Shown piece by piece: positions 1-41,686 of a DNA stretch of 41,686 bases. The position numbers were made by a program, and so were the translations under genes. Numbering within the stretch: position 1 is the first letter of the stretch; the number at the start of each line of letters is the position of its first letter. Below the pieces are notes generated by a model, which saw nothing but the letters and a program-made list of their open reading frames with translations, had not been told where the DNA came from and ran no database searches. Source of the DNA: a virus; IMG/VR virus record IMGVR_UViG_3300017917_003277, positions 1 to 41,686 of that record. The stretch is one strand, 5' to 3'.

Positions 1-2
1 AT

Positions 3-27
3 AAAAAAACCCACTTTATGAGTGGGT
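3..27 (-). terminator. Intrinsic terminator of the GNAT-like gene
   Basis: Read leftward, ACCCACT and AGTGGGT form a 7-bp stem followed by seven T. The gene's stop codon lies at the base of the stem. Confidence 0.85.
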
Positions 28-641
28 TACCATTTTACCATTAATAATGAATTTCGTTTAGGTTTAACAAATCCACATTTTTTATATGAATTAATTACCT
101 TTCTCATTGGACCACTAATTGGAGGTAGTAATTTTAATTGTTCTTCGTTATCTCTTGTTTCTTGATATTGAAGGGGGAACGGAATTAAAATCATAGGTAT
201 GTGATACGTTTTATCTAAAGTATCAATTAATTTTCTAACAATACCTTGTCCTCTATATTCTTCTTTAATTTTTATTTTTTCAACAATTAAAAATCTATTT
301 TCATGCACTTCAGGCATCAAATCATAATATTCATCTTTTACATTCATATTATCATCAAATAATTCGTCACTATACGTTGCGGTATTAATACTATGATTAT
401 CCAAAGTTTCATATATCATATTTTCCGACCCCCATAATAATTTTAATTTAAATTCACCTATGATAATATCTCCATTGTCTTTATCATTACTAAAATTGTA
501 CATTTTTATTTGACCATCAATGAATTGCATAAACTCAATGTCATTGGCATTAAAATCATCTACATGCTCTCTTGGGTCTATTGAAGTAAAACTACTTGTG
601 TGAATTGTTACTAAACTTAAATCAATATGTTTTTTTCTCAT
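27..641 (-). CDS. GNAT-like N-acetyltransferase
   Basis: A 204-residue protein. The segment from about residue 118 to 140 (LIVEKIKIKEEYRGQGIVRK) fits GNAT motif A, the acetyl-CoA pyrophosphate loop (R/Q-x-x-G-x-G/A, here RGQGI). A later YKKCGF resembles the motif B segment often written Y.k.GF. Members transfer an acetyl group from acetyl-CoA to an amine; the substrate cannot be read from sequence. The N-terminal ~100 residues are acidic and unfamiliar. It is a single-gene leftward unit with its own host-type promoter (662-692) and terminator (3-27), and a TTACTGGG cluster lies about 100 bp upstream, as for the next two units. The promoter class suggests early expression. The fold is fairly clear; the role is unknown. 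Confidence 0.6.
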   Translation of the reverse strand: MRKKHIDLSLVTIHTSSFTSIDPREHVDDFNANDIEFMQFIDGQIKMYNFSNDKDNGDIIIGEFKLKLLWGSENMIYETLDNHSINTATYSDELFDDNMNVKDEYYDLMPEVHENRFLIVEKIKIKEEYRGQGIVRKLIDTLDKTYHIPMILIPFPLQYQETRDNEEQLKLLPPISGPMRKVINSYKKCGFVKPKRNSLLMVKW

Positions 642-661
642 TATTACATTATTTTATAATT

Positions 662-692
662 CAAATATACAACTATTTTTATTATACACAAA
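662..692 (-). promoter_or_regulatory. Bacteroidota-type promoter
   Basis: On the minus strand TTTG (689-692), a 19-bp spacer and TATATTTG (662-669) match the Bacteroidota -33/-7 consensus TTTG-N19/20-TAnnTTTG. It points to the gene starting at 641. Confidence 0.8.
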
Positions 693-736
693 TTTATTTT
701 GTTAAAATTATTTTACGGTACGTTGGTAATAATGTA

Positions 737-826
737 TTACTGGGTTATCTGACAGATCTCATGAACCCGAGTGAAAAGAACTTACTGGGTAATACGTCCC
801 AGTAATAAGATATATTTTGTGGGACC
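737..826. repeat. TTACTGGG site cluster A
   Basis: TTACTGGG occurs at 737-744 and 782-789 and its complement CCCAGTAA at 798-805. The last two form a perfect 8-bp inverted repeat with an 8-bp spacer. A second motif, TGTGGGACC, is at 818-826. The cluster sits between the terminator of one leftward unit and the promoter of the next, about 45 bp upstream of the -33 box. Confidence 0.8.
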
Positions 827-845
827 CTGATGGAAAATCGTTAAA

Positions 846-873
846 CAAAAAAAGGGGAACATTTCTGTTCCCC
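846..873 (-). terminator. Intrinsic terminator
   Basis: Leftward GGGGAAC/GTTCCCC stem (854-860 with 867-873) followed by a run of T. It ends the two-gene unit 1791-897. Confidence 0.85.
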
Positions 874-896
874 AATTCTCACTAACACTACAAACA

Positions 897-1154
897 CTAA
901 TCTTTATAAACGATTTTATTTGTAATGTCCTTTATAATCTCTCGTATTGTATTACCCTTAACTTTGTTTTCAATCATACAATAATAAATGTCGGTAATAA
1001 CTTTGTGGGTATGTTTAAAGTCTTTATACACCTCTCGTCGTTTATCTCCATTCTTAATTGTTATTCTTGTACTTTCCCAAAGAGGAGTGTTATTAACATA
1101 AATTGATATGATAAAGTTTTCGTCCGAGTAATACGACCTTCTAAATCTTTCCAT
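897..1154 (-). CDS. Hypothetical protein, 85 aa
   Basis: Not recognised. A basic, Lys/Arg/Tyr-rich protein with several short predicted beta stretches (FIISIYVNNTPLW) and no Cys pair, signal peptide or membrane segment. Its start lies one base after the stop of the upstream AT-hook gene, so the two are almost certainly co-transcribed and translationally coupled from the promoter at 1814-1845. The terminator at 846-873 follows directly. The pairing suggests it works with the AT-hook protein, perhaps on DNA, but nothing in the sequence proves that. Confidence 0.65.
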   Translation of the reverse strand: MERFRRSYYSDENFIISIYVNNTPLWESTRITIKNGDKRREVYKDFKHTHKVITDIYYCMIENKVKGNTIREIIKDITNKIVYKD

Positions 1155-1155
1155 A

Positions 1156-1791
1156 TTATTTAGTTATGATACCCAACTTATGTAGGTCGTTGTAATTAAA
1201 TGTGTCATTCAACTTCTTACCGAATATGTTTTCATAAATGATTTCCATATTGGACTTATTTAACTTCGGTTTCTTAATTCCGTACTTCTCACATAGTTTA
1301 ACAAAGTTTCGTGTATCACATACAATCTCAACATTTCTTTGTTCCTCACGATTGAACCAATGATTATTCCATTTAGTACCTACACCACTTACACCAATAG
1401 TAAAATACTTAAACCCACCACAATCCCAATAATAATGTTTTTCACTACCTCCGTCAAACACTTTAGTAATTAAAACAAAGATGTTTTCATCATTCCAATG
1501 TTTTTTAACAACGATTTGACCTTCAACGAATTTTTTAGTGTCTTTCTTAACAATCTTTTTAGTTAATCTCTCTACTTCTTCCTCATAGATTCTTCTCCTT
1601 GTCATATAGTTATCATACATTCTATCTTTGATTTTATCCACCCTACTATTAAAAGAGGTTTCACTTTGATAGTAATTGTTTTCTAACTCTTTGATTTTTT
1701 CTTTTGTCATTAAGATTTCATTTTCATAATTTCTTAATGTGGTCGTTTCGTTTTTACGAGGTCTACCAACCTTTCTTTTTAATGTTTCCAT
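1156..1791 (-). CDS. AT-hook and coiled-coil protein
   Basis: A 211-residue protein. Residues 5-14 (KRKVGRPRKN) contain a textbook AT-hook core, G-R-P flanked by basic residues, which binds the minor groove of AT-rich DNA. Residues ~20-85 are heptad-like and charged (KEKIKELENNYYQ; RRRIYEEEVERLTKKI), consistent with a coiled coil. The C-terminal ~120 residues are Trp/Tyr-rich (WNDENIFVLITKVFDGG; WNNHWFNREEQ) and look globular but are not recognised. It is the first gene of a host-promoter unit with cluster B upstream. A DNA-binding or regulatory role early in infection is an inference from the AT-hook and promoter class. Confidence 0.65.
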   Translation of the reverse strand: METLKRKVGRPRKNETTTLRNYENEILMTKEKIKELENNYYQSETSFNSRVDKIKDRMYDNYMTRRRIYEEEVERLTKKIVKKDTKKFVEGQIVVKKHWNDENIFVLITKVFDGGSEKHYYWDCGGFKYFTIGVSGVGTKWNNHWFNREEQRNVEIVCDTRNFVKLCEKYGIKKPKLNKSNMEIIYENIFGKKLNDTFNYNDLHKLGIITK

Positions 1792-1813
1792 TTGTTTATG
1801 TGTTTAGTGTCCA

Positions 1814-1845
1814 CAAATATAACACTAATTCTATTATATAACAAA
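1814..1845 (-). promoter_or_regulatory. Bacteroidota-type promoter
   Basis: Minus-strand TTTG (1842-1845), 20-bp spacer, TATATTTG (1814-1821). It drives the AT-hook gene starting at 1791. Confidence 0.8.
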
Positions 1846-1900
1846 TAAAAATGTTAAAACTTTCCAAAATTTATCTAACGGTTCCGACGGGAACGGTATA

Positions 1901-2084
1901 TTACTGGGTTATTCGTTCATGGGAAATTCCGAAGAAGGTGAGAACGATTTTACTGGGACGTATTACCCAGTAATTCTTTTCCGTCCAAGAAGGTCCCACA
2001 GTTGGTCATCGGCCAAGAATATCCCAGTAATGTAATACCATGATCATGGTAAATTTTCTTCAGACTCGGCAAATATCCCAGTAA
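1901..2084. repeat. TTACTGGG site cluster B
   Basis: Fills the 391-base gene-free stretch 1792-2182. TTACTGGG is at 1901-1908 and 1950-1957; CCCAGTAA is at 1966-1973, 2023-2030 and 2077-2084. The segment 1950-1973 is the exact reverse complement of 782-805 in cluster A, including its 8-bp spacer. GGTCCCACA, the complement of the TGTGGGACC motif of cluster A, is at 1992-2000. No credible ORF is present here. Confidence 0.85.
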
Positions 2085-2122
2085 TAAAACATACCTGTCC
2101 ACAGTGTGACGGGACTTCAGTC

Positions 2123-2157
2123 AAACAAAAATCCCCCGAACTAAAAGTCCGAGGGAT
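2123..2157 (-). terminator. Intrinsic terminator
   Basis: Leftward, an ~11-bp stem formed by 2147-2157 and 2131-2141 (with G-T pairs) is followed by T-rich sequence. It ends the single-gene unit 2521-2183. Confidence 0.75.
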
Positions 2158-2182
2158 TCGTTAATAAATGAAAGAGTCAAAA

Positions 2183-2521
2183 CTAAGTTTCAATTAAACC
2201 ATCTATAACACCAACCAATTCATCAAACATAATATCGTGGTCAATCGTTTGTTCAACAACCAACATACTATTCAACAATCGTACTTCATAATAATCTAAT
2301 CCGTTGAGGGTAATCATTACAAAGTGTTTCCACTTCATCCCTTTCACTTTTAACAAAAGACCTTTAACATATCCGTCTTCCGTTAATCCGATTCTAATAA
2401 CTTTTTCTACACCCCAACACATATAAGGTAAACCTCCTTGTGTCTTGGTTAATACATACATTGTTTCATCAGGGTTAAATTCTCTAACTCCTAACTTCAT
2501 TAGTGTTTGTTCAGTAGTCAT
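2183..2521 (-). CDS. Hypothetical protein, 112 aa
   Basis: Not recognised. It has mixed alpha/beta character with hydrophobic beta-like stretches (MYVLTKTQGGLPYMCWGVEKVIRIG; VKGLLLKVKGMKWKHFVMI) that could form a small barrel, and an acidic C-terminal helix (DHDIMFDELVGVIDGLIE). There is no signal peptide and no metal-binding cluster. It is a stand-alone leftward unit with host-type promoter (2545-2576), terminator (2123-2157) and site cluster C upstream, the same architecture as the two units to its left. That shared architecture suggests co-regulation early in infection. Confidence 0.65.
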   Translation of the reverse strand: MTTEQTLMKLGVREFNPDETMYVLTKTQGGLPYMCWGVEKVIRIGLTEDGYVKGLLLKVKGMKWKHFVMITLNGLDYYEVRLLNSMLVVEQTIDHDIMFDELVGVIDGLIET

Positions 2522-2544
2522 ATCATTTTGTTTTTAGTGATATA

Positions 2545-2576
2545 CAAATATAATACTATTACCAGTATATTCCAAA
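2545..2576 (-). promoter_or_regulatory. Bacteroidota-type promoter
   Basis: Minus-strand TTTG (2573-2576), 20-bp spacer, TATATTTG (2545-2552). It drives the gene starting at 2521. Confidence 0.8.
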
Positions 2577-2622
2577 CTTTTTTTGTTAAATTTTTGTGAA
2601 GGTGAACCCAACCTGTACGATG

Positions 2623-2862
2623 TTACTGGGACACCAACCCAGGAATGTTTTGGGGATGATCCCTGGTTTTTTCTCTCGACTGGAATTAACCCAGGAAACT
2701 TTTCCTGTACGATCATCCGGAATCAGGTTTCCTTCCAACAACCCAGTAATTATTCCCTGATGATCAGGAGAAAAAATCTGTGAAGATATTCTTGTCCCAC
2801 TAAATGTCAATGTTCGATAATGAATGTGGGACCTCAAGGTTCACGGGGGGTATGTTACTGGG
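2623..2862. repeat. TTACTGGG site cluster C
   Basis: TTACTGGG is at 2623-2630 and 2855-2862 and CCCAGTAA at 2742-2749; TGTGGGACC is at 2825-2833. This is part of the 584-base gene-free stretch 2522-3105. Short ORFs here overlap each other on both strands and look like chance. Confidence 0.75.
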
Positions 2863-2867
2863 ATAGC

Positions 2868-2955
2868 TCCCTATGGGTATAGGTGGGGGGTCCCCCCTCC
2901 CCGTATCCCCCCTTATATAAGGGTTTTTAGGGGGGTCTAAACAGGGGGTCAATGC
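2868..2955. other. G/C-homopolymer block
   Basis: An abrupt G- and C-run block in an AT-rich genome. It contains a 13-bp perfect palindrome of six G, T, six C (2885-2897), then further runs of C and later G5-G6. It could form a strong cruciform or a G-quadruplex. It separates site cluster C from AT-rich repeats. Confidence 0.7.
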
Positions 2956-2962
2956 CGTGAGC

Positions 2963-3095
2963 AAAATTTTTCCGGAAAAAATCTGGAAAAACCAAAAAGT
3001 TCAATAAATTGAAAAAAAAAATTTTTCAGAAAAAAACCTAAAAAGTTAAAAAACGTTTTAAAACACAAAAAAAAATTTTTCCAGAAAAATCGGAA
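2963..3095. repeat. AT-rich ~55-bp tandem-like repeats
   Basis: Three degenerate copies of an A-tract / T5 / C(C)(A/G)GAAAAA unit. The T5 runs begin at 2967, 3022 and 3076, so the spacing is 55 and 54 bp. The second element of the copies (CCAAAAAGTTCAA versus CCTAAAAAGTTAA) is also shared. Together with the G/C block this resembles origin or curved-DNA architecture. Confidence 0.6.
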
Positions 3096-3105
3096 ATATG
3101 AATAA

Positions 3106-3954
3106 CTATTTGTTAATCATATTTTTATAACATAGTTTTAGTTCATTTATAAATTTCTCGGAATCTATATTATTTTTTGCTTGGTTAATAAACCACGTGA
3201 CAATCACGGTATTTTCTATAGTATAACCAATGTTACTATCTATTCTATCCAAAGATAAAGAATGTAGGTCCTTTGTTTTAAAAGTAACTTCAACATTACT
3301 AAAGTAACATCTACCATTTTGTTCTTTTAATTTATTTTGAATTACTTCATCTGTAAGTTCAAATTCAATATTTTTGATTTTAGCTCTATGTTTTGCCGCC
3401 TGAACTCTAATATGAATAATATTTTTCTCATTCACCCATTCTTTATTTGAACAATTATATAATTCACCGTTTTGATATTTTACCCTTAACTTATTTAATG
3501 TACATCTTTTACATATACCTTTAATATTCAAATAAAAATTAGTTACGTCGGTATCACCACATTTCCGGCATAAATGTGGTTTATCGATATGATAAACTTT
3601 AATATTTTCGTTAAAAAATGTGAAATCGTTATTTTTTATTTGATTTTCTATAATTTGTTGGGTTTCATTATATGGTTGACCAATAGGTGGTAGATAACCC
3701 TCTTTTCGTAATTTTGACCTTACATATTGACGTCTAGACTTTAATGTACCTTTAAAATCAATTTTATCTTTAGGGAGTCTCTTTTTTTCGTAGTCGTTCT
3801 TTTTAATATTTTCCCAACAACTAAAATCGTTATTTTTTATTTGATTTAGTATTAATTGTTGTTCTTCTGTACAATGACTACCAACTTTAGGTAAGATACC
3901 TCTTTTTCTTAGTTTATTCCTAATTTTGGTTTTTTTCAATTCAATATTTTTCAT
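3106..3954 (-). CDS. HNH homing-type endonuclease with duplicated N-terminal module
   Basis: A 282-residue protein. Two N-terminal repeats of about 50-60 residues share the pattern R-x-KLRK-x-G-xLP ... Q-x-I-x-NQIKNNDF (residues ~10-45 and ~72-110), probably DNA-binding units. A Cys4 zinc finger follows (CRKCGD ... CKRC, residues ~131-155). The C-terminal part has the HNH-family signature SLDRIDSNIGYTIENTVIV and the helix FINQAKNN, typical of phage HNH nucleases. Such free-standing enzymes cut intronless or cognate DNA and spread their own gene. The gene is isolated on the minus strand beside the AT-rich repeat region. A possible TTTG-N20-TATATTAT promoter lies directly upstream. The nuclease assignment is good; the target is unknown. 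Confidence 0.7.
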   Translation of the reverse strand: MKNIELKKTKIRNKLRKRGILPKVGSHCTEEQQLILNQIKNNDFSCWENIKKNDYEKKRLPKDKIDFKGTLKSRRQYVRSKLRKEGYLPPIGQPYNETQQIIENQIKNNDFTFFNENIKVYHIDKPHLCRKCGDTDVTNFYLNIKGICKRCTLNKLRVKYQNGELYNCSNKEWVNEKNIIHIRVQAAKHRAKIKNIEFELTDEVIQNKLKEQNGRCYFSNVEVTFKTKDLHSLSLDRIDSNIGYTIENTVIVTWFINQAKNNIDSEKFINELKLCYKNMINK

Positions 3955-4000
3955 TCATATAATATACTAAAAAATAGTTTATAAAACAAATTATATTCCG

Positions 4001-4007
4001 TATTTAT
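4001..4007 (+). promoter_or_regulatory. Late-promoter-like TATTTAT motif
   Basis: GTATTTATA ends 5 nt before the ATG at 4013. Confidence 0.55.
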
Positions 4008-4012
4008 ACTAT

Positions 4013-4243
4013 ATGTTATACGAAGTCATAGATGTCCCCCAACCTGAGAACTGTGATAAATGTGTCCCTTGTATGAGAATGAGACTCATGGAGATGGGAT
4101 TCATATCAGGACAAGAGATTGAGGTGGGTGAGAAGAAGTTGGGTCTCCATATGGTTCATATGTTATCCGTTAACGGAGATATTGAACAAACCTTCGCTCT
4201 AAGACCTGAAGAATTGGGAAGAATTTGTTTAAATCGGAAATAA
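4013..4243 (+). CDS. FeoA-like SH3-fold protein
   Basis: A 76-residue protein. RLMEMGFISGQEIEV and the C-terminal FALRPEELGRI match the FeoA-domain pattern (R-L-x-x-MG-h-x-x-G-x-x-h-x-V ... h-A-h-R-x-x-E/D-h-x-x-I). FeoA is a small SH3-like protein that assists the FeoB ferrous iron transporter; the same fold is found at the C-terminus of DtxR-type regulators. The N-terminus adds CDKCVPC, a potential metal or Fe-S ligand cluster not typical of the core domain. No FeoB is present. A late-promoter-like motif ends 5 nt before the ATG. A role in metal sensing or virion assembly cannot be distinguished. Confidence 0.6.
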   Translation: MLYEVIDVPQPENCDKCVPCMRMRLMEMGFISGQEIEVGEKKLGLHMVHMLSVNGDIEQTFALRPEELGRICLNRK

Positions 4244-4273
4244 TCTGTATATTATATAAAAATTTTATACAGT

Positions 4274-4465
4274 ATGGGAATTACAATCGATAAAGTAGTC
4301 ACAACACATTACGGTTATTATACCGATAACGAAAGAACCATTTACCCGTTCTCCGTGGAAATTACCGAAGTTAATGATGAAGATCAGTGGATTGAAATAT
4401 CATGGGATGATGTCCAGCCAACAAATGTGGAAGATATCGAGGATGAACTACGTGATATGTTCTAA
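4274..4465 (+). CDS. Small acidic hypothetical protein, 63 aa
   Basis: Not recognised. A strongly acidic protein (C-terminal DDVQPTNVEDIEDELRDMF) with an N-terminal beta-like part (ITIDKVVTTHYGYYTDNERTIYPFSVEITEV). It lies 30 bp downstream of the FeoA-like gene; the gap contains a short dyad, CTGTATA ... TATACAG, ending at 4272. It probably shares the upstream transcript. Many phage proteins of this size and charge act as inhibitors or DNA mimics, but that is only a possibility here. Confidence 0.6.
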   Translation: MGITIDKVVTTHYGYYTDNERTIYPFSVEITEVNDEDQWIEISWDDVQPTNVEDIEDELRDMF

Positions 4466-4515
4466 TTGAACCTCATATGCCGGTATCGGGGTTTTGGTCT
4501 CGTCCGCCGGGATTT

Positions 4516-4547
4516 TTTGGTGGTTTGTATTATAACCCCTATCTTTG
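4516..4547 (+). promoter_or_regulatory. Bacteroidota-type promoter
   Basis: TTTG (4516-4519), 20-bp spacer, TATCTTTG (4540-4547). A start near 4553 leaves a ~16-nt leader to the ATG at 4569, which argues against the upstream TTG start at 4545. Confidence 0.65.
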
Positions 4548-4568
4548 TGGATAATTAAATTATATCAT

Positions 4569-4910
4569 ATGAAATTGTGGAAATGGATTGGAGGTAGACA
4601 AGATAAATGTCTCTATAGAAAATTTACCCTATGGTATTTTAAGATATGGAAATTGGGGTTTGATGCATATATCCTGGACTATGAACCAAATCAGATATTG
4701 CCACCCCATACGGACCCCGTAGAAGGAGGTTCTCACTACCGGTTGAACATTGGGTGGGGCAAGAGCAAACTCCTCGTTAAATCGAAGATATGGGGGTTTA
4801 ATAAAGGGAAGTTCTCCGTATATTTATTTAGACCTGACTTATATACACATAGTTTGGTGATAAACTCTAAAACAAAGAAACTTTCGTTGGGTTTCGTTAA
4901 ATTCAAATAA
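4569..4910 (+). CDS. Possible 2-oxoglutarate/Fe(II) oxygenase-like protein
   Basis: The chosen ATG gives 113 residues. The segment DYEPNQILPPHTDP has the look of the double-stranded beta-helix HxD iron-binding motif. RLNIGWGKSKLLV follows, and a distal LYTHSLVINS supplies a candidate second His, in the order HxD ... H expected for 2OG oxygenases or beta-hydroxylases. The basic Trp-rich N-terminus (KLWKWIGGRQ) is unusual. The protein is much shorter than most family members (about 180-250 residues), so it may be a minimal core or a false resemblance. It is followed after one base by the small gene at 4912 and likely co-transcribed with it. Confidence 0.4.
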   Translation: MKLWKWIGGRQDKCLYRKFTLWYFKIWKLGFDAYILDYEPNQILPPHTDPVEGGSHYRLNIGWGKSKLLVKSKIWGFNKGKFSVYLFRPDLYTHSLVINSKTKKLSLGFVKFK

Positions 4911-4911
4911 C

Positions 4912-5031
4912 ATGGCAAAAACAACTGTACGTCCTCACAATTTCCAAAGAATTGTTAAAACAAAAAATGGTCCCGTAGTTAAGAATTGTATCCGTAAAGG
5001 TCATACAAGAACTACAAAGAAAAGAGCCTAA
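4912..5031 (+). CDS. Tiny basic protein, 39 aa
   Basis: ATG at 4912, TAA at 5029-5031, starting one base after the preceding stop. It starts MAKTTVRPHNF and ends in a cluster of Arg/Lys/Thr (HTRTTKKRA). The charge and size fit a nucleic-acid-binding peptide. A clean terminator hairpin lies 17 bp downstream, supporting it as the last gene of the unit. Function unknown. Confidence 0.6.
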   Translation: MAKTTVRPHNFQRIVKTKNGPVVKNCIRKGHTRTTKKRA

Positions 5032-5047
5032 TTTTGAAATCTTTTTG

Positions 5048-5074
5048 AACCTCTCCTCGTTGAGAGGTTTTTTT
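5048..5074 (+). terminator. Intrinsic terminator
   Basis: AACCTCTC / GAGAGGTT stem with a 6-base loop followed by a T run. It ends the 4569-5031 unit. Confidence 0.85.
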
Positions 5075-5096
5075 ATGTCCCTTACTTATTTTAGGA

Positions 5097-5103
5097 TATT
5101 TAT
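5097..5103 (+). promoter_or_regulatory. Late-promoter-like TATTTAT motif
   Basis: GGATATTTATG lies 8 nt before the ATG at 5112 and directly after the previous terminator. It heads the 5112-8090 operon. Confidence 0.55.
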
Positions 5104-5111
5104 GTATGTAT

Positions 5112-6500
5112 ATGAAATTAATTGATATTATATTACTTGAATATAAAGGAACCATTGCAAAAGAGGTTGGTAATTTAATTGACCAATGGAAAGGTAAATC
5201 CGCCTCCGACTTCATGGACCAACATTACGAAGTGTATGAATGGGCAGTGAAAAAAGGACCATTCATAATTGATCCAATTACCGGTAAGAAAAAAAACACA
5301 AAGGGATTTTGGGAAAATCTTATTAAAGATATGGACCAAACAGAATTGAAAAATAGATTAGATAGTAAAAAAAGGAATCCACCAATACCCAAAGAAGAAA
5401 TAATAAAAGTCGCTAATGAATTTGGAAATGGATTAGTTTCAGACTTTAAAAGAAAATTTCTAAAATATTATCAAGCGGCAATTACAAAAGGTCCACATAT
5501 TAAAGTAGGAAAAAATAAATATAAAAATACTTTTGGGTTTTTTTATGAGGTAACCAAAAATATGGTTAGAACCCAAAGAGACCCATTTACAGACGATGAA
5601 CTTAGGGATATTGCAAAAAAATATATTGGAAAAACATTTCAAGATTTTAGAGACGGTGACCCGAGTGCGTATGAAGCGGCATTAGATAGGGGACCTTGTA
5701 CTGATGGAAACAGAGGACCTTGTAAAGAAAAAGACGGTAGACAGAATACATATGCGTTCTTTAAAGAAATAACAAAAGGAATAAACCCGACCGGTAATTA
5801 CTCTAATAAAATGGTTTATGCCTATGAATTCCGTGATGAAAAAAATAATCCGGTTGCAGCTTACGTTGGTTTAACAGATAAAGAGGATATTAGACATAAA
5901 GAACATATGACGGGAATAACCAGAGAAGGTAAACCCGTCGAAACCTCAGTAACAAAATTCATTAAAGAAAATCCAAATTTACATGTTACTAAATTAAAAA
6001 TCACCGATTATATTGATTGGAAACTTGCAAAAGAATTGGAAGATGAGTACGAAAAAAAATATAGGGATAATGGTTGGAAAGTATTAAACGTGACCAAAAC
6101 CGGCAGTTTAGGTAAATCATTTGGGGTTTCAAATGATGAACTTAAAAAAAGATTTGACAAATATAATACAATTGCTGATATTAGAAAATATGATAGTTCG
6201 GCTTATAATACTGCACGTAAAAGAGGAATTATAGGTGATTTAACTAAAAATTATAAACAATTAAAAACAGTAAGAACAGACCAAGACTTAATTGATTTCG
6301 CATTAAGTTATGATACTTTTGCAGATTTTAAAAAGGATAGTAAAGCGGAGAGTGTTAAAGTTACAGCCAGAAACAGAGGTTTAATACCTAAAATAATTGA
6401 ATTATTTAAAGAAAAGGGAGATAATCCAATATACATCAAGAAACCAAATAAGAAAAAACAAAATGAATTATCATTTAAAAATATATTAAAACAACTATAA
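5112..6500 (+). CDS. GIY-YIG nuclease-domain protein with processing-type leader
   Basis: The ATG at 5112 gives 462 residues starting MKLIDIILLE, which resembles the short capsid-targeting peptides of T4 internal proteins and ends in L-L-E, matching the T4 prohead-protease rule (L/I)-x-E. Three repeats follow, each with an acidic helix and an FW/FF-x-E/K-x-x-K pattern (GFWENLIKDM, GFFYEVTKNM, AFFKEITKGI). A GIY-YIG core (VYAYEFRDEKNNPVAAYVGLT, ~residues 235-256) with Arg and Glu downstream comes next. Two further repeats resemble FDKYNTIADIRKYDSSAYNTA, paired with DFALSYDTFADFKKDSKAE. The modular DNA-binding repeats around a GIY-YIG core fit a sequence-specific nuclease. First gene of an operon whose products mostly carry similar leaders. 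Confidence 0.65.
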   Translation: MKLIDIILLEYKGTIAKEVGNLIDQWKGKSASDFMDQHYEVYEWAVKKGPFIIDPITGKKKNTKGFWENLIKDMDQTELKNRLDSKKRNPPIPKEEIIKVANEFGNGLVSDFKRKFLKYYQAAITKGPHIKVGKNKYKNTFGFFYEVTKNMVRTQRDPFTDDELRDIAKKYIGKTFQDFRDGDPSAYEAALDRGPCTDGNRGPCKEKDGRQNTYAFFKEITKGINPTGNYSNKMVYAYEFRDEKNNPVAAYVGLTDKEDIRHKEHMTGITREGKPVETSVTKFIKENPNLHVTKLKITDYIDWKLAKELEDEYEKKYRDNGWKVLNVTKTGSLGKSFGVSNDELKKRFDKYNTIADIRKYDSSAYNTARKRGIIGDLTKNYKQLKTVRTDQDLIDFALSYDTFADFKKDSKAESVKVTARNRGLIPKIIELFKEKGDNPIYIKKPNKKKQNELSFKNILKQL

Positions 6501-6501
6501 T

Positions 6502-6624
6502 ATGGGAACAGCAGCAAAAAAACCACGTGCAATGAGAAGTGTACGTTCTGGTAGAAAGAAAATGGAAATCTATAAGAAGAATCAAGAAATTCTTAAGAAG
6601 TATTTGAAATTAGCAAAAGGATAA
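6502..6624 (+). CDS. Tiny basic protein, 40 aa
   Basis: ATG at 6502, one base after the preceding stop; its TAA overlaps the next ATG (TAATG). Over a third of the residues are Lys or Arg (KKPRAMRSVRSGRKKM; ILKKYLKLAKG), with a likely C-terminal amphipathic helix. It lacks the xxE leader of its neighbours. Its size and charge resemble small DNA-condensing or internal head proteins; this is inference. Translational coupling on both sides makes it a credible gene. Confidence 0.65.
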   Translation: MGTAAKKPRAMRSVRSGRKKMEIYKKNQEILKKYLKLAKG

Positions 6625-7262
6625 TGAAATTTGAACATATCATTATAGAAATGATTCAACATGATGTTGATGAGATTGCAACGAAAGAAAAAGAACTCGT
6701 TGGTAAAGGTGCATTTCATAATGTTTATCCATCTAATAAAAACCCAAACATTGTTTATAAAATCGGATTTGATGAAGATGTTAATGGATGGGTTGATTTA
6801 TTTAAAAGTCGCCCCGATATATTTCCAAAAGTATATGGTACAGGTCATGTGAACATCAAATTAAAAAAACAAGTAACTAACTTCTCTTGGAGAACAGGAG
6901 AATTTAAACCTATCACTTATAATCCTGGTGATACCATTAAAGTAAAATATGTTGCGGTCGAAAGATTGAACACAAAGAAAGCACAAGAACATTGGAATTC
7001 ATTGGGAAATGTGGTTTCAGTAATGTCGGGTAAATCTTTACAAACATATCTTACAAGTTTGGGTATGGATCAAGAAATGGAAGATGAGTTCTTATCTATT
7101 GGTGAGAAAATAAAAGAAACGGGTAATGATTTCATTTATGATATATTTGTTGAGTTCTACAACCTAATTCATTCAGTATATGAATTAAAACCAACCGCAG
7201 ACGTTCATGTGGGTAATTACGGATATGATAAGGACGGTAATCTAAAATGTTTAGATATTTAA
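6624..7262 (+). CDS. Protein-kinase-like protein with processing-type leader
   Basis: A 212-residue protein. The N-terminus MKFEHIIIE ends in I-I-E, a T4-type cleavage-like signal. A glycine-rich loop follows (GKGAFHNVY, 27-35) with a candidate ATP-binding Lys46 (VYKIG) and a hinge-like VAVERL (~110-115). The C-terminus gives D193-x4-N198 and a metal-binding D211; the D-to-N (+5) and N-to-D (+13) spacings equal those of canonical protein kinases (D166, N171, D184 in PKA). The protein stops one residue after that Asp, so the activation loop and rest of the C-lobe are absent. The stop is followed after 4 bp by the next gene, so this looks like a natural end. It could be a minimal kinase or a related phosphotransferase. 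Confidence 0.6.
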   Translation: MKFEHIIIEMIQHDVDEIATKEKELVGKGAFHNVYPSNKNPNIVYKIGFDEDVNGWVDLFKSRPDIFPKVYGTGHVNIKLKKQVTNFSWRTGEFKPITYNPGDTIKVKYVAVERLNTKKAQEHWNSLGNVVSVMSGKSLQTYLTSLGMDQEMEDEFLSIGEKIKETGNDFIYDIFVEFYNLIHSVYELKPTADVHVGNYGYDKDGNLKCLDI

Positions 7263-7266
7263 TATT

Positions 7267-7578
7267 ATGAAATTAACAGATATACTTACAGAATCAAAAT
7301 CATTTGATGAGTTTGCAGAAAAAAGAATGGGTGGAGCATCTAAGATTGCAAAAAGTGCAAAAGAGAAAGGTGGCCCATCAATGTTAACTTACCATCACTT
7401 TATTGTTAAGTTACCATATTACAAAGAAGCTGCTGATGGTAAATTTGATATGGATAAAGCAAAAAAAGAATTCGATGAGTGTGTTAAACAATTATCTGAT
7501 GATATGGAACAAGTTGCATTTCAAAAACTTGTTGGTAAAATAGAAGTACTTGGTGAACTTATCATCAAACATAAGTAA
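7267..7578 (+). CDS. Leader-bearing hypothetical protein, 103 aa
   Basis: Starts MKLTDILTE, very close to the next gene's MKLLDILKE and to T4 capsid-targeting peptides; both end in L-x-E. The remainder is Lys/Glu-rich and probably all helical (KAKKEFDECVKQLSDDMEQVAFQKLVGKI), after a Gly/Ser/Lys-rich linker. The final TAATG overlaps the next start by one base. It is probably a small internal virion protein; its function after that is unknown. Confidence 0.65.
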   Translation: MKLTDILTESKSFDEFAEKRMGGASKIAKSAKEKGGPSMLTYHHFIVKLPYYKEAADGKFDMDKAKKEFDECVKQLSDDMEQVAFQKLVGKIEVLGELIIKHK

Positions 7579-8090
7579 TGAAACTATTAGACATTTTAAA
7601 AGAACAAGGATGGTCAGACCCTGAGAAAGCGGCATCAGGTCCACAAAAATGTGGAATTACTAAAGGTAATGATGGTGCAAGTAACAGAGAAATGAGACAA
7701 CAAGATAGAGAGTTAGCCGCAAGTAATAGGGCGGAAGCAAAAGCAAACGCTGCTGAACTTAAGAAAACTTTTGATATGAGATATGGTAGAGATAATGAAC
7801 CTTTAGATAAAGCAACCAGAAATCAAATCTATGGTGAATATAAACAGTTTAACCAAGGTTTGTTGAATGGTGGGTCATATACACCTGAACAAAATTTCGC
7901 GGTCCTATATAAGGTATATGATTGGGTTAAGAACGTACCAACAGTTTCTTATCCAAAAAGACTTGCAGTTAAATTTAACAATCCAAATATAAAATCAATT
8001 ACACTCGAACAACTTGCAGGTTATGCAAATCAAATGGGGTGGGATAATTTTATTAATTGGTATAATGCAGGAGGTCCTGTCATTAAGTAA
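7578..8090 (+). CDS. Leader-bearing hypothetical protein, 170 aa
   Basis: Begins MKLLDILKE, ending in L-K-E as a candidate processing site. Residues ~15-70 are Gln/Asn/Arg/Ala-rich and probably helical (REMRQQDRELAASNRAEAKANAAELKK). The C-terminal ~90 residues are aromatic and globular (YGEYKQFNQGLLNGG; MGWDNFINWYNAGG). No known domain is recognised. It is the last gene of the 5112-8090 operon, followed by a run of stem-loops and a strong terminator. Confidence 0.65.
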   Translation: MKLLDILKEQGWSDPEKAASGPQKCGITKGNDGASNREMRQQDRELAASNRAEAKANAAELKKTFDMRYGRDNEPLDKATRNQIYGEYKQFNQGLLNGGSYTPEQNFAVLYKVYDWVKNVPTVSYPKRLAVKFNNPNIKSITLEQLAGYANQMGWDNFINWYNAGGPVIK

Positions 8091-8097
8091 GATACCT

Positions 8098-8178
8098 CGG
8101 GTTTGAAGACCCGACTTAGGACCGGGACTAGTTACTAATCCCGTTGGGACAAGAATTCGCTACTCTTGTCCCTTTTTT
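8098..8178 (+). terminator. Tandem stem-loops ending in an intrinsic terminator
   Basis: Three successive hairpins: CGGGT/ACCCG (8098-8113), CGGGA/TCCCG just after it, and GGGACAAGA/TCTTGTCCC (8146-8154 with 8164-8172) followed by six T. The last is a clear terminator. The first two are unusual in a terminator region and could be a 3'-UTR structure or a small processed RNA. Confidence 0.75.
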
Positions 8179-8204
8179 ATTTAAATTATTTTAACAAATC
8201 CATA

Positions 8205-8211
8205 TATTTAT
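8205..8211 (+). promoter_or_regulatory. Late-promoter-like TATTTAT motif
   Basis: TATATTTATA ends exactly 17 nt before the ATG at 8229. Confidence 0.55.
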
Positions 8212-8228
8212 AGGAATACAATATTAAA

Positions 8229-8594
8229 ATGGGAAAAAAAATCAAAATCACAGAAGAACAATTAAAGAAAATAATTGCATCTAAACAAGTAAACGAACAA
8301 TCATCAGGTGAAGTTGGTATCGAAAACGGTATGGACGTTGCTACTGAATCAGAAAGAATGATTGATAGTTTTGTAAATCAATATAAGAACTTAGTTGCGG
8401 GTTCAATTTATGATAGTCCTGAAGCATTATCAAATGTATGTGACATCTTAAAGAGTAAATTATGTGGTAATAACGAACCTACAGATTATACTATGGGTAG
8501 TGATGATGAAAACATGATGCCGAATCCACCTTCAGAAATTGAAATGAATGAATCGGTATTTAAAATTAAATCAGAATTTAATAGATTTTTATAA
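8229..8594 (+). CDS. Leader-bearing hypothetical protein, 121 aa
   Basis: The N-terminus KIKITEEQLKKIIAS...VNEQ belongs to the second leader class in this window, (I/L)(T/S)E-x-Q-(L/I)-K-x-II followed by NEQ. Possible cleavage points are I-T-E or V-N-E. The mature part is acidic, with two Cys (NVCDILKSKLCGNN) and a Met/Pro-rich C-terminal section. No domain is recognised. It is a single-gene unit with a TATTTAT motif at 17 nt spacing and a terminator at 8600-8624. Confidence 0.65.
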   Translation: MGKKIKITEEQLKKIIASKQVNEQSSGEVGIENGMDVATESERMIDSFVNQYKNLVAGSIYDSPEALSNVCDILKSKLCGNNEPTDYTMGSDDENMMPNPPSEIEMNESVFKIKSEFNRFL

Positions 8595-8599
8595 TATTG

Positions 8600-8624
8600 A
8601 AACCCTCTTATTGAGGGTTTTTTT
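8600..8624 (+). terminator. Intrinsic terminator
   Basis: AAACCCTC/GAGGGTTT stem with a TTATT loop and T run. Confidence 0.85.
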
Positions 8625-8630
8625 ATGCTT

Positions 8631-8843
8631 ATGGAGAAACAAAAATGTAATTTTATTGGGTGTACAAGAGATGCTGAACATAAAGAGACATATAAGGTTC
8701 TTGATAGTAATTTAGGTCTTTATTCGTTTACAACTAATTTATGTACAAAACATTTTGAGGAAATACATAATTTCAAGGAGAAGATGACTGGTGACTTTTC
8801 AGTATTCTTTAAGGAGAATCCGGATAAATCATACCACGTGTAG
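8631..8843 (+). CDS. Small zinc-finger-like protein, 70 aa
   Basis: The ATG at 8631 is preferred to 8625, which lies inside the terminator's T run. The protein has C-x4-C (CNFIGC) near the N-terminus and C-x2-H (CTKHFEEIH) about 30 residues later, a plausible zinc site. The rest is short and charged. Function is unknown. It sits directly before the leader-bearing zinc-ribbon gene at 8856, whose promoter-like motif overlaps its stop codon region. Confidence 0.55.
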   Translation: MEKQKCNFIGCTRDAEHKETYKVLDSNLGLYSFTTNLCTKHFEEIHNFKEKMTGDFSVFFKENPDKSYHV

Positions 8844-8850
8844 TATTTAT
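8844..8850 (+). promoter_or_regulatory. Late-promoter-like TATTTAT motif
   Basis: AGTATTTATT begins at the preceding stop codon and ends 5 nt before the ATG at 8856. Confidence 0.55.
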
Positions 8851-8855
8851 TGTAT

Positions 8856-9311
8856 ATGAAAATAGTATTAACTGAATCACAATTAAAAACGTTAATTGAA
8901 TCTGAAAAGAATCATATCATTCATTGTGATGAATGTGGTTGGGAATGGAAAAAATCTGAGGGTGGGAATGATCCCCATACATGTCATAAATGTGGTCATG
9001 TAAACAAACAGGAAGAAGTTGACGAAAGGAGTCGTAGTTTTGTTTTTGCAAGAAAAAAGATTTTACATAGTGTTCCTGAAAAAATGTCGAATCCTTTAAG
9101 ATTTAAAAAGGTTGATAGATTGAAAGAAGATGATGAAGATAGAAAAGATGTATATAGTTCTTTAACAGACAAGCAAATTAAAAGTATTGATGATTTAAAT
9201 AAAGACGCTAAATTTTTAAAATGTAAGGCTTGTAGGAAACTGTTTACACAAACAACACACAAAAAGAAAAAATCCCTACCTATTTGTCCTTGGTGTGGAA
9301 AACATAATTAA
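8856..9311 (+). CDS. Leader-bearing protein with two zinc ribbons
   Basis: The ATG at 8856 fits the 5-nt spacing from the TATTTAT motif. The N-terminus MKIVLTESQLKTLIESE is a class-two leader with L-T-E and L-I-E sites. Two zinc ribbons follow: CDECGWEW ... CHKCGH (residues ~23-48) and CKACRKLF ... CPWCGK (~123-150), each with two C-x2-C knuckles. The first resembles ribbons seen in phage virion-associated proteins. The linker is basic and helical. If the leader directs packaging, this would be an internal virion protein that binds nucleic acid or protein. A terminator follows at 9315-9340. Confidence 0.65.
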   Translation: MKIVLTESQLKTLIESEKNHIIHCDECGWEWKKSEGGNDPHTCHKCGHVNKQEEVDERSRSFVFARKKILHSVPEKMSNPLRFKKVDRLKEDDEDRKDVYSSLTDKQIKSIDDLNKDAKFLKCKACRKLFTQTTHKKKKSLPICPWCGKHN

Positions 9312-9314
9312 AAG

Positions 9315-9340
9315 AAAACCCCTCATTAGAGGGGTTTTTT
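9315..9340 (+). terminator. Intrinsic terminator
   Basis: AAACCCCTC/GAGGGGTTT stem with a 4-base loop and T run. It serves the 8856 gene and, being symmetric, could act on the convergent gene ending at 9365. Confidence 0.85.
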
Positions 9341-9364
9341 ATTTGACCTTGTGATTATGTTTAT

Positions 9365-10264
9365 TTAGAATTTAGTTCCGCAATGTGGGCAGAACTTATG
9401 GGTGTCTTTTTTTCTCTTACTACCACACTCAGTACAGTAAGTAACCAAATCTTCCCTAACTAATGGTTTAGTTGATTGTGGTTTAATTTTCCACCAGTTT
9501 GTTGTGGATGGATAACTGACAAATGATGAATTATCATATGTGAATGATTGGTCAGAATCCGAACCTTTTTCAACTCTACCCGTCTCAAGTGACCTCTCAT
9601 TTTTTGGGGTACCCCTTAATACAGTCCCACTAGTGGTAAACGTATTGTTACCACTTGTCAATGAAGAATTATAAAACGCATTCGTACTTGTTGTGGTAAA
9701 AGTTCCGTGAGTCGGGATACTATTACCACCTAAAGTATTATGTGTTGTGTAAGTAAATGGTGTTGTATTATTAACATTCCAAGATGGATTGTTAATGGTT
9801 AACGTGTTACCACTACCATAAAAAGTTCTACCGAGTAGAATATCTTCATTATAGAATTTAACAACCACATCACCATTATTGGCAATTGCTTGTTTTACTT
9901 CCTCATTATTCCCATTTACAACGTATGTCTCAAACAAAAACTTCTTTGCCTCATCAAGATACCTTTCGAGGAAGATACGTTCACCAGGACGAAGTATGAT
10001 ACCATTACCAATGGATTTACCATTCATCTCGATTTTTGCTAAAACTTTATTTTGTGTGGGATTGTAAAGTTCGATTTCGAACTCGTCACCGTCATTAAGA
10101 TAAACGGTGTCAATGTGCTGTTTTAATCTTTGTTTACTTTTAGTAATGAAAGATTGTGGTACAGCGAAACCAGTTGTGTTAACTGAAATTCTTCTGTTCA
10201 TTTCCTTATATTTTTTTGTATTTGAACCCGAATTCGTTGGTATCAATTCCAACTCAAATGCCAC
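9365..10264 (-). CDS. Putative surface protein with low-complexity middle and C-terminal zinc ribbon
   Basis: A 299-residue protein. Residues ~50-150 form a beta-rich domain (FEIELYNPTQNKVLAKIEMNGKSI; ILRPGERIFLERY) of the kind seen in uncharacterised proteins of large viruses and phages. Residues ~165-235 are very rich in Thr, Asn, Ser and Gly (TTPFTYTTHNTLGG; NAFYNSSLTSGNN), typical of exposed or fibrous regions. The C-terminus is a zinc ribbon (CTECGSKRKKD ... CPHCG). There is no signal peptide. A structural role is inferred from composition only. No TATTTAT motif or clear host promoter is seen upstream. Confidence 0.5.
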   Translation of the reverse strand: MAFELELIPTNSGSNTKKYKEMNRRISVNTTGFAVPQSFITKSKQRLKQHIDTVYLNDGDEFEIELYNPTQNKVLAKIEMNGKSIGNGIILRPGERIFLERYLDEAKKFLFETYVVNGNNEEVKQAIANNGDVVVKFYNEDILLGRTFYGSGNTLTINNPSWNVNNTTPFTYTTHNTLGGNSIPTHGTFTTTSTNAFYNSSLTSGNNTFTTSGTVLRGTPKNERSLETGRVEKGSDSDQSFTYDNSSFVSYPSTTNWWKIKPQSTKPLVREDLVTYCTECGSKRKKDTHKFCPHCGTKF

Positions 10265-10382
10265 AAGGACACTTCCGATTCAACCACAAGGTCTATAATA
10301 AGTATATGAAAAAAATATTATTTGTAAAGTTTATTTGGCCGGTTTAATTGTAATGATTTATTTTTGTGTTTAAATCATTCAT

Positions 10383-10613
10383 ATGAAACACATCATTATC
10401 ATTTTAGTTATGTTTATGTTATGTTCATTTATACAAGAACAAACAACAAGAATCGAATATTATATCATACAAACATCACCGAAGGTATTTGACACCGTAA
10501 TGGTAGAGGTTGAAGGTAAACCAATATGGGTATATAAAAACGGAAAAAAGAATTTAGTTAAAGTATATCACTATGATACTGTTTTACTTAAACCAAAATT
10601 AATTAAAAATTAA
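10383..10613 (+). CDS. Small exported protein, 76 aa
   Basis: The N-terminus MKHIIIILVMFMLCSFIQEQ has a positive residue, a hydrophobic core and a small C-region, consistent with a signal peptide or a short membrane anchor; the Cys lacks the small residues of a good lipobox. The remaining ~55 residues are beta-like and basic (VFDTVMVEVEGKPIWVYKNGKKN). Its end overlaps the end of the convergent gene at 10610. It probably acts in the periplasm or at a membrane; function unknown. Confidence 0.5.
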   Translation: MKHIIIILVMFMLCSFIQEQTTRIEYYIIQTSPKVFDTVMVEVEGKPIWVYKNGKKNLVKVYHYDTVLLKPKLIKN

Positions 10614-11725
10614 TTACCGGATTTGTTTTGTAACGTTTGTTGGTTTACAGACGCATTAGGTGTGGAACCATACGATTTTGAAATATCTCCTGTTTTTTGT
10701 ATGAGTTTACCATACCATGTTGATGCGCTAAATTTATTATTGTAAACAATTGAATTTATTTGCTTTTCATATTGTGTATATGAATTTGGTAAATAATGTT
10801 TTACATAAACTAATAAATTTCTCTTATAGATTGGTAAAATATAATCAAATAGTGGACCTGAGTGTGTATTCCACATTTCTTCCACTTTATTCATTTTTTG
10901 TTGATTAGGATTACCTTCTTCATCATAGTCTGGTATATTCTTTAATGAATCAAATGAGTTATACATTTTTGATAAATCATATTGGAAATCTAATATAAAA
11001 CCTTCTTTTGGTAAAACGTTTACAATTTCATCTCTTTTTGTTTGGTCCGCAAATCCCCCAATATTTAAACCACACATATAGGTTGAATATGTTTTACTAA
11101 ATAGGTTAACACCTCCCTGTTTAGCCTTTTCAATAATACCTCTATAATTAGGTCTAACCACTTTAGAATCAACAACCGACAACCCTAACCAAAGTAAATC
11201 CATCACACCCAATGGGGGTCTTAACGCGTTTGCCCAATCTATTTCAGTAACCTTAGTTTCTCTTTCAATCCTTCCTTGGTCTGTGGTTGTTTTTGATTTA
11301 CCAAAACTTAATGTTGTAACAAACGGTCTACCTTTAAATTGTCTCATTGCTCTTACAATGACCAATAAACCGTTATGTGATGCAATTACTTGTTGATTTG
11401 TGTTAAAATCAACCACTTGTGATCCTTGCCCTGATAAAACCTTATCACCAATTTTTAAGTAGTCAACATATGCTTTCGCATCACTTACTGGTTTAAAAAT
11501 TGAAAGGAATTCATTTTCAGGACCTCCACTTTGTTTAATGATTTCTGCAGTTGTTGTTGAATAATAAAAATTATCTGTAGAAGCTTTAGGTAAACCAAAT
11601 CCAGAAAGAGACCCATTACTTATTTTTGACCCGTCGGTACCTACAGAAATTTCACCCGCCTGTTCATTTATGATGGTGTCAATTATTCTTTTTATTTGTG
11701 TTTCCGATAGTATAACCTTCTTCAT
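10610..11725 (-). CDS. Leader-bearing hypothetical protein, 371 aa
   Basis: Start set at 11725 because it gives the class-two leader (KKVILSETQIKRIIDTIINE, then Q) and lies 17 nt from a TATTTAT motif; an open frame continues upstream across the divergent promoters but has no support. Cleavage-like sites are L-S-E and I-N-E. The body has no recognised domain; it contains a Gly/Ser-rich segment after the leader, a beta-rich part and an aromatic C-terminal half (YDLSKMYNSFDSLKNIPDYDEEGN), ending in an Asn/Gln/Ser-rich tail. It is divergent from the endolysin gene. A packaged virion protein is inferred. Confidence 0.6.
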   Translation of the reverse strand: MKKVILSETQIKRIIDTIINEQAGEISVGTDGSKISNGSLSGFGLPKASTDNFYYSTTTAEIIKQSGGPENEFLSIFKPVSDAKAYVDYLKIGDKVLSGQGSQVVDFNTNQQVIASHNGLLVIVRAMRQFKGRPFVTTLSFGKSKTTTDQGRIERETKVTEIDWANALRPPLGVMDLLWLGLSVVDSKVVRPNYRGIIEKAKQGGVNLFSKTYSTYMCGLNIGGFADQTKRDEIVNVLPKEGFILDFQYDLSKMYNSFDSLKNIPDYDEEGNPNQQKMNKVEEMWNTHSGPLFDYILPIYKRNLLVYVKHYLPNSYTQYEKQINSIVYNNKFSASTWYGKLIQKTGDISKSYGSTPNASVNQQTLQNKSGN

Positions 11726-11742
11726 TAAAAAAATCTTTTTAT

Positions 11743-11775
11743 ATAAATACCTAAGAAAATATATCAGGTATTTAT
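11743..11775. promoter_or_regulatory. Divergent pair of TATTTAT motifs
   Basis: AGGTATTTAT occurs on the minus strand (11743-11749, 17 nt before the ATG at 11725) and again on the plus strand (11769-11775, 32 nt before the ATG at 11808). The shared AGG prefix and the back-to-back placement support real promoters. Confidence 0.6.
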
Positions 11776-11807
11776 TAATAAATAAACATTTAATACAAAC
11801 ACATATT

Positions 11808-12650
11808 ATGTTACTTAAATTAGGTTCAGAAGGAGAAGATGTAAAAAAACTCCAACAAAAATTAGGGGTAGACCCAATAGGTAAATTTGGCCCAAAAACT
11901 GAGGCAGCAGTTAAACAATGGCAATCTGCAAATGGTTTAACGGCAGATGGTATTGTTGGTGACGGTACTTGGGGTAAGTTATTTGCTGAGGGCACTGTAA
12001 GTGCACCTACTGTTATTACAGAACCAGCACCCGTTGCAAGTATCGGAGGATTAAAATTAGAAAAACTAAAAGGACATATTCCTGATGCGGTTATTAGACA
12101 AATACCTGACACTGCAGCTAAATTCCAAATTAATACACCATTAAGACTTGCACACTTCTTAGCACAATGTGGACATGAGTCCGGTGGTTTCAGAGCAACA
12201 AAGGAAAATTTAAATTATTCAGCAAAAGGATTAACGGGAACATTTAAGAAGTATTTCCCAACCGAGGCTGCAGCAAAACCATATGAAAGACAACCTATTA
12301 AGATTGCAAATAAAGTTTATGGAAATAGAATGGGTAATGGTCCAGAATCATCAGGAGAAGGGTCAAAATTTTGTGGCCGTGGATATATTCAATTAACTGG
12401 TAAAGAAAACTATACAGCTTTTGGTAAATCGATTAATGAAGATATTTTATCAAACCCTGATAAAGTGGCAACAGATTACGCATTATTATCTGCAGCATGG
12501 TTCTTTAACAAAAATGGTTTACATAAAATGGCCGATGAGGGTGCATCAGATACGGTTGTAACTAAAATTACGAAGAGAGTAAATGGTGGTACAATTGGAT
12601 TGGCCGATAGAATTAAACACTTTAAAGAGTATTATTCTTTACTATCATAA
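11808..12650 (+). CDS. GH19 endolysin with peptidoglycan-binding domain
   Basis: The ATG at 11808 gives 280 residues. Residues ~1-60 form a PG_binding_1 domain (LGSEGEDVKKLQQKLG; KFGPKTEAAVKQWQ; DGIVGDGTW). Residues ~85-280 are a GH19 chitinase-like lysozyme domain: HFLAQCGHESGGF carries the catalytic Glu (E124), followed by LNYSAKGL, CGRGYIQLTGKENY and a conserved NPDKVATDYALLSAAWFF. Such phage enzymes cleave the glycan backbone of peptidoglycan at lysis. No signal peptide or SAR anchor is present, so release would need a holin or another route. It is transcribed divergently from the 10610 gene and ends at a bidirectional terminator. Confidence 0.9.
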   Translation: MLLKLGSEGEDVKKLQQKLGVDPIGKFGPKTEAAVKQWQSANGLTADGIVGDGTWGKLFAEGTVSAPTVITEPAPVASIGGLKLEKLKGHIPDAVIRQIPDTAAKFQINTPLRLAHFLAQCGHESGGFRATKENLNYSAKGLTGTFKKYFPTEAAAKPYERQPIKIANKVYGNRMGNGPESSGEGSKFCGRGYIQLTGKENYTAFGKSINEDILSNPDKVATDYALLSAAWFFNKNGLHKMADEGASDTVVTKITKRVNGGTIGLADRIKHFKEYYSLLS

Positions 12651-12652
12651 AC

Positions 12653-12680
12653 AAAAAAGGGACTTAATGTCCCTTTTTTT
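12653..12680. terminator. Bidirectional terminator
   Basis: AAAAAAGGGAC / GTCCCTTTTTT stem with a TTAAT loop between the convergent endolysin and 588-aa genes; A and T runs on both sides let it work both ways. Confidence 0.85.
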
Positions 12681-14445
12681 ATATTTCTTCTTGATTACCT
12701 TGTTCAGGTTCTTGTGGTTCCTCGGGTTTTGTTTGTTGTGGTTTTTCTTTTTTCTTCTTAGGAGGTAAACCGTGTTGTATGTCACCATATTTTCCACCTT
12801 CGTAACCAACCATAGTTGGTACTTTTTTCCCCTCTATTACCGTTAATTTATGTGATAAATCTTCTTCCCACATTTGTTTACTAACTAAGTAACCTAACGC
12901 TTCTCCACCGTCAGATAATGTTGGGTTATCTATAATCACATAAAACGCATCTCCATTATCTGCAGAATATGATTTAACCGCATATCTCTTACCTTGTTCA
13001 TCTTCAGTTCTCATCATTTTTTCCTCAGAGAACCTATCATTATATTCTATTTTAGTTGTTCCATCCATTACCCATTCAAATGAACTAATATGATAGATAC
13101 CAAATAGGTGACTCGACTTACTTTGGTAAATTCTATAATTGTCATCTTTTTGACCTTTTCTAACAAGAACATAGTCTTTTTGCATGAAATCATTAACAAG
13201 GTACTCAATACCTGATTTTCCGATTTGTTTTAATTTTCTATCTAATTTTTCACGGTACGGAAAATCTGGAGGACTTGTTTTCAGTATTGCGGTCAATAAT
13301 TTACTATTGGAAATTCTCGATGTTGCATCATGTAATTGCATCATCGTTATGTAAGTTGTTTTTAATTCTGGAGTCATTGCATTCCAAGAATCAACTTCTT
13401 TAATTTTACCACCAACTGCAATGTATTCAGTCATTCTCTGAGGTGTTTGTGCTGAGAATTCGTTTGGATCGCCGGGAGTTTCGTTGATAACGTCCGTAAC
13501 TTTTGCAGATTCTAATTCTTCTTGAGATAATGCTCTCCACTCAAATTTTTCTCTTTCACCATCTAATTGTGGCCAAGTACTAACAATGAAATCCCAACTC
13601 TTAGTTTCGTCTCCATCATTAAACATTGAACTTACGGTATATGAACCGTAGTTGTTTATTTGGATTGCTGCCATATGAAATCTTGCTTCATTGACATCAT
13701 CACTTAAATAATTTCTATTATCGTCTATGAGAAAATAAAATGTCTTCTTATCACTTCTTCTATAATATCCATATTGATTGGTACCATTACCATATAGATA
13801 GTTACCTTCATCGTCCGTTATTCTTACATCACCTCTCCATGTAACGCACCACGGTGAATTGATTCTACCGTTTCTTCTAAATTTCATGTATTGTTGTCTA
13901 TGTAAAGATTGGTAATAATAACCCATTCTTTTAGAATGTGATTCACTTAATACTTTATAGACTCTTACACCTCCTTTATTTATAACACAATTCTCATCAC
14001 TAAACCACATTGCTTTAGACGCCTCTATCTTCGCCTCATTTGGTTGAATACCATCTGATGCAAATATGGCATCTAATCTAACCTTTTCATCTTCAACATT
14101 GGTTTCTTTTTCCTCACCACCCATTTCAAATTTACCAAATTCAACTAAGAAAGAAACAAGGTCTTTAAAATTAAAAACTTGTATTTGTTTTAAATCGTTT
14201 AAAGAATATTTCTTTTTATCCGGAAATCTTCCATCGTGTCTTTTTAAAAATCTTAAAACACCAGAATTTTCAACTGAAATTTGATTTTTAATATTGTTAT
14301 GTCTATTAAAAACTTTCTCACCTTGTTCGTCTGTTAATTCGGGAACTTCAGTTCTCCATTTAGTCATTAACTGATTGAAAAAGGTTTTTTGGTTGGCTTT
14401 CACCTCCTCAACGAGCATATCAAATATTAAATCATTAATCTTCAT
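12679..14445 (-). CDS. Large leader-bearing hypothetical protein, 588 aa
   Basis: Starts MKINDLIFDMLVEEV, a class-one leader with an L-V-E site. Two TATTTAT motifs lie 5 and 16 nt before the ATG. No known family is recognised. The central region is rich in Tyr, Trp and Arg (GYYYQSLHRQQYMKFRRNG; WCVTWRGDVR; YGYYRRSDKKTFYFLIDD) and looks like an enzymatic or beta-sandwich fold; a similar aromatic pattern recurs later (YRIYQSKSSHLFGIYHISSFEW). The C-terminal ~35 residues are Lys/Pro/Gln/Glu-rich and probably disordered. Size and leader make it a strong candidate for a packaged virion protein; ejection into the host is speculation. Confidence 0.6.
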   Translation of the reverse strand: MKINDLIFDMLVEEVKANQKTFFNQLMTKWRTEVPELTDEQGEKVFNRHNNIKNQISVENSGVLRFLKRHDGRFPDKKKYSLNDLKQIQVFNFKDLVSFLVEFGKFEMGGEEKETNVEDEKVRLDAIFASDGIQPNEAKIEASKAMWFSDENCVINKGGVRVYKVLSESHSKRMGYYYQSLHRQQYMKFRRNGRINSPWCVTWRGDVRITDDEGNYLYGNGTNQYGYYRRSDKKTFYFLIDDNRNYLSDDVNEARFHMAAIQINNYGSYTVSSMFNDGDETKSWDFIVSTWPQLDGEREKFEWRALSQEELESAKVTDVINETPGDPNEFSAQTPQRMTEYIAVGGKIKEVDSWNAMTPELKTTYITMMQLHDATSRISNSKLLTAILKTSPPDFPYREKLDRKLKQIGKSGIEYLVNDFMQKDYVLVRKGQKDDNYRIYQSKSSHLFGIYHISSFEWVMDGTTKIEYNDRFSEEKMMRTEDEQGKRYAVKSYSADNGDAFYVIIDNPTLSDGGEALGYLVSKQMWEEDLSHKLTVIEGKKVPTMVGYEGGKYGDIQHGLPPKKKKEKPQQTKPEEPQEPEQGNQEEI

Positions 14446-14450
14446 AGTAA

Positions 14451-14468
14451 ATAAATATCCTATAAATA
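14451..14468 (-). promoter_or_regulatory. Tandem TATTTAT motifs
   Basis: Two minus-strand copies, AGATATTTATAG (14462-14468) and GGATATTTATTT (14451-14457), lie 16 and 5 nt before the ATG at 14445. This one promoter region has approximately both spacings seen elsewhere. Confidence 0.6.
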
Positions 14469-14499
14469 TCTTTTTTTAGGGTTAAAATCAAGACTTTTA

Positions 14500-14838
14500 T
14501 TAGGATAATTGGGATTCGACTTTAATGTATGTTTGTTTGAGGTTCTCTAATTCATCTAAGATAGTCTTACACATCTTCTCAATCATCAATATTTTCATAA
14601 GATTGTCGGCATTTGATTTGTCGACTTCAGAATTGTAATTATTCAAAAGAACCATTTTCATAAGACTCTCGTTTTCAGATTTTGCAACTCTTTCCTTTTT
14701 TCTTTGAAAATACTTCTTAGAATTTTCACGCGTACATTCAATACAGTAGTTACTGTGACCGTCCAAAACTAATTTGTTTTTGTAAAAATTGTCAAGGGTT
14801 TTTGTTGTTTTACAACCCGAACATTTCTTTTCGTTCAT
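14500..14838 (-). CDS. Zinc-knuckle and helical protein, 112 aa
   Basis: The N-terminal ~40 residues carry CSGCKTTKTLDNFYKN ... CIECTRENSKKYF, two C-x2-C knuckles in the arrangement common at the start of phage HNH nucleases and small DNA-associated proteins. The catalytic HNH part is absent, and the remaining ~70 residues are a charged helix (MILIEKM-like core, ending in ELENLKQTYIKVESQ). It could be a nuclease remnant or a stand-alone nucleic-acid-binding protein. It is monocistronic on the minus strand. Confidence 0.5.
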   Translation of the reverse strand: MNEKKCSGCKTTKTLDNFYKNKLVLDGHSNYCIECTRENSKKYFQRKKERVAKSENESLMKMVLLNNYNSEVDKSNADNLMKILMIEKMCKTILDELENLKQTYIKVESQLS

Positions 14839-14933
14839 CTTTTATTGGTTTATTTATGATGCAAAAGTATGTATATTAAAAAAGATTACCAAATATTCTA
14901 AAAAATATTTGTGTATAACTAAATTTACATTAT

Positions 14934-15500
14934 ATGGGAGAACCAATACTCAAAATAGGATATTATTCAATTTATGAAATAAAAACAGCGAGAGGAGTAA
15001 AATATAAGGTGGATAGTGGTAAAACCATTTACATCGAAAGGTTTAAAAAATACATAATCAATCCATATAGAGATACTAAAGAATTTACAAATCTTGAAAA
15101 AGCTAAAGAGTATGTTGGTCTTAAATTAGTAAAAAGAGGTCAAGATAAAAAGAAGAAACTATCGAAATTACCAAAGTCTTTATATTTGGTTATAATTAAA
15201 GAAGAATCAACGAATAAGATGTTTGTGAAAGTTGGAATAACATCTAAACGATTTATAATGAGAAGATTCAGTAAAGCTTATGGGTATGATGGTTATGTTG
15301 TGGATACAATACTAAGAAGAATCGACACTCCTGACGCGGAAAGATTGGAATCTGATATTAAAGAAAAACTTAATAAAAAAAGGTCTGTAAAAAAATACAG
15401 ACCAATTTTAGAATCGTTTTCTGGTTATTCCGAATGTTTTGATTTTTTGTGTTTGGAAGAGATAGTTAAAATTTTTGATGAGTTAACAAAGAATTGTTAA
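14934..15500 (+). CDS. GIY-YIG-like (T5orf172-type) nuclease
   Basis: A 188-residue protein. LYLVIIKEESTNKMFVKVGI (residues ~83-102) fits the GIY-YIG superfamily variant with Y-x-V ... VKVGIT found in T5orf172-type domains; R-x-x-x-F (RFIMRRF) and a conserved Glu (DAERLESDI) supply the expected Arg and Glu. The N-terminal ~75 residues are basic and may bind DNA (KYKVDSGKTIYIERFKKY). Such proteins act as free-standing endonucleases in phages. It overlaps the end of the convergent leader-bearing gene by 4 bases. Confidence 0.6.
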   Translation: MGEPILKIGYYSIYEIKTARGVKYKVDSGKTIYIERFKKYIINPYRDTKEFTNLEKAKEYVGLKLVKRGQDKKKKLSKLPKSLYLVIIKEESTNKMFVKVGITSKRFIMRRFSKAYGYDGYVVDTILRRIDTPDAERLESDIKEKLNKKRSVKKYRPILESFSGYSECFDFLCLEEIVKIFDELTKNC

Positions 15501-15955
15501 TCCCAAGCGTAATCTAATATCAATTTACCACCTTCATTTTTCAATGTTAACCCACCACCTGCTTCAGATTGAGATTTAGAACCAACAACACCGAATACTA
15601 GTGTTGAACCATTGTTTAATGTGATTGGTGTATCGTTATCGAATTGTTTACCTTTTGAATTTTTATCTATTGGGGTTCCTGCAATAGAACCAACTACTGA
15701 AGGTGCCTTATAATTTTTATTATAAACATCTGCAGTAGAAACATCAGAACGGAATCCTAAAACTACTAACTTAACTTTATTGTTTTTTAAATTTAATAAG
15801 GGTTTTGGTGTGTTCTTTATATCGTTACCCCATGCGTGAGGACTTTTTCTAATGGTTCCCGTAACACCATTACTTTTTGAAAGATTTAACTCTTCATTAA
15901 GTTGGTTATCAATTATTTTTTTAATTTGACTTTCTGTGAATATATATTTTTTCAT
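15497..15955 (-). CDS. Leader-bearing hypothetical protein, 152 aa
   Basis: The N-terminus MKKYIFTESQIKKIIDNQ then LNEE is a class-two leader (F-T-E and L-N-E sites), strongly similar to the 11725 gene's leader although the rest of the two proteins is unrelated. The mature region is Gly/Asn/Ser/Lys-rich and beta-like (VKLVVLGFRSDVSTADV; ITLNNGSTLVFGVVGSKS). Its start is one base downstream of the preceding gene's stop, so it shares the promoter at 16262-16268. Packaged virion protein inferred. Confidence 0.6.
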   Translation of the reverse strand: MKKYIFTESQIKKIIDNQLNEELNLSKSNGVTGTIRKSPHAWGNDIKNTPKPLLNLKNNKVKLVVLGFRSDVSTADVYNKNYKAPSVVGSIAGTPIDKNSKGKQFDNDTPITLNNGSTLVFGVVGSKSQSEAGGGLTLKNEGGKLILDYAWD

Positions 15956-15956
15956 A

Positions 15957-16256
15957 TTATTTTACTGTTCTTCTTTTTTTATGGAGTTCTTCGTTTTCTT
16001 TAGTTAAATATTCAACCTTAACACTTAACGCGGCAACTTCCTTAGTTAACCCTAAAACCATTTTACGAAGTTCATCCTTTTCAACGGATGACTGTACTAA
16101 TAATGCTTCTAATTTGGCAATACGATCTTTACAATCATGTCTGATAAATTCATCATCTCTTTCTTTGGCCTGTGCTCGTTTTTCATAATATCTCCAAGCA
16201 CCAGTACCGCCCAATATTGAGATTGCGGTGATTAATACTGTATAAATGTTTTCCAT
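15957..16256 (-). CDS. Membrane-anchored coiled-coil protein, 99 aa
   Basis: One N-terminal hydrophobic segment (residues ~4-22, YTVLITAISILGGTGAWRYY) is followed by ~75 residues of charged heptad-like helix (LEALLVQSSVEKDELRKMV; VAALSVKVEYLTKENEELHKK) and a basic tail. The single TM plus coiled coil resembles inner-membrane spanin subunits or other lysis accessory proteins of phages, but an outer-membrane partner was not identified, although an unrelated lipoprotein lies at 33852. A TATTTAT motif ends 5 nt before the ATG, which suggests late expression. The function is inferred from topology only. Confidence 0.55.
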   Translation of the reverse strand: MENIYTVLITAISILGGTGAWRYYEKRAQAKERDDEFIRHDCKDRIAKLEALLVQSSVEKDELRKMVLGLTKEVAALSVKVEYLTKENEELHKKRRTVK

Positions 16257-16261
16257 ATTGT

Positions 16262-16268
16262 ATAAATA
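16262..16268 (-). promoter_or_regulatory. Late-promoter-like TATTTAT motif
   Basis: Minus-strand CAGTATTTATAC ends 5 nt before the ATG at 16256. Confidence 0.55.
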
Positions 16269-16489
16269 CTGTAATACAAAATAAAATTTTAAACTTTTTT
16301 AAGATTGTCGACCCCAAATCCCAAATAAATTTTTTACTGACAAATAGTCATTGAAAAACATGGTTCTTTTAAGTTAAGATTCTTATTTATTTGTGTATGC
16401 GAAAAATAGATGTCTTACTTAAGTCACTTCTTTATCTAACTTTTTTTTCGTATATTATACAAAACAATAAATTTTTAAACAAAAAACGA

Positions 16490-19400
16490 ATGAAAAAAAC
16501 AATTCTCAGTTTACTACTTTCAATAGTAGTTGGGTTTTCGGGGTTTGCCCAAGTCACAACCTCGACGATATCGGGTATCGTCAAAACCGAAAAAGGTGAA
16601 TCTTTACCGGGTGCAACCGTTCAAGTGGTACACGTACCAACTGGAACAAAATACGGTGCAAGTACAAATCAATCAGGTAGATATGTGGTTCCTGCGGTTA
16701 GAGTAGGTGGACCATATAAAGTGGTTGTATCTTTTGTTGGTTTTAAACCAAACGAACAAACTGATATCAACACACAATTAGGTAACACCACAAACGTAGA
16801 CGTTGTGTTGGTCGAAACTAACACATCTCTAAAAGAAGTGGTTGTGAGTTCAGGTAGAAATAATATTATTTCACGTGAAAGAACCGGTGCATCTCAACAA
16901 TTCAGTAGAAGAGATTTACAAAACATCCCAATTACGGGTGCAAGAACAATCGATGGTATTACAAAGTACAATCCAAACGGAAACGGAAACTCTTTCGGAG
17001 CACAAGATTCTCGTTTGAATAACTTTACAATTGATGGTTCTCAATTCAATAATGGATTCGGTTTGGGTTCATCTGCACAGGCTGGCGGTAGAACAGGGGC
17101 TTCCGCCATATCGTTAGACGCGATTGAGCAATTGCAGGTAAACATCGCACCTTTCGATATTCGTCAGAGTGGATTTGTGGGTGCAGGTATCAATGCTGTA
17201 ACAAGAAGTGGTACAAACGAAATTGAAGGTTCGGTATATCAAACACAAAGAGATAATAGTTCTACATATGTAGGTGATAACGCTAGAGGAACAAAAGTAA
17301 CGGCATCTAAATTTGATGAGAAGGTACAAGGTTTCCGTTTAGGAGCACCAATCATTAAAAACAAATTGTTCATCTTTGGTAACTACGAACAAATTGAAAG
17401 AACTGAACCAGGTACAACTTGGATTTCAACAGGTTCTCCATTGACCGGTTCACAAATTAGTAGACCAACTTATACACAATTATCAGACTTATCTAAATTT
17501 ATGCAAGATAAGTTTAATTACACAACTGGTCCATTTGAAGGATATTCTAACACAAACGCATCTAAGAAATTCTTAGTTCGTATGGACTGGAACATCAATG
17601 ACAAACATAAATTAACGGCTCGTTATGTACATCACGATTCTGAAGCAGAGATTAATATTTCAAACTCTACATCAGCAGGTTTTGGTAATAGAACAACTTC
17701 GGCATTAGCAATGAGTTTCCAAAATAGTGGTTACATTATTATGGATAATACTCGTTCTTATGTATTAGAATTGAACTCTAAATTATCAAATACTTTACAT
17801 AACAACTTAATTGTTGGATATGATAAACAAATTGAGGATAGAGCATATCGTTCTCAAATGTTCCCAACAATTGATATTAAGGATGGTGCAACAACTCTTA
17901 CATCAGTAGGATTTGACCCATTCACTCCAGGAAATAAGTTAGATTACAATACTTTCCATATTACAAACAACTTAACAAAGTATGCAAACAAACACACTTT
18001 GACATTTGGTTTCAACTATGAGAAATATCAATCTAATAACTTATTCTTCCCAGCATCTAATGGTGTTTACATTTTCAATAGTTTAAATGATTTCTACACT
18101 GCGGCTAATCAATCATTAGCAAATGGTGGGGCACCTTCTACATTAGTTCCGGCTCGTTTCCAATTCCGTTATTCGGCATTACCAGGAGCAGTTGACCCAA
18201 TGCAAACATTGAAAACTGATAGATTAGATGTTTACGGACAGGATGAATTCCAAGCAACTGAAAACTTGAAATTAACTTTTGGTTTAAGAGCTGCGGTTAT
18301 TTCATTTGAACAAACCGCATTGGAAAACCCAGTGGTAACGGCAATGACATTTGCAGGCGGATTGAAATACAATACAGGTGTATTACCTAAAACACAAACA
18401 CTTTTCGAACCTCGTTTCGGATTTAACCACGATGTATTCGGTAATAGAAAAACACAATTACGTGGTGGTACAGGTATCTTTACAGGTAGACCTCCATATG
18501 TGTTTATCTCAAACCAAGTGGGTAACAATGGTGTGTTGACAGGATATATTGATGTAAGTGGTACAGCTGCAGGTAAATATGGTTTCACTGCAGACCCTAA
18601 CAAATATTTCATCCCATCAACTCCAACTTTACCATCTACATTTGATTTAGCATTTACCGAAGAGAACTATAAGTTCCCACAAGTTTGGAAATCAAATATT
18701 GCGGTCGATCAAAAGTTACCATTCGGGTTCATCGGTACTGCCGAATATATCCAAAATGTAAACTTAAATGCGGTTCATTACTATAACGCAAACTTAGCGA
18801 ATCCAACTGGTAAATTCACAGGAGTTGACCAAAGAGCAAAATATGCAGGAACTGATGCGGGCGTTAGAGTAAATGGTAATGTATCAAACGCAATTGTATT
18901 AACAAATGAAGATAATACTCGTTTCAATTCATTAACATTGAAATTAGAATATCCTTACCAAAAAGGTGTATTCGGTTCATTTGCATGGACAGTTTCAGAT
19001 GCTAAAGACTTTATGAGCGCAGGTTCAATCGCTAGTGGTAGTTGGACAGGTGCAAGAAGTATCAATGGTAACAACGAATTGAATTTATCAAATTCAGATT
19101 TCTTATCTCCAAATCGTTTAGTTGGTTTGTTAGGATATAGATTAGAATATGGTAAAGGCGCAGGTGGTGCAACTTCATTCACATTAGGTTATGTAGGAAA
19201 TCAGGGTAATCCATTCTCTTATACCATCGGTGGTGATATGAATGGCGATAGAATCTCTAACAATGAGTTAATCTTTGTACCAAACAAAGGTTCTGATATT
19301 AAATTTGCACCATTGGTAGTAGGTACAAGAACTTATACTGAATCTGAACAACAAGCAGCGTTTGATGCTTACATCGGACAAGATGAGTATTTATCCACTC

Positions 19401-19762
19401 GTAGAGGTCAATACGCAGAAAGAAATGGTTCATTCTTACCGATGTTACATAGATTCGACTTATCAGTTGTACAAGATATCTATGTAAATGTTAAAGGTAA
19501 AAAGAACACAATTCAAATCAGAGCTGATATCTTAAACTTTGGTAACTTATTGAACAATGAGTGGGGAGTTTCTCAAAGAGCAACTATTCCAACTATTTTA
19601 AACTATTCAACTACAACAAATGGTGAACCAGTTTATAAGTTAGCAACTCAAAAATTAGCAGATGGTTCTACTATCTTAGCTAGAGATACTTATCAGTACA
19701 ACTCATCAGTATTTGATGTATGGAGTGCACAATTAGGTATTCGTTATATCTTTGGTAGATAA
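16490..19762 (+). CDS. TonB-dependent outer-membrane receptor (Oar/SusC-like)
   Basis: The ATG at 16490 gives 1090 residues and a clean signal peptide (MKKTILSLLLSIVVGFSGFA, cleavage before Q). A carboxypeptidase-regulatory-like Ig domain follows (STISGIVKTEKGESLPGATV; DVVLVETNTSLKEV, ~25-115), then a plug domain (~120-250) with NIPITGARTIDGITKYNPNG and a TIDGSQFNNGFG segment, then a long beta barrel ending in an aromatic strand (VWSAQLGIRYIFGR). Members import large substrates with energy from TonB/ExbBD. The gene looks intact and, by eye, less AT-rich than its neighbours. No SusD partner follows; instead a P-loop gene and a secreted nuclease come after a terminator. Finding it among phage-like genes is unusual and points to acquisition from a host. 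Confidence 0.9.
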   Translation: MKKTILSLLLSIVVGFSGFAQVTTSTISGIVKTEKGESLPGATVQVVHVPTGTKYGASTNQSGRYVVPAVRVGGPYKVVVSFVGFKPNEQTDINTQLGNTTNVDVVLVETNTSLKEVVVSSGRNNIISRERTGASQQFSRRDLQNIPITGARTIDGITKYNPNGNGNSFGAQDSRLNNFTIDGSQFNNGFGLGSSAQAGGRTGASAISLDAIEQLQVNIAPFDIRQSGFVGAGINAVTRSGTNEIEGSVYQTQRDNSSTYVGDNARGTKVTASKFDEKVQGFRLGAPIIKNKLFIFGNYEQIERTEPGTTWISTGSPLTGSQISRPTYTQLSDLSKFMQDKFNYTTGPFEGYSNTNASKKFLVRMDWNINDKHKLTARYVHHDSEAEINISNSTSAGFGNRTTSALAMSFQNSGYIIMDNTRSYVLELNSKLSNTLHNNLIVGYDKQIEDRAYRSQMFPTIDIKDGATTLTSVGFDPFTPGNKLDYNTFHITNNLTKYANKHTLTFGFNYEKYQSNNLFFPASNGVYIFNSLNDFYTAANQSLANGGAPSTLVPARFQFRYSALPGAVDPMQTLKTDRLDVYGQDEFQATENLKLTFGLRAAVISFEQTALENPVVTAMTFAGGLKYNTGVLPKTQTLFEPRFGFNHDVFGNRKTQLRGGTGIFTGRPPYVFISNQVGNNGVLTGYIDVSGTAAGKYGFTADPNKYFIPSTPTLPSTFDLAFTEENYKFPQVWKSNIAVDQKLPFGFIGTAEYIQNVNLNAVHYYNANLANPTGKFTGVDQRAKYAGTDAGVRVNGNVSNAIVLTNEDNTRFNSLTLKLEYPYQKGVFGSFAWTVSDAKDFMSAGSIASGSWTGARSINGNNELNLSNSDFLSPNRLVGLLGYRLEYGKGAGGATSFTLGYVGNQGNPFSYTIGGDMNGDRISNNELIFVPNKGSDIKFAPLVVGTRTYTESEQQAAFDAYIGQDEYLSTRRGQYAERNGSFLPMLHRFDLSVVQDIYVNVKGKKNTIQIRADILNFGNLLNNEWGVSQRATIPTILNYSTTTNGEPVYKLATQKLADGSTILARDTYQYNSSVFDVWSAQLGIRYIFGR

Positions 19763-19785
19763 TATCAAAATACTATAAAATTTAA

Positions 19786-19816
19786 GGGGAGATGTTTTTA
19801 CATTCTCCCCTTTTTT
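19786..19816 (+). terminator. Intrinsic terminator of the receptor gene
   Basis: GGGGAGA (19786-19792) pairs with TCTCCCC (19804-19810), followed by six T. Confidence 0.8.
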
Positions 19817-19831
19817 ATGTATATTAGTGAC

Positions 19832-20389
19832 ATGAATAGTTTGATTATTAATTTTTTTGGTGGTCCAGGTATTGGTAAATCCACACAATCGTCTGGTTTA
19901 TTTACGGAAATGAAAAAAAAACATATGGACGTTGAATTAACGTTTGAATTTCCAAAGATAGTTGCATGGGAAGAAAACTATTCAGCAATTAAGGATCAGT
20001 TTTATATTACAGCAAATCAACATAGAAATATTAGTAGATTATATGGTAAAGTAAAATATATCATTGTTGATTCACCAATTATATTGGGTTTAATATACAA
20101 AGAGAGATATAACGATAAGCCTGAATATCCTGCAATGTTCTATGATGAAACATATGATACGTTTATTTTAAGTTTATTTAAAAAATACAATAGTCTAAAT
20201 GTTTTTCTAAAAAGGAACGACGAGACCTATGATCAAAATGGTAGATTTCAAGATTTAAAAGAATCTAAAGAAATTGATGAGGAGATAAAACAAAAACTAA
20301 TTGTAAATGATATTCCGTTTATTGAGTTTGATGTTCACACAAACACCGCAGTGGACATATTTAACTATATAAACAAATATCATATATGA
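19832..20389 (+). CDS. P-loop NTPase / nucleotide-kinase-like
   Basis: The ATG at 19832 (MNSLIINFFG) is preferred to 19817, which overlaps the terminator T run. A Walker A motif GGPGIGKST lies near residue 11, and a hydrophobic strand ending in an acidic residue (KYIIVDSP, ~75) serves as Walker B or the kinase DxP motif. The size and order resemble small nucleotide or polynucleotide kinases and AAA-type phage proteins; FLKRNDETYDQNGRFQDLKE could be a lid or base-recognition part. It overlaps the nuclease gene by 4 bases (ATGA). The substrate is unknown. Confidence 0.65.
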   Translation: MNSLIINFFGGPGIGKSTQSSGLFTEMKKKHMDVELTFEFPKIVAWEENYSAIKDQFYITANQHRNISRLYGKVKYIIVDSPIILGLIYKERYNDKPEYPAMFYDETYDTFILSLFKKYNSLNVFLKRNDETYDQNGRFQDLKESKEIDEEIKQKLIVNDIPFIEFDVHTNTAVDIFNYINKYHI

Positions 20390-21018
20390 AAAAAGGATTA
20401 CTATTGATTACATTACTTATTATAAGTTTTGTAACAATTGCACAAGATGTAGTTAAATTAGAACATAAAGCATTTACCACACATTATAGTAAATCTAAAC
20501 ATTATCCAGTGATGGTTGAGTGGTGGATTACTAAAGATAAATTAACATGTCCCGTTAAAGTTAAACGTGGGGATAAATTTATACCTGACCCTAAGTTAGT
20601 GTCAGAAACAAGTTTACAATCTGATTATACGGGTTCAGGATTTGACAGGGGACATAACTTTCCAGCAGCAGATGCGTCTTGTGACCAAGTTGCAAATGAA
20701 CAATCATTTTATTTTAGTAATATGACTGCACAATACCCCGCATTGAATAGGGGTGATTGGAAAGAGTTAGAAATGTGGTCTCGTGAAATGGCAATTAAAG
20801 AGGACTCAATTCATATATGGACGGGGTCAATTGGAATTGCTAAACGTATTGGTACAACTGCAGTTCCAACACAATGTTGGAAAGTAGTTTATGTTAAGAA
20901 GTCAAATGAGTGGTTGGCGTTTATATTTGATAATAATACAACTAAAGCCGATGGTTTGAATAATAATAAAGTCGATTTAATTGATGTTGAAAAATTGACC
21001 GGTTTTAAATTTAAATAA
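20386..21018 (+). CDS. Secreted DNA/RNA non-specific endonuclease
   Basis: A 210-residue protein with a signal peptide (MKKGLLLITLLIISFVTIAQ). The NUC1/Serratia-nuclease core is visible: FDRGHNFPAAD with the catalytic His of the DRGH motif (~residue 88), then FYFSNMTAQYPALNRGDW with the metal-binding Asn, and HIWTGSIG. These enzymes hydrolyse DNA and RNA with Mg2+. Export places it in the periplasm or outside the cell, where it could scavenge nucleotides or degrade incoming DNA of competing phages. It overlaps the genes on both sides, so it belongs to the 19832-21227 operon next to the TonB receptor. Confidence 0.85.
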   Translation: MKKGLLLITLLIISFVTIAQDVVKLEHKAFTTHYSKSKHYPVMVEWWITKDKLTCPVKVKRGDKFIPDPKLVSETSLQSDYTGSGFDRGHNFPAADASCDQVANEQSFYFSNMTAQYPALNRGDWKELEMWSREMAIKEDSIHIWTGSIGIAKRIGTTAVPTQCWKVVYVKKSNEWLAFIFDNNTTKADGLNNNKVDLIDVEKLTGFKFK

Positions 21019-21227
21019 TGTTACCTAAAGAATATATAAACTATCAAGATAAACTATATTGGGTCTATAGAAAGGTAAGACATTCACAAGTAAAGGAAGG
21101 TTCTGTAACTGACCTAAGAGACTTTTGGATGTGTGATATGGTTGTTAGGAGTAAAACACAACAAGACGATACTTTATTGTTTTTAAGGGAGATTGAAGAG
21201 GCTAAAATCGTGAAAGATTTTATTTAA
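21018..21227 (+). CDS. Hypothetical protein, 69 aa
   Basis: Not recognised. Small charged protein with aromatic N-terminal half (YINYQDKLYWVYRKVRHSQ) and helical C-terminus (LLFLREIEEAKIVKDFI). Its ATG overlaps the nuclease stop (TAATG), so translation is coupled. The end overlaps the convergent metallopeptidase gene by 8 bases. A role as an immunity or accessory factor for the nuclease is conceivable but unsupported. Confidence 0.55.
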   Translation: MLPKEYINYQDKLYWVYRKVRHSQVKEGSVTDLRDFWMCDMVVRSKTQQDDTLLFLREIEEAKIVKDFI

Positions 21228-21615
21228 TTAATCTTCTAATTTCTTTAATACAGGTTGTTGTATATTTGTCCTCATTTCTTTTTGCTTGTCTTTCTAATGG
21301 ATTTTGGGAATAATAAACCATTTTTTCGTAAGATCTATATGTGTCTCTTACTTGAAGGTAATGAGTATATTCGTGAATTACCGTTGAAACGATATCATAA
21401 ATCGTGTTATTATTAGGTAGGTAAATGACAATTTCATTTCTCCAAAAACAATAGTTTCCGTAAACATTAAATCCCTTCATTGTTCGTTTTCTATCACTAA
21501 CCTTGAATATCAATTTACGTCTCTTTCTATCACATAGACCAAAATTTTTTATACACCACTTCAATGCATGTGTGGCATATCTTTTTTTGGTTTCTATGTC
21601 AATAGTTCTACCCAT
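21220..21615 (-). CDS. HExxH metallopeptidase-like protein, 131 aa
   Basis: TVIHEYTHYLQ (residues ~85-95) is a zincin HExxH motif, and NPLERQAKRNED downstream supplies a Glu suited as the third zinc ligand, as in SprT/ImmA-like minimal peptidases. The N-terminal part is basic with two Cys. The gene overlaps the upstream gene by 8 bases and is expressed from the TATTTAT motif at 21985. Phage proteins of this type may process structural or host proteins; the target is unknown. Confidence 0.65.
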   Translation of the reverse strand: MGRTIDIETKKRYATHALKWCIKNFGLCDRKRRKLIFKVSDRKRTMKGFNVYGNYCFWRNEIVIYLPNNNTIYDIVSTVIHEYTHYLQVRDTYRSYEKMVYYSQNPLERQAKRNEDKYTTTCIKEIRRLIK

Positions 21616-21967
21616 TGTTACTTTTATCTGTTTTTATAGTTCTAGTGGTCTTTTTAGGTGGTTTAACAAATTCGTTAATTGCATCAAAATTGTTATAGAT
21701 ATCTCTCAAAACTGCAGCAAATTCATAGTTCTCTGTTTCCTCGTGTTTTCTACATAAAACCGTAATGAAACTCCTTAATTCCATGTCAGTCAACTTCGCC
21801 CTCATTTTTACAGAATTTTTCAATAATTTAAAGACCATATATAAAACTGACATTTTCTTCTCCTGTGGTAGTGAGAAGTAATTTTCAATGTTTACGTTTG
21901 ATAATATATTGGTACTAACGGTCTCTAAAAATGAGATAAATGAAGGGTGATTTACATTAACTTTCAT
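21608..21967 (-). CDS. Hypothetical protein with UVR-like motif, 119 aa
   Basis: Mostly helical. CRKHEETENYEFAAVLRDIY (residues ~73-92) resembles the UVR motif of UvrB/UvrC (…E.lnFE.AA.lRD.I), a two-helix protein-interaction module. The C-terminus is a basic Lys/Thr tail. First gene of the pair with the HExxH protein. A TATTTAT motif ends 17 nt before its ATG. The UVR resemblance is short and could be coincidental. Confidence 0.55.
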   Translation of the reverse strand: MKVNVNHPSFISFLETVSTNILSNVNIENYFSLPQEKKMSVLYMVFKLLKNSVKMRAKLTDMELRSFITVLCRKHEETENYEFAAVLRDIYNNFDAINEFVKPPKKTTRTIKTDKSNNG

Positions 21968-21984
21968 GCTTCTTTTCGTTTTTT

Positions 21985-21991
21985 ATAAATA
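21985..21991 (-). promoter_or_regulatory. Late-promoter-like TATTTAT motif
   Basis: Minus-strand ACTATTTATAA ends exactly 17 nt before the ATG at 21967. Confidence 0.55.
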
Positions 21992-22066
21992 GTGAGTGTT
22001 TTAGTAATAAAAATAAAAAAAAGGGATAAAATTTTATTTTCATCCCTCTTGTTTAAAGTTTTGGAT

Positions 22067-22426
22067 TTATTTAGCCCACTTACCTCTGATTACAATTTGA
22101 GCGATTATATTATATACAGATAAATCCTGATATGTATCCTCAACAGCCTCTCCAACTGTATCAGGTTTACCTAAAAGGACTAATTGTTTCAATCTCTGAA
22201 TCTTATCATTCATTCTGAACCAAAGTCCCGTTTGTGATAATTTAACCTCCTCAGGGGTCTCTAAACGAGTTCCTACGGATATATTATCAGGTCCATAGTT
22301 CATTTGTTTCCTACAAAACACTTCATATTGTTCTTTTAGGATTTTTTTGAATTCTTTTGTGGTTTCGGGATATTTTTCCTCACACAATTTAACTGGGTCG
22401 ACTGTTTGTTCTTTATATTCTGACAT
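22067..22426 (-). CDS. DUF1599-like protein (MazG-like fold)
   Basis: A 119-residue protein. The order of conserved pieces, KQMNYGPDNI, GLWFRMNDKIQRLKQLVLLG and EAVEDTYQDLSVYNIIAQI, fits the DUF1599 family found in Bacteroidota and their phages, whose helical acidic core resembles nucleotide pyrophosphohydrolases and has been linked to modified-nucleotide gene sets. The acidic residues E/D-x-x-x-D in EDTYQD are candidate metal ligands. It is monocistronic; no clear promoter motif is seen. Confidence 0.6.
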   Translation of the reverse strand: MSEYKEQTVDPVKLCEEKYPETTKEFKKILKEQYEVFCRKQMNYGPDNISVGTRLETPEEVKLSQTGLWFRMNDKIQRLKQLVLLGKPDTVGEAVEDTYQDLSVYNIIAQIVIRGKWAK

Positions 22427-22473
22427 ATTTTTGTATTTTTAATAATATAACCAATTTTATTTGTAATACAAAA

Positions 22474-22480
22474 TATTTAT
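22474..22480 (+). promoter_or_regulatory. Late-promoter-like TATTTAT motif
   Basis: AAATATTTATAT ends exactly 17 nt before the ATG at 22498. Confidence 0.55.
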
Positions 22481-22497
22481 ATAAAAAATACATTATT

Positions 22498-22746
22498 ATG
22501 GCTTCAGACGCATACAAAGAAATGAAGGCATCAGGTGAAGGGTCAAGTTCATCAATGCCAAAACATAAACAATTGATTAAAATGTTAACATTTAGAGTAG
22601 TACCCGCATATTACAAGGAAATCGAAAAGGTTGCAAATCATAAAGAAATGACAGTTTCTAAGTTAATTAGAAGTTATATCAAAGAGGGGATGAAAAGAGA
22701 TAATGAATTGTCTAATGAAGAAGATAAAGAATTTAGAGTAGATTAA
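22498..22746 (+). CDS. Ribbon-helix-helix-like protein, 82 aa
   Basis: Residues ~28-66 (KMLTFRVVPAYYKEIEKVAN, then MTVSKLIRSYIKEGMKR) show a beta strand followed by two helices with the turn typical of CopG/Arc-type DNA-binding proteins. The N-terminal ~25 residues are Ser/Gly/Lys-rich and the C-terminus is acidic. It is likely a dimeric transcriptional regulator, or a DNA-organising protein given the late-type promoter. The next gene begins one base after its stop. Confidence 0.6.
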   Translation: MASDAYKEMKASGEGSSSSMPKHKQLIKMLTFRVVPAYYKEIEKVANHKEMTVSKLIRSYIKEGMKRDNELSNEEDKEFRVD

Positions 22747-22747
22747 T

Positions 22748-23089
22748 ATGGATAAAAATATAATAACTGAAAATGTCATAAAAGAGGTTTTAGACAAAGT
22801 TTTATTGGAACAAATGTCTAAGGTTTCCAGACAAGATTTCAGCAGGGTCCAATTTAAAATTGAGGAGTTACAAAATTCTTTAAATGAAACAATTAAAGAA
22901 ATGAGAAAACTCGAAGATTCGATACCGTCCGGTTTAAAAAGTACATCTAACGGTAGAATTACCGGTATTTCGTCTAATTTGTACAATGCACAAAAATTGT
23001 TAGTACAATTAAAAGATAAAGTTAGACAATATAAGAAATCAATCTACACACAATCAATTGATGAAAAAAAAGATAAGGGGGTTAAATAA
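22748..23089 (+). CDS. Leader-bearing coiled-coil protein, 113 aa
   Basis: The N-terminus DKNIITENVIKEVLDKVLLE then Q is a class-two leader with I-T-E and L-L-E sites. The mature part is nearly all charged helix (FKIEELQNSLNETIKEMRKLEDS; AQKLLVQLKDKVRQYKK) with a short Gly/Ser/Pro break, suggesting a helical hairpin. It is co-transcribed with the ribbon-helix-helix gene. A scaffold-like or packaged internal protein is plausible. Confidence 0.6.
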   Translation: MDKNIITENVIKEVLDKVLLEQMSKVSRQDFSRVQFKIEELQNSLNETIKEMRKLEDSIPSGLKSTSNGRITGISSNLYNAQKLLVQLKDKVRQYKKSIYTQSIDEKKDKGVK

Positions 23090-23106
23090 AATCACCCTTA
23101 TCTTTT
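23066..23106. terminator. Bidirectional terminator
   Basis: AGATAAGGG (23071-23079) pairs with CCCTTATCT (23095-23103), with A-rich left and T-rich right flanks, between convergent genes whose stops overlap. Confidence 0.75.
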
Positions 23107-23438
23107 AATATCATTTTACCCTTTTCAGTTAAAAAAAACATTTCTTCAGTATTATCATCTTCATATGAATTTATTAAACCTTTCGATTTTAATTCATATA
23201 AAATGGTACCAGCAACAATTTCCTTTAAAAGTTTATCAAATTCCTCCTCGGTAAAAATTTCATCTTCATTCAAATCGACATCACCATTTATAAATTTTTC
23301 AGTCAACATATCGGATATACGAATCTTAGCATAATCAGTAACCTCAATTTCGTAGTCCTCAAAGAATTTATTTTCGATTAAACTCTCAATAATTTCTTCT
23401 GTCCTTTCAATTACAATTGGTTGGTAAATTTTTGGCAT
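23082..23438 (-). CDS. Hypothetical acidic protein, 118 aa
   Basis: Acidic and helical (TEEIIESLIENKFFEDYEIEV; LNEDEIFTEEEFDKLLKEIV). The C-terminal ~45 residues (ILYELKSKGLINSYEDDNTE, FFLTEKGKMIL) resemble the recognition helix and wing of winged-helix proteins, in which LTEKG is a common ending. It may be a small transcription-associated protein, but the match is short. It converges with the 22748 gene and overlaps it by 8 bases at the terminator. Confidence 0.5.
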   Translation of the reverse strand: MPKIYQPIVIERTEEIIESLIENKFFEDYEIEVTDYAKIRISDMLTEKFINGDVDLNEDEIFTEEEFDKLLKEIVAGTILYELKSKGLINSYEDDNTEEMFFLTEKGKMILKDKGDFI

Positions 23439-23546
23439 GTCTATTGTTATTTTCTTAATAAAAGATACGAAAAAAGAATCAATAAAAAAAATTATTAGTT
23501 GAAATTATCGATATTTTTTTTTATATTATGGTATAATTAAAATATA

Positions 23547-24797
23547 ATGGGTAATAACAAAATTTTCATTCAGATTGCATCCTATAGAGATCCGCAATTA
23601 GTTCCAACAATAAAAGATTGTATAAAAAACGCAAAATATCCTGAAAATTTAGTATTTTCAATTGCATGGCAACGTTCACTTGAAGACGAATGGGATAATT
23701 TAGACGAATTTAAGGATGATGAGAGATTTAAAATCTTAGACATCAATTATAAAGATTCAAAAGGTGCGTGTTGGGCAAGAAACGCTTTACAGCAACAATA
23801 CAATGACGAAGAATATACACTACAATTAGATTCACACCACAGATTTGTTGAAAATTGGGATGAGGAGTTAATTTTAATGTATAATCAATTAGTTGAATTG
23901 GGACATAAAAAACCACTACTAACAGGATATGTATCTTCTTTTGATCCTGAAAATGATCCAGCAGCTAGAATTGAGGCTCCTTGGAAAATGAACTTTGATA
24001 GATTTATTCCTGAAGGTGCGGTCTTTTTTCTTCCAGCAACAATTGACGATTATAAAGAAAGAATACAACCAGTTCCTGCAAGATTTTATTCTGCACATTT
24101 TGCGTTTACCACTGGTAAGTTTGCGGTTGAGGTTCCTCACGACCCCGAATATTATTTTCACGGAGAGGAGATATCAATCGCAGTAAGAGCTTATACTCAT
24201 GGATATGATTTATTTCACCCACACAAAGTGATTGTTTGGCACGAATATACTCGTAAGGGTAGAAAAAAACAATGGGATGATGATAAACAATGGGTAACCA
24301 AGAACGTAAACTGTCACAAAAGAAATAGAAAACTATTTGAGATGGATGGTGAGAAAAAGGATATTGACTTTGGAATATATGATTTTGGCACTGAAAGAAC
24401 ATTAGAAGATTATGAGAGGTATGCGGGAATTTCTTTTAAGAAAAGAGCAGTACAAAAATATACGGTGGATAATAATTTAGCGCCTAATCCACCATTATAT
24501 GGAGAAGAATTTGAAAAATCATTCCTATCAATTTTCAAACACTGTATTGATGTGACGTATGATAGAGTACCTGAAGATGATTATGAATTTTGGGTTGTAG
24601 CATTTCATGATGAAAATGACGAAACGTTGTTTAGAAAAGACGCTGATAAAGATGAAATAAGAAGAATGAAGAATGACCCTGACGGATATTGTAAAGTTTG
24701 GAGAGATTTTACTGTTGAGAAAAAACCTAAATATTGGGTTATTTGGCCCTATAGCACATCAAAAGGTTGGTGTGAAAGATTAAATGGAGATTTATAA
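23547..24797 (+). CDS. GlcNAc-transferase-family glycosyltransferase
   Basis: A 416-residue protein. The N-terminus IFIQIASYRDPQLVPTIKDC and the following Cys/aromatic pattern match the GlcNAc family (PF11397, related to Skp1 hydroxyproline GlcNAc-transferases). A nucleotide-sugar metal site is visible as YTLQLDSHHRF (D-S-H, the family's DxD variant), followed by ARIEAPWKMNF and HGEEISIAVRAYTHGYDLF, typical of the acceptor-side half. The C-terminal ~100 residues are extra. It transfers a sugar, probably GlcNAc, to protein or glycan. First gene of a nine-kilobase sugar-transfer operon with overlapping stops and starts. Confidence 0.75.
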   Translation: MGNNKIFIQIASYRDPQLVPTIKDCIKNAKYPENLVFSIAWQRSLEDEWDNLDEFKDDERFKILDINYKDSKGACWARNALQQQYNDEEYTLQLDSHHRFVENWDEELILMYNQLVELGHKKPLLTGYVSSFDPENDPAARIEAPWKMNFDRFIPEGAVFFLPATIDDYKERIQPVPARFYSAHFAFTTGKFAVEVPHDPEYYFHGEEISIAVRAYTHGYDLFHPHKVIVWHEYTRKGRKKQWDDDKQWVTKNVNCHKRNRKLFEMDGEKKDIDFGIYDFGTERTLEDYERYAGISFKKRAVQKYTVDNNLAPNPPLYGEEFEKSFLSIFKHCIDVTYDRVPEDDYEFWVVAFHDENDETLFRKDADKDEIRRMKNDPDGYCKVWRDFTVEKKPKYWVIWPYSTSKGWCERLNGDL

Positions 24798-25615
24798 TGA
24801 AAGGAAATATAATATTAGAAACATGGTTTGAAACGGGATTAGGTGATTTTTATGCCTGTTTACTCTCATTAAAAGAAGGATATGATAAATTCATTTCAAT
24901 GGGTTATGAGGTTGATGTAAGAATCAATTCTAAGGTTTCCCGATATGGTAATATTGATGTTCAAAATAAATTGATTGAAGATTGTTTTGATTTTAATCTT
25001 TTTAATAATAAAATTACTTTAAATAATCCGATTGATGGTGAATATACGAAAATAAGTACAATCGCATATGCATATAACATTTACATCCATAATAACGTTG
25101 AGGATATCGATGAAATTAAATCGATAGATTTATACGGTTATTCGGTTGAGAATGTGGCAAAGGGTGGACCATATCCTACAGATGTTAATAGAAATAAAAT
25201 GTTATTTAATGATAAATTTTTAAATGAAATTGAAAGAATAGTGAAACCTTTCGATAAATTTATAATAATTCATTTAAGATATTCGGACGACCACGTTGCA
25301 ACAGAAAATGATATTAATCAAATAACACAACTTATTATTGATATAAACAATAAGGATAGTAAAATAAAAATATTGTTATCATGTGACCTCAAGGAAATAA
25401 ACGATATACGAGTTGATGGTGTTGAGATGATTACGTTTAACTATGAAGTTACAAATCAATATGATAGGATGAAAAGAGATTTACTAAATATGTGTATGTT
25501 TGCATATTGTGATAAATTATATACAAGAACAATAAATTGGTCTAATTACCAAACATTAGGTTTAATGCACAATATAAATGGTAAGTCATATGAAGATTAC
25601 ATTGAAAAAATATAA
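24797..25615 (+). CDS. Putative GT-B-type glycosyltransferase
   Basis: A 272-residue protein. ETGLGDFYACLLSLKEGYD near the start resembles the acceptor-side loop of GT-B enzymes, and FDKFIIIHLRYSDDH resembles the H-x-R-x-x-D donor motif of fucosyltransferase-like folds. IKILLSCDLKEIND then fits a Rossmann strand-turn. The C-terminal TRTINWSNYQTLGLMHN would be near the nucleotide site. The family is not certain; position inside the operon (start overlapping the preceding stop, TAATG) supports a sugar-transfer role. Confidence 0.5.
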   Translation: MKGNIILETWFETGLGDFYACLLSLKEGYDKFISMGYEVDVRINSKVSRYGNIDVQNKLIEDCFDFNLFNNKITLNNPIDGEYTKISTIAYAYNIYIHNNVEDIDEIKSIDLYGYSVENVAKGGPYPTDVNRNKMLFNDKFLNEIERIVKPFDKFIIIHLRYSDDHVATENDINQITQLIIDINNKDSKIKILLSCDLKEINDIRVDGVEMITFNYEVTNQYDRMKRDLLNMCMFAYCDKLYTRTINWSNYQTLGLMHNINGKSYEDYIEKI

Positions 25616-25617
25616 TA

Positions 25618-26361
25618 ATGCATAAAAAATATACAATTGTCATAACAACATTCTCTAAAAGATTTGATTTGGTTACAAATTTAATAACACAAATTAGAGA
25701 GGTGACAACTAATCCAATAATTCTAACAATTAATGGAGAGAAAAATGGAGTATTAAATGAGAAATATAGAAAAGATATTTTGAGTTTTTGTGTTAAGTTT
25801 GATTCTATTTATCCAGTTTTTTTTACAGAAATACGGTCATTATCTAAATTATGGAATGTTGGAACTATGAATTCAAATTTAGATGATGTATTAATATTAA
25901 ATGATGACATTAAAATATTAAACAATGATTTTTTTAATCAATGTGATGAAATCCTTAAAGAAGATGTGAAAATGGTGTTATTCAATAATAGTTTTTCACA
26001 TTTTTTTGTAAATAAGATTTTTTTAAATGAAATTGGTTATTTTGATGAACGTCTATTGGGGTTTGGTTGGGAGGATACAGATATGTGGATGAGGTATAAG
26101 GAATTAACGGGAGAAAGAATAAAAATAGTTAATACCACATCAATTTATAATGAATCATCAGATTTAATATATGACGATGTTAAAACCACGTGGGGAAAAT
26201 ATTCCTCATATAATTATGAATATATAAAAACAAAATATAGTAATCCGGGTGCTGAGAGGTACATGTGTGGTAAAAAATTAAAAGAAGAAATCAATCCATA
26301 TCCCACAGAATCCTATTTCTTAAATGACAAAAATTTAATTTTTAATAATGAAAATAATTGA
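25618..26361 (+). CDS. GT-A (family 2-like) glycosyltransferase
   Basis: A 247-residue protein. YTIVITTFSKRFDLVTNLIT is the typical GT2 opening strand. SLSKLWNVGTMNSNLDDVLI ends in LNDDIKI, the DxD-equivalent for metal and UDP-sugar. GYFDERLLGFGWEDTDMWMRY carries the catalytic ED region of GT2 enzymes. The C-terminus has a short tail around MCGKKLKEE. It starts two bases after the preceding stop and its end overlaps the next start by 14 bases. Donor and acceptor are unknown. Confidence 0.75.
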   Translation: MHKKYTIVITTFSKRFDLVTNLITQIREVTTNPIILTINGEKNGVLNEKYRKDILSFCVKFDSIYPVFFTEIRSLSKLWNVGTMNSNLDDVLILNDDIKILNNDFFNQCDEILKEDVKMVLFNNSFSHFFVNKIFLNEIGYFDERLLGFGWEDTDMWMRYKELTGERIKIVNTTSIYNESSDLIYDDVKTTWGKYSSYNYEYIKTKYSNPGAERYMCGKKLKEEINPYPTESYFLNDKNLIFNNENN

Positions 26362-27103
26362 CACTTTTCTTTTTTATAATGAGTTGAAAATGCTCAAATT
26401 TAGATTAACAGAACTTAATGAACATGTTGATTATTTTGTTTTGGTTGAAATGACTAAAACTCATGCTGGAAATGATAAAGAATTATATTATGAATTAAAT
26501 AAACATGAGTTTGAGGAATTTAATCACAAGATTATTCATGTTGTTGTGACTCCATCAGAAAATATGTCGGCTTGGCAAAGAGAAAATTTTCAAAGAAATT
26601 CAATATTACTTGGTTTAGACAAATTAAATCTAAATGATGACGATGTTATCATGATACATGATGCGGATGAAATACCCGATATTGAAAGTATAGTAATTTA
26701 TGATATCACTACAATCAAAAAAGGGTTAAGAAGTCAATTAGAGACATACTACTATAATTTACACAATAAAATAGAAGATTTACATCCTTCTGGTGTTGTA
26801 TGTACATATGATAGATTTAAAAATAATGATACACCACAAAATTTAAGAAATAATTGGAACATTTTTAATCATACATATAAGGGATGGCATTTTAGTTATT
26901 TTGGTGATGAGTATTTTATATCTAACAAAATAAAGAATTTTGCACATCAAGAGTATAATGATGAATTTTACACCGATTTAAATAGAATAAAAAATATGGT
27001 GGAGAGTAATAAAGATTTATATGATAGAGAAAAGGAAAACTCTTACATGAAAAAAGTCGAATTATCCAATTATCTACCTAAAAATTATAAAATGTTACAA
27101 TAA
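26348..27103 (+). CDS. Glycosyltransferase family 17
   Basis: A 251-residue protein. The start IIDTFLFYNELKMLKFRLTE, the motif VDYFVLVEMTKTHAG, the WQRENFQRNSI segment and DDDVIMIHDADEIPD match GT17 (beta-1,4-N-acetylglucosaminyltransferase type), with the DADEIP as metal and donor site. The later GWHFSYFGDEYFI is also typical of the family. It would add GlcNAc to a mannose or similar acceptor. Bacterial and viral members are common in surface-glycan clusters. Its stop overlaps the next start (TAATG). Confidence 0.85.
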   Translation: MKIIDTFLFYNELKMLKFRLTELNEHVDYFVLVEMTKTHAGNDKELYYELNKHEFEEFNHKIIHVVVTPSENMSAWQRENFQRNSILLGLDKLNLNDDDVIMIHDADEIPDIESIVIYDITTIKKGLRSQLETYYYNLHNKIEDLHPSGVVCTYDRFKNNDTPQNLRNNWNIFNHTYKGWHFSYFGDEYFISNKIKNFAHQEYNDEFYTDLNRIKNMVESNKDLYDREKENSYMKKVELSNYLPKNYKMLQ

Positions 27104-28095
27104 TGAAACAAACAATAAAAATATCAAGAAGTGGTTTTCCTGGAGTTGGTAATTTCTCGTGGATGAATTATTTCTTTAATGTGTTATCTTTGAAATATGA
27201 TGTTGTTATTACATCTGAAAATCCTGACATCGTGTTTTATAGTAATTTACATTATAATGAAGGGGAGTATGATTATTACACAAAACAAACCATAAAAGGA
27301 TTACATGAATATGGAGAAAATGTAAAGAAAGTGTTTATAAGTGGCGAAGCTAGTCCTGGTTATCATGGAAGATTATCAAATAATCACTATTGTTTGGGTT
27401 ATGAACATATCAATCATCAAAATTATTTGAGGTTCCCAACATATGTGTTAGACGCCTTTGTGTTACATAATGAAGGAGGCCTGTTTGATAGTCCATTTGG
27501 ATGGTTGACCTCAAAAAGAGATGTTGAACTGATTATATCCAAGAAAAAACATTTTTGTTCTGTTGTACAATCAAGTGTAAATGATGATAGAGGTAAATTA
27601 TATGACGAAATCATAAAAAACCATTACATTAAATCTTCAGGCCCGTGGAGAGGAACCGTAGGTGCTGATGAGACACTAAATTATCACAAATATCATAATT
27701 ACTCAAATCCCGATTACATGGGTAAAATAGACGGATTAGTTTATAGAGATAAGATTAAATTTTTCGAAGACTCCCATTTTAATATTGCATTTCAATATAC
27801 AAATACCATAGATTTAACACAAGAAAAAATAATACATGCATATGCAGGAGATTCAATACCGGTTTTCTATGGTAACTCAAACATTTTAAAAGAAGGATTT
27901 AATCCTAACGCATTTGTAAATGGTCATAGCTTTGAATCATTTGCCGATGTTGCTAATTTTATGGATGAGATATATAATGACAAAAATAAACTCAAAGAAA
28001 TGTATTCTGAACCGTTTTTTGTGAATAATGAATTACCTATTTATTTTAACGAGGAATATTTACTTTCTTTTTTTGAAAAAATCATAAATGACTAA
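27103..28095 (+). CDS. GT10 alpha-1,3-fucosyltransferase-like protein
   Basis: A 330-residue protein. The central and C-terminal pieces match GT10: FISGEASPGYHG as the acceptor loop, KKHFCSVVQSSVNDDRGKLYDEI, the KIKFFEDSHFNIAFQYTN segment equivalent to the conserved YKF-x-x-x-x-EN motif, and YVTEK-like DLTQEKIIHAYAGDSIPVFYG. These residues bind GDP-fucose. By family it would transfer fucose, but donor use should be treated as inferred. Overlaps the next gene by 8 bases. Confidence 0.8.
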   Translation: MKQTIKISRSGFPGVGNFSWMNYFFNVLSLKYDVVITSENPDIVFYSNLHYNEGEYDYYTKQTIKGLHEYGENVKKVFISGEASPGYHGRLSNNHYCLGYEHINHQNYLRFPTYVLDAFVLHNEGGLFDSPFGWLTSKRDVELIISKKKHFCSVVQSSVNDDRGKLYDEIIKNHYIKSSGPWRGTVGADETLNYHKYHNYSNPDYMGKIDGLVYRDKIKFFEDSHFNIAFQYTNTIDLTQEKIIHAYAGDSIPVFYGNSNILKEGFNPNAFVNGHSFESFADVANFMDEIYNDKNKLKEMYSEPFFVNNELPIYFNEEYLLSFFEKIIND

Positions 28096-28759
28096 AGGAA
28101 AAATATCTTTCTCACTATATGGTGGGCATGACAAATATAATGTGGGAGCAATAAAAAATTTTGATTTGTGTAAGAAATACTTACCTGATTGGGATGTACA
28201 TTTTTTTGCACATACTCACATGACAAATATGGAGTTGATGGGTAAATTAGAATCGGAGGGTGCAATTGTTAATGTTATGGATGGAATCACAATATCCGGT
28301 AGAGAATCTACATTTTTTCCAATGTTTTGGAGATTTTTTACTTTTTTTGATGATGTACCATCAATTTCAAGGGATTTAGATTCCAGAATGACATTAAGAG
28401 AATCGGAATATATTAGAAAATGGGAAGAAAATGATAAATCAATTTTTATCATTAGAGATCACCCATGGCACTCCTTAGTACCAGGAGGTTTGGTAGGTAT
28501 GAAAAATATAGGTGATGAGTTTAAATTATATTTTGAAAATTATATGATTAATGGGGGAACAGGATATGGGGACGACCAAGAGATGTTATCGAATTTTGTA
28601 ACTAATCACGGTGAGGATGATACTTTTAAATGTATTTTTGGTAATGAGAATTACATACAAAGAGATGATAAAGAGTTCTTTATTGGTATTCAATTAAATG
28701 AAAATGATGAACCAGAATCACCAGTAGCAATAAAGTATTTAAAAGAAATTGGTTACTAA
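28088..28759 (+). CDS. Putative GT-A glycosyltransferase
   Basis: A 223-residue protein. KISFSLYGGHDKYNVGAIKN opens a Rossmann-like half. FFTFFDDVPSISRDLDSRMT contains D-L-D as a candidate DxD metal motif, flanked by the WRFF segment usual before it. GGTGYGDDQEMLSNFV resembles the GxxxxDQxxL helix of GT8- or GT34-like enzymes. IIRDHPWHSLVPGG is a further conserved-looking region. No exact family can be named. It is fully embedded in the operon, overlapping the gene before it and coupled to the one after. Confidence 0.55.
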   Translation: MTKGKISFSLYGGHDKYNVGAIKNFDLCKKYLPDWDVHFFAHTHMTNMELMGKLESEGAIVNVMDGITISGRESTFFPMFWRFFTFFDDVPSISRDLDSRMTLRESEYIRKWEENDKSIFIIRDHPWHSLVPGGLVGMKNIGDEFKLYFENYMINGGTGYGDDQEMLSNFVTNHGEDDTFKCIFGNENYIQRDDKEFFIGIQLNENDEPESPVAIKYLKEIGY

Positions 28760-29496
28760 TGGAAAATGTGATGTTCTGCTCATTGGCAGTAGGTGAAAGT
28801 TATTTAAGGAATTTTATTGATTTATGTAATGAAAAAAGAAAAAAGGACAATTCCAAAAGTTTGGCGGTTACAGATAAGGATACCTTTGAATTACTTTCCG
28901 ATTTAATTAAAGAAAACGACCATATCGAATATGTGGTAATAGAAGATAACTACGTAATTAATGAATGGCCGTTAGGATTTAATTTTAATTTAAAACATTT
29001 ACCAATTAAACATTCAATAAAAGAAGGTATCGATTTTATCATTTATATTGATTCTGACTTTAGAATAATCGATGGGTATCACCCAAATAAATTCAAAAAT
29101 TTATTTAACCAAATGGTTTCTAATGATATTGATTATGTTTTTGAAAGACCGTATTTTATTAGTCACGGTAAGCAACATCATCATGACAATTTTTGGAGAC
29201 ACAAAATTGAACCGTACGGTTTAATGGAAACATCCAAATATGATGATTACCATGTATGTAATGAACAATTTTTGGTATTTAGAAATTCAAATAAAATGAC
29301 TATATTTTCAGAAAGATGGGAAGAGTTATATTGGAAATCTATTAAGTTAAATGTATGGACATTTGCTGAGGGTTTGGAAATTGGAATGGCTTCAGCAGAT
29401 GCTGAAATGAAATTCGATTTTAACCTTTTTAGAGGAACACTAAATAACTGTTTTCAATTTAATGATAAAAGTGGAAATTTACACACAAGATTTTAA
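28759..29496 (+). CDS. Putative GT-A glycosyltransferase
   Basis: A 245-residue protein. FIIYIDSDFRIIDGY carries a D-S-D metal motif at the end of a hydrophobic strand, as in GT6- and GT8-type enzymes, and NEQFLVFRNSNKMTIF plus FSERWEELYW fits the acceptor-side region. The HGKQHHHDNFWRHKIEP stretch is unusually His-rich. The stop is followed after one base by the next gene. Donor unknown. Confidence 0.55.
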   Translation: MENVMFCSLAVGESYLRNFIDLCNEKRKKDNSKSLAVTDKDTFELLSDLIKENDHIEYVVIEDNYVINEWPLGFNFNLKHLPIKHSIKEGIDFIIYIDSDFRIIDGYHPNKFKNLFNQMVSNDIDYVFERPYFISHGKQHHHDNFWRHKIEPYGLMETSKYDDYHVCNEQFLVFRNSNKMTIFSERWEELYWKSIKLNVWTFAEGLEIGMASADAEMKFDFNLFRGTLNNCFQFNDKSGNLHTRF

Positions 29497-29497
29497 T

Positions 29498-30136
29498 ATG
29501 GATATAAGTAAAAATATAACAAGGTTTAATAAGTTAGATGAAAGTGATAGTCTATCCGCTTATCTTGGACACACAGCACAGCAATCACATAATGTATATC
29601 AAGTCTTTAGAGATTTTTTAGAAGAAATTAAACCAAGTAGAATTTTAGAAATTGGAACTGCGTTAGGTGGATTCACTCAATTTTTAAATATTACAGTAAA
29701 AGATTTGGGATTAGAATGTCCAATCTTAACTTATGATATCTACAGAAAAGATTGGTACACCGAATTGATAAATAATGGTATTGATGTTAGAGTTGAGGAT
29801 GTGTTTCTTAATTCATATTCCGATGTTAAACAAGAAGTTAAAGATTATATAAAACAAGATGGAATTACATTAGTATTATGTGATGGTGGATATAAAATAG
29901 GTGAATTTAGATTACTATCTGAGTTAATAAAAAATGGGGATTATATTATGGCTCATGATTATTGTGAAAATAGTGAAAAATTCGAACGTGACATAAATAA
30001 AAAAATATGGAATTGGCACGAAATATCTGATTCGGATATTAAAGATTCATGTGAAAAAAATAATCTAAAACCATACAATAAAGAAAAATTTGATTCGGTT
30101 GTTTGGGTGTGTAAAATAAAAGAAAATGAACAATAA
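29498..30136 (+). CDS. Class I SAM methyltransferase (CmcI-like)
   Basis: The start at 29498 is chosen because it follows the preceding stop by one base, matching operon spacing; an upstream ATG at 29462 would add 12 residues. RILEIGTALGGFTQFLNI is SAM motif I (E-x-G-x-x-x-G-G). LTYDIYRKDW is the acidic motif II equivalent, and LVLCDGGYKIGEFRLLSEL plus GDYIMAHDYCENSEKF fits the CmcI/Methyltransf_24-like group. In a sugar cluster it most likely methylates a glycan hydroxyl, but small molecules are possible. Overlaps the next gene by 11 bases. Confidence 0.7.
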   Translation: MDISKNITRFNKLDESDSLSAYLGHTAQQSHNVYQVFRDFLEEIKPSRILEIGTALGGFTQFLNITVKDLGLECPILTYDIYRKDWYTELINNGIDVRVEDVFLNSYSDVKQEVKDYIKQDGITLVLCDGGYKIGEFRLLSELIKNGDYIMAHDYCENSEKFERDINKKIWNWHEISDSDIKDSCEKNNLKPYNKEKFDSVVWVCKIKENEQ

Positions 30137-31814
30137 TGTAACAATAGTTACTGGTTTATGGGATTTAGGTAGAGGTGAATTAGGTGGATGGGCAAAAAGA
30201 GATTTTTCATATTATAAAGAAAGATTTTTTGAAATGCTTAAATCAGATGTGAATATGGTTATATGGATTCCATCTGAATTAGAAAAAGAAGTAAGAGAAA
30301 TACGTAAGCCTGAAAACACAAAAATACATATAAAAGAAGTTGAGGACTTTAAAACTTGGTTTCCGTTTTTTGATAAATTACAAGAAATTAGAACAAATCC
30401 AAATTGGTATAATTTTGCAGGGTGGTTAGCAGAATCTCCACAAGCGGCATTAGAGTTTTATAACCCAATGATGATGTGTAAAATGTTCATGTTAAATGAC
30501 AGTGCAATTTTTGACACATTTAATACCGATTATTTCTTTTGGATTGATGGGGGTTTAACTAATACTGTTAATAAAGGTTATTTTTTACATGATAATGTCT
30601 TAGACAATTTAGATTATTATTGTAATGTTAATGATGATAAGTTTATTCATTTAAGTTATCCATATGAAGGTAATGATGAAATCCATGGTTTTGAGAGGAA
30701 GAAAATGGCGGAATATTGTAATACTGATTTTGTTAGATATGTTTCAAGAGGTGGGTTTTTTGGGGGATTAAAATCAAAGGTAAATCAAATGAATAATTTG
30801 TATTATAGTGTGTTACATAGCACCATTAATGCGGGTTATATGGGGGCAGATGAATGTTTATTTACAATCTTGTGTCATACACATCCAGATATGATACATA
30901 GATTTGAATTAGAAGGTAATGGACTTTGTTGGCCGTTTTTTGAAGAATTAAAGAATATAAAAAAAACTAAACCTTTAAAATCTAATGGTCAAAAACCAAT
31001 GATTAATATAAAGACTAGTCTTTATGTATTAACATATAATTCACCAAAACAATTTGAAACATTAATTAAATCTTTTGAGGAAGTTGAACCTAATTTTTTA
31101 TCAAAGACACAAAAATTCCTTTTAAATAATTCAACAGATAGAACTACCGATTCTGAATATTCTAAACTTTGTGAAACATATGGGTTTGAAGAAATAAAAA
31201 AAGATAACATTGGTATTTGTGGGGGCAGACAATTTATTGCAGAACATTTCGGTGAAAGTGATTCAGATTATTACATATTTTTTGAAGATGATATGTTCTT
31301 ACACCAAAACACTAAAGATATCTGTCCTTCTGGTTTTTTAAGATATAAGGATAACTTATATGAAAAAACATTAAAAATAATACATGAAAATAATTACGAT
31401 TTCTTAAAACTTTCATTTAGTGAATTTTATGGAAATAATTCAGTTCAATGGGCATGGTACAACGTATCACAAGATGTAAGAAATAAATTTTTTCCAAACA
31501 AAAGAAGATTACCCGTATCAGGACATGATCCAAATGCACCAAAAACACAATTTAAAAATATAAGAATTAGTGATGATATTACATACATCGATGGACAAGT
31601 ACATTATTGCAATTGGCCTATATGGATGTCAAAAGAAGGTAATCAAAAAATATTTTTAGATACGGTATGGGCACATCCTTTTGAGCAAACTTGGATGAGT
31701 CATGTTTTTCAAAAACAAATGGAAGATAAAATAAATGCTGCAGTTTTATTATTATCACCAATAAGACACAATAGATTTGATTTTTATCCTGGTGACCAAA
31801 GAAGAGAAAATTAA
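30126..31814 (+). CDS. HtrL/YibB-like domain fused to GT2-like glycosyltransferase
   Basis: A 562-residue protein with two halves. Residues ~1-280 match the HtrL_YibB family (TIVTGLWDLGRGELGGWAKR; NPMMMCKMFMLNDSAIFDTF; YFFWIDGGLTNTVN; FFGGLKSKVNQM), a putative GT-A fold found in LPS loci. Residues ~290-562 are a second GT-A domain (SLYVLTYNSPKQFETLIKSF; LNNSTDRTTDS; IGICGGRQFIAEHF; YIFFEDDMFLHQ with the ED-D metal motif). Bifunctional fusions of this kind suggest two consecutive sugar additions. Its end overlaps the following ATG. Confidence 0.75.
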   Translation: MNNNVTIVTGLWDLGRGELGGWAKRDFSYYKERFFEMLKSDVNMVIWIPSELEKEVREIRKPENTKIHIKEVEDFKTWFPFFDKLQEIRTNPNWYNFAGWLAESPQAALEFYNPMMMCKMFMLNDSAIFDTFNTDYFFWIDGGLTNTVNKGYFLHDNVLDNLDYYCNVNDDKFIHLSYPYEGNDEIHGFERKKMAEYCNTDFVRYVSRGGFFGGLKSKVNQMNNLYYSVLHSTINAGYMGADECLFTILCHTHPDMIHRFELEGNGLCWPFFEELKNIKKTKPLKSNGQKPMINIKTSLYVLTYNSPKQFETLIKSFEEVEPNFLSKTQKFLLNNSTDRTTDSEYSKLCETYGFEEIKKDNIGICGGRQFIAEHFGESDSDYYIFFEDDMFLHQNTKDICPSGFLRYKDNLYEKTLKIIHENNYDFLKLSFSEFYGNNSVQWAWYNVSQDVRNKFFPNKRRLPVSGHDPNAPKTQFKNIRISDDITYIDGQVHYCNWPIWMSKEGNQKIFLDTVWAHPFEQTWMSHVFQKQMEDKINAAVLLLSPIRHNRFDFYPGDQRREN

Positions 31815-32359
31815 TGGAACATTTTTATCAAAACATTGGAGAGAATTGGTTTACATATCCTAATCTTTACAGGGATATGGTTTATTTATTTGGTGATAAT
31901 TCACATTTTGTTGAGGTGGGTTCTTGGAGAGGTAGAAGTGCATCATATATGGGAGTTGAAATTATAAATTCAAAATACAAAATAAAATTTGATTGTGTAG
32001 ATACCTGGGAAGGTTCAATTGAACACACCGAACATGAACTAATTACAACATCTTCACTTTATAACGATTTTATTAAAAACGTAAGTCCTGTAATCGATGT
32101 CATAAACCCAATACGATTACCATCAAACCAAGCATCAAAATTATATGAAGATGAAAGTTTAGATTTTGTTTTTATTGATGCGGGACATGATTATGAAGAT
32201 GTTATTGATGATATTAAATGTTGGTTACCTAAAGTTAAAGTAGGTGGAATTTTGGCTGGACACGATTTTCATCATCCACCAATAGTTTTGGCGGTAAATG
32301 ATTCTTTAGGTGAAGGTAACTATGAAATAACTGAAAATTGTTGGTTATTTAAAAAATAA
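31814..32359 (+). CDS. Class I SAM methyltransferase
   Basis: A 181-residue protein. HFVEVGSWRGRSASYMGVEI is motif I with the E-x-G-x-x-x-G pattern. FDCVDTWEGSIEH is the acidic second strand, LDFVFIDAGHDYEDVIDDIK is motif IV (D-x-x-H), and KVGGILAGHDFHHPPI completes the Methyltransf_24-type core. The last gene of the glycan operon; a terminator follows at once. Target likely a sugar of the glycan built by its neighbours. Confidence 0.75.
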   Translation: MEHFYQNIGENWFTYPNLYRDMVYLFGDNSHFVEVGSWRGRSASYMGVEIINSKYKIKFDCVDTWEGSIEHTEHELITTSSLYNDFIKNVSPVIDVINPIRLPSNQASKLYEDESLDFVFIDAGHDYEDVIDDIKCWLPKVKVGGILAGHDFHHPPIVLAVNDSLGEGNYEITENCWLFKK

Positions 32360-32390
32360 AAAACCTCCAATTAGGAGGGTTTCTTTTTTT
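32360..32390. terminator. Bidirectional terminator
   Basis: AAACCTCC / GGAGGGTTT stem with a short AATTA loop, followed by a pyrimidine T-rich run. It ends the glycan operon and overlaps the stop of the convergent small gene. Confidence 0.8.
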
Positions 32391-32511
32391 CTTCAGGTTT
32401 CTGTAAACCTTTTTTAATTTCATCTTTTTTTTCTTTGACCTGTTTTTCAAGGGTTTTGTGTTGTTCAGAGATTTTTTTTCTCTCTTCATCTGACATTCCG
32501 AATACACTCAT
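32371..32511 (-). CDS. Tiny Lys/Glu-rich helical protein, 46 aa
   Basis: ATG at 32511, stop at 32371-32373. It starts MSVFGMSDEERKKISEQHKT, then is nearly all Lys/Glu helix with a Pro-Lys tail. The start lies one base after the stop of the upstream gene (32513), and the terminator overlaps its stop, both of which support it as real. It could be a small coiled-coil or internal protein; function is unknown. Confidence 0.55.
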   Translation of the reverse strand: MSVFGMSDEERKKISEQHKTLEKQVKEKKDEIKKGLQKPEEKKKPS

Positions 32512-32512
32512 A

Positions 32513-32803
32513 TTAAATTGTTTTATTGTTCATTATTATTATTGACATATCTTTCATGTTTTTAAGTTTTTCACATTTTTCATATTCTTCCCTACCCTCA
32601 AAAACTAAAATCAAAGTATCTAATATTTCAACATACAATTCCAAATCGTTATTGTATGATAAAATGGTACAAGTATCATTATACTCATTTAATATTTCAT
32701 AGTCAAGAGATATTAAAAATTCGTATATCATTTTTAATTCATCCTCATCATAGTTACCTACATTTAATACTCTTGTTGCTTGTAATAAAAAATTAAAGTT
32801 CAT
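32513..32803 (-). CDS. Hypothetical protein, 96 aa
   Basis: Start at 32803 (MNFNFLLQATRVL) chosen because a TATTTAT motif lies 3 nt upstream; an earlier start at 32830 would overlap the preceding gene. The protein is acidic and helical (YDEDELKMIYEFLISLDYEIL; LYVEILDTLILVFEGREEYEKCEKL), perhaps a TPR-like or helical bundle. Not recognised. Confidence 0.55.
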   Translation of the reverse strand: MNFNFLLQATRVLNVGNYDEDELKMIYEFLISLDYEILNEYNDTCTILSYNNDLELYVEILDTLILVFEGREEYEKCEKLKNMKDMSIIIMNNKTI

Positions 32804-32804
32804 A

Positions 32805-33143
32805 TTATAAATACCGATTAGAATTATCATTAATTAATTTATCTAAAATTCTAAAACATTCAATAAACCCATCACACTCTACTTCGTTTCTCGTTGTTTT
32901 AGAATCTTGCGTTGGTCCAAATACAATTCCATTTGATAATGAAATTGAGAACACCCATTGACTCGGGTTATACATTTCTATTGTCAAATATACACCTTCT
33001 TTATCAAAGAAATAGTATAATTTTTTAGTGTCATAACATTCTAACGTGGATAGACTTAACACACCAACATTTGGAAACATAACACCAGTAAACCTCTTAA
33101 ATGAGTTAGGATACAAATATTCAATACTATACCAATCCATCAT
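32805..33143 (-). CDS. Hypothetical protein, 112 aa
   Basis: Not recognised. Beta-rich character (FTGVMFPNVGVLSLSTLECY; GVYLTIEMYNPSQWVFSISL) followed by a short C-terminal helix (FIECFRILDKLINDN). No signal peptide, membrane segment or metal motif. It leads the leftward group 33143-32371. No clear promoter is seen directly upstream. Confidence 0.55.
   Translation of the reverse strand: MMDWYSIEYLYPNSFKRFTGVMFPNVGVLSLSTLECYDTKKLYYFFDKEGVYLTIEMYNPSQWVFSISLSNGIVFGPTQDSKTTRNEVECDGFIECFRILDKLINDNSNRYL
32807..32813 (-). promoter_or_regulatory. Late-promoter-like TATTTAT motif
   Basis: Minus-strand CGGTATTTATAA, inside the last codons of the 33143 gene and 3 nt before the ATG at 32803. Confidence 0.5.
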
Positions 33144-33229
33144 ATCAGTAATTATAGTCTATTTATGATACTTTGTACATGATATTTTTGTTTTTTCAAT
33201 AAAATCTATATAATTATGAATGTTTAACA

Positions 33230-33469
33230 ATGATTATACACGAATTCTATTATAACGATGACAACAGGACGTTGTACATTGAGTTTTCGACTGATGAAGA
33301 TAGTGATAACTTCTATCGCGTCTTAAATCTTGGATTTGAAGACATTGAATATTATTCTCCCGACATTGTTGTTGAGGATGATATGGAGGAAATAGATGAG
33401 GAGTTTGTAATTGAATTAATAAATCAATATTCTAAGGAAAACGATTTACCAGAAGAAAAAACTTTGTGA
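33230..33469 (+). CDS. Small very acidic protein, 79 aa
   Basis: Not recognised. About a third of residues are Asp or Glu, concentrated in STDEDSDNF and IVVEDDMEEIDEEFVIELI. The N-terminal half is beta-like (IIHEFYYNDDNRTLYIEF). Such acidity is common in small phage inhibitors but is not evidence by itself. A TATTTAT sequence at 33160-33166, 63 nt upstream, may be its promoter. The next promoter-like motif overlaps its stop. Confidence 0.55.
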   Translation: MIIHEFYYNDDNRTLYIEFSTDEDSDNFYRVLNLGFEDIEYYSPDIVVEDDMEEIDEEFVIELINQYSKENDLPEEKTL

Positions 33470-33476
33470 TATTTAT
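33470..33476 (+). promoter_or_regulatory. Late-promoter-like TATTTAT motif
   Basis: GATATTTATTA starts right after the preceding stop codon and ends 5 nt before the ATG at 33482. Confidence 0.55.
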
Positions 33477-33481
33477 TAAAT

Positions 33482-33850
33482 ATGGGATTTTTAAACGATG
33501 ATAAGAAAGAGAAACTAAATGCGTTCGTAAAGTTCGTAAAAGAACAGTTAGAACTTAAAACTGTTCCTACTATTTCTATTAAAGGTAATAGAGACGGTTT
33601 AAAAACGACCGCAAACTATGATTATACCAAAGAAAATAAGATTATTAAGGTATATGGTAAAAATCGTGCGTTAGTTGATATTATGAGAAGTGTTGCACAT
33701 GAAATGGTCCATCACAAACAGTTTGAAGATGGTCGTTTAGAAAAAAGACCACCAGATATTGGTGGTGAAATTGAGGATGAGGCAAATGCTAAGGCCGGAC
33801 AATATATTAAATTATTTGCAAAGGAAGACCCAACCATTTACGAAGATTAA
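33482..33850 (+). CDS. HExxH metallopeptidase-like protein, 122 aa
   Basis: SVAHEMVHHKQFEDG (residues ~73-87) is a zincin HExxH site, and GGEIEDEANAKAGQYI supplies a Glu for the third ligand, as in minimal peptidases related to ImmA/IrrE and SprT. It is the second such protein in the window and is not closely similar to the one at 21220. A TATTTAT motif at 5 nt spacing suggests late expression, so it could be structural or involved in virion maturation. No prohead-protease identity is claimed. Confidence 0.65.
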   Translation: MGFLNDDKKEKLNAFVKFVKEQLELKTVPTISIKGNRDGLKTTANYDYTKENKIIKVYGKNRALVDIMRSVAHEMVHHKQFEDGRLEKRPPDIGGEIEDEANAKAGQYIKLFAKEDPTIYED

Positions 33851-33851
33851 C

Positions 33852-34415
33852 CTACCTGGAAAAATATAAAGTAACTCTCACAGTAACCGCTTTGTCTCTC
33901 GTACCATTAGATAGGTACAAATCACTCACGATTGGAGGGCTCACTAAAGTTAAATTTTTTGGATAACCAATATCATTCGCTCGATACGTGTAATTTGTTA
34001 CAGAACCATTTGTAGAATTACTAATTTGTAATGTTTGGTTATATATTGACATTCTCACCCAAAATGGTTCAGGTTTTACCGACCACGGTCCCTGAAGATA
34101 ATCACAATACAATTCATTGTTGTTACTATCAAATTCCCAAGTTGTTTTACCTTTAACAAATCTTCTATCTGTTGCAGTTTGTTGAAAAACTTGTTTCATT
34201 AACACACCACCACTGACAAAACTTTGATTATTGAACGAATTTATACAAATGGTGTCGTTTTTAATGATTGTAACGGGACTTATTGCACTTGTAACAGTTA
34301 CTTCGTAGTCCGTGAATATCCATTTACCTCCAGTTAATTTGGGAGGGGACTGTAATTCGTATTTTTCACACCCAAAAAGAGTAAAAACCACTAAAAACGA
34401 TATAATTTTCTTCAT
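33852..34415 (-). CDS. Lipoprotein
   Basis: A 187-residue protein with a lipoprotein signal (MKKIISFLVVFTLFGC, lipobox LFGC, Cys16). The mature domain is beta-rich with aromatic strands (GKWIFTDYEVTVTS; KTTWEFDSNNNELYCDYLQG), resembling small lipocalin-like Bacteroidota lipoproteins that contain GKW near the start. Residues after Cys (EKYE) are acidic and do not decide between inner leaflet and surface exposure. A phage-encoded lipoprotein may block superinfection or modify the envelope; that is inference. Its stop lies just past the end of the convergent gene. Confidence 0.7.
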   Translation of the reverse strand: MKKIISFLVVFTLFGCEKYELQSPPKLTGGKWIFTDYEVTVTSAISPVTIIKNDTICINSFNNQSFVSGGVLMKQVFQQTATDRRFVKGKTTWEFDSNNNELYCDYLQGPWSVKPEPFWVRMSIYNQTLQISNSTNGSVTNYTYRANDIGYPKNLTLVSPPIVSDLYLSNGTRDKAVTVRVTLYFSR

Positions 34416-34484
34416 GTCTTCATATTTTAAGCAAAAATAGGTATTTTTTGGTATATCACAATCAATTTCAAAGATTTTTTTGGG

Positions 34485-34491
34485 TATTTAT
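34485..34491 (+). promoter_or_regulatory. Late-promoter-like TATTTAT motif
   Basis: GGGTATTTATAT ends 5 nt before the ATG at 34497. Confidence 0.55.
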
Positions 34492-34496
34492 ATATT

Positions 34497-34754
34497 ATGA
34501 GAATGGTTATAAACGAAAAACAACTAAAATTGATACTTTCAACTGAAAATCAAGAACTTGAAGAACAGGGGGACGTCGCAAGTGAACCATCACCAGGTAC
34601 ATCAGACACTCAATCAGGTGGTCAAGGTTATCCTGAGGTGGGAAAATGGGAAAGTGGAGTAACCAGAGGACCTGCAAACCAAATTGGGGTGACTAAATGG
34701 TCAGATATTGTTGGAGCTAACTTAAAAAGAGGTAAATCAAATCCACTTAAATAG
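34497..34754 (+). CDS. Small leader-bearing protein, 85 aa
   Basis: The N-terminus RMVINEKQLKLILSTENQEL then EEQ fits the class-two leader (V-I-N-E; terminal EEQ). The remainder is Gly/Ser/Pro-rich and probably flexible (SEPSPGTSDTQSGGQGYPE), ending in a short basic tail. A TATTTAT motif ends 5 nt before the ATG. First of four consecutive leader-bearing genes. Confidence 0.6.
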   Translation: MRMVINEKQLKLILSTENQELEEQGDVASEPSPGTSDTQSGGQGYPEVGKWESGVTRGPANQIGVTKWSDIVGANLKRGKSNPLK

Positions 34755-34765
34755 ATAATTCCTGA

Positions 34766-34772
34766 TATTTAT
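34766..34772 (+). promoter_or_regulatory. Late-promoter-like TATTTAT motif
   Basis: TGATATTTATAT ends 19 nt before the ATG at 34792. Confidence 0.5.
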
Positions 34773-34791
34773 ATAGAAATCAAAAAAAATA

Positions 34792-35976
34792 ATGGTTTAT
34801 CAAACAAGAAATATAGTTACAGAGTCTGAAAGAAATAGAATCAGTTCAGTACATGGTTTTTTTCCAAAAAAACGAGATTATATATTTGAGGCCTGTGTAA
34901 CAGTGGATGGTAGATATTTTATTGTTCAAGATGACGTATTTGATATTCAGGAACAACAAACAATTGGTAACATTTGGGAATCTTTGGATATTTTTAAAAC
35001 AATTTTTGGAAATATCAAATTGGAGGATGAAAATTATATTCAAATTAGAGAAAATATCGTTTCATTACCGATATTAGAATCTCAACAAAATTTATATGGT
35101 TTAAGAGATATATTACTTGAGTTTAATTTTTTACAAGATACATGGTTAGGTAGACAATTTAAAAACGCTGGAGATAGTATTGTGGATTTTACCAAAACAT
35201 CATATGAAGGTGTTAAAAAGTTTGGATTAGCAATTTCTCAAGGAGAATGGGGTAATATTTTAAAATTATTATCACAAGGTGTAAAATATGTTTTAAGAAA
35301 ACTAAAAGAGGCTTTATATAGTAATATTGGTATGATAGTGGATGCAATTTTAATTGCATCGGGAGTGGGTGCTGGCGCAACTAAAATCGCATGGGGTTTA
35401 GTGTGTGCATTGGACATTTATCAAATAATGAGTGGTGATTGGCCCGATGAAGAGAAAAATGATCCTCTATGGATGAAGTTTCTTTTCTTAGGATTTGACA
35501 TATTAGGATTTGTAAGTGCATCTGCTGCAGCTAAAGCCGCAAAACAAGGTATCATGCCACTCAAAGCAATTGCAAACAGCCCATCTAAAATTGCACAGTA
35601 TTTTGAAAAAAATCCAAAAGTAAAAGGATTCATAGTGTCTATGATTGAAGGAATGAAAAGTGTACCTGCACGTTTACAATCATTAATGGCGTCAATTGCA
35701 AAAAAATCACCTAAAATTTCCAATTTCATCGGAGGCACGTTAAAAAGTTTAAGTACATTATCAATCAGATTTACTGAAAGTTTACAAAAATTATTAGGTC
35801 AAACTGCAGGTAAAGGTGCAGCTGCTGGAACAAAAACCGCTGGTATACTTTATGGGTTTGAGAAAGGTATACACAAACTTACAGGTTCAGCAAGTGAAGG
35901 GGGTCTTTTGGCGGCAAAAAGATATGATAACGTAATAAAAAAACATTATGGGGGAAAAGACCCATTTGATTCTTAA
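34792..35976 (+). CDS. Leader-bearing protein with hydrophobic helices, 394 aa
   Basis: The leader RNIVTESERNRIS has a V-T-E site. After a beta-like N-terminal part, residues ~180-260 contain hydrophobic stretches (IGMIVDAILIASGVGAGATK; FLFLGFDILGFVSASAAAKA) separated by a short acidic loop, a pattern like the helical hairpins of pore-forming and membrane-inserting proteins. The C-terminal third is basic, Ala/Ser/Gly-rich and amphipathic. No family is recognised. A protein made late, packaged and able to insert in membranes would fit a DNA-ejection role, but this is a hypothesis. Confidence 0.6.
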   Translation: MVYQTRNIVTESERNRISSVHGFFPKKRDYIFEACVTVDGRYFIVQDDVFDIQEQQTIGNIWESLDIFKTIFGNIKLEDENYIQIRENIVSLPILESQQNLYGLRDILLEFNFLQDTWLGRQFKNAGDSIVDFTKTSYEGVKKFGLAISQGEWGNILKLLSQGVKYVLRKLKEALYSNIGMIVDAILIASGVGAGATKIAWGLVCALDIYQIMSGDWPDEEKNDPLWMKFLFLGFDILGFVSASAAAKAAKQGIMPLKAIANSPSKIAQYFEKNPKVKGFIVSMIEGMKSVPARLQSLMASIAKKSPKISNFIGGTLKSLSTLSIRFTESLQKLLGQTAGKGAAAGTKTAGILYGFEKGIHKLTGSASEGGLLAAKRYDNVIKKHYGGKDPFDS

Positions 35977-35988
35977 AAAAAAATAATA

Positions 35989-37788
35989 ATGAAAAATAAT
36001 ATGAAACCAACAGACAGAATTAAATTAGTAATGTCATATGATAGTAAAAAGACATTAAATGAGAATTTAGAAGAAATAAACATTCCAAATGAAGAAGAGA
36101 AAGATATTGAGGAGGCGGCAGGTCGTGCGGAAGTTAAAGACATAACTAAACTTTTGAAGGGTGGTGCAACTGAAGCTGAAATGATTGCAACATATGCGAG
36201 AGTATTTGGTATGTCTGATGATGCCGTTAAATTGGCGTTAGCTAAAGATTTAACAACATTAGATAAAGATATTGTAAGTGCAGTTAAAACTGATAGTAAA
36301 AATGGTGTTAGTGTAGGTTCAACAAATACTTTAGGACCTGCAGCAAAATCCGCATCTAAAGCTAAAGCAATAAAGGAAATTATGACTAAGGGTGGTAATA
36401 TAACCGACCAAGAAATTATTGCTATTATTGAAAGAACAAAAAATGAATCAAAATCAGTTGCAAGAAAAGTTGAAGGTGGTGTAACTAAATCAACAATCAC
36501 TAAGGATGTAAAACAAACACAAAAGATTGCAGATTTAGAGAAAAAAATAAAAGAATTAGAAAGTGTTAAATCTCCACAACAAGCAGAAGCTGCAATTAAG
36601 AATGACATTAATATTAACATGACTCAAGGAGGTGGTGTTGGGACACATTCCGCAGTTCAAGGAGTAAAAGAAATTGCACCTGAAGTTAAAACAGTTGCTG
36701 AAGAAGCAAAAGTGGCTGTTGGAGAAATGAAACCATCTAAATGGGAGAAATTTAAAAAAATTGCAGGTAGACTAAAACCTAAGTATTGGATTATGTTAGG
36801 TTTAGCAGGTATTGGTGGTTGGTATCTTTGGAAGTTCTTTAAGAATGGTACAACAAAACCTGAAAATGAATTATTTGGTAAATGTTTAGATGATGTTATT
36901 GATGATAACGGAACATCGATTAGGAATACAACGGGTGGTGATCCAGTTGTAATAGTTAAAAAAACAGGTAATTCAGAATATGACGGAAAAGGTGGACTGT
37001 GGTTTTATAATAATGGTAGAGTTTTCATGGCTGATAAATCAAAAAGAGGAACGTGGTCATGTAAAGGTACTAATACCGTAATTGCTGAACAGGGAGACGG
37101 TAATCCAAATACAGGTATTGGTAAAATTAAAATCACTTGGGATGGTGAAAATGCACCTGTAAAAGGTGGTGGAACAGATAATGGTGGAGGCACAAAAACA
37201 GGTGGAAATAATCCAAAATCAAATGTAAATTACCACGATTGTTCTTCAAAAGATTTCCCACTTGAATTTGGTTGTATTTCACCTAAAATTGCTGAAATTC
37301 AAAAATGTTTAGGTATAACACCACAAAAAGGTTATTTTGGACCTAAAACTAAAAAGGCAATTGAAGATTTAGAATACAATTTATCTGGAGGTTTAACAAA
37401 AGAAATTAGTGATAAAATAATTTCAGCATGTAACCCTACAACAGGTTCAACTACAGGTTCTACAACAGGTTCCACAACAGGTTCTACAACGGGGTCTACA
37501 AGTGGAACAACCGCAACCGCACCAATTACTCCTCCTCCAACACCATTGGAGCCGGTGTATGATGTAAACAGATTACAAGAGTTATTAGCAAGTAAAAACT
37601 TAGTTAAGAAACGTAAAGGTGTTATTGTAAAATGGAAAGGTCCTGAGTTAAGTGGTGAAGATTATTACATCTTAAACAAATATTTGGAAGACAAAGGTTA
37701 CATTCAAAAGAAACAAAGAGAAACTGGAGACAGAGATGATGAAGATGTAACAATGAAATATAAATGGAAATTACAAGGAGAAGCTTAA
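35989..37788 (+). CDS. Leader-bearing protein with TM helix, PG-binding-like domain and TGST repeats
   Basis: A 599-residue protein. Leader-like start with KKTLNE (L-N-E, residues ~20-25). Residues ~30-200 are charged and helical, including a coiled coil (KIADLEKKIKELESVKS). A membrane-spanning segment KYWIMLGLAGIGGWYLWKFF lies near residue 265. A beta domain follows, then a PG_binding_1-like unit (CISPKIAEIQKCLGITP; GYFGPKTKKAIEDLEYNLSG, ~425-465), five TGST repeats (37441-37500), and a basic C-terminal domain. The layout is that of an envelope-spanning or peptidoglycan-contacting protein. Together with the neighbours it could form a DNA-ejection conduit; inferred only. Confidence 0.6.
   Translation: MKNNMKPTDRIKLVMSYDSKKTLNENLEEINIPNEEEKDIEEAAGRAEVKDITKLLKGGATEAEMIATYARVFGMSDDAVKLALAKDLTTLDKDIVSAVKTDSKNGVSVGSTNTLGPAAKSASKAKAIKEIMTKGGNITDQEIIAIIERTKNESKSVARKVEGGVTKSTITKDVKQTQKIADLEKKIKELESVKSPQQAEAAIKNDININMTQGGGVGTHSAVQGVKEIAPEVKTVAEEAKVAVGEMKPSKWEKFKKIAGRLKPKYWIMLGLAGIGGWYLWKFFKNGTTKPENELFGKCLDDVIDDNGTSIRNTTGGDPVVIVKKTGNSEYDGKGGLWFYNNGRVFMADKSKRGTWSCKGTNTVIAEQGDGNPNTGIGKIKITWDGENAPVKGGGTDNGGGTKTGGNNPKSNVNYHDCSSKDFPLEFGCISPKIAEIQKCLGITPQKGYFGPKTKKAIEDLEYNLSGGLTKEISDKIISACNPTTGSTTGSTTGSTTGSTTGSTSGTTATAPITPPPTPLEPVYDVNRLQELLASKNLVKKRKGVIVKWKGPELSGEDYYILNKYLEDKGYIQKKQRETGDRDDEDVTMKYKWKLQGEA
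37441..37500 (+). repeat. 12-bp tandem repeat encoding TGST
   Basis: Five in-frame 12-bp copies coding T-G-S-T, with synonymous changes between copies, form a flexible linker between the PG-binding-like and C-terminal domains. Such repeats may change length by slippage. Confidence 0.85.
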
Positions 37789-37789
37789 T

Positions 37790-38434
37790 ATGAAAGATAT
37801 TAAAAAAATTGTAAGTGAAAACCTCTCAAAGAAATATTCAATAAATGAATCCTTTGAGAGGATTTTTCTTAACGAAAATAAGGAAGACAAATTTGAATTA
37901 ACTATTCAATATTTGGGTAAACTAATTGATGAAGGATATGACAATGAACAATTAGAAAACGTTGTAGTTGAACAATTTGATTGGTTAAAAAATCTATTCA
38001 CACCAAGTAAAGAAAACCCTAAAGATGCTTCCACAAGAAGTAGTCTATTAAGTAATTTAGGTGGGGGTGCGTTATCTCAATTTAAAGAATATGCAATCAC
38101 TACATTATTAAATTTAATAGGGTTTAAAGGACCTTTAGTTGATGCTATGGTAACAGCAATGAGTGAAATGACATTAAGTGATATTATCGCGGTGTTTAGA
38201 AATAAACAAAGTTGTTCATATCATGGTAGTACAGTTGCAGATGCGTTATCTGAAGCATTAGTAACTTACATCATTTCTTCAAGTACTGAAGAAAATTCAA
38301 TGGCGTCAAATTTCCTAAGAAATACGGTATTTGAATACATTAAATCGAGTCAATTTGGCGAGATGTTAGCAACTGCAGTATGTAATGTTGCATATAAAGC
38401 AAAACCTACAATAATTTCAAACATTACCAAATAA
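37790..38434 (+). CDS. Leader-bearing protein, 214 aa
   Basis: The start KIVSENLSKKYSINESFERI then FLNE offers V-S-E, I-N-E and L-N-E sites. The middle is acidic then turns hydrophobic and helical (LSQFKEYAITTLLNLIGF; LVDAMVTAMSEMTLSDIIAV; ALVTYIISSSTEENSM), with three Cys in the C-terminal half. It starts one base after the preceding stop. No family is recognised. It is the last gene of the four-gene leader-bearing operon 34497-38434. Confidence 0.6.
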   Translation: MKDIKKIVSENLSKKYSINESFERIFLNENKEDKFELTIQYLGKLIDEGYDNEQLENVVVEQFDWLKNLFTPSKENPKDASTRSSLLSNLGGGALSQFKEYAITTLLNLIGFKGPLVDAMVTAMSEMTLSDIIAVFRNKQSCSYHGSTVADALSEALVTYIISSSTEENSMASNFLRNTVFEYIKSSQFGEMLATAVCNVAYKAKPTIISNITK

Positions 38435-38439
38435 TAAGA

Positions 38440-38446
38440 TATTTAT
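38440..38446 (+). promoter_or_regulatory. TATTTAT motif upstream of a gene-free structured segment
   Basis: AGATATTTATAA follows the preceding stop by five bases and has no protein gene downstream on this strand. It could start the RNA at 38450-38551. Confidence 0.5.
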
Positions 38447-38449
38447 AAG

Positions 38450-38551
38450 TAGAGTTTAATTGGTTTGGTCGCCATTAAACAATAACTTATCTAAACGAAA
38501 AGGAGGTGTTCTTAATCTCGACAAAGGGTCTTCGGACCTTTTGTTCGTTTA
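38450..38551 (+). ncRNA. Candidate small RNA complementary to the 16S rRNA 3' end
   Basis: There is no ORF on this strand, but three structural elements are visible. Hairpin one pairs GTTTAAT (38454-38460) with ATTAAAC (38474-38480) plus GG/CC. An outer stem pairs TAAACGAA (38492-38499) with TTCGTTTA (38544-38551). Inside it a 10-bp stem (38521-38530 with 38535-38544) closes a C(UUCG)G tetraloop. The largely unpaired strand between contains AAAGGAGGTGTTC (38499-38511), 13 nt exactly complementary to the Bacteroidota 16S 3' end as I know it (GAACACCUCCUUU). No start codon follows at a usable distance, so it is not an ordinary ribosome-binding site. A TATTTAT motif precedes it. The function and transcript ends are inferred. 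Confidence 0.5.
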
Positions 38552-39211
38552 AAGAGGTTTCAAATTTATTCTTCCTAATTTCCATCCAGTGGGAACAATT
38601 CCCATCATTTTTATTTTCTTGTTTTGTTTACCATCGTTTATCCATTGTGAACCATATTGTGAATTTGTTTCACCTATACCTTGTCCTTTTTTTGATAATT
38701 TAATTTTATCAATTGTTTCAGGTTTATGTTTTTTACCTTCCCATGAATAATATTCTTGTATTGGTTTCATTTCACCCTTTTGATGTCTTTTTTTGTTTGC
38801 TTCAGATATTTGTATAGAACGTTTTTTTCGATATTCTTCATCTGTTTTTAATCTTTCACTATGTTTTAATCCAGCAGCTTGAGAACATTTAAATTGATGT
38901 TTTTGATTGTTAAAACCGCCTGAACCTCCAGGTTTCATATTATAACAATTAACATCGTAAACATATTCTTCGGTGATAATTTCTTTTTCTCTTTGGATTA
39001 AATTTTCTCTATTTTCACACCATTCAATTATTTCAATTTTAAAATTTTCTTCACCATATTTTCTAATGGCGTATCTTAAACTTTTACCACTACCTAAATA
39101 ACCATCTTTCAGGTTACTTGTTGAATGCATACCGATATAAAACTTATTATTAAGTTGATTAGTTGTTTTGTAAATAAAATGAAATTTTTTTGACTTGATT
39201 GAGTTCGACAT
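38549..39211 (-). CDS. GIY-YIG homing endonuclease (Seg-like)
   Basis: A 220-residue protein. FHFIYKTTNQLNNKFYIGMH (residues ~11-30) is the GIY-YIG signature. GSGKSLRYAIRKYGEENFKI and an IQREKEII Glu follow, then YNMKPGGSGG, as in T4 Seg-type and I-TevI-like nucleases. The C-terminal half has NUMOD-like DNA-binding motifs (KKRSIQISEANKKRH; KHKPETIDKIKLSKKGQG; SQYGSQWINDGKQNKKI). Such genes spread by cutting related phage genomes lacking them. A TATTTAT motif lies 4 nt before its start, consistent with late expression known for T4 homing nucleases. It sits between the candidate small RNA and the tmRNA, a typical insertion site. Confidence 0.85.
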   Translation of the reverse strand: MSNSIKSKKFHFIYKTTNQLNNKFYIGMHSTSNLKDGYLGSGKSLRYAIRKYGEENFKIEIIEWCENRENLIQREKEIITEEYVYDVNCYNMKPGGSGGFNNQKHQFKCSQAAGLKHSERLKTDEEYRKKRSIQISEANKKRHQKGEMKPIQEYYSWEGKKHKPETIDKIKLSKKGQGIGETNSQYGSQWINDGKQNKKIKMMGIVPTGWKLGRINLKPL

Positions 39212-39215
39212 ACTA

Positions 39216-39222
39216 ATAAATA
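39216..39222 (-). promoter_or_regulatory. Late-promoter-like TATTTAT motif
   Basis: Minus-strand ACATATTTATTA ends 4 nt before the ATG at 39211. Confidence 0.5.
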
Positions 39223-39246
39223 TGTCGAAAACTCAAAAAAGTCGAG

Positions 39247-39649
39247 GGTGGAGATGGAGGGAGTCGAACCCTCGTCCGAACCACCGAATAATAAATGGAC
39301 TACACGTTTATTCTGTTAATTCACAACAGACAAATAATTGGTTCCTATTTTGACATCGTTACCAATAACTGTGTCGAGTTCACTTAAGGTAGCACTCTGA
39401 ACGAGACCTTTGACACTCTGAGGTGGTATCACACCTTAAGTACTTCTGTTCCTAGGTTATATGTACATCGACCCGCATAGGAGGCTAACTTAGTTAGGCT
39501 GCCACTTTAGAAGTTGCAAGTAAACCTGCAATTTCCATGTTGTTGTAAACGTTGCCGTTTGAATTTTTCCACCGTGGATTTAAGTCATAGATGAAGTCTG
39601 ACTACGTGCCCATTTATCATACAAATAGCCGTCAAAACCAGGCATCCCC
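39247..39649 (-). ncRNA. ssrA: tmRNA (transfer-messenger RNA)
   Basis: Read leftward, the RNA begins GGGGATGCCTGGTTTTGACG and ends with a T-arm GGTTCGACTCC and CATCTCC-ACC. The 5' GGGGATG pairs with 3' CATCTCC in a 7-bp acceptor stem (one G-U), followed by discriminator A and CC; the final A of CCA is not encoded (the next base is C). A tag reading frame lies at 39494-39556. Several stem-loops between the tag and the T-arm suit the pseudoknots. tmRNA with SmpB rescues stalled ribosomes and tags nascent chains for degradation. No smpB gene is seen here, so host SmpB would be used. A host-type -7 box (39667-39674) lies upstream. Confidence 0.92.
39494..39556 (-). other. tmRNA tag-peptide reading frame
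   Basis: Starting at the likely resume codon GGC the frame reads GNVYNNMEIAGLLATSKVAA and then TAA (39494-39496). It is 20 residues, longer than the usual Bacteroidota tags of about 8-14 residues ending ALAA or similar, but keeps a VAA end. The exact resume codon is inferred from the usual G/A first residue. Confidence 0.75.
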
Positions 39650-39666
39650 ATATGATAAACTTAATA

Positions 39667-39674
39667 CAAATATA
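39667..39674 (-). promoter_or_regulatory. Host-type -7 promoter element of tmRNA
   Basis: Minus-strand TATATTTG matches TAnnTTTG about 18 nt upstream of the mature tmRNA 5' end. A TTTG -33 box is not clear (TTAG at the expected distance). Confidence 0.55.
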
Positions 39675-39675
39675 G

Positions 39676-39707
39676 ATAAAAAAGGGTTAAAAAACTAATT
39701 TTAACCC
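39676..39707 (-). terminator. Intrinsic terminator of the Lys-rich gene
   Basis: Leftward GGGTTAAAA/TTTTAACCC stem followed by six T, directly upstream of the tmRNA promoter. Confidence 0.85.
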
Positions 39708-39731
39708 AAATAATCTATATAAAGAAAAAAA

Positions 39732-39935
39732 TTATTTTTTCTTTGCTGGAGCCTTTTTAGTTGCAGGTTTTTTAGCTACTTTTTTCTTAACAGCTTCCAC
39801 AACTTCTTTTACTTCTTCTTTAACTTCAGCAACTTCGATTTTAACTTCAGTCTCTAATTGGTTTAGTTGTACGGCCTTTTCAGCAGCAGAACCACTACCC
39901 AAAAGTTTCTTAATTAATTCAAAAATTTTCTTCAT
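39732..39935 (-). CDS. Lys/Ala/Glu-rich histone-H1-like small protein, 67 aa
   Basis: An N-terminal amphipathic helix (MKKIFELIKKLLGSGSAAEK) is followed by a Glu/Val/Lys helix (VKIEVAEVKEEVKEVVEAVKK) and a tail of repeated K-K-x-A/P (KKVAKKPATKKAPAKKK), like the C-terminal tail of histone H1 and bacterial H1-like proteins, which bind and condense DNA. A TATTTAT motif lies exactly 17 nt before its ATG, consistent with a late role such as packaging. It has its own terminator. The acidic central helix could alternatively make it a scaffold-like protein. Confidence 0.6.
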   Translation of the reverse strand: MKKIFELIKKLLGSGSAAEKAVQLNQLETEVKIEVAEVKEEVKEVVEAVKKKVAKKPATKKAPAKKK

Positions 39936-39952
39936 GTTTTTTAGTTTTATAT

Positions 39953-39959
39953 ATAAATA
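39953..39959 (-). promoter_or_regulatory. Late-promoter-like TATTTAT motif
   Basis: Minus-strand GGATATTTATAT ends exactly 17 nt before the ATG at 39935. Confidence 0.55.
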
Positions 39960-39977
39960 TCCGTTATTGTATCAAAA

Positions 39978-40661
39978 TCAACTAACTGTCAGTGGGAAGT
40001 GTTTTTCATATAACGCCTCAAAAAACAACTTATTTTTCTCCCATTGTTTATTTACCATACCAATAGATTTATGTGTTACCATTATTTTAGTTGTAACACC
40101 GACCTTAACACCATCCATAAAATTCTCTACACAAAACGGTAAGTCATAAAAGTGAAAACCCTTAAACTCCTCATTGAATGTGTGTTTTATTCTATTTTTA
40201 TGTACCATAATAAACAACCCATCTACAATTACCACTTCTTTAGGTTTATCTCCAAAAGATTGTTTAGAATAATGATTAACGTGTCTCTTCCCTTCATGTT
40301 CATGACCAACAACGCCGTACATTGACGTTCTATCCTGCCACCACATGCCGCTTATTAAATTATCGGTACCTGCTAAACCAATAATACCATATTCAGGATT
40401 CTCTTCAAATAATCTAACAACTTTGGGTGTTATGTTTGTAGTTTCTAAAATCAAATCATCATGCATAAAAACCACAATATCATTTTTTGATTCTTTCAAA
40501 CCAATGTTGTAAATTTCACTTAATGAATTAACTCCATCGTTTTCATAAATGTTTACTTCCGTTTTAGGATGTGAAAACATTTTCTCAACGTGTTTCAAAT
40601 ACGTATCATCTATTTTTCGTGTAGATATTACAACACTAATTGGTTTATTATATTTCGACAT
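39978..40661 (-). CDS. GT2-like glycosyltransferase
   Basis: A 227-residue protein. PISVVISTRKIDDTYLKHVE is the GT2-type start, NIGLKESKNDIVVFMHDDLI carries H-D-D as the metal and donor motif, YGIIGLAGT follows, and VVIVDGLFIMVHKN and FHFYDLPFC resemble the acceptor-side region of the Glyco_tranf_2_5-like family. It is separated from the main glycan operon by 7.6 kb and is coupled to the phosphoesterase gene (overlap of 14 bases). Substrate unknown. Confidence 0.75.
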   Translation of the reverse strand: MSKYNKPISVVISTRKIDDTYLKHVEKMFSHPKTEVNIYENDGVNSLSEIYNIGLKESKNDIVVFMHDDLILETTNITPKVVRLFEENPEYGIIGLAGTDNLISGMWWQDRTSMYGVVGHEHEGKRHVNHYSKQSFGDKPKEVVIVDGLFIMVHKNRIKHTFNEEFKGFHFYDLPFCVENFMDGVKVGVTTKIMVTHKSIGMVNKQWEKNKLFFEALYEKHFPLTVS

Positions 40662-41397
40662 AAGTTGCTACTATTTCACCGTCGTATTCGTTTAAATCTA
40701 CAACGATTGGTTTATTTGTTGGTCTATAATCTGTGGTACAAATTGATGCATTTACAAACGTTGTATCTTCATTTGTATAAACACCATATCCTTCATGTAT
40801 ATGTCCAAATATGTTTAATATTGGTTTGATATCAATAATTCTATTTAATAACAATTCACAACCAACATTAACATTTGGTTGTCTCCAATTATTAACTAAA
40901 TCACCATAACCATTCGGAGGTCCATGTGTAATTAAAATATCGGTATCTTCAGGTATTAAATTCCATTTTTCTTGTAATTCATTACCCATTCTTGGTAAGT
41001 TGAAAGCCCAATCGTAAAACCATGGTTGCCAAGGTGTACCATAAATTTTAATTGGTTTTGAAAATTCAGGACTATCAATTGTAATGAAATTATCTTCCAA
41101 ATATGTTACATCTGATTGTGATAAATTTTCGGGAGACATTAAATGATGTAACCAATCAAAATCACCTCTATGATGTGGTTCATTAACTCGTTCAAAACAA
41201 TGATCGTGATTACCTGAAATGAATATTTTAGTATCAAAACCTTGTATATTTTGAAACCAATGTATGAAATTTGTAACATCTTTTTCACCACCTCTGTTTG
41301 AGAGGTCACCCGCATGAATTAACACATCACCTTCAGGTAATGTATGTCTCATATTTTCATGAAGACTATGTGTGTCAGATATACAAACGATTCTCAT
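40648..41397 (-). CDS. Calcineurin-like metallophosphoesterase
   Basis: A 249-residue protein with the full motif set: DTH (8-10), GDLSNRG (~31-37), GNHDH (~61-65), ITHGPP (His ~158) and FGHIHEG (~195-201). These residues hold a two-metal centre that hydrolyses phosphomono- or diesters. Substrates in this superfamily range from nucleotides to phosphoproteins and 2',3'-cyclic ends; none can be chosen here. It is the first gene of the leftward pair with the glycosyltransferase. A TATATTTG box lies just 5 nt upstream of its ATG. Confidence 0.85.
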   Translation of the reverse strand: MRIVCISDTHSLHENMRHTLPEGDVLIHAGDLSNRGGEKDVTNFIHWFQNIQGFDTKIFISGNHDHCFERVNEPHHRGDFDWLHHLMSPENLSQSDVTYLEDNFITIDSPEFSKPIKIYGTPWQPWFYDWAFNLPRMGNELQEKWNLIPEDTDILITHGPPNGYGDLVNNWRQPNVNVGCELLLNRIIDIKPILNIFGHIHEGYGVYTNEDTTFVNASICTTDYRPTNKPIVVDLNEYDGEIVATYVEI

Positions 41398-41430
41398 AAT
41401 ATCAAATATAAGTATTTTTTTTTAAAATGC

Positions 41431-41459
41431 ATAAAAAAAGTCATAATTTCTTATGACTT
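41431..41459 (-). terminator. Intrinsic terminator
   Basis: Leftward AAGTCATAA/TTATGACTT stem with a 4-base loop, then a run of T. The stop codon of the fragment at 41441 lies within the stem, as for the gene at 27-641. Confidence 0.8.
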
Positions 41460-41596
41460 AATTTCTTGAGGTCGAACGGTTTTTTAATATCGTCCAGATT
41501 CCACCACTTTGTTTTATTAAACAAAGAAAATAAAACACTGAGAATACATGTCTTAGTAATTGACTTGGGGACATTATTTGATTCTTCCCTTTTCCA
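41441..41596 (-). pseudogene. Possible C-terminal coding fragment cut by upstream stop
   Basis: The minus-strand frame ending TGA at 41441 reads KTKWWNLDDIKKPFDLKKLS and a few basic residues, which looks coding, and the terminator follows as expected for a gene end. The same frame meets a TAG at 41597-41599, there is no ATG within it, and frames further upstream to the window end are closed by stops. It may be the 3' exon of an intron-split gene, a decayed gene end, or chance. The remaining ~90 bases to the window end show short hairpins (for example ACTAC/GTAGT) but no recognised RNA. Confidence 0.25.
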
Positions 41597-41686
41597 CTAC
41601 CTTTTGAGTAGTACCAATCAGCGGCGGTCAATTAGATTAACCAATCCTTAAGTCGTTATATACTCTTTTAATACTCATTACTCATC

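Follow-up and report, generated by a model that had tools for sequence, protein, structure and literature searches.

Cluster A mycobacteriophages (L5, Bxb1, the TipsytheTRex repressor) carry stoperators, 20-30 short asymmetric sites that are oriented along transcription and whose specificity varies between subclusters (PMC9283540, PMC6550527). In Bacillus phage SPbeta a repeated element, SPBRE, stands before several promoters and binds the master repressor MrpR (PMC10516654), and in Cluster K mycobacteriophages the SAS/ESAS elements combine a short asymmetric repeat with inverted repeats, with a consensus that differs by subcluster (PMC3203893). Cluster O phages (Corndog) have 17-bp dyad repeats that number more than 30 and crowd in one part of the genome (PMC4351075), and the regulator p4 of phage phi29 has several inverted-repeat sites near early promoters and serves the early-late switch (PMC3100819).

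The arrays of the 8-mer TTACTGGG that we describe here resemble the Cluster A sites in being many (61-64 per genome) and asymmetric, and their copies inside genes obey the same orientation rule. Unlike Cluster A sites, they are gathered in one island, form inverted pairs before each promoter and keep a helical register with it. The host type here is Bacteroidota, and whereas Cluster A stoperator phages are temperate, the phages here are large and probably lytic: a search for an integrase (PF00589) gave no match in five contigs, which may be fragments and in which a very divergent one could escape. MrpR has a tyrosine-recombinase fold, for which PF00589 likewise gave no match here. It binds about ten promoter regions in a temperate prophage, whereas our phages have several copies per promoter. 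SAS elements lie at translation starts, the present sites upstream of the promoter; Corndog repeats are symmetric, mostly independent of promoters and genome-wide, the present sites asymmetric, tied to promoters and kept in an island; and p4 is a defined protein with four sites in one region, whereas here there are tens of sites, spread over about 15 promoters. We claim membership in none of these systems. PMC9723584 describes large Bacteroidota phages reaching 331 kb, and a search of its text turned up neither promoters nor motifs; the papers that we searched gave no description of these arrays and nothing on gene timing in large uncultured Bacteroidota phages.

The window, by which we mean the whole 41,686-bp stretch analysed, is one IMG/VR record whose left end is a contig end. 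It holds 11 exact copies of TTACTGGG, all within 737-2862, against about one expected by chance (mean 0.97 and maximum 3 in the shuffled window), and its one-mismatch variants are at background (30 vs 27 expected over the whole window). An earlier note on this DNA had reported the copies as confined to three gene-free regions at particular spacings, and our recount and distances bear this out: in the regions 642-896, 1792-2182 and 2522-3105, in that order, the nearest copy lies 96, 110 and 102 bp from the start codon and 44, 55 and 46 bp upstream of the -33 TTTG. It had also seen TGTGGGACC once in each region, which is correct (3 in the window, 0.2 expected); as a general element, however, we rejected TGTGGGACC for want of conservation, since the islands of two relatives described below, G003 and G001, hold one copy and none. 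The features of the three units are collected in Table 1. The third region additionally contains one-mismatch variants, and a CCCAGGAA variant is present too in the equivalent array of G003. The distance between the site at 1901..1908 and its -7 box is identical in three relatives (G001, G002 and G003).

Table 1. Sites, genes, promoters and terminators of the array units, in window coordinates.
Feature	Position	Strand	Remarks
GNAT-like acetyltransferase gene, unit 1	27..641	-	weak match, E=1e-4
Bacteroidota-type promoter TTTG-N-TATATTTG, GNAT-like gene	662..692	-	consensus PMC6847099
TTACTGGG site, promoter-proximal, GNAT-like gene (27-641)	737..744	+	opposite to transcription; 67 bp to -7 box
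24-bp inverted pair TTACTGGG-TAATACGT-CCCAGTAA	782..805	.	companion GTAATAC inside, 789-795
Intrinsic-terminator-like hairpin and T run, end of upstream unit	846..873	-	array beyond; fold -14.3 kcal/mol
Small gene, unit 2	897..1154	-	ORF without assigned function
Companion GTATTAC within gene 897-1154	1128..1134	-	coding strand; conserved G003 vs G001
211-aa gene, unit 2	1156..1791	-	AT-hook-like KRKVGRPRK start; relatives 85% identical
Bacteroidota-type promoter, 211-aa/85-aa gene pair	1814..1845	-	consensus match
TTACTGGG site, promoter-proximal, 1156-1791/897-1154 pair	1901..1908	+	79 bp to -7 box
24-bp inverted pair TTACTGGG-ACGTATTA-CCCAGTAA	1950..1973	.	reverse complement of 782-805; GTATTAC at 1960-1966
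TTACTGGG site along transcription	2023..2030	-	then GTAATAC at 2032-2038
TTACTGGG site along transcription	2077..2084	-	exact copy
Intrinsic-terminator-like hairpin and T run, end of 112-aa gene	2126..2158	-	fold -18.1 kcal/mol
112-aa gene, unit 3	2183..2521	-	ORF without assigned function
Bacteroidota-type promoter, 112-aa gene	2545..2576	-	consensus match
TTACTGGG site, promoter-proximal, 112-aa gene	2623..2630	+	70 bp to -7 box
TTCCTGGG variant	2638..2645	-	one-mismatch scan
TTCCTGGG variant	2690..2697	-	one-mismatch scan
TTACTGGG site	2742..2749	-	exact copy
TTAGTGGG variant	2796..2803	-	one-mismatch scan
TTACTGGG site, outer edge of island	2855..2862	+	exact copy

Together with its gene, a unit runs from the previous gene through a hairpin and T run, the TTACTGGG sites and inverted pairs (separated by spacers of varying length) and an A-rich stretch to the promoter, TTTG-N-TANNTTTG, and the start codon. 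The promoters follow the Bacteroidota consensus TTTG / TANNTTTG, whose -7 box lies at -12 to -5 (PMC6847099); a 19.6-kb stretch of G003 has 16 such sigma-ABfr-type promoters on its coding strand, against 0.6 expected for both strands. From the promoter type alone we infer that the host belongs to the Bacteroidota. A terminator precedes 12 of the 13 G003 arrays checked, so that DNA rather than RNA is the likely target there. Adjoining the last site, window 2865-2950 is a stretch rich in C/G runs (GGGGGGTCCCCCCTCCCC ... CCCCCC), with a similar one in G003 near 79.4 kb, and at the island edge (window 3106-3954) lies an HNH/endonuclease VII-like gene (phrog_3322, E=1e-20), possibly a homing-type insertion.

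With the gene at 1156-1791 we recovered five related contigs, and with the array pattern four more. DNA identity separates a lineage A (G001=G011, G012, G002=G004=G013), a lineage B (G003=G005=G014) and a lineage C, the window, which is 82-84% identical to A and B. Lineages A and B have their sites throughout an island of 18-19 kb, composed of small leftward genes on one strand. In these possibly incomplete contigs the island contains all 61 copies of TTACTGGG in G001 and 63 of the 64 in G003 (131 kb), and G011 has a single further copy across the 165 kb outside it. With at most one copy outside, the word is not scattered genome-wide, the outcome which the earlier note had named as telling against its reading. 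Because the islands of A and B are full of sites over about 18 kb, the window shows only the last three units, at a cut edge. The proposal of joint control over three left-end units is therefore supported as regards several promoters being governed together, but not as regards their number, the relatives having about 15 units, nor as regards the left end, which is merely where the contig was cut inside the island.

In the relatives the extended site reads WWNWTTACTGGGDTRT, its 8-bp core being asymmetric, and among one-mismatch variants only ATACTGGG is enriched, in G003 only. Gene size, strand and promoter type suggest that the island genes are of an early type. We rejected an origin of the arrays from host genomes: the three-site pattern, searched in 84,980 genomes, occurred mainly in Calothrix-type cyanobacteria and in Gracilibacillus, with four single matches besides, one of them an Alistipes MAG. 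Among isolated phages the window region had no DNA match and the two island proteins tried had no protein match; matches were limited to the widespread DUF932 family, with 25-29% identity among the best ones listed. A sigma-70-family protein is also encoded in G011, at 29452-30219 (L096); it matches phrog_351 (E=2.6e-52) and may be a late sigma factor of these phages.

Homologues of two island proteins, of DUF932 and GP88 types, led to other large phages (contigs of 250-310 kb) in which other words, TTACCRGG, TGNTTGGC and TTGTCTAG, repeat the layout. Lineage-specific words were seen in five further contigs, with patterns and cut-offs that were picked after seeing the sequences, and the whole contigs (251-310 kb) have one main word cluster each. 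TGNTTGGC-type words occur in G015, G019 and the 82-kb G018, the word of G017 is AACTAGAC, and G016, whose island reaches the contig end, has 35 of its 39 copies of TTACCGGG at 254-269 kb and additionally TTACCAGG. Shared core proteins show that the phages of the group are related. The same layout with a word that differs by lineage points, as far as sequences can tell, to a code for early-gene control that changes fast. In L114 a repeated word, TTGTAAAC, overlaps the promoter core, in the spacer just after the -33 box; it is repeated in L113 and L117 as well.

How might such arrays work? The sequences show a binding system at the DNA level, linked to host-type promoters and, as the register suggests, probably to RNA polymerase: the copies keep to the island, are conserved and stand between terminator and host-type promoter, and relative to the -7 box the proximal site always faces the same side of the helix. 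Conservation, island confinement and helical register all back the earlier reading of the copies as binding sites of a regulator that acts on several promoters together. The explanation that we prefer, and to which we would give roughly an even chance, is that the TTACTGGG arrays are dispersed operators through which one sequence-specific regulator acts on host RNA polymerase, probably silencing the early region in the manner of stoperators. At the proximal site a protein would contact host RNA polymerase, and the regulator would govern the early-type island of these large, probably lytic Bacteroidota phages. Less surely, the early region would be silenced by operators at the promoters together with oriented roadblocks within genes, which might serve either to shut off early genes or to exclude related superinfecting phages; exclusion of relatives would account for the changing word as well. 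We favour silencing because of the sense-only in-gene copies, the near-consensus promoters and the changing words, and we rank it ahead of activation with modest confidence. A more tentative proposal, which we hold to be possible though not probable, is that stoperator-like control in these phages amounts to an immunity-like code, with a lineage-specific word set in a constant layout, register and GTATKAC, and possibly directed against superinfecting relatives. If the word does confer an immunity-type specificity, repressor-based superinfection immunity would extend to apparently lytic giant phages. The sequence lets the early-type units be mapped and provides a binding word in each lineage, along with a geometric rule.

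This geometric rule concerns the proximal site. In the TTACTGGG phages it lies 59-60, 66-70, 76-81, 88-90 or 112 bp from the -7 box, with a 10.4-10.5 bp rhythm (P=1.5e-4 vs jitter; V-test P=0.009 once the 76-81 cluster is left out), and in 23 non-redundant units of TGNTTGGC phages it lies 31-33, 41-44 or 50-55 bp away, with a best period of 10.6 (Rayleigh p~3e-7, the period scanned from 8 to 14); near-identical units were removed and the rest taken as independent, but the test rests partly on related cassettes, so that shared ancestry weakens these P-values somewhat, and part of the distance ladder could come from the spacing of A-tracts that separate site and promoter. We looked for a register at the second sites and in the site-site spacings of TTACTGGG and saw none, and other lineage or orientation subsets were without significance, so the register holds for defined classes of site rather than for every copy; in G016 too few units fit the promoter pattern for the test. 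Proximal sites stand opposite to transcription in the TTACTGGG phages and along it in many TGNTTGGC phages, a difference that weighs against the silencer.

Such a register fits a class I activator and a silencer equally. Class I activators, for example CRP, act at helical steps, and an activator of this type, a protein bound upstream, correctly phased on the helix, that recruits host RNA polymerase so as to boost all early promoters, is the rival that survives best, if still an unlikely one. In its favour, the register holds for the proximal site only, at helical steps upstream of the promoter, the site centres lying near -76, -85, -95 and -105 (TTACTGGG) or -48, -58 and -69 (TGNTTGGC), and the position of most array sites, upstream of promoters as with class I activators, also speaks against a silencer. 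However, these promoters are already near consensus and have an A-rich stretch upstream, early promoters would have to be active ahead of any phage protein, barring one that is injected, and activation leaves the oriented in-gene sites without a reason.

These in-gene sites are strongly biased. In genes of at least 80 aa, copies of the words run along transcription 31:1 over five contigs and in mixed frames, some of these contigs being related so that the independent events number fewer than 32; G017 has no site in genes of this size, which tells against the silencer. The in-gene copies thus follow the stoperator orientation rule, and the intergenic arrays, with both orientations, do not. A companion word, GTATKAC, is common to lineages with differing array words. 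As GTATTAC/GTATGAC it is 7-34 times denser inside the island than outside in the six contigs having outside copies; in G018 every copy is inside the island, and the control GTATMAC shows a far smaller difference. In genes it favours the coding strand (99:34, P=1.5e-8), though between A and B its conservation in coding regions, 8/10 vs 56%, is not clearly above background. GTATKAC is found island-wide in G003, G001, G015, G016, G017, G018 and G019 and is scarce elsewhere. The sense bias of both words and the density of GTATKAC in the islands could be explained by an element read either from the RNA or from the non-template strand exposed during elongation, with GTATKAC as partner, be it a nuclease mark, antitermination or the loading of a NusG paralogue. 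Yet the majority of sites are placed past a terminator and occur in either orientation, helical register is a property of the DNA duplex, and an Rfam search matched nothing; we regard an RNA- or elongation-level element as quite improbable.

The conservation of the sites bears on a further possibility. When lineage A is aligned with lineage B, 391 of the 392 bases in intergenic sites agree (99.7%, vs 84.8% of neighbouring bases) and 48 of 55 sites are unchanged (42% for other 8-mers), while in genes the figures are 64/64 bases (background 90.6%) and 8/8 sites (53% expected each); all of these are upper bounds, since alignment may favour identical words. T4-type promoter-early stem-loop cassettes are a model for shuttle modules, and the terminator-array-promoter regions could likewise be mobile or duplicated, the word serving mainly as recombination homology. 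Adjacent units are indeed recognisable duplicates with preserved spacing, and the lineages differ in gene content, but the sites outlast their surroundings, some lie in genes, the register is held at varied distances, and recombination homology would conserve longer blocks, all of which makes shuttling very unlikely. Least probable of all are replication-origin, partition or genome-organising sites (iterons, parS-like): the arrays do contain direct and inverted copies, one of them has DnaA-box-like pairs of TTATCCACA type (G003 73669-73704, G001 52206-52241; L022, L028) and several relatives have a PF08299 DnaA-type protein, but there are about 15 arrays, most of them tied to promoters in fixed register, PF08299 is missing from the array-bearing G016, G018 and G019, and the partition-like protein that had been suggested is unlikely because the sites track promoters rather than a single locus. 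The DnaA-box-like pairs are themselves conserved between lineages and adjoin an array unit without a recognised promoter, a possible origin of replication.

Which protein, then, would read the operators of the preferred silencer? The regulator is likely phage-encoded, although it could belong to the host. A Cluster A repressor joins an HTH to a stoperator domain and halts elongation when bound; no such protein stood out among the family matches that we read. PF08299 (DnaA domain IV) was rejected as the reader on account of the same three contigs, and the 211-aa AT-hook-like protein because its structure model is too poor (pLDDT 47). Small PF08299 phage proteins occur as L217 (G003 44794-44988), L212, L213, L214, L215 and L219. 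A 160-aa island core protein gave a better model (pLDDT 80), with no fold match in PDB/BFVD at E<=0.001. As a lead only, we name a basic protein of about 60 aa with an invariant SYRVR (YRVR) core (G003 61710-61892, minus strand; L022:1710-1892), which occurs in the islands of A and B and in most other array-bearing contigs searched and was not found in G016, where the island meets the contig end. Its sequence bears a weak resemblance to AP2/arm-type DNA-binding domains, without significant matches; being conserved, it may rather read GTATKAC than the changing word. The same may be true of a conserved 65-aa ribbon-helix-helix-like core protein (G011 125709-125906), present in lineages A, B, D, E, F and H, of which one homologue matches RHH_10 at E=0.0076.
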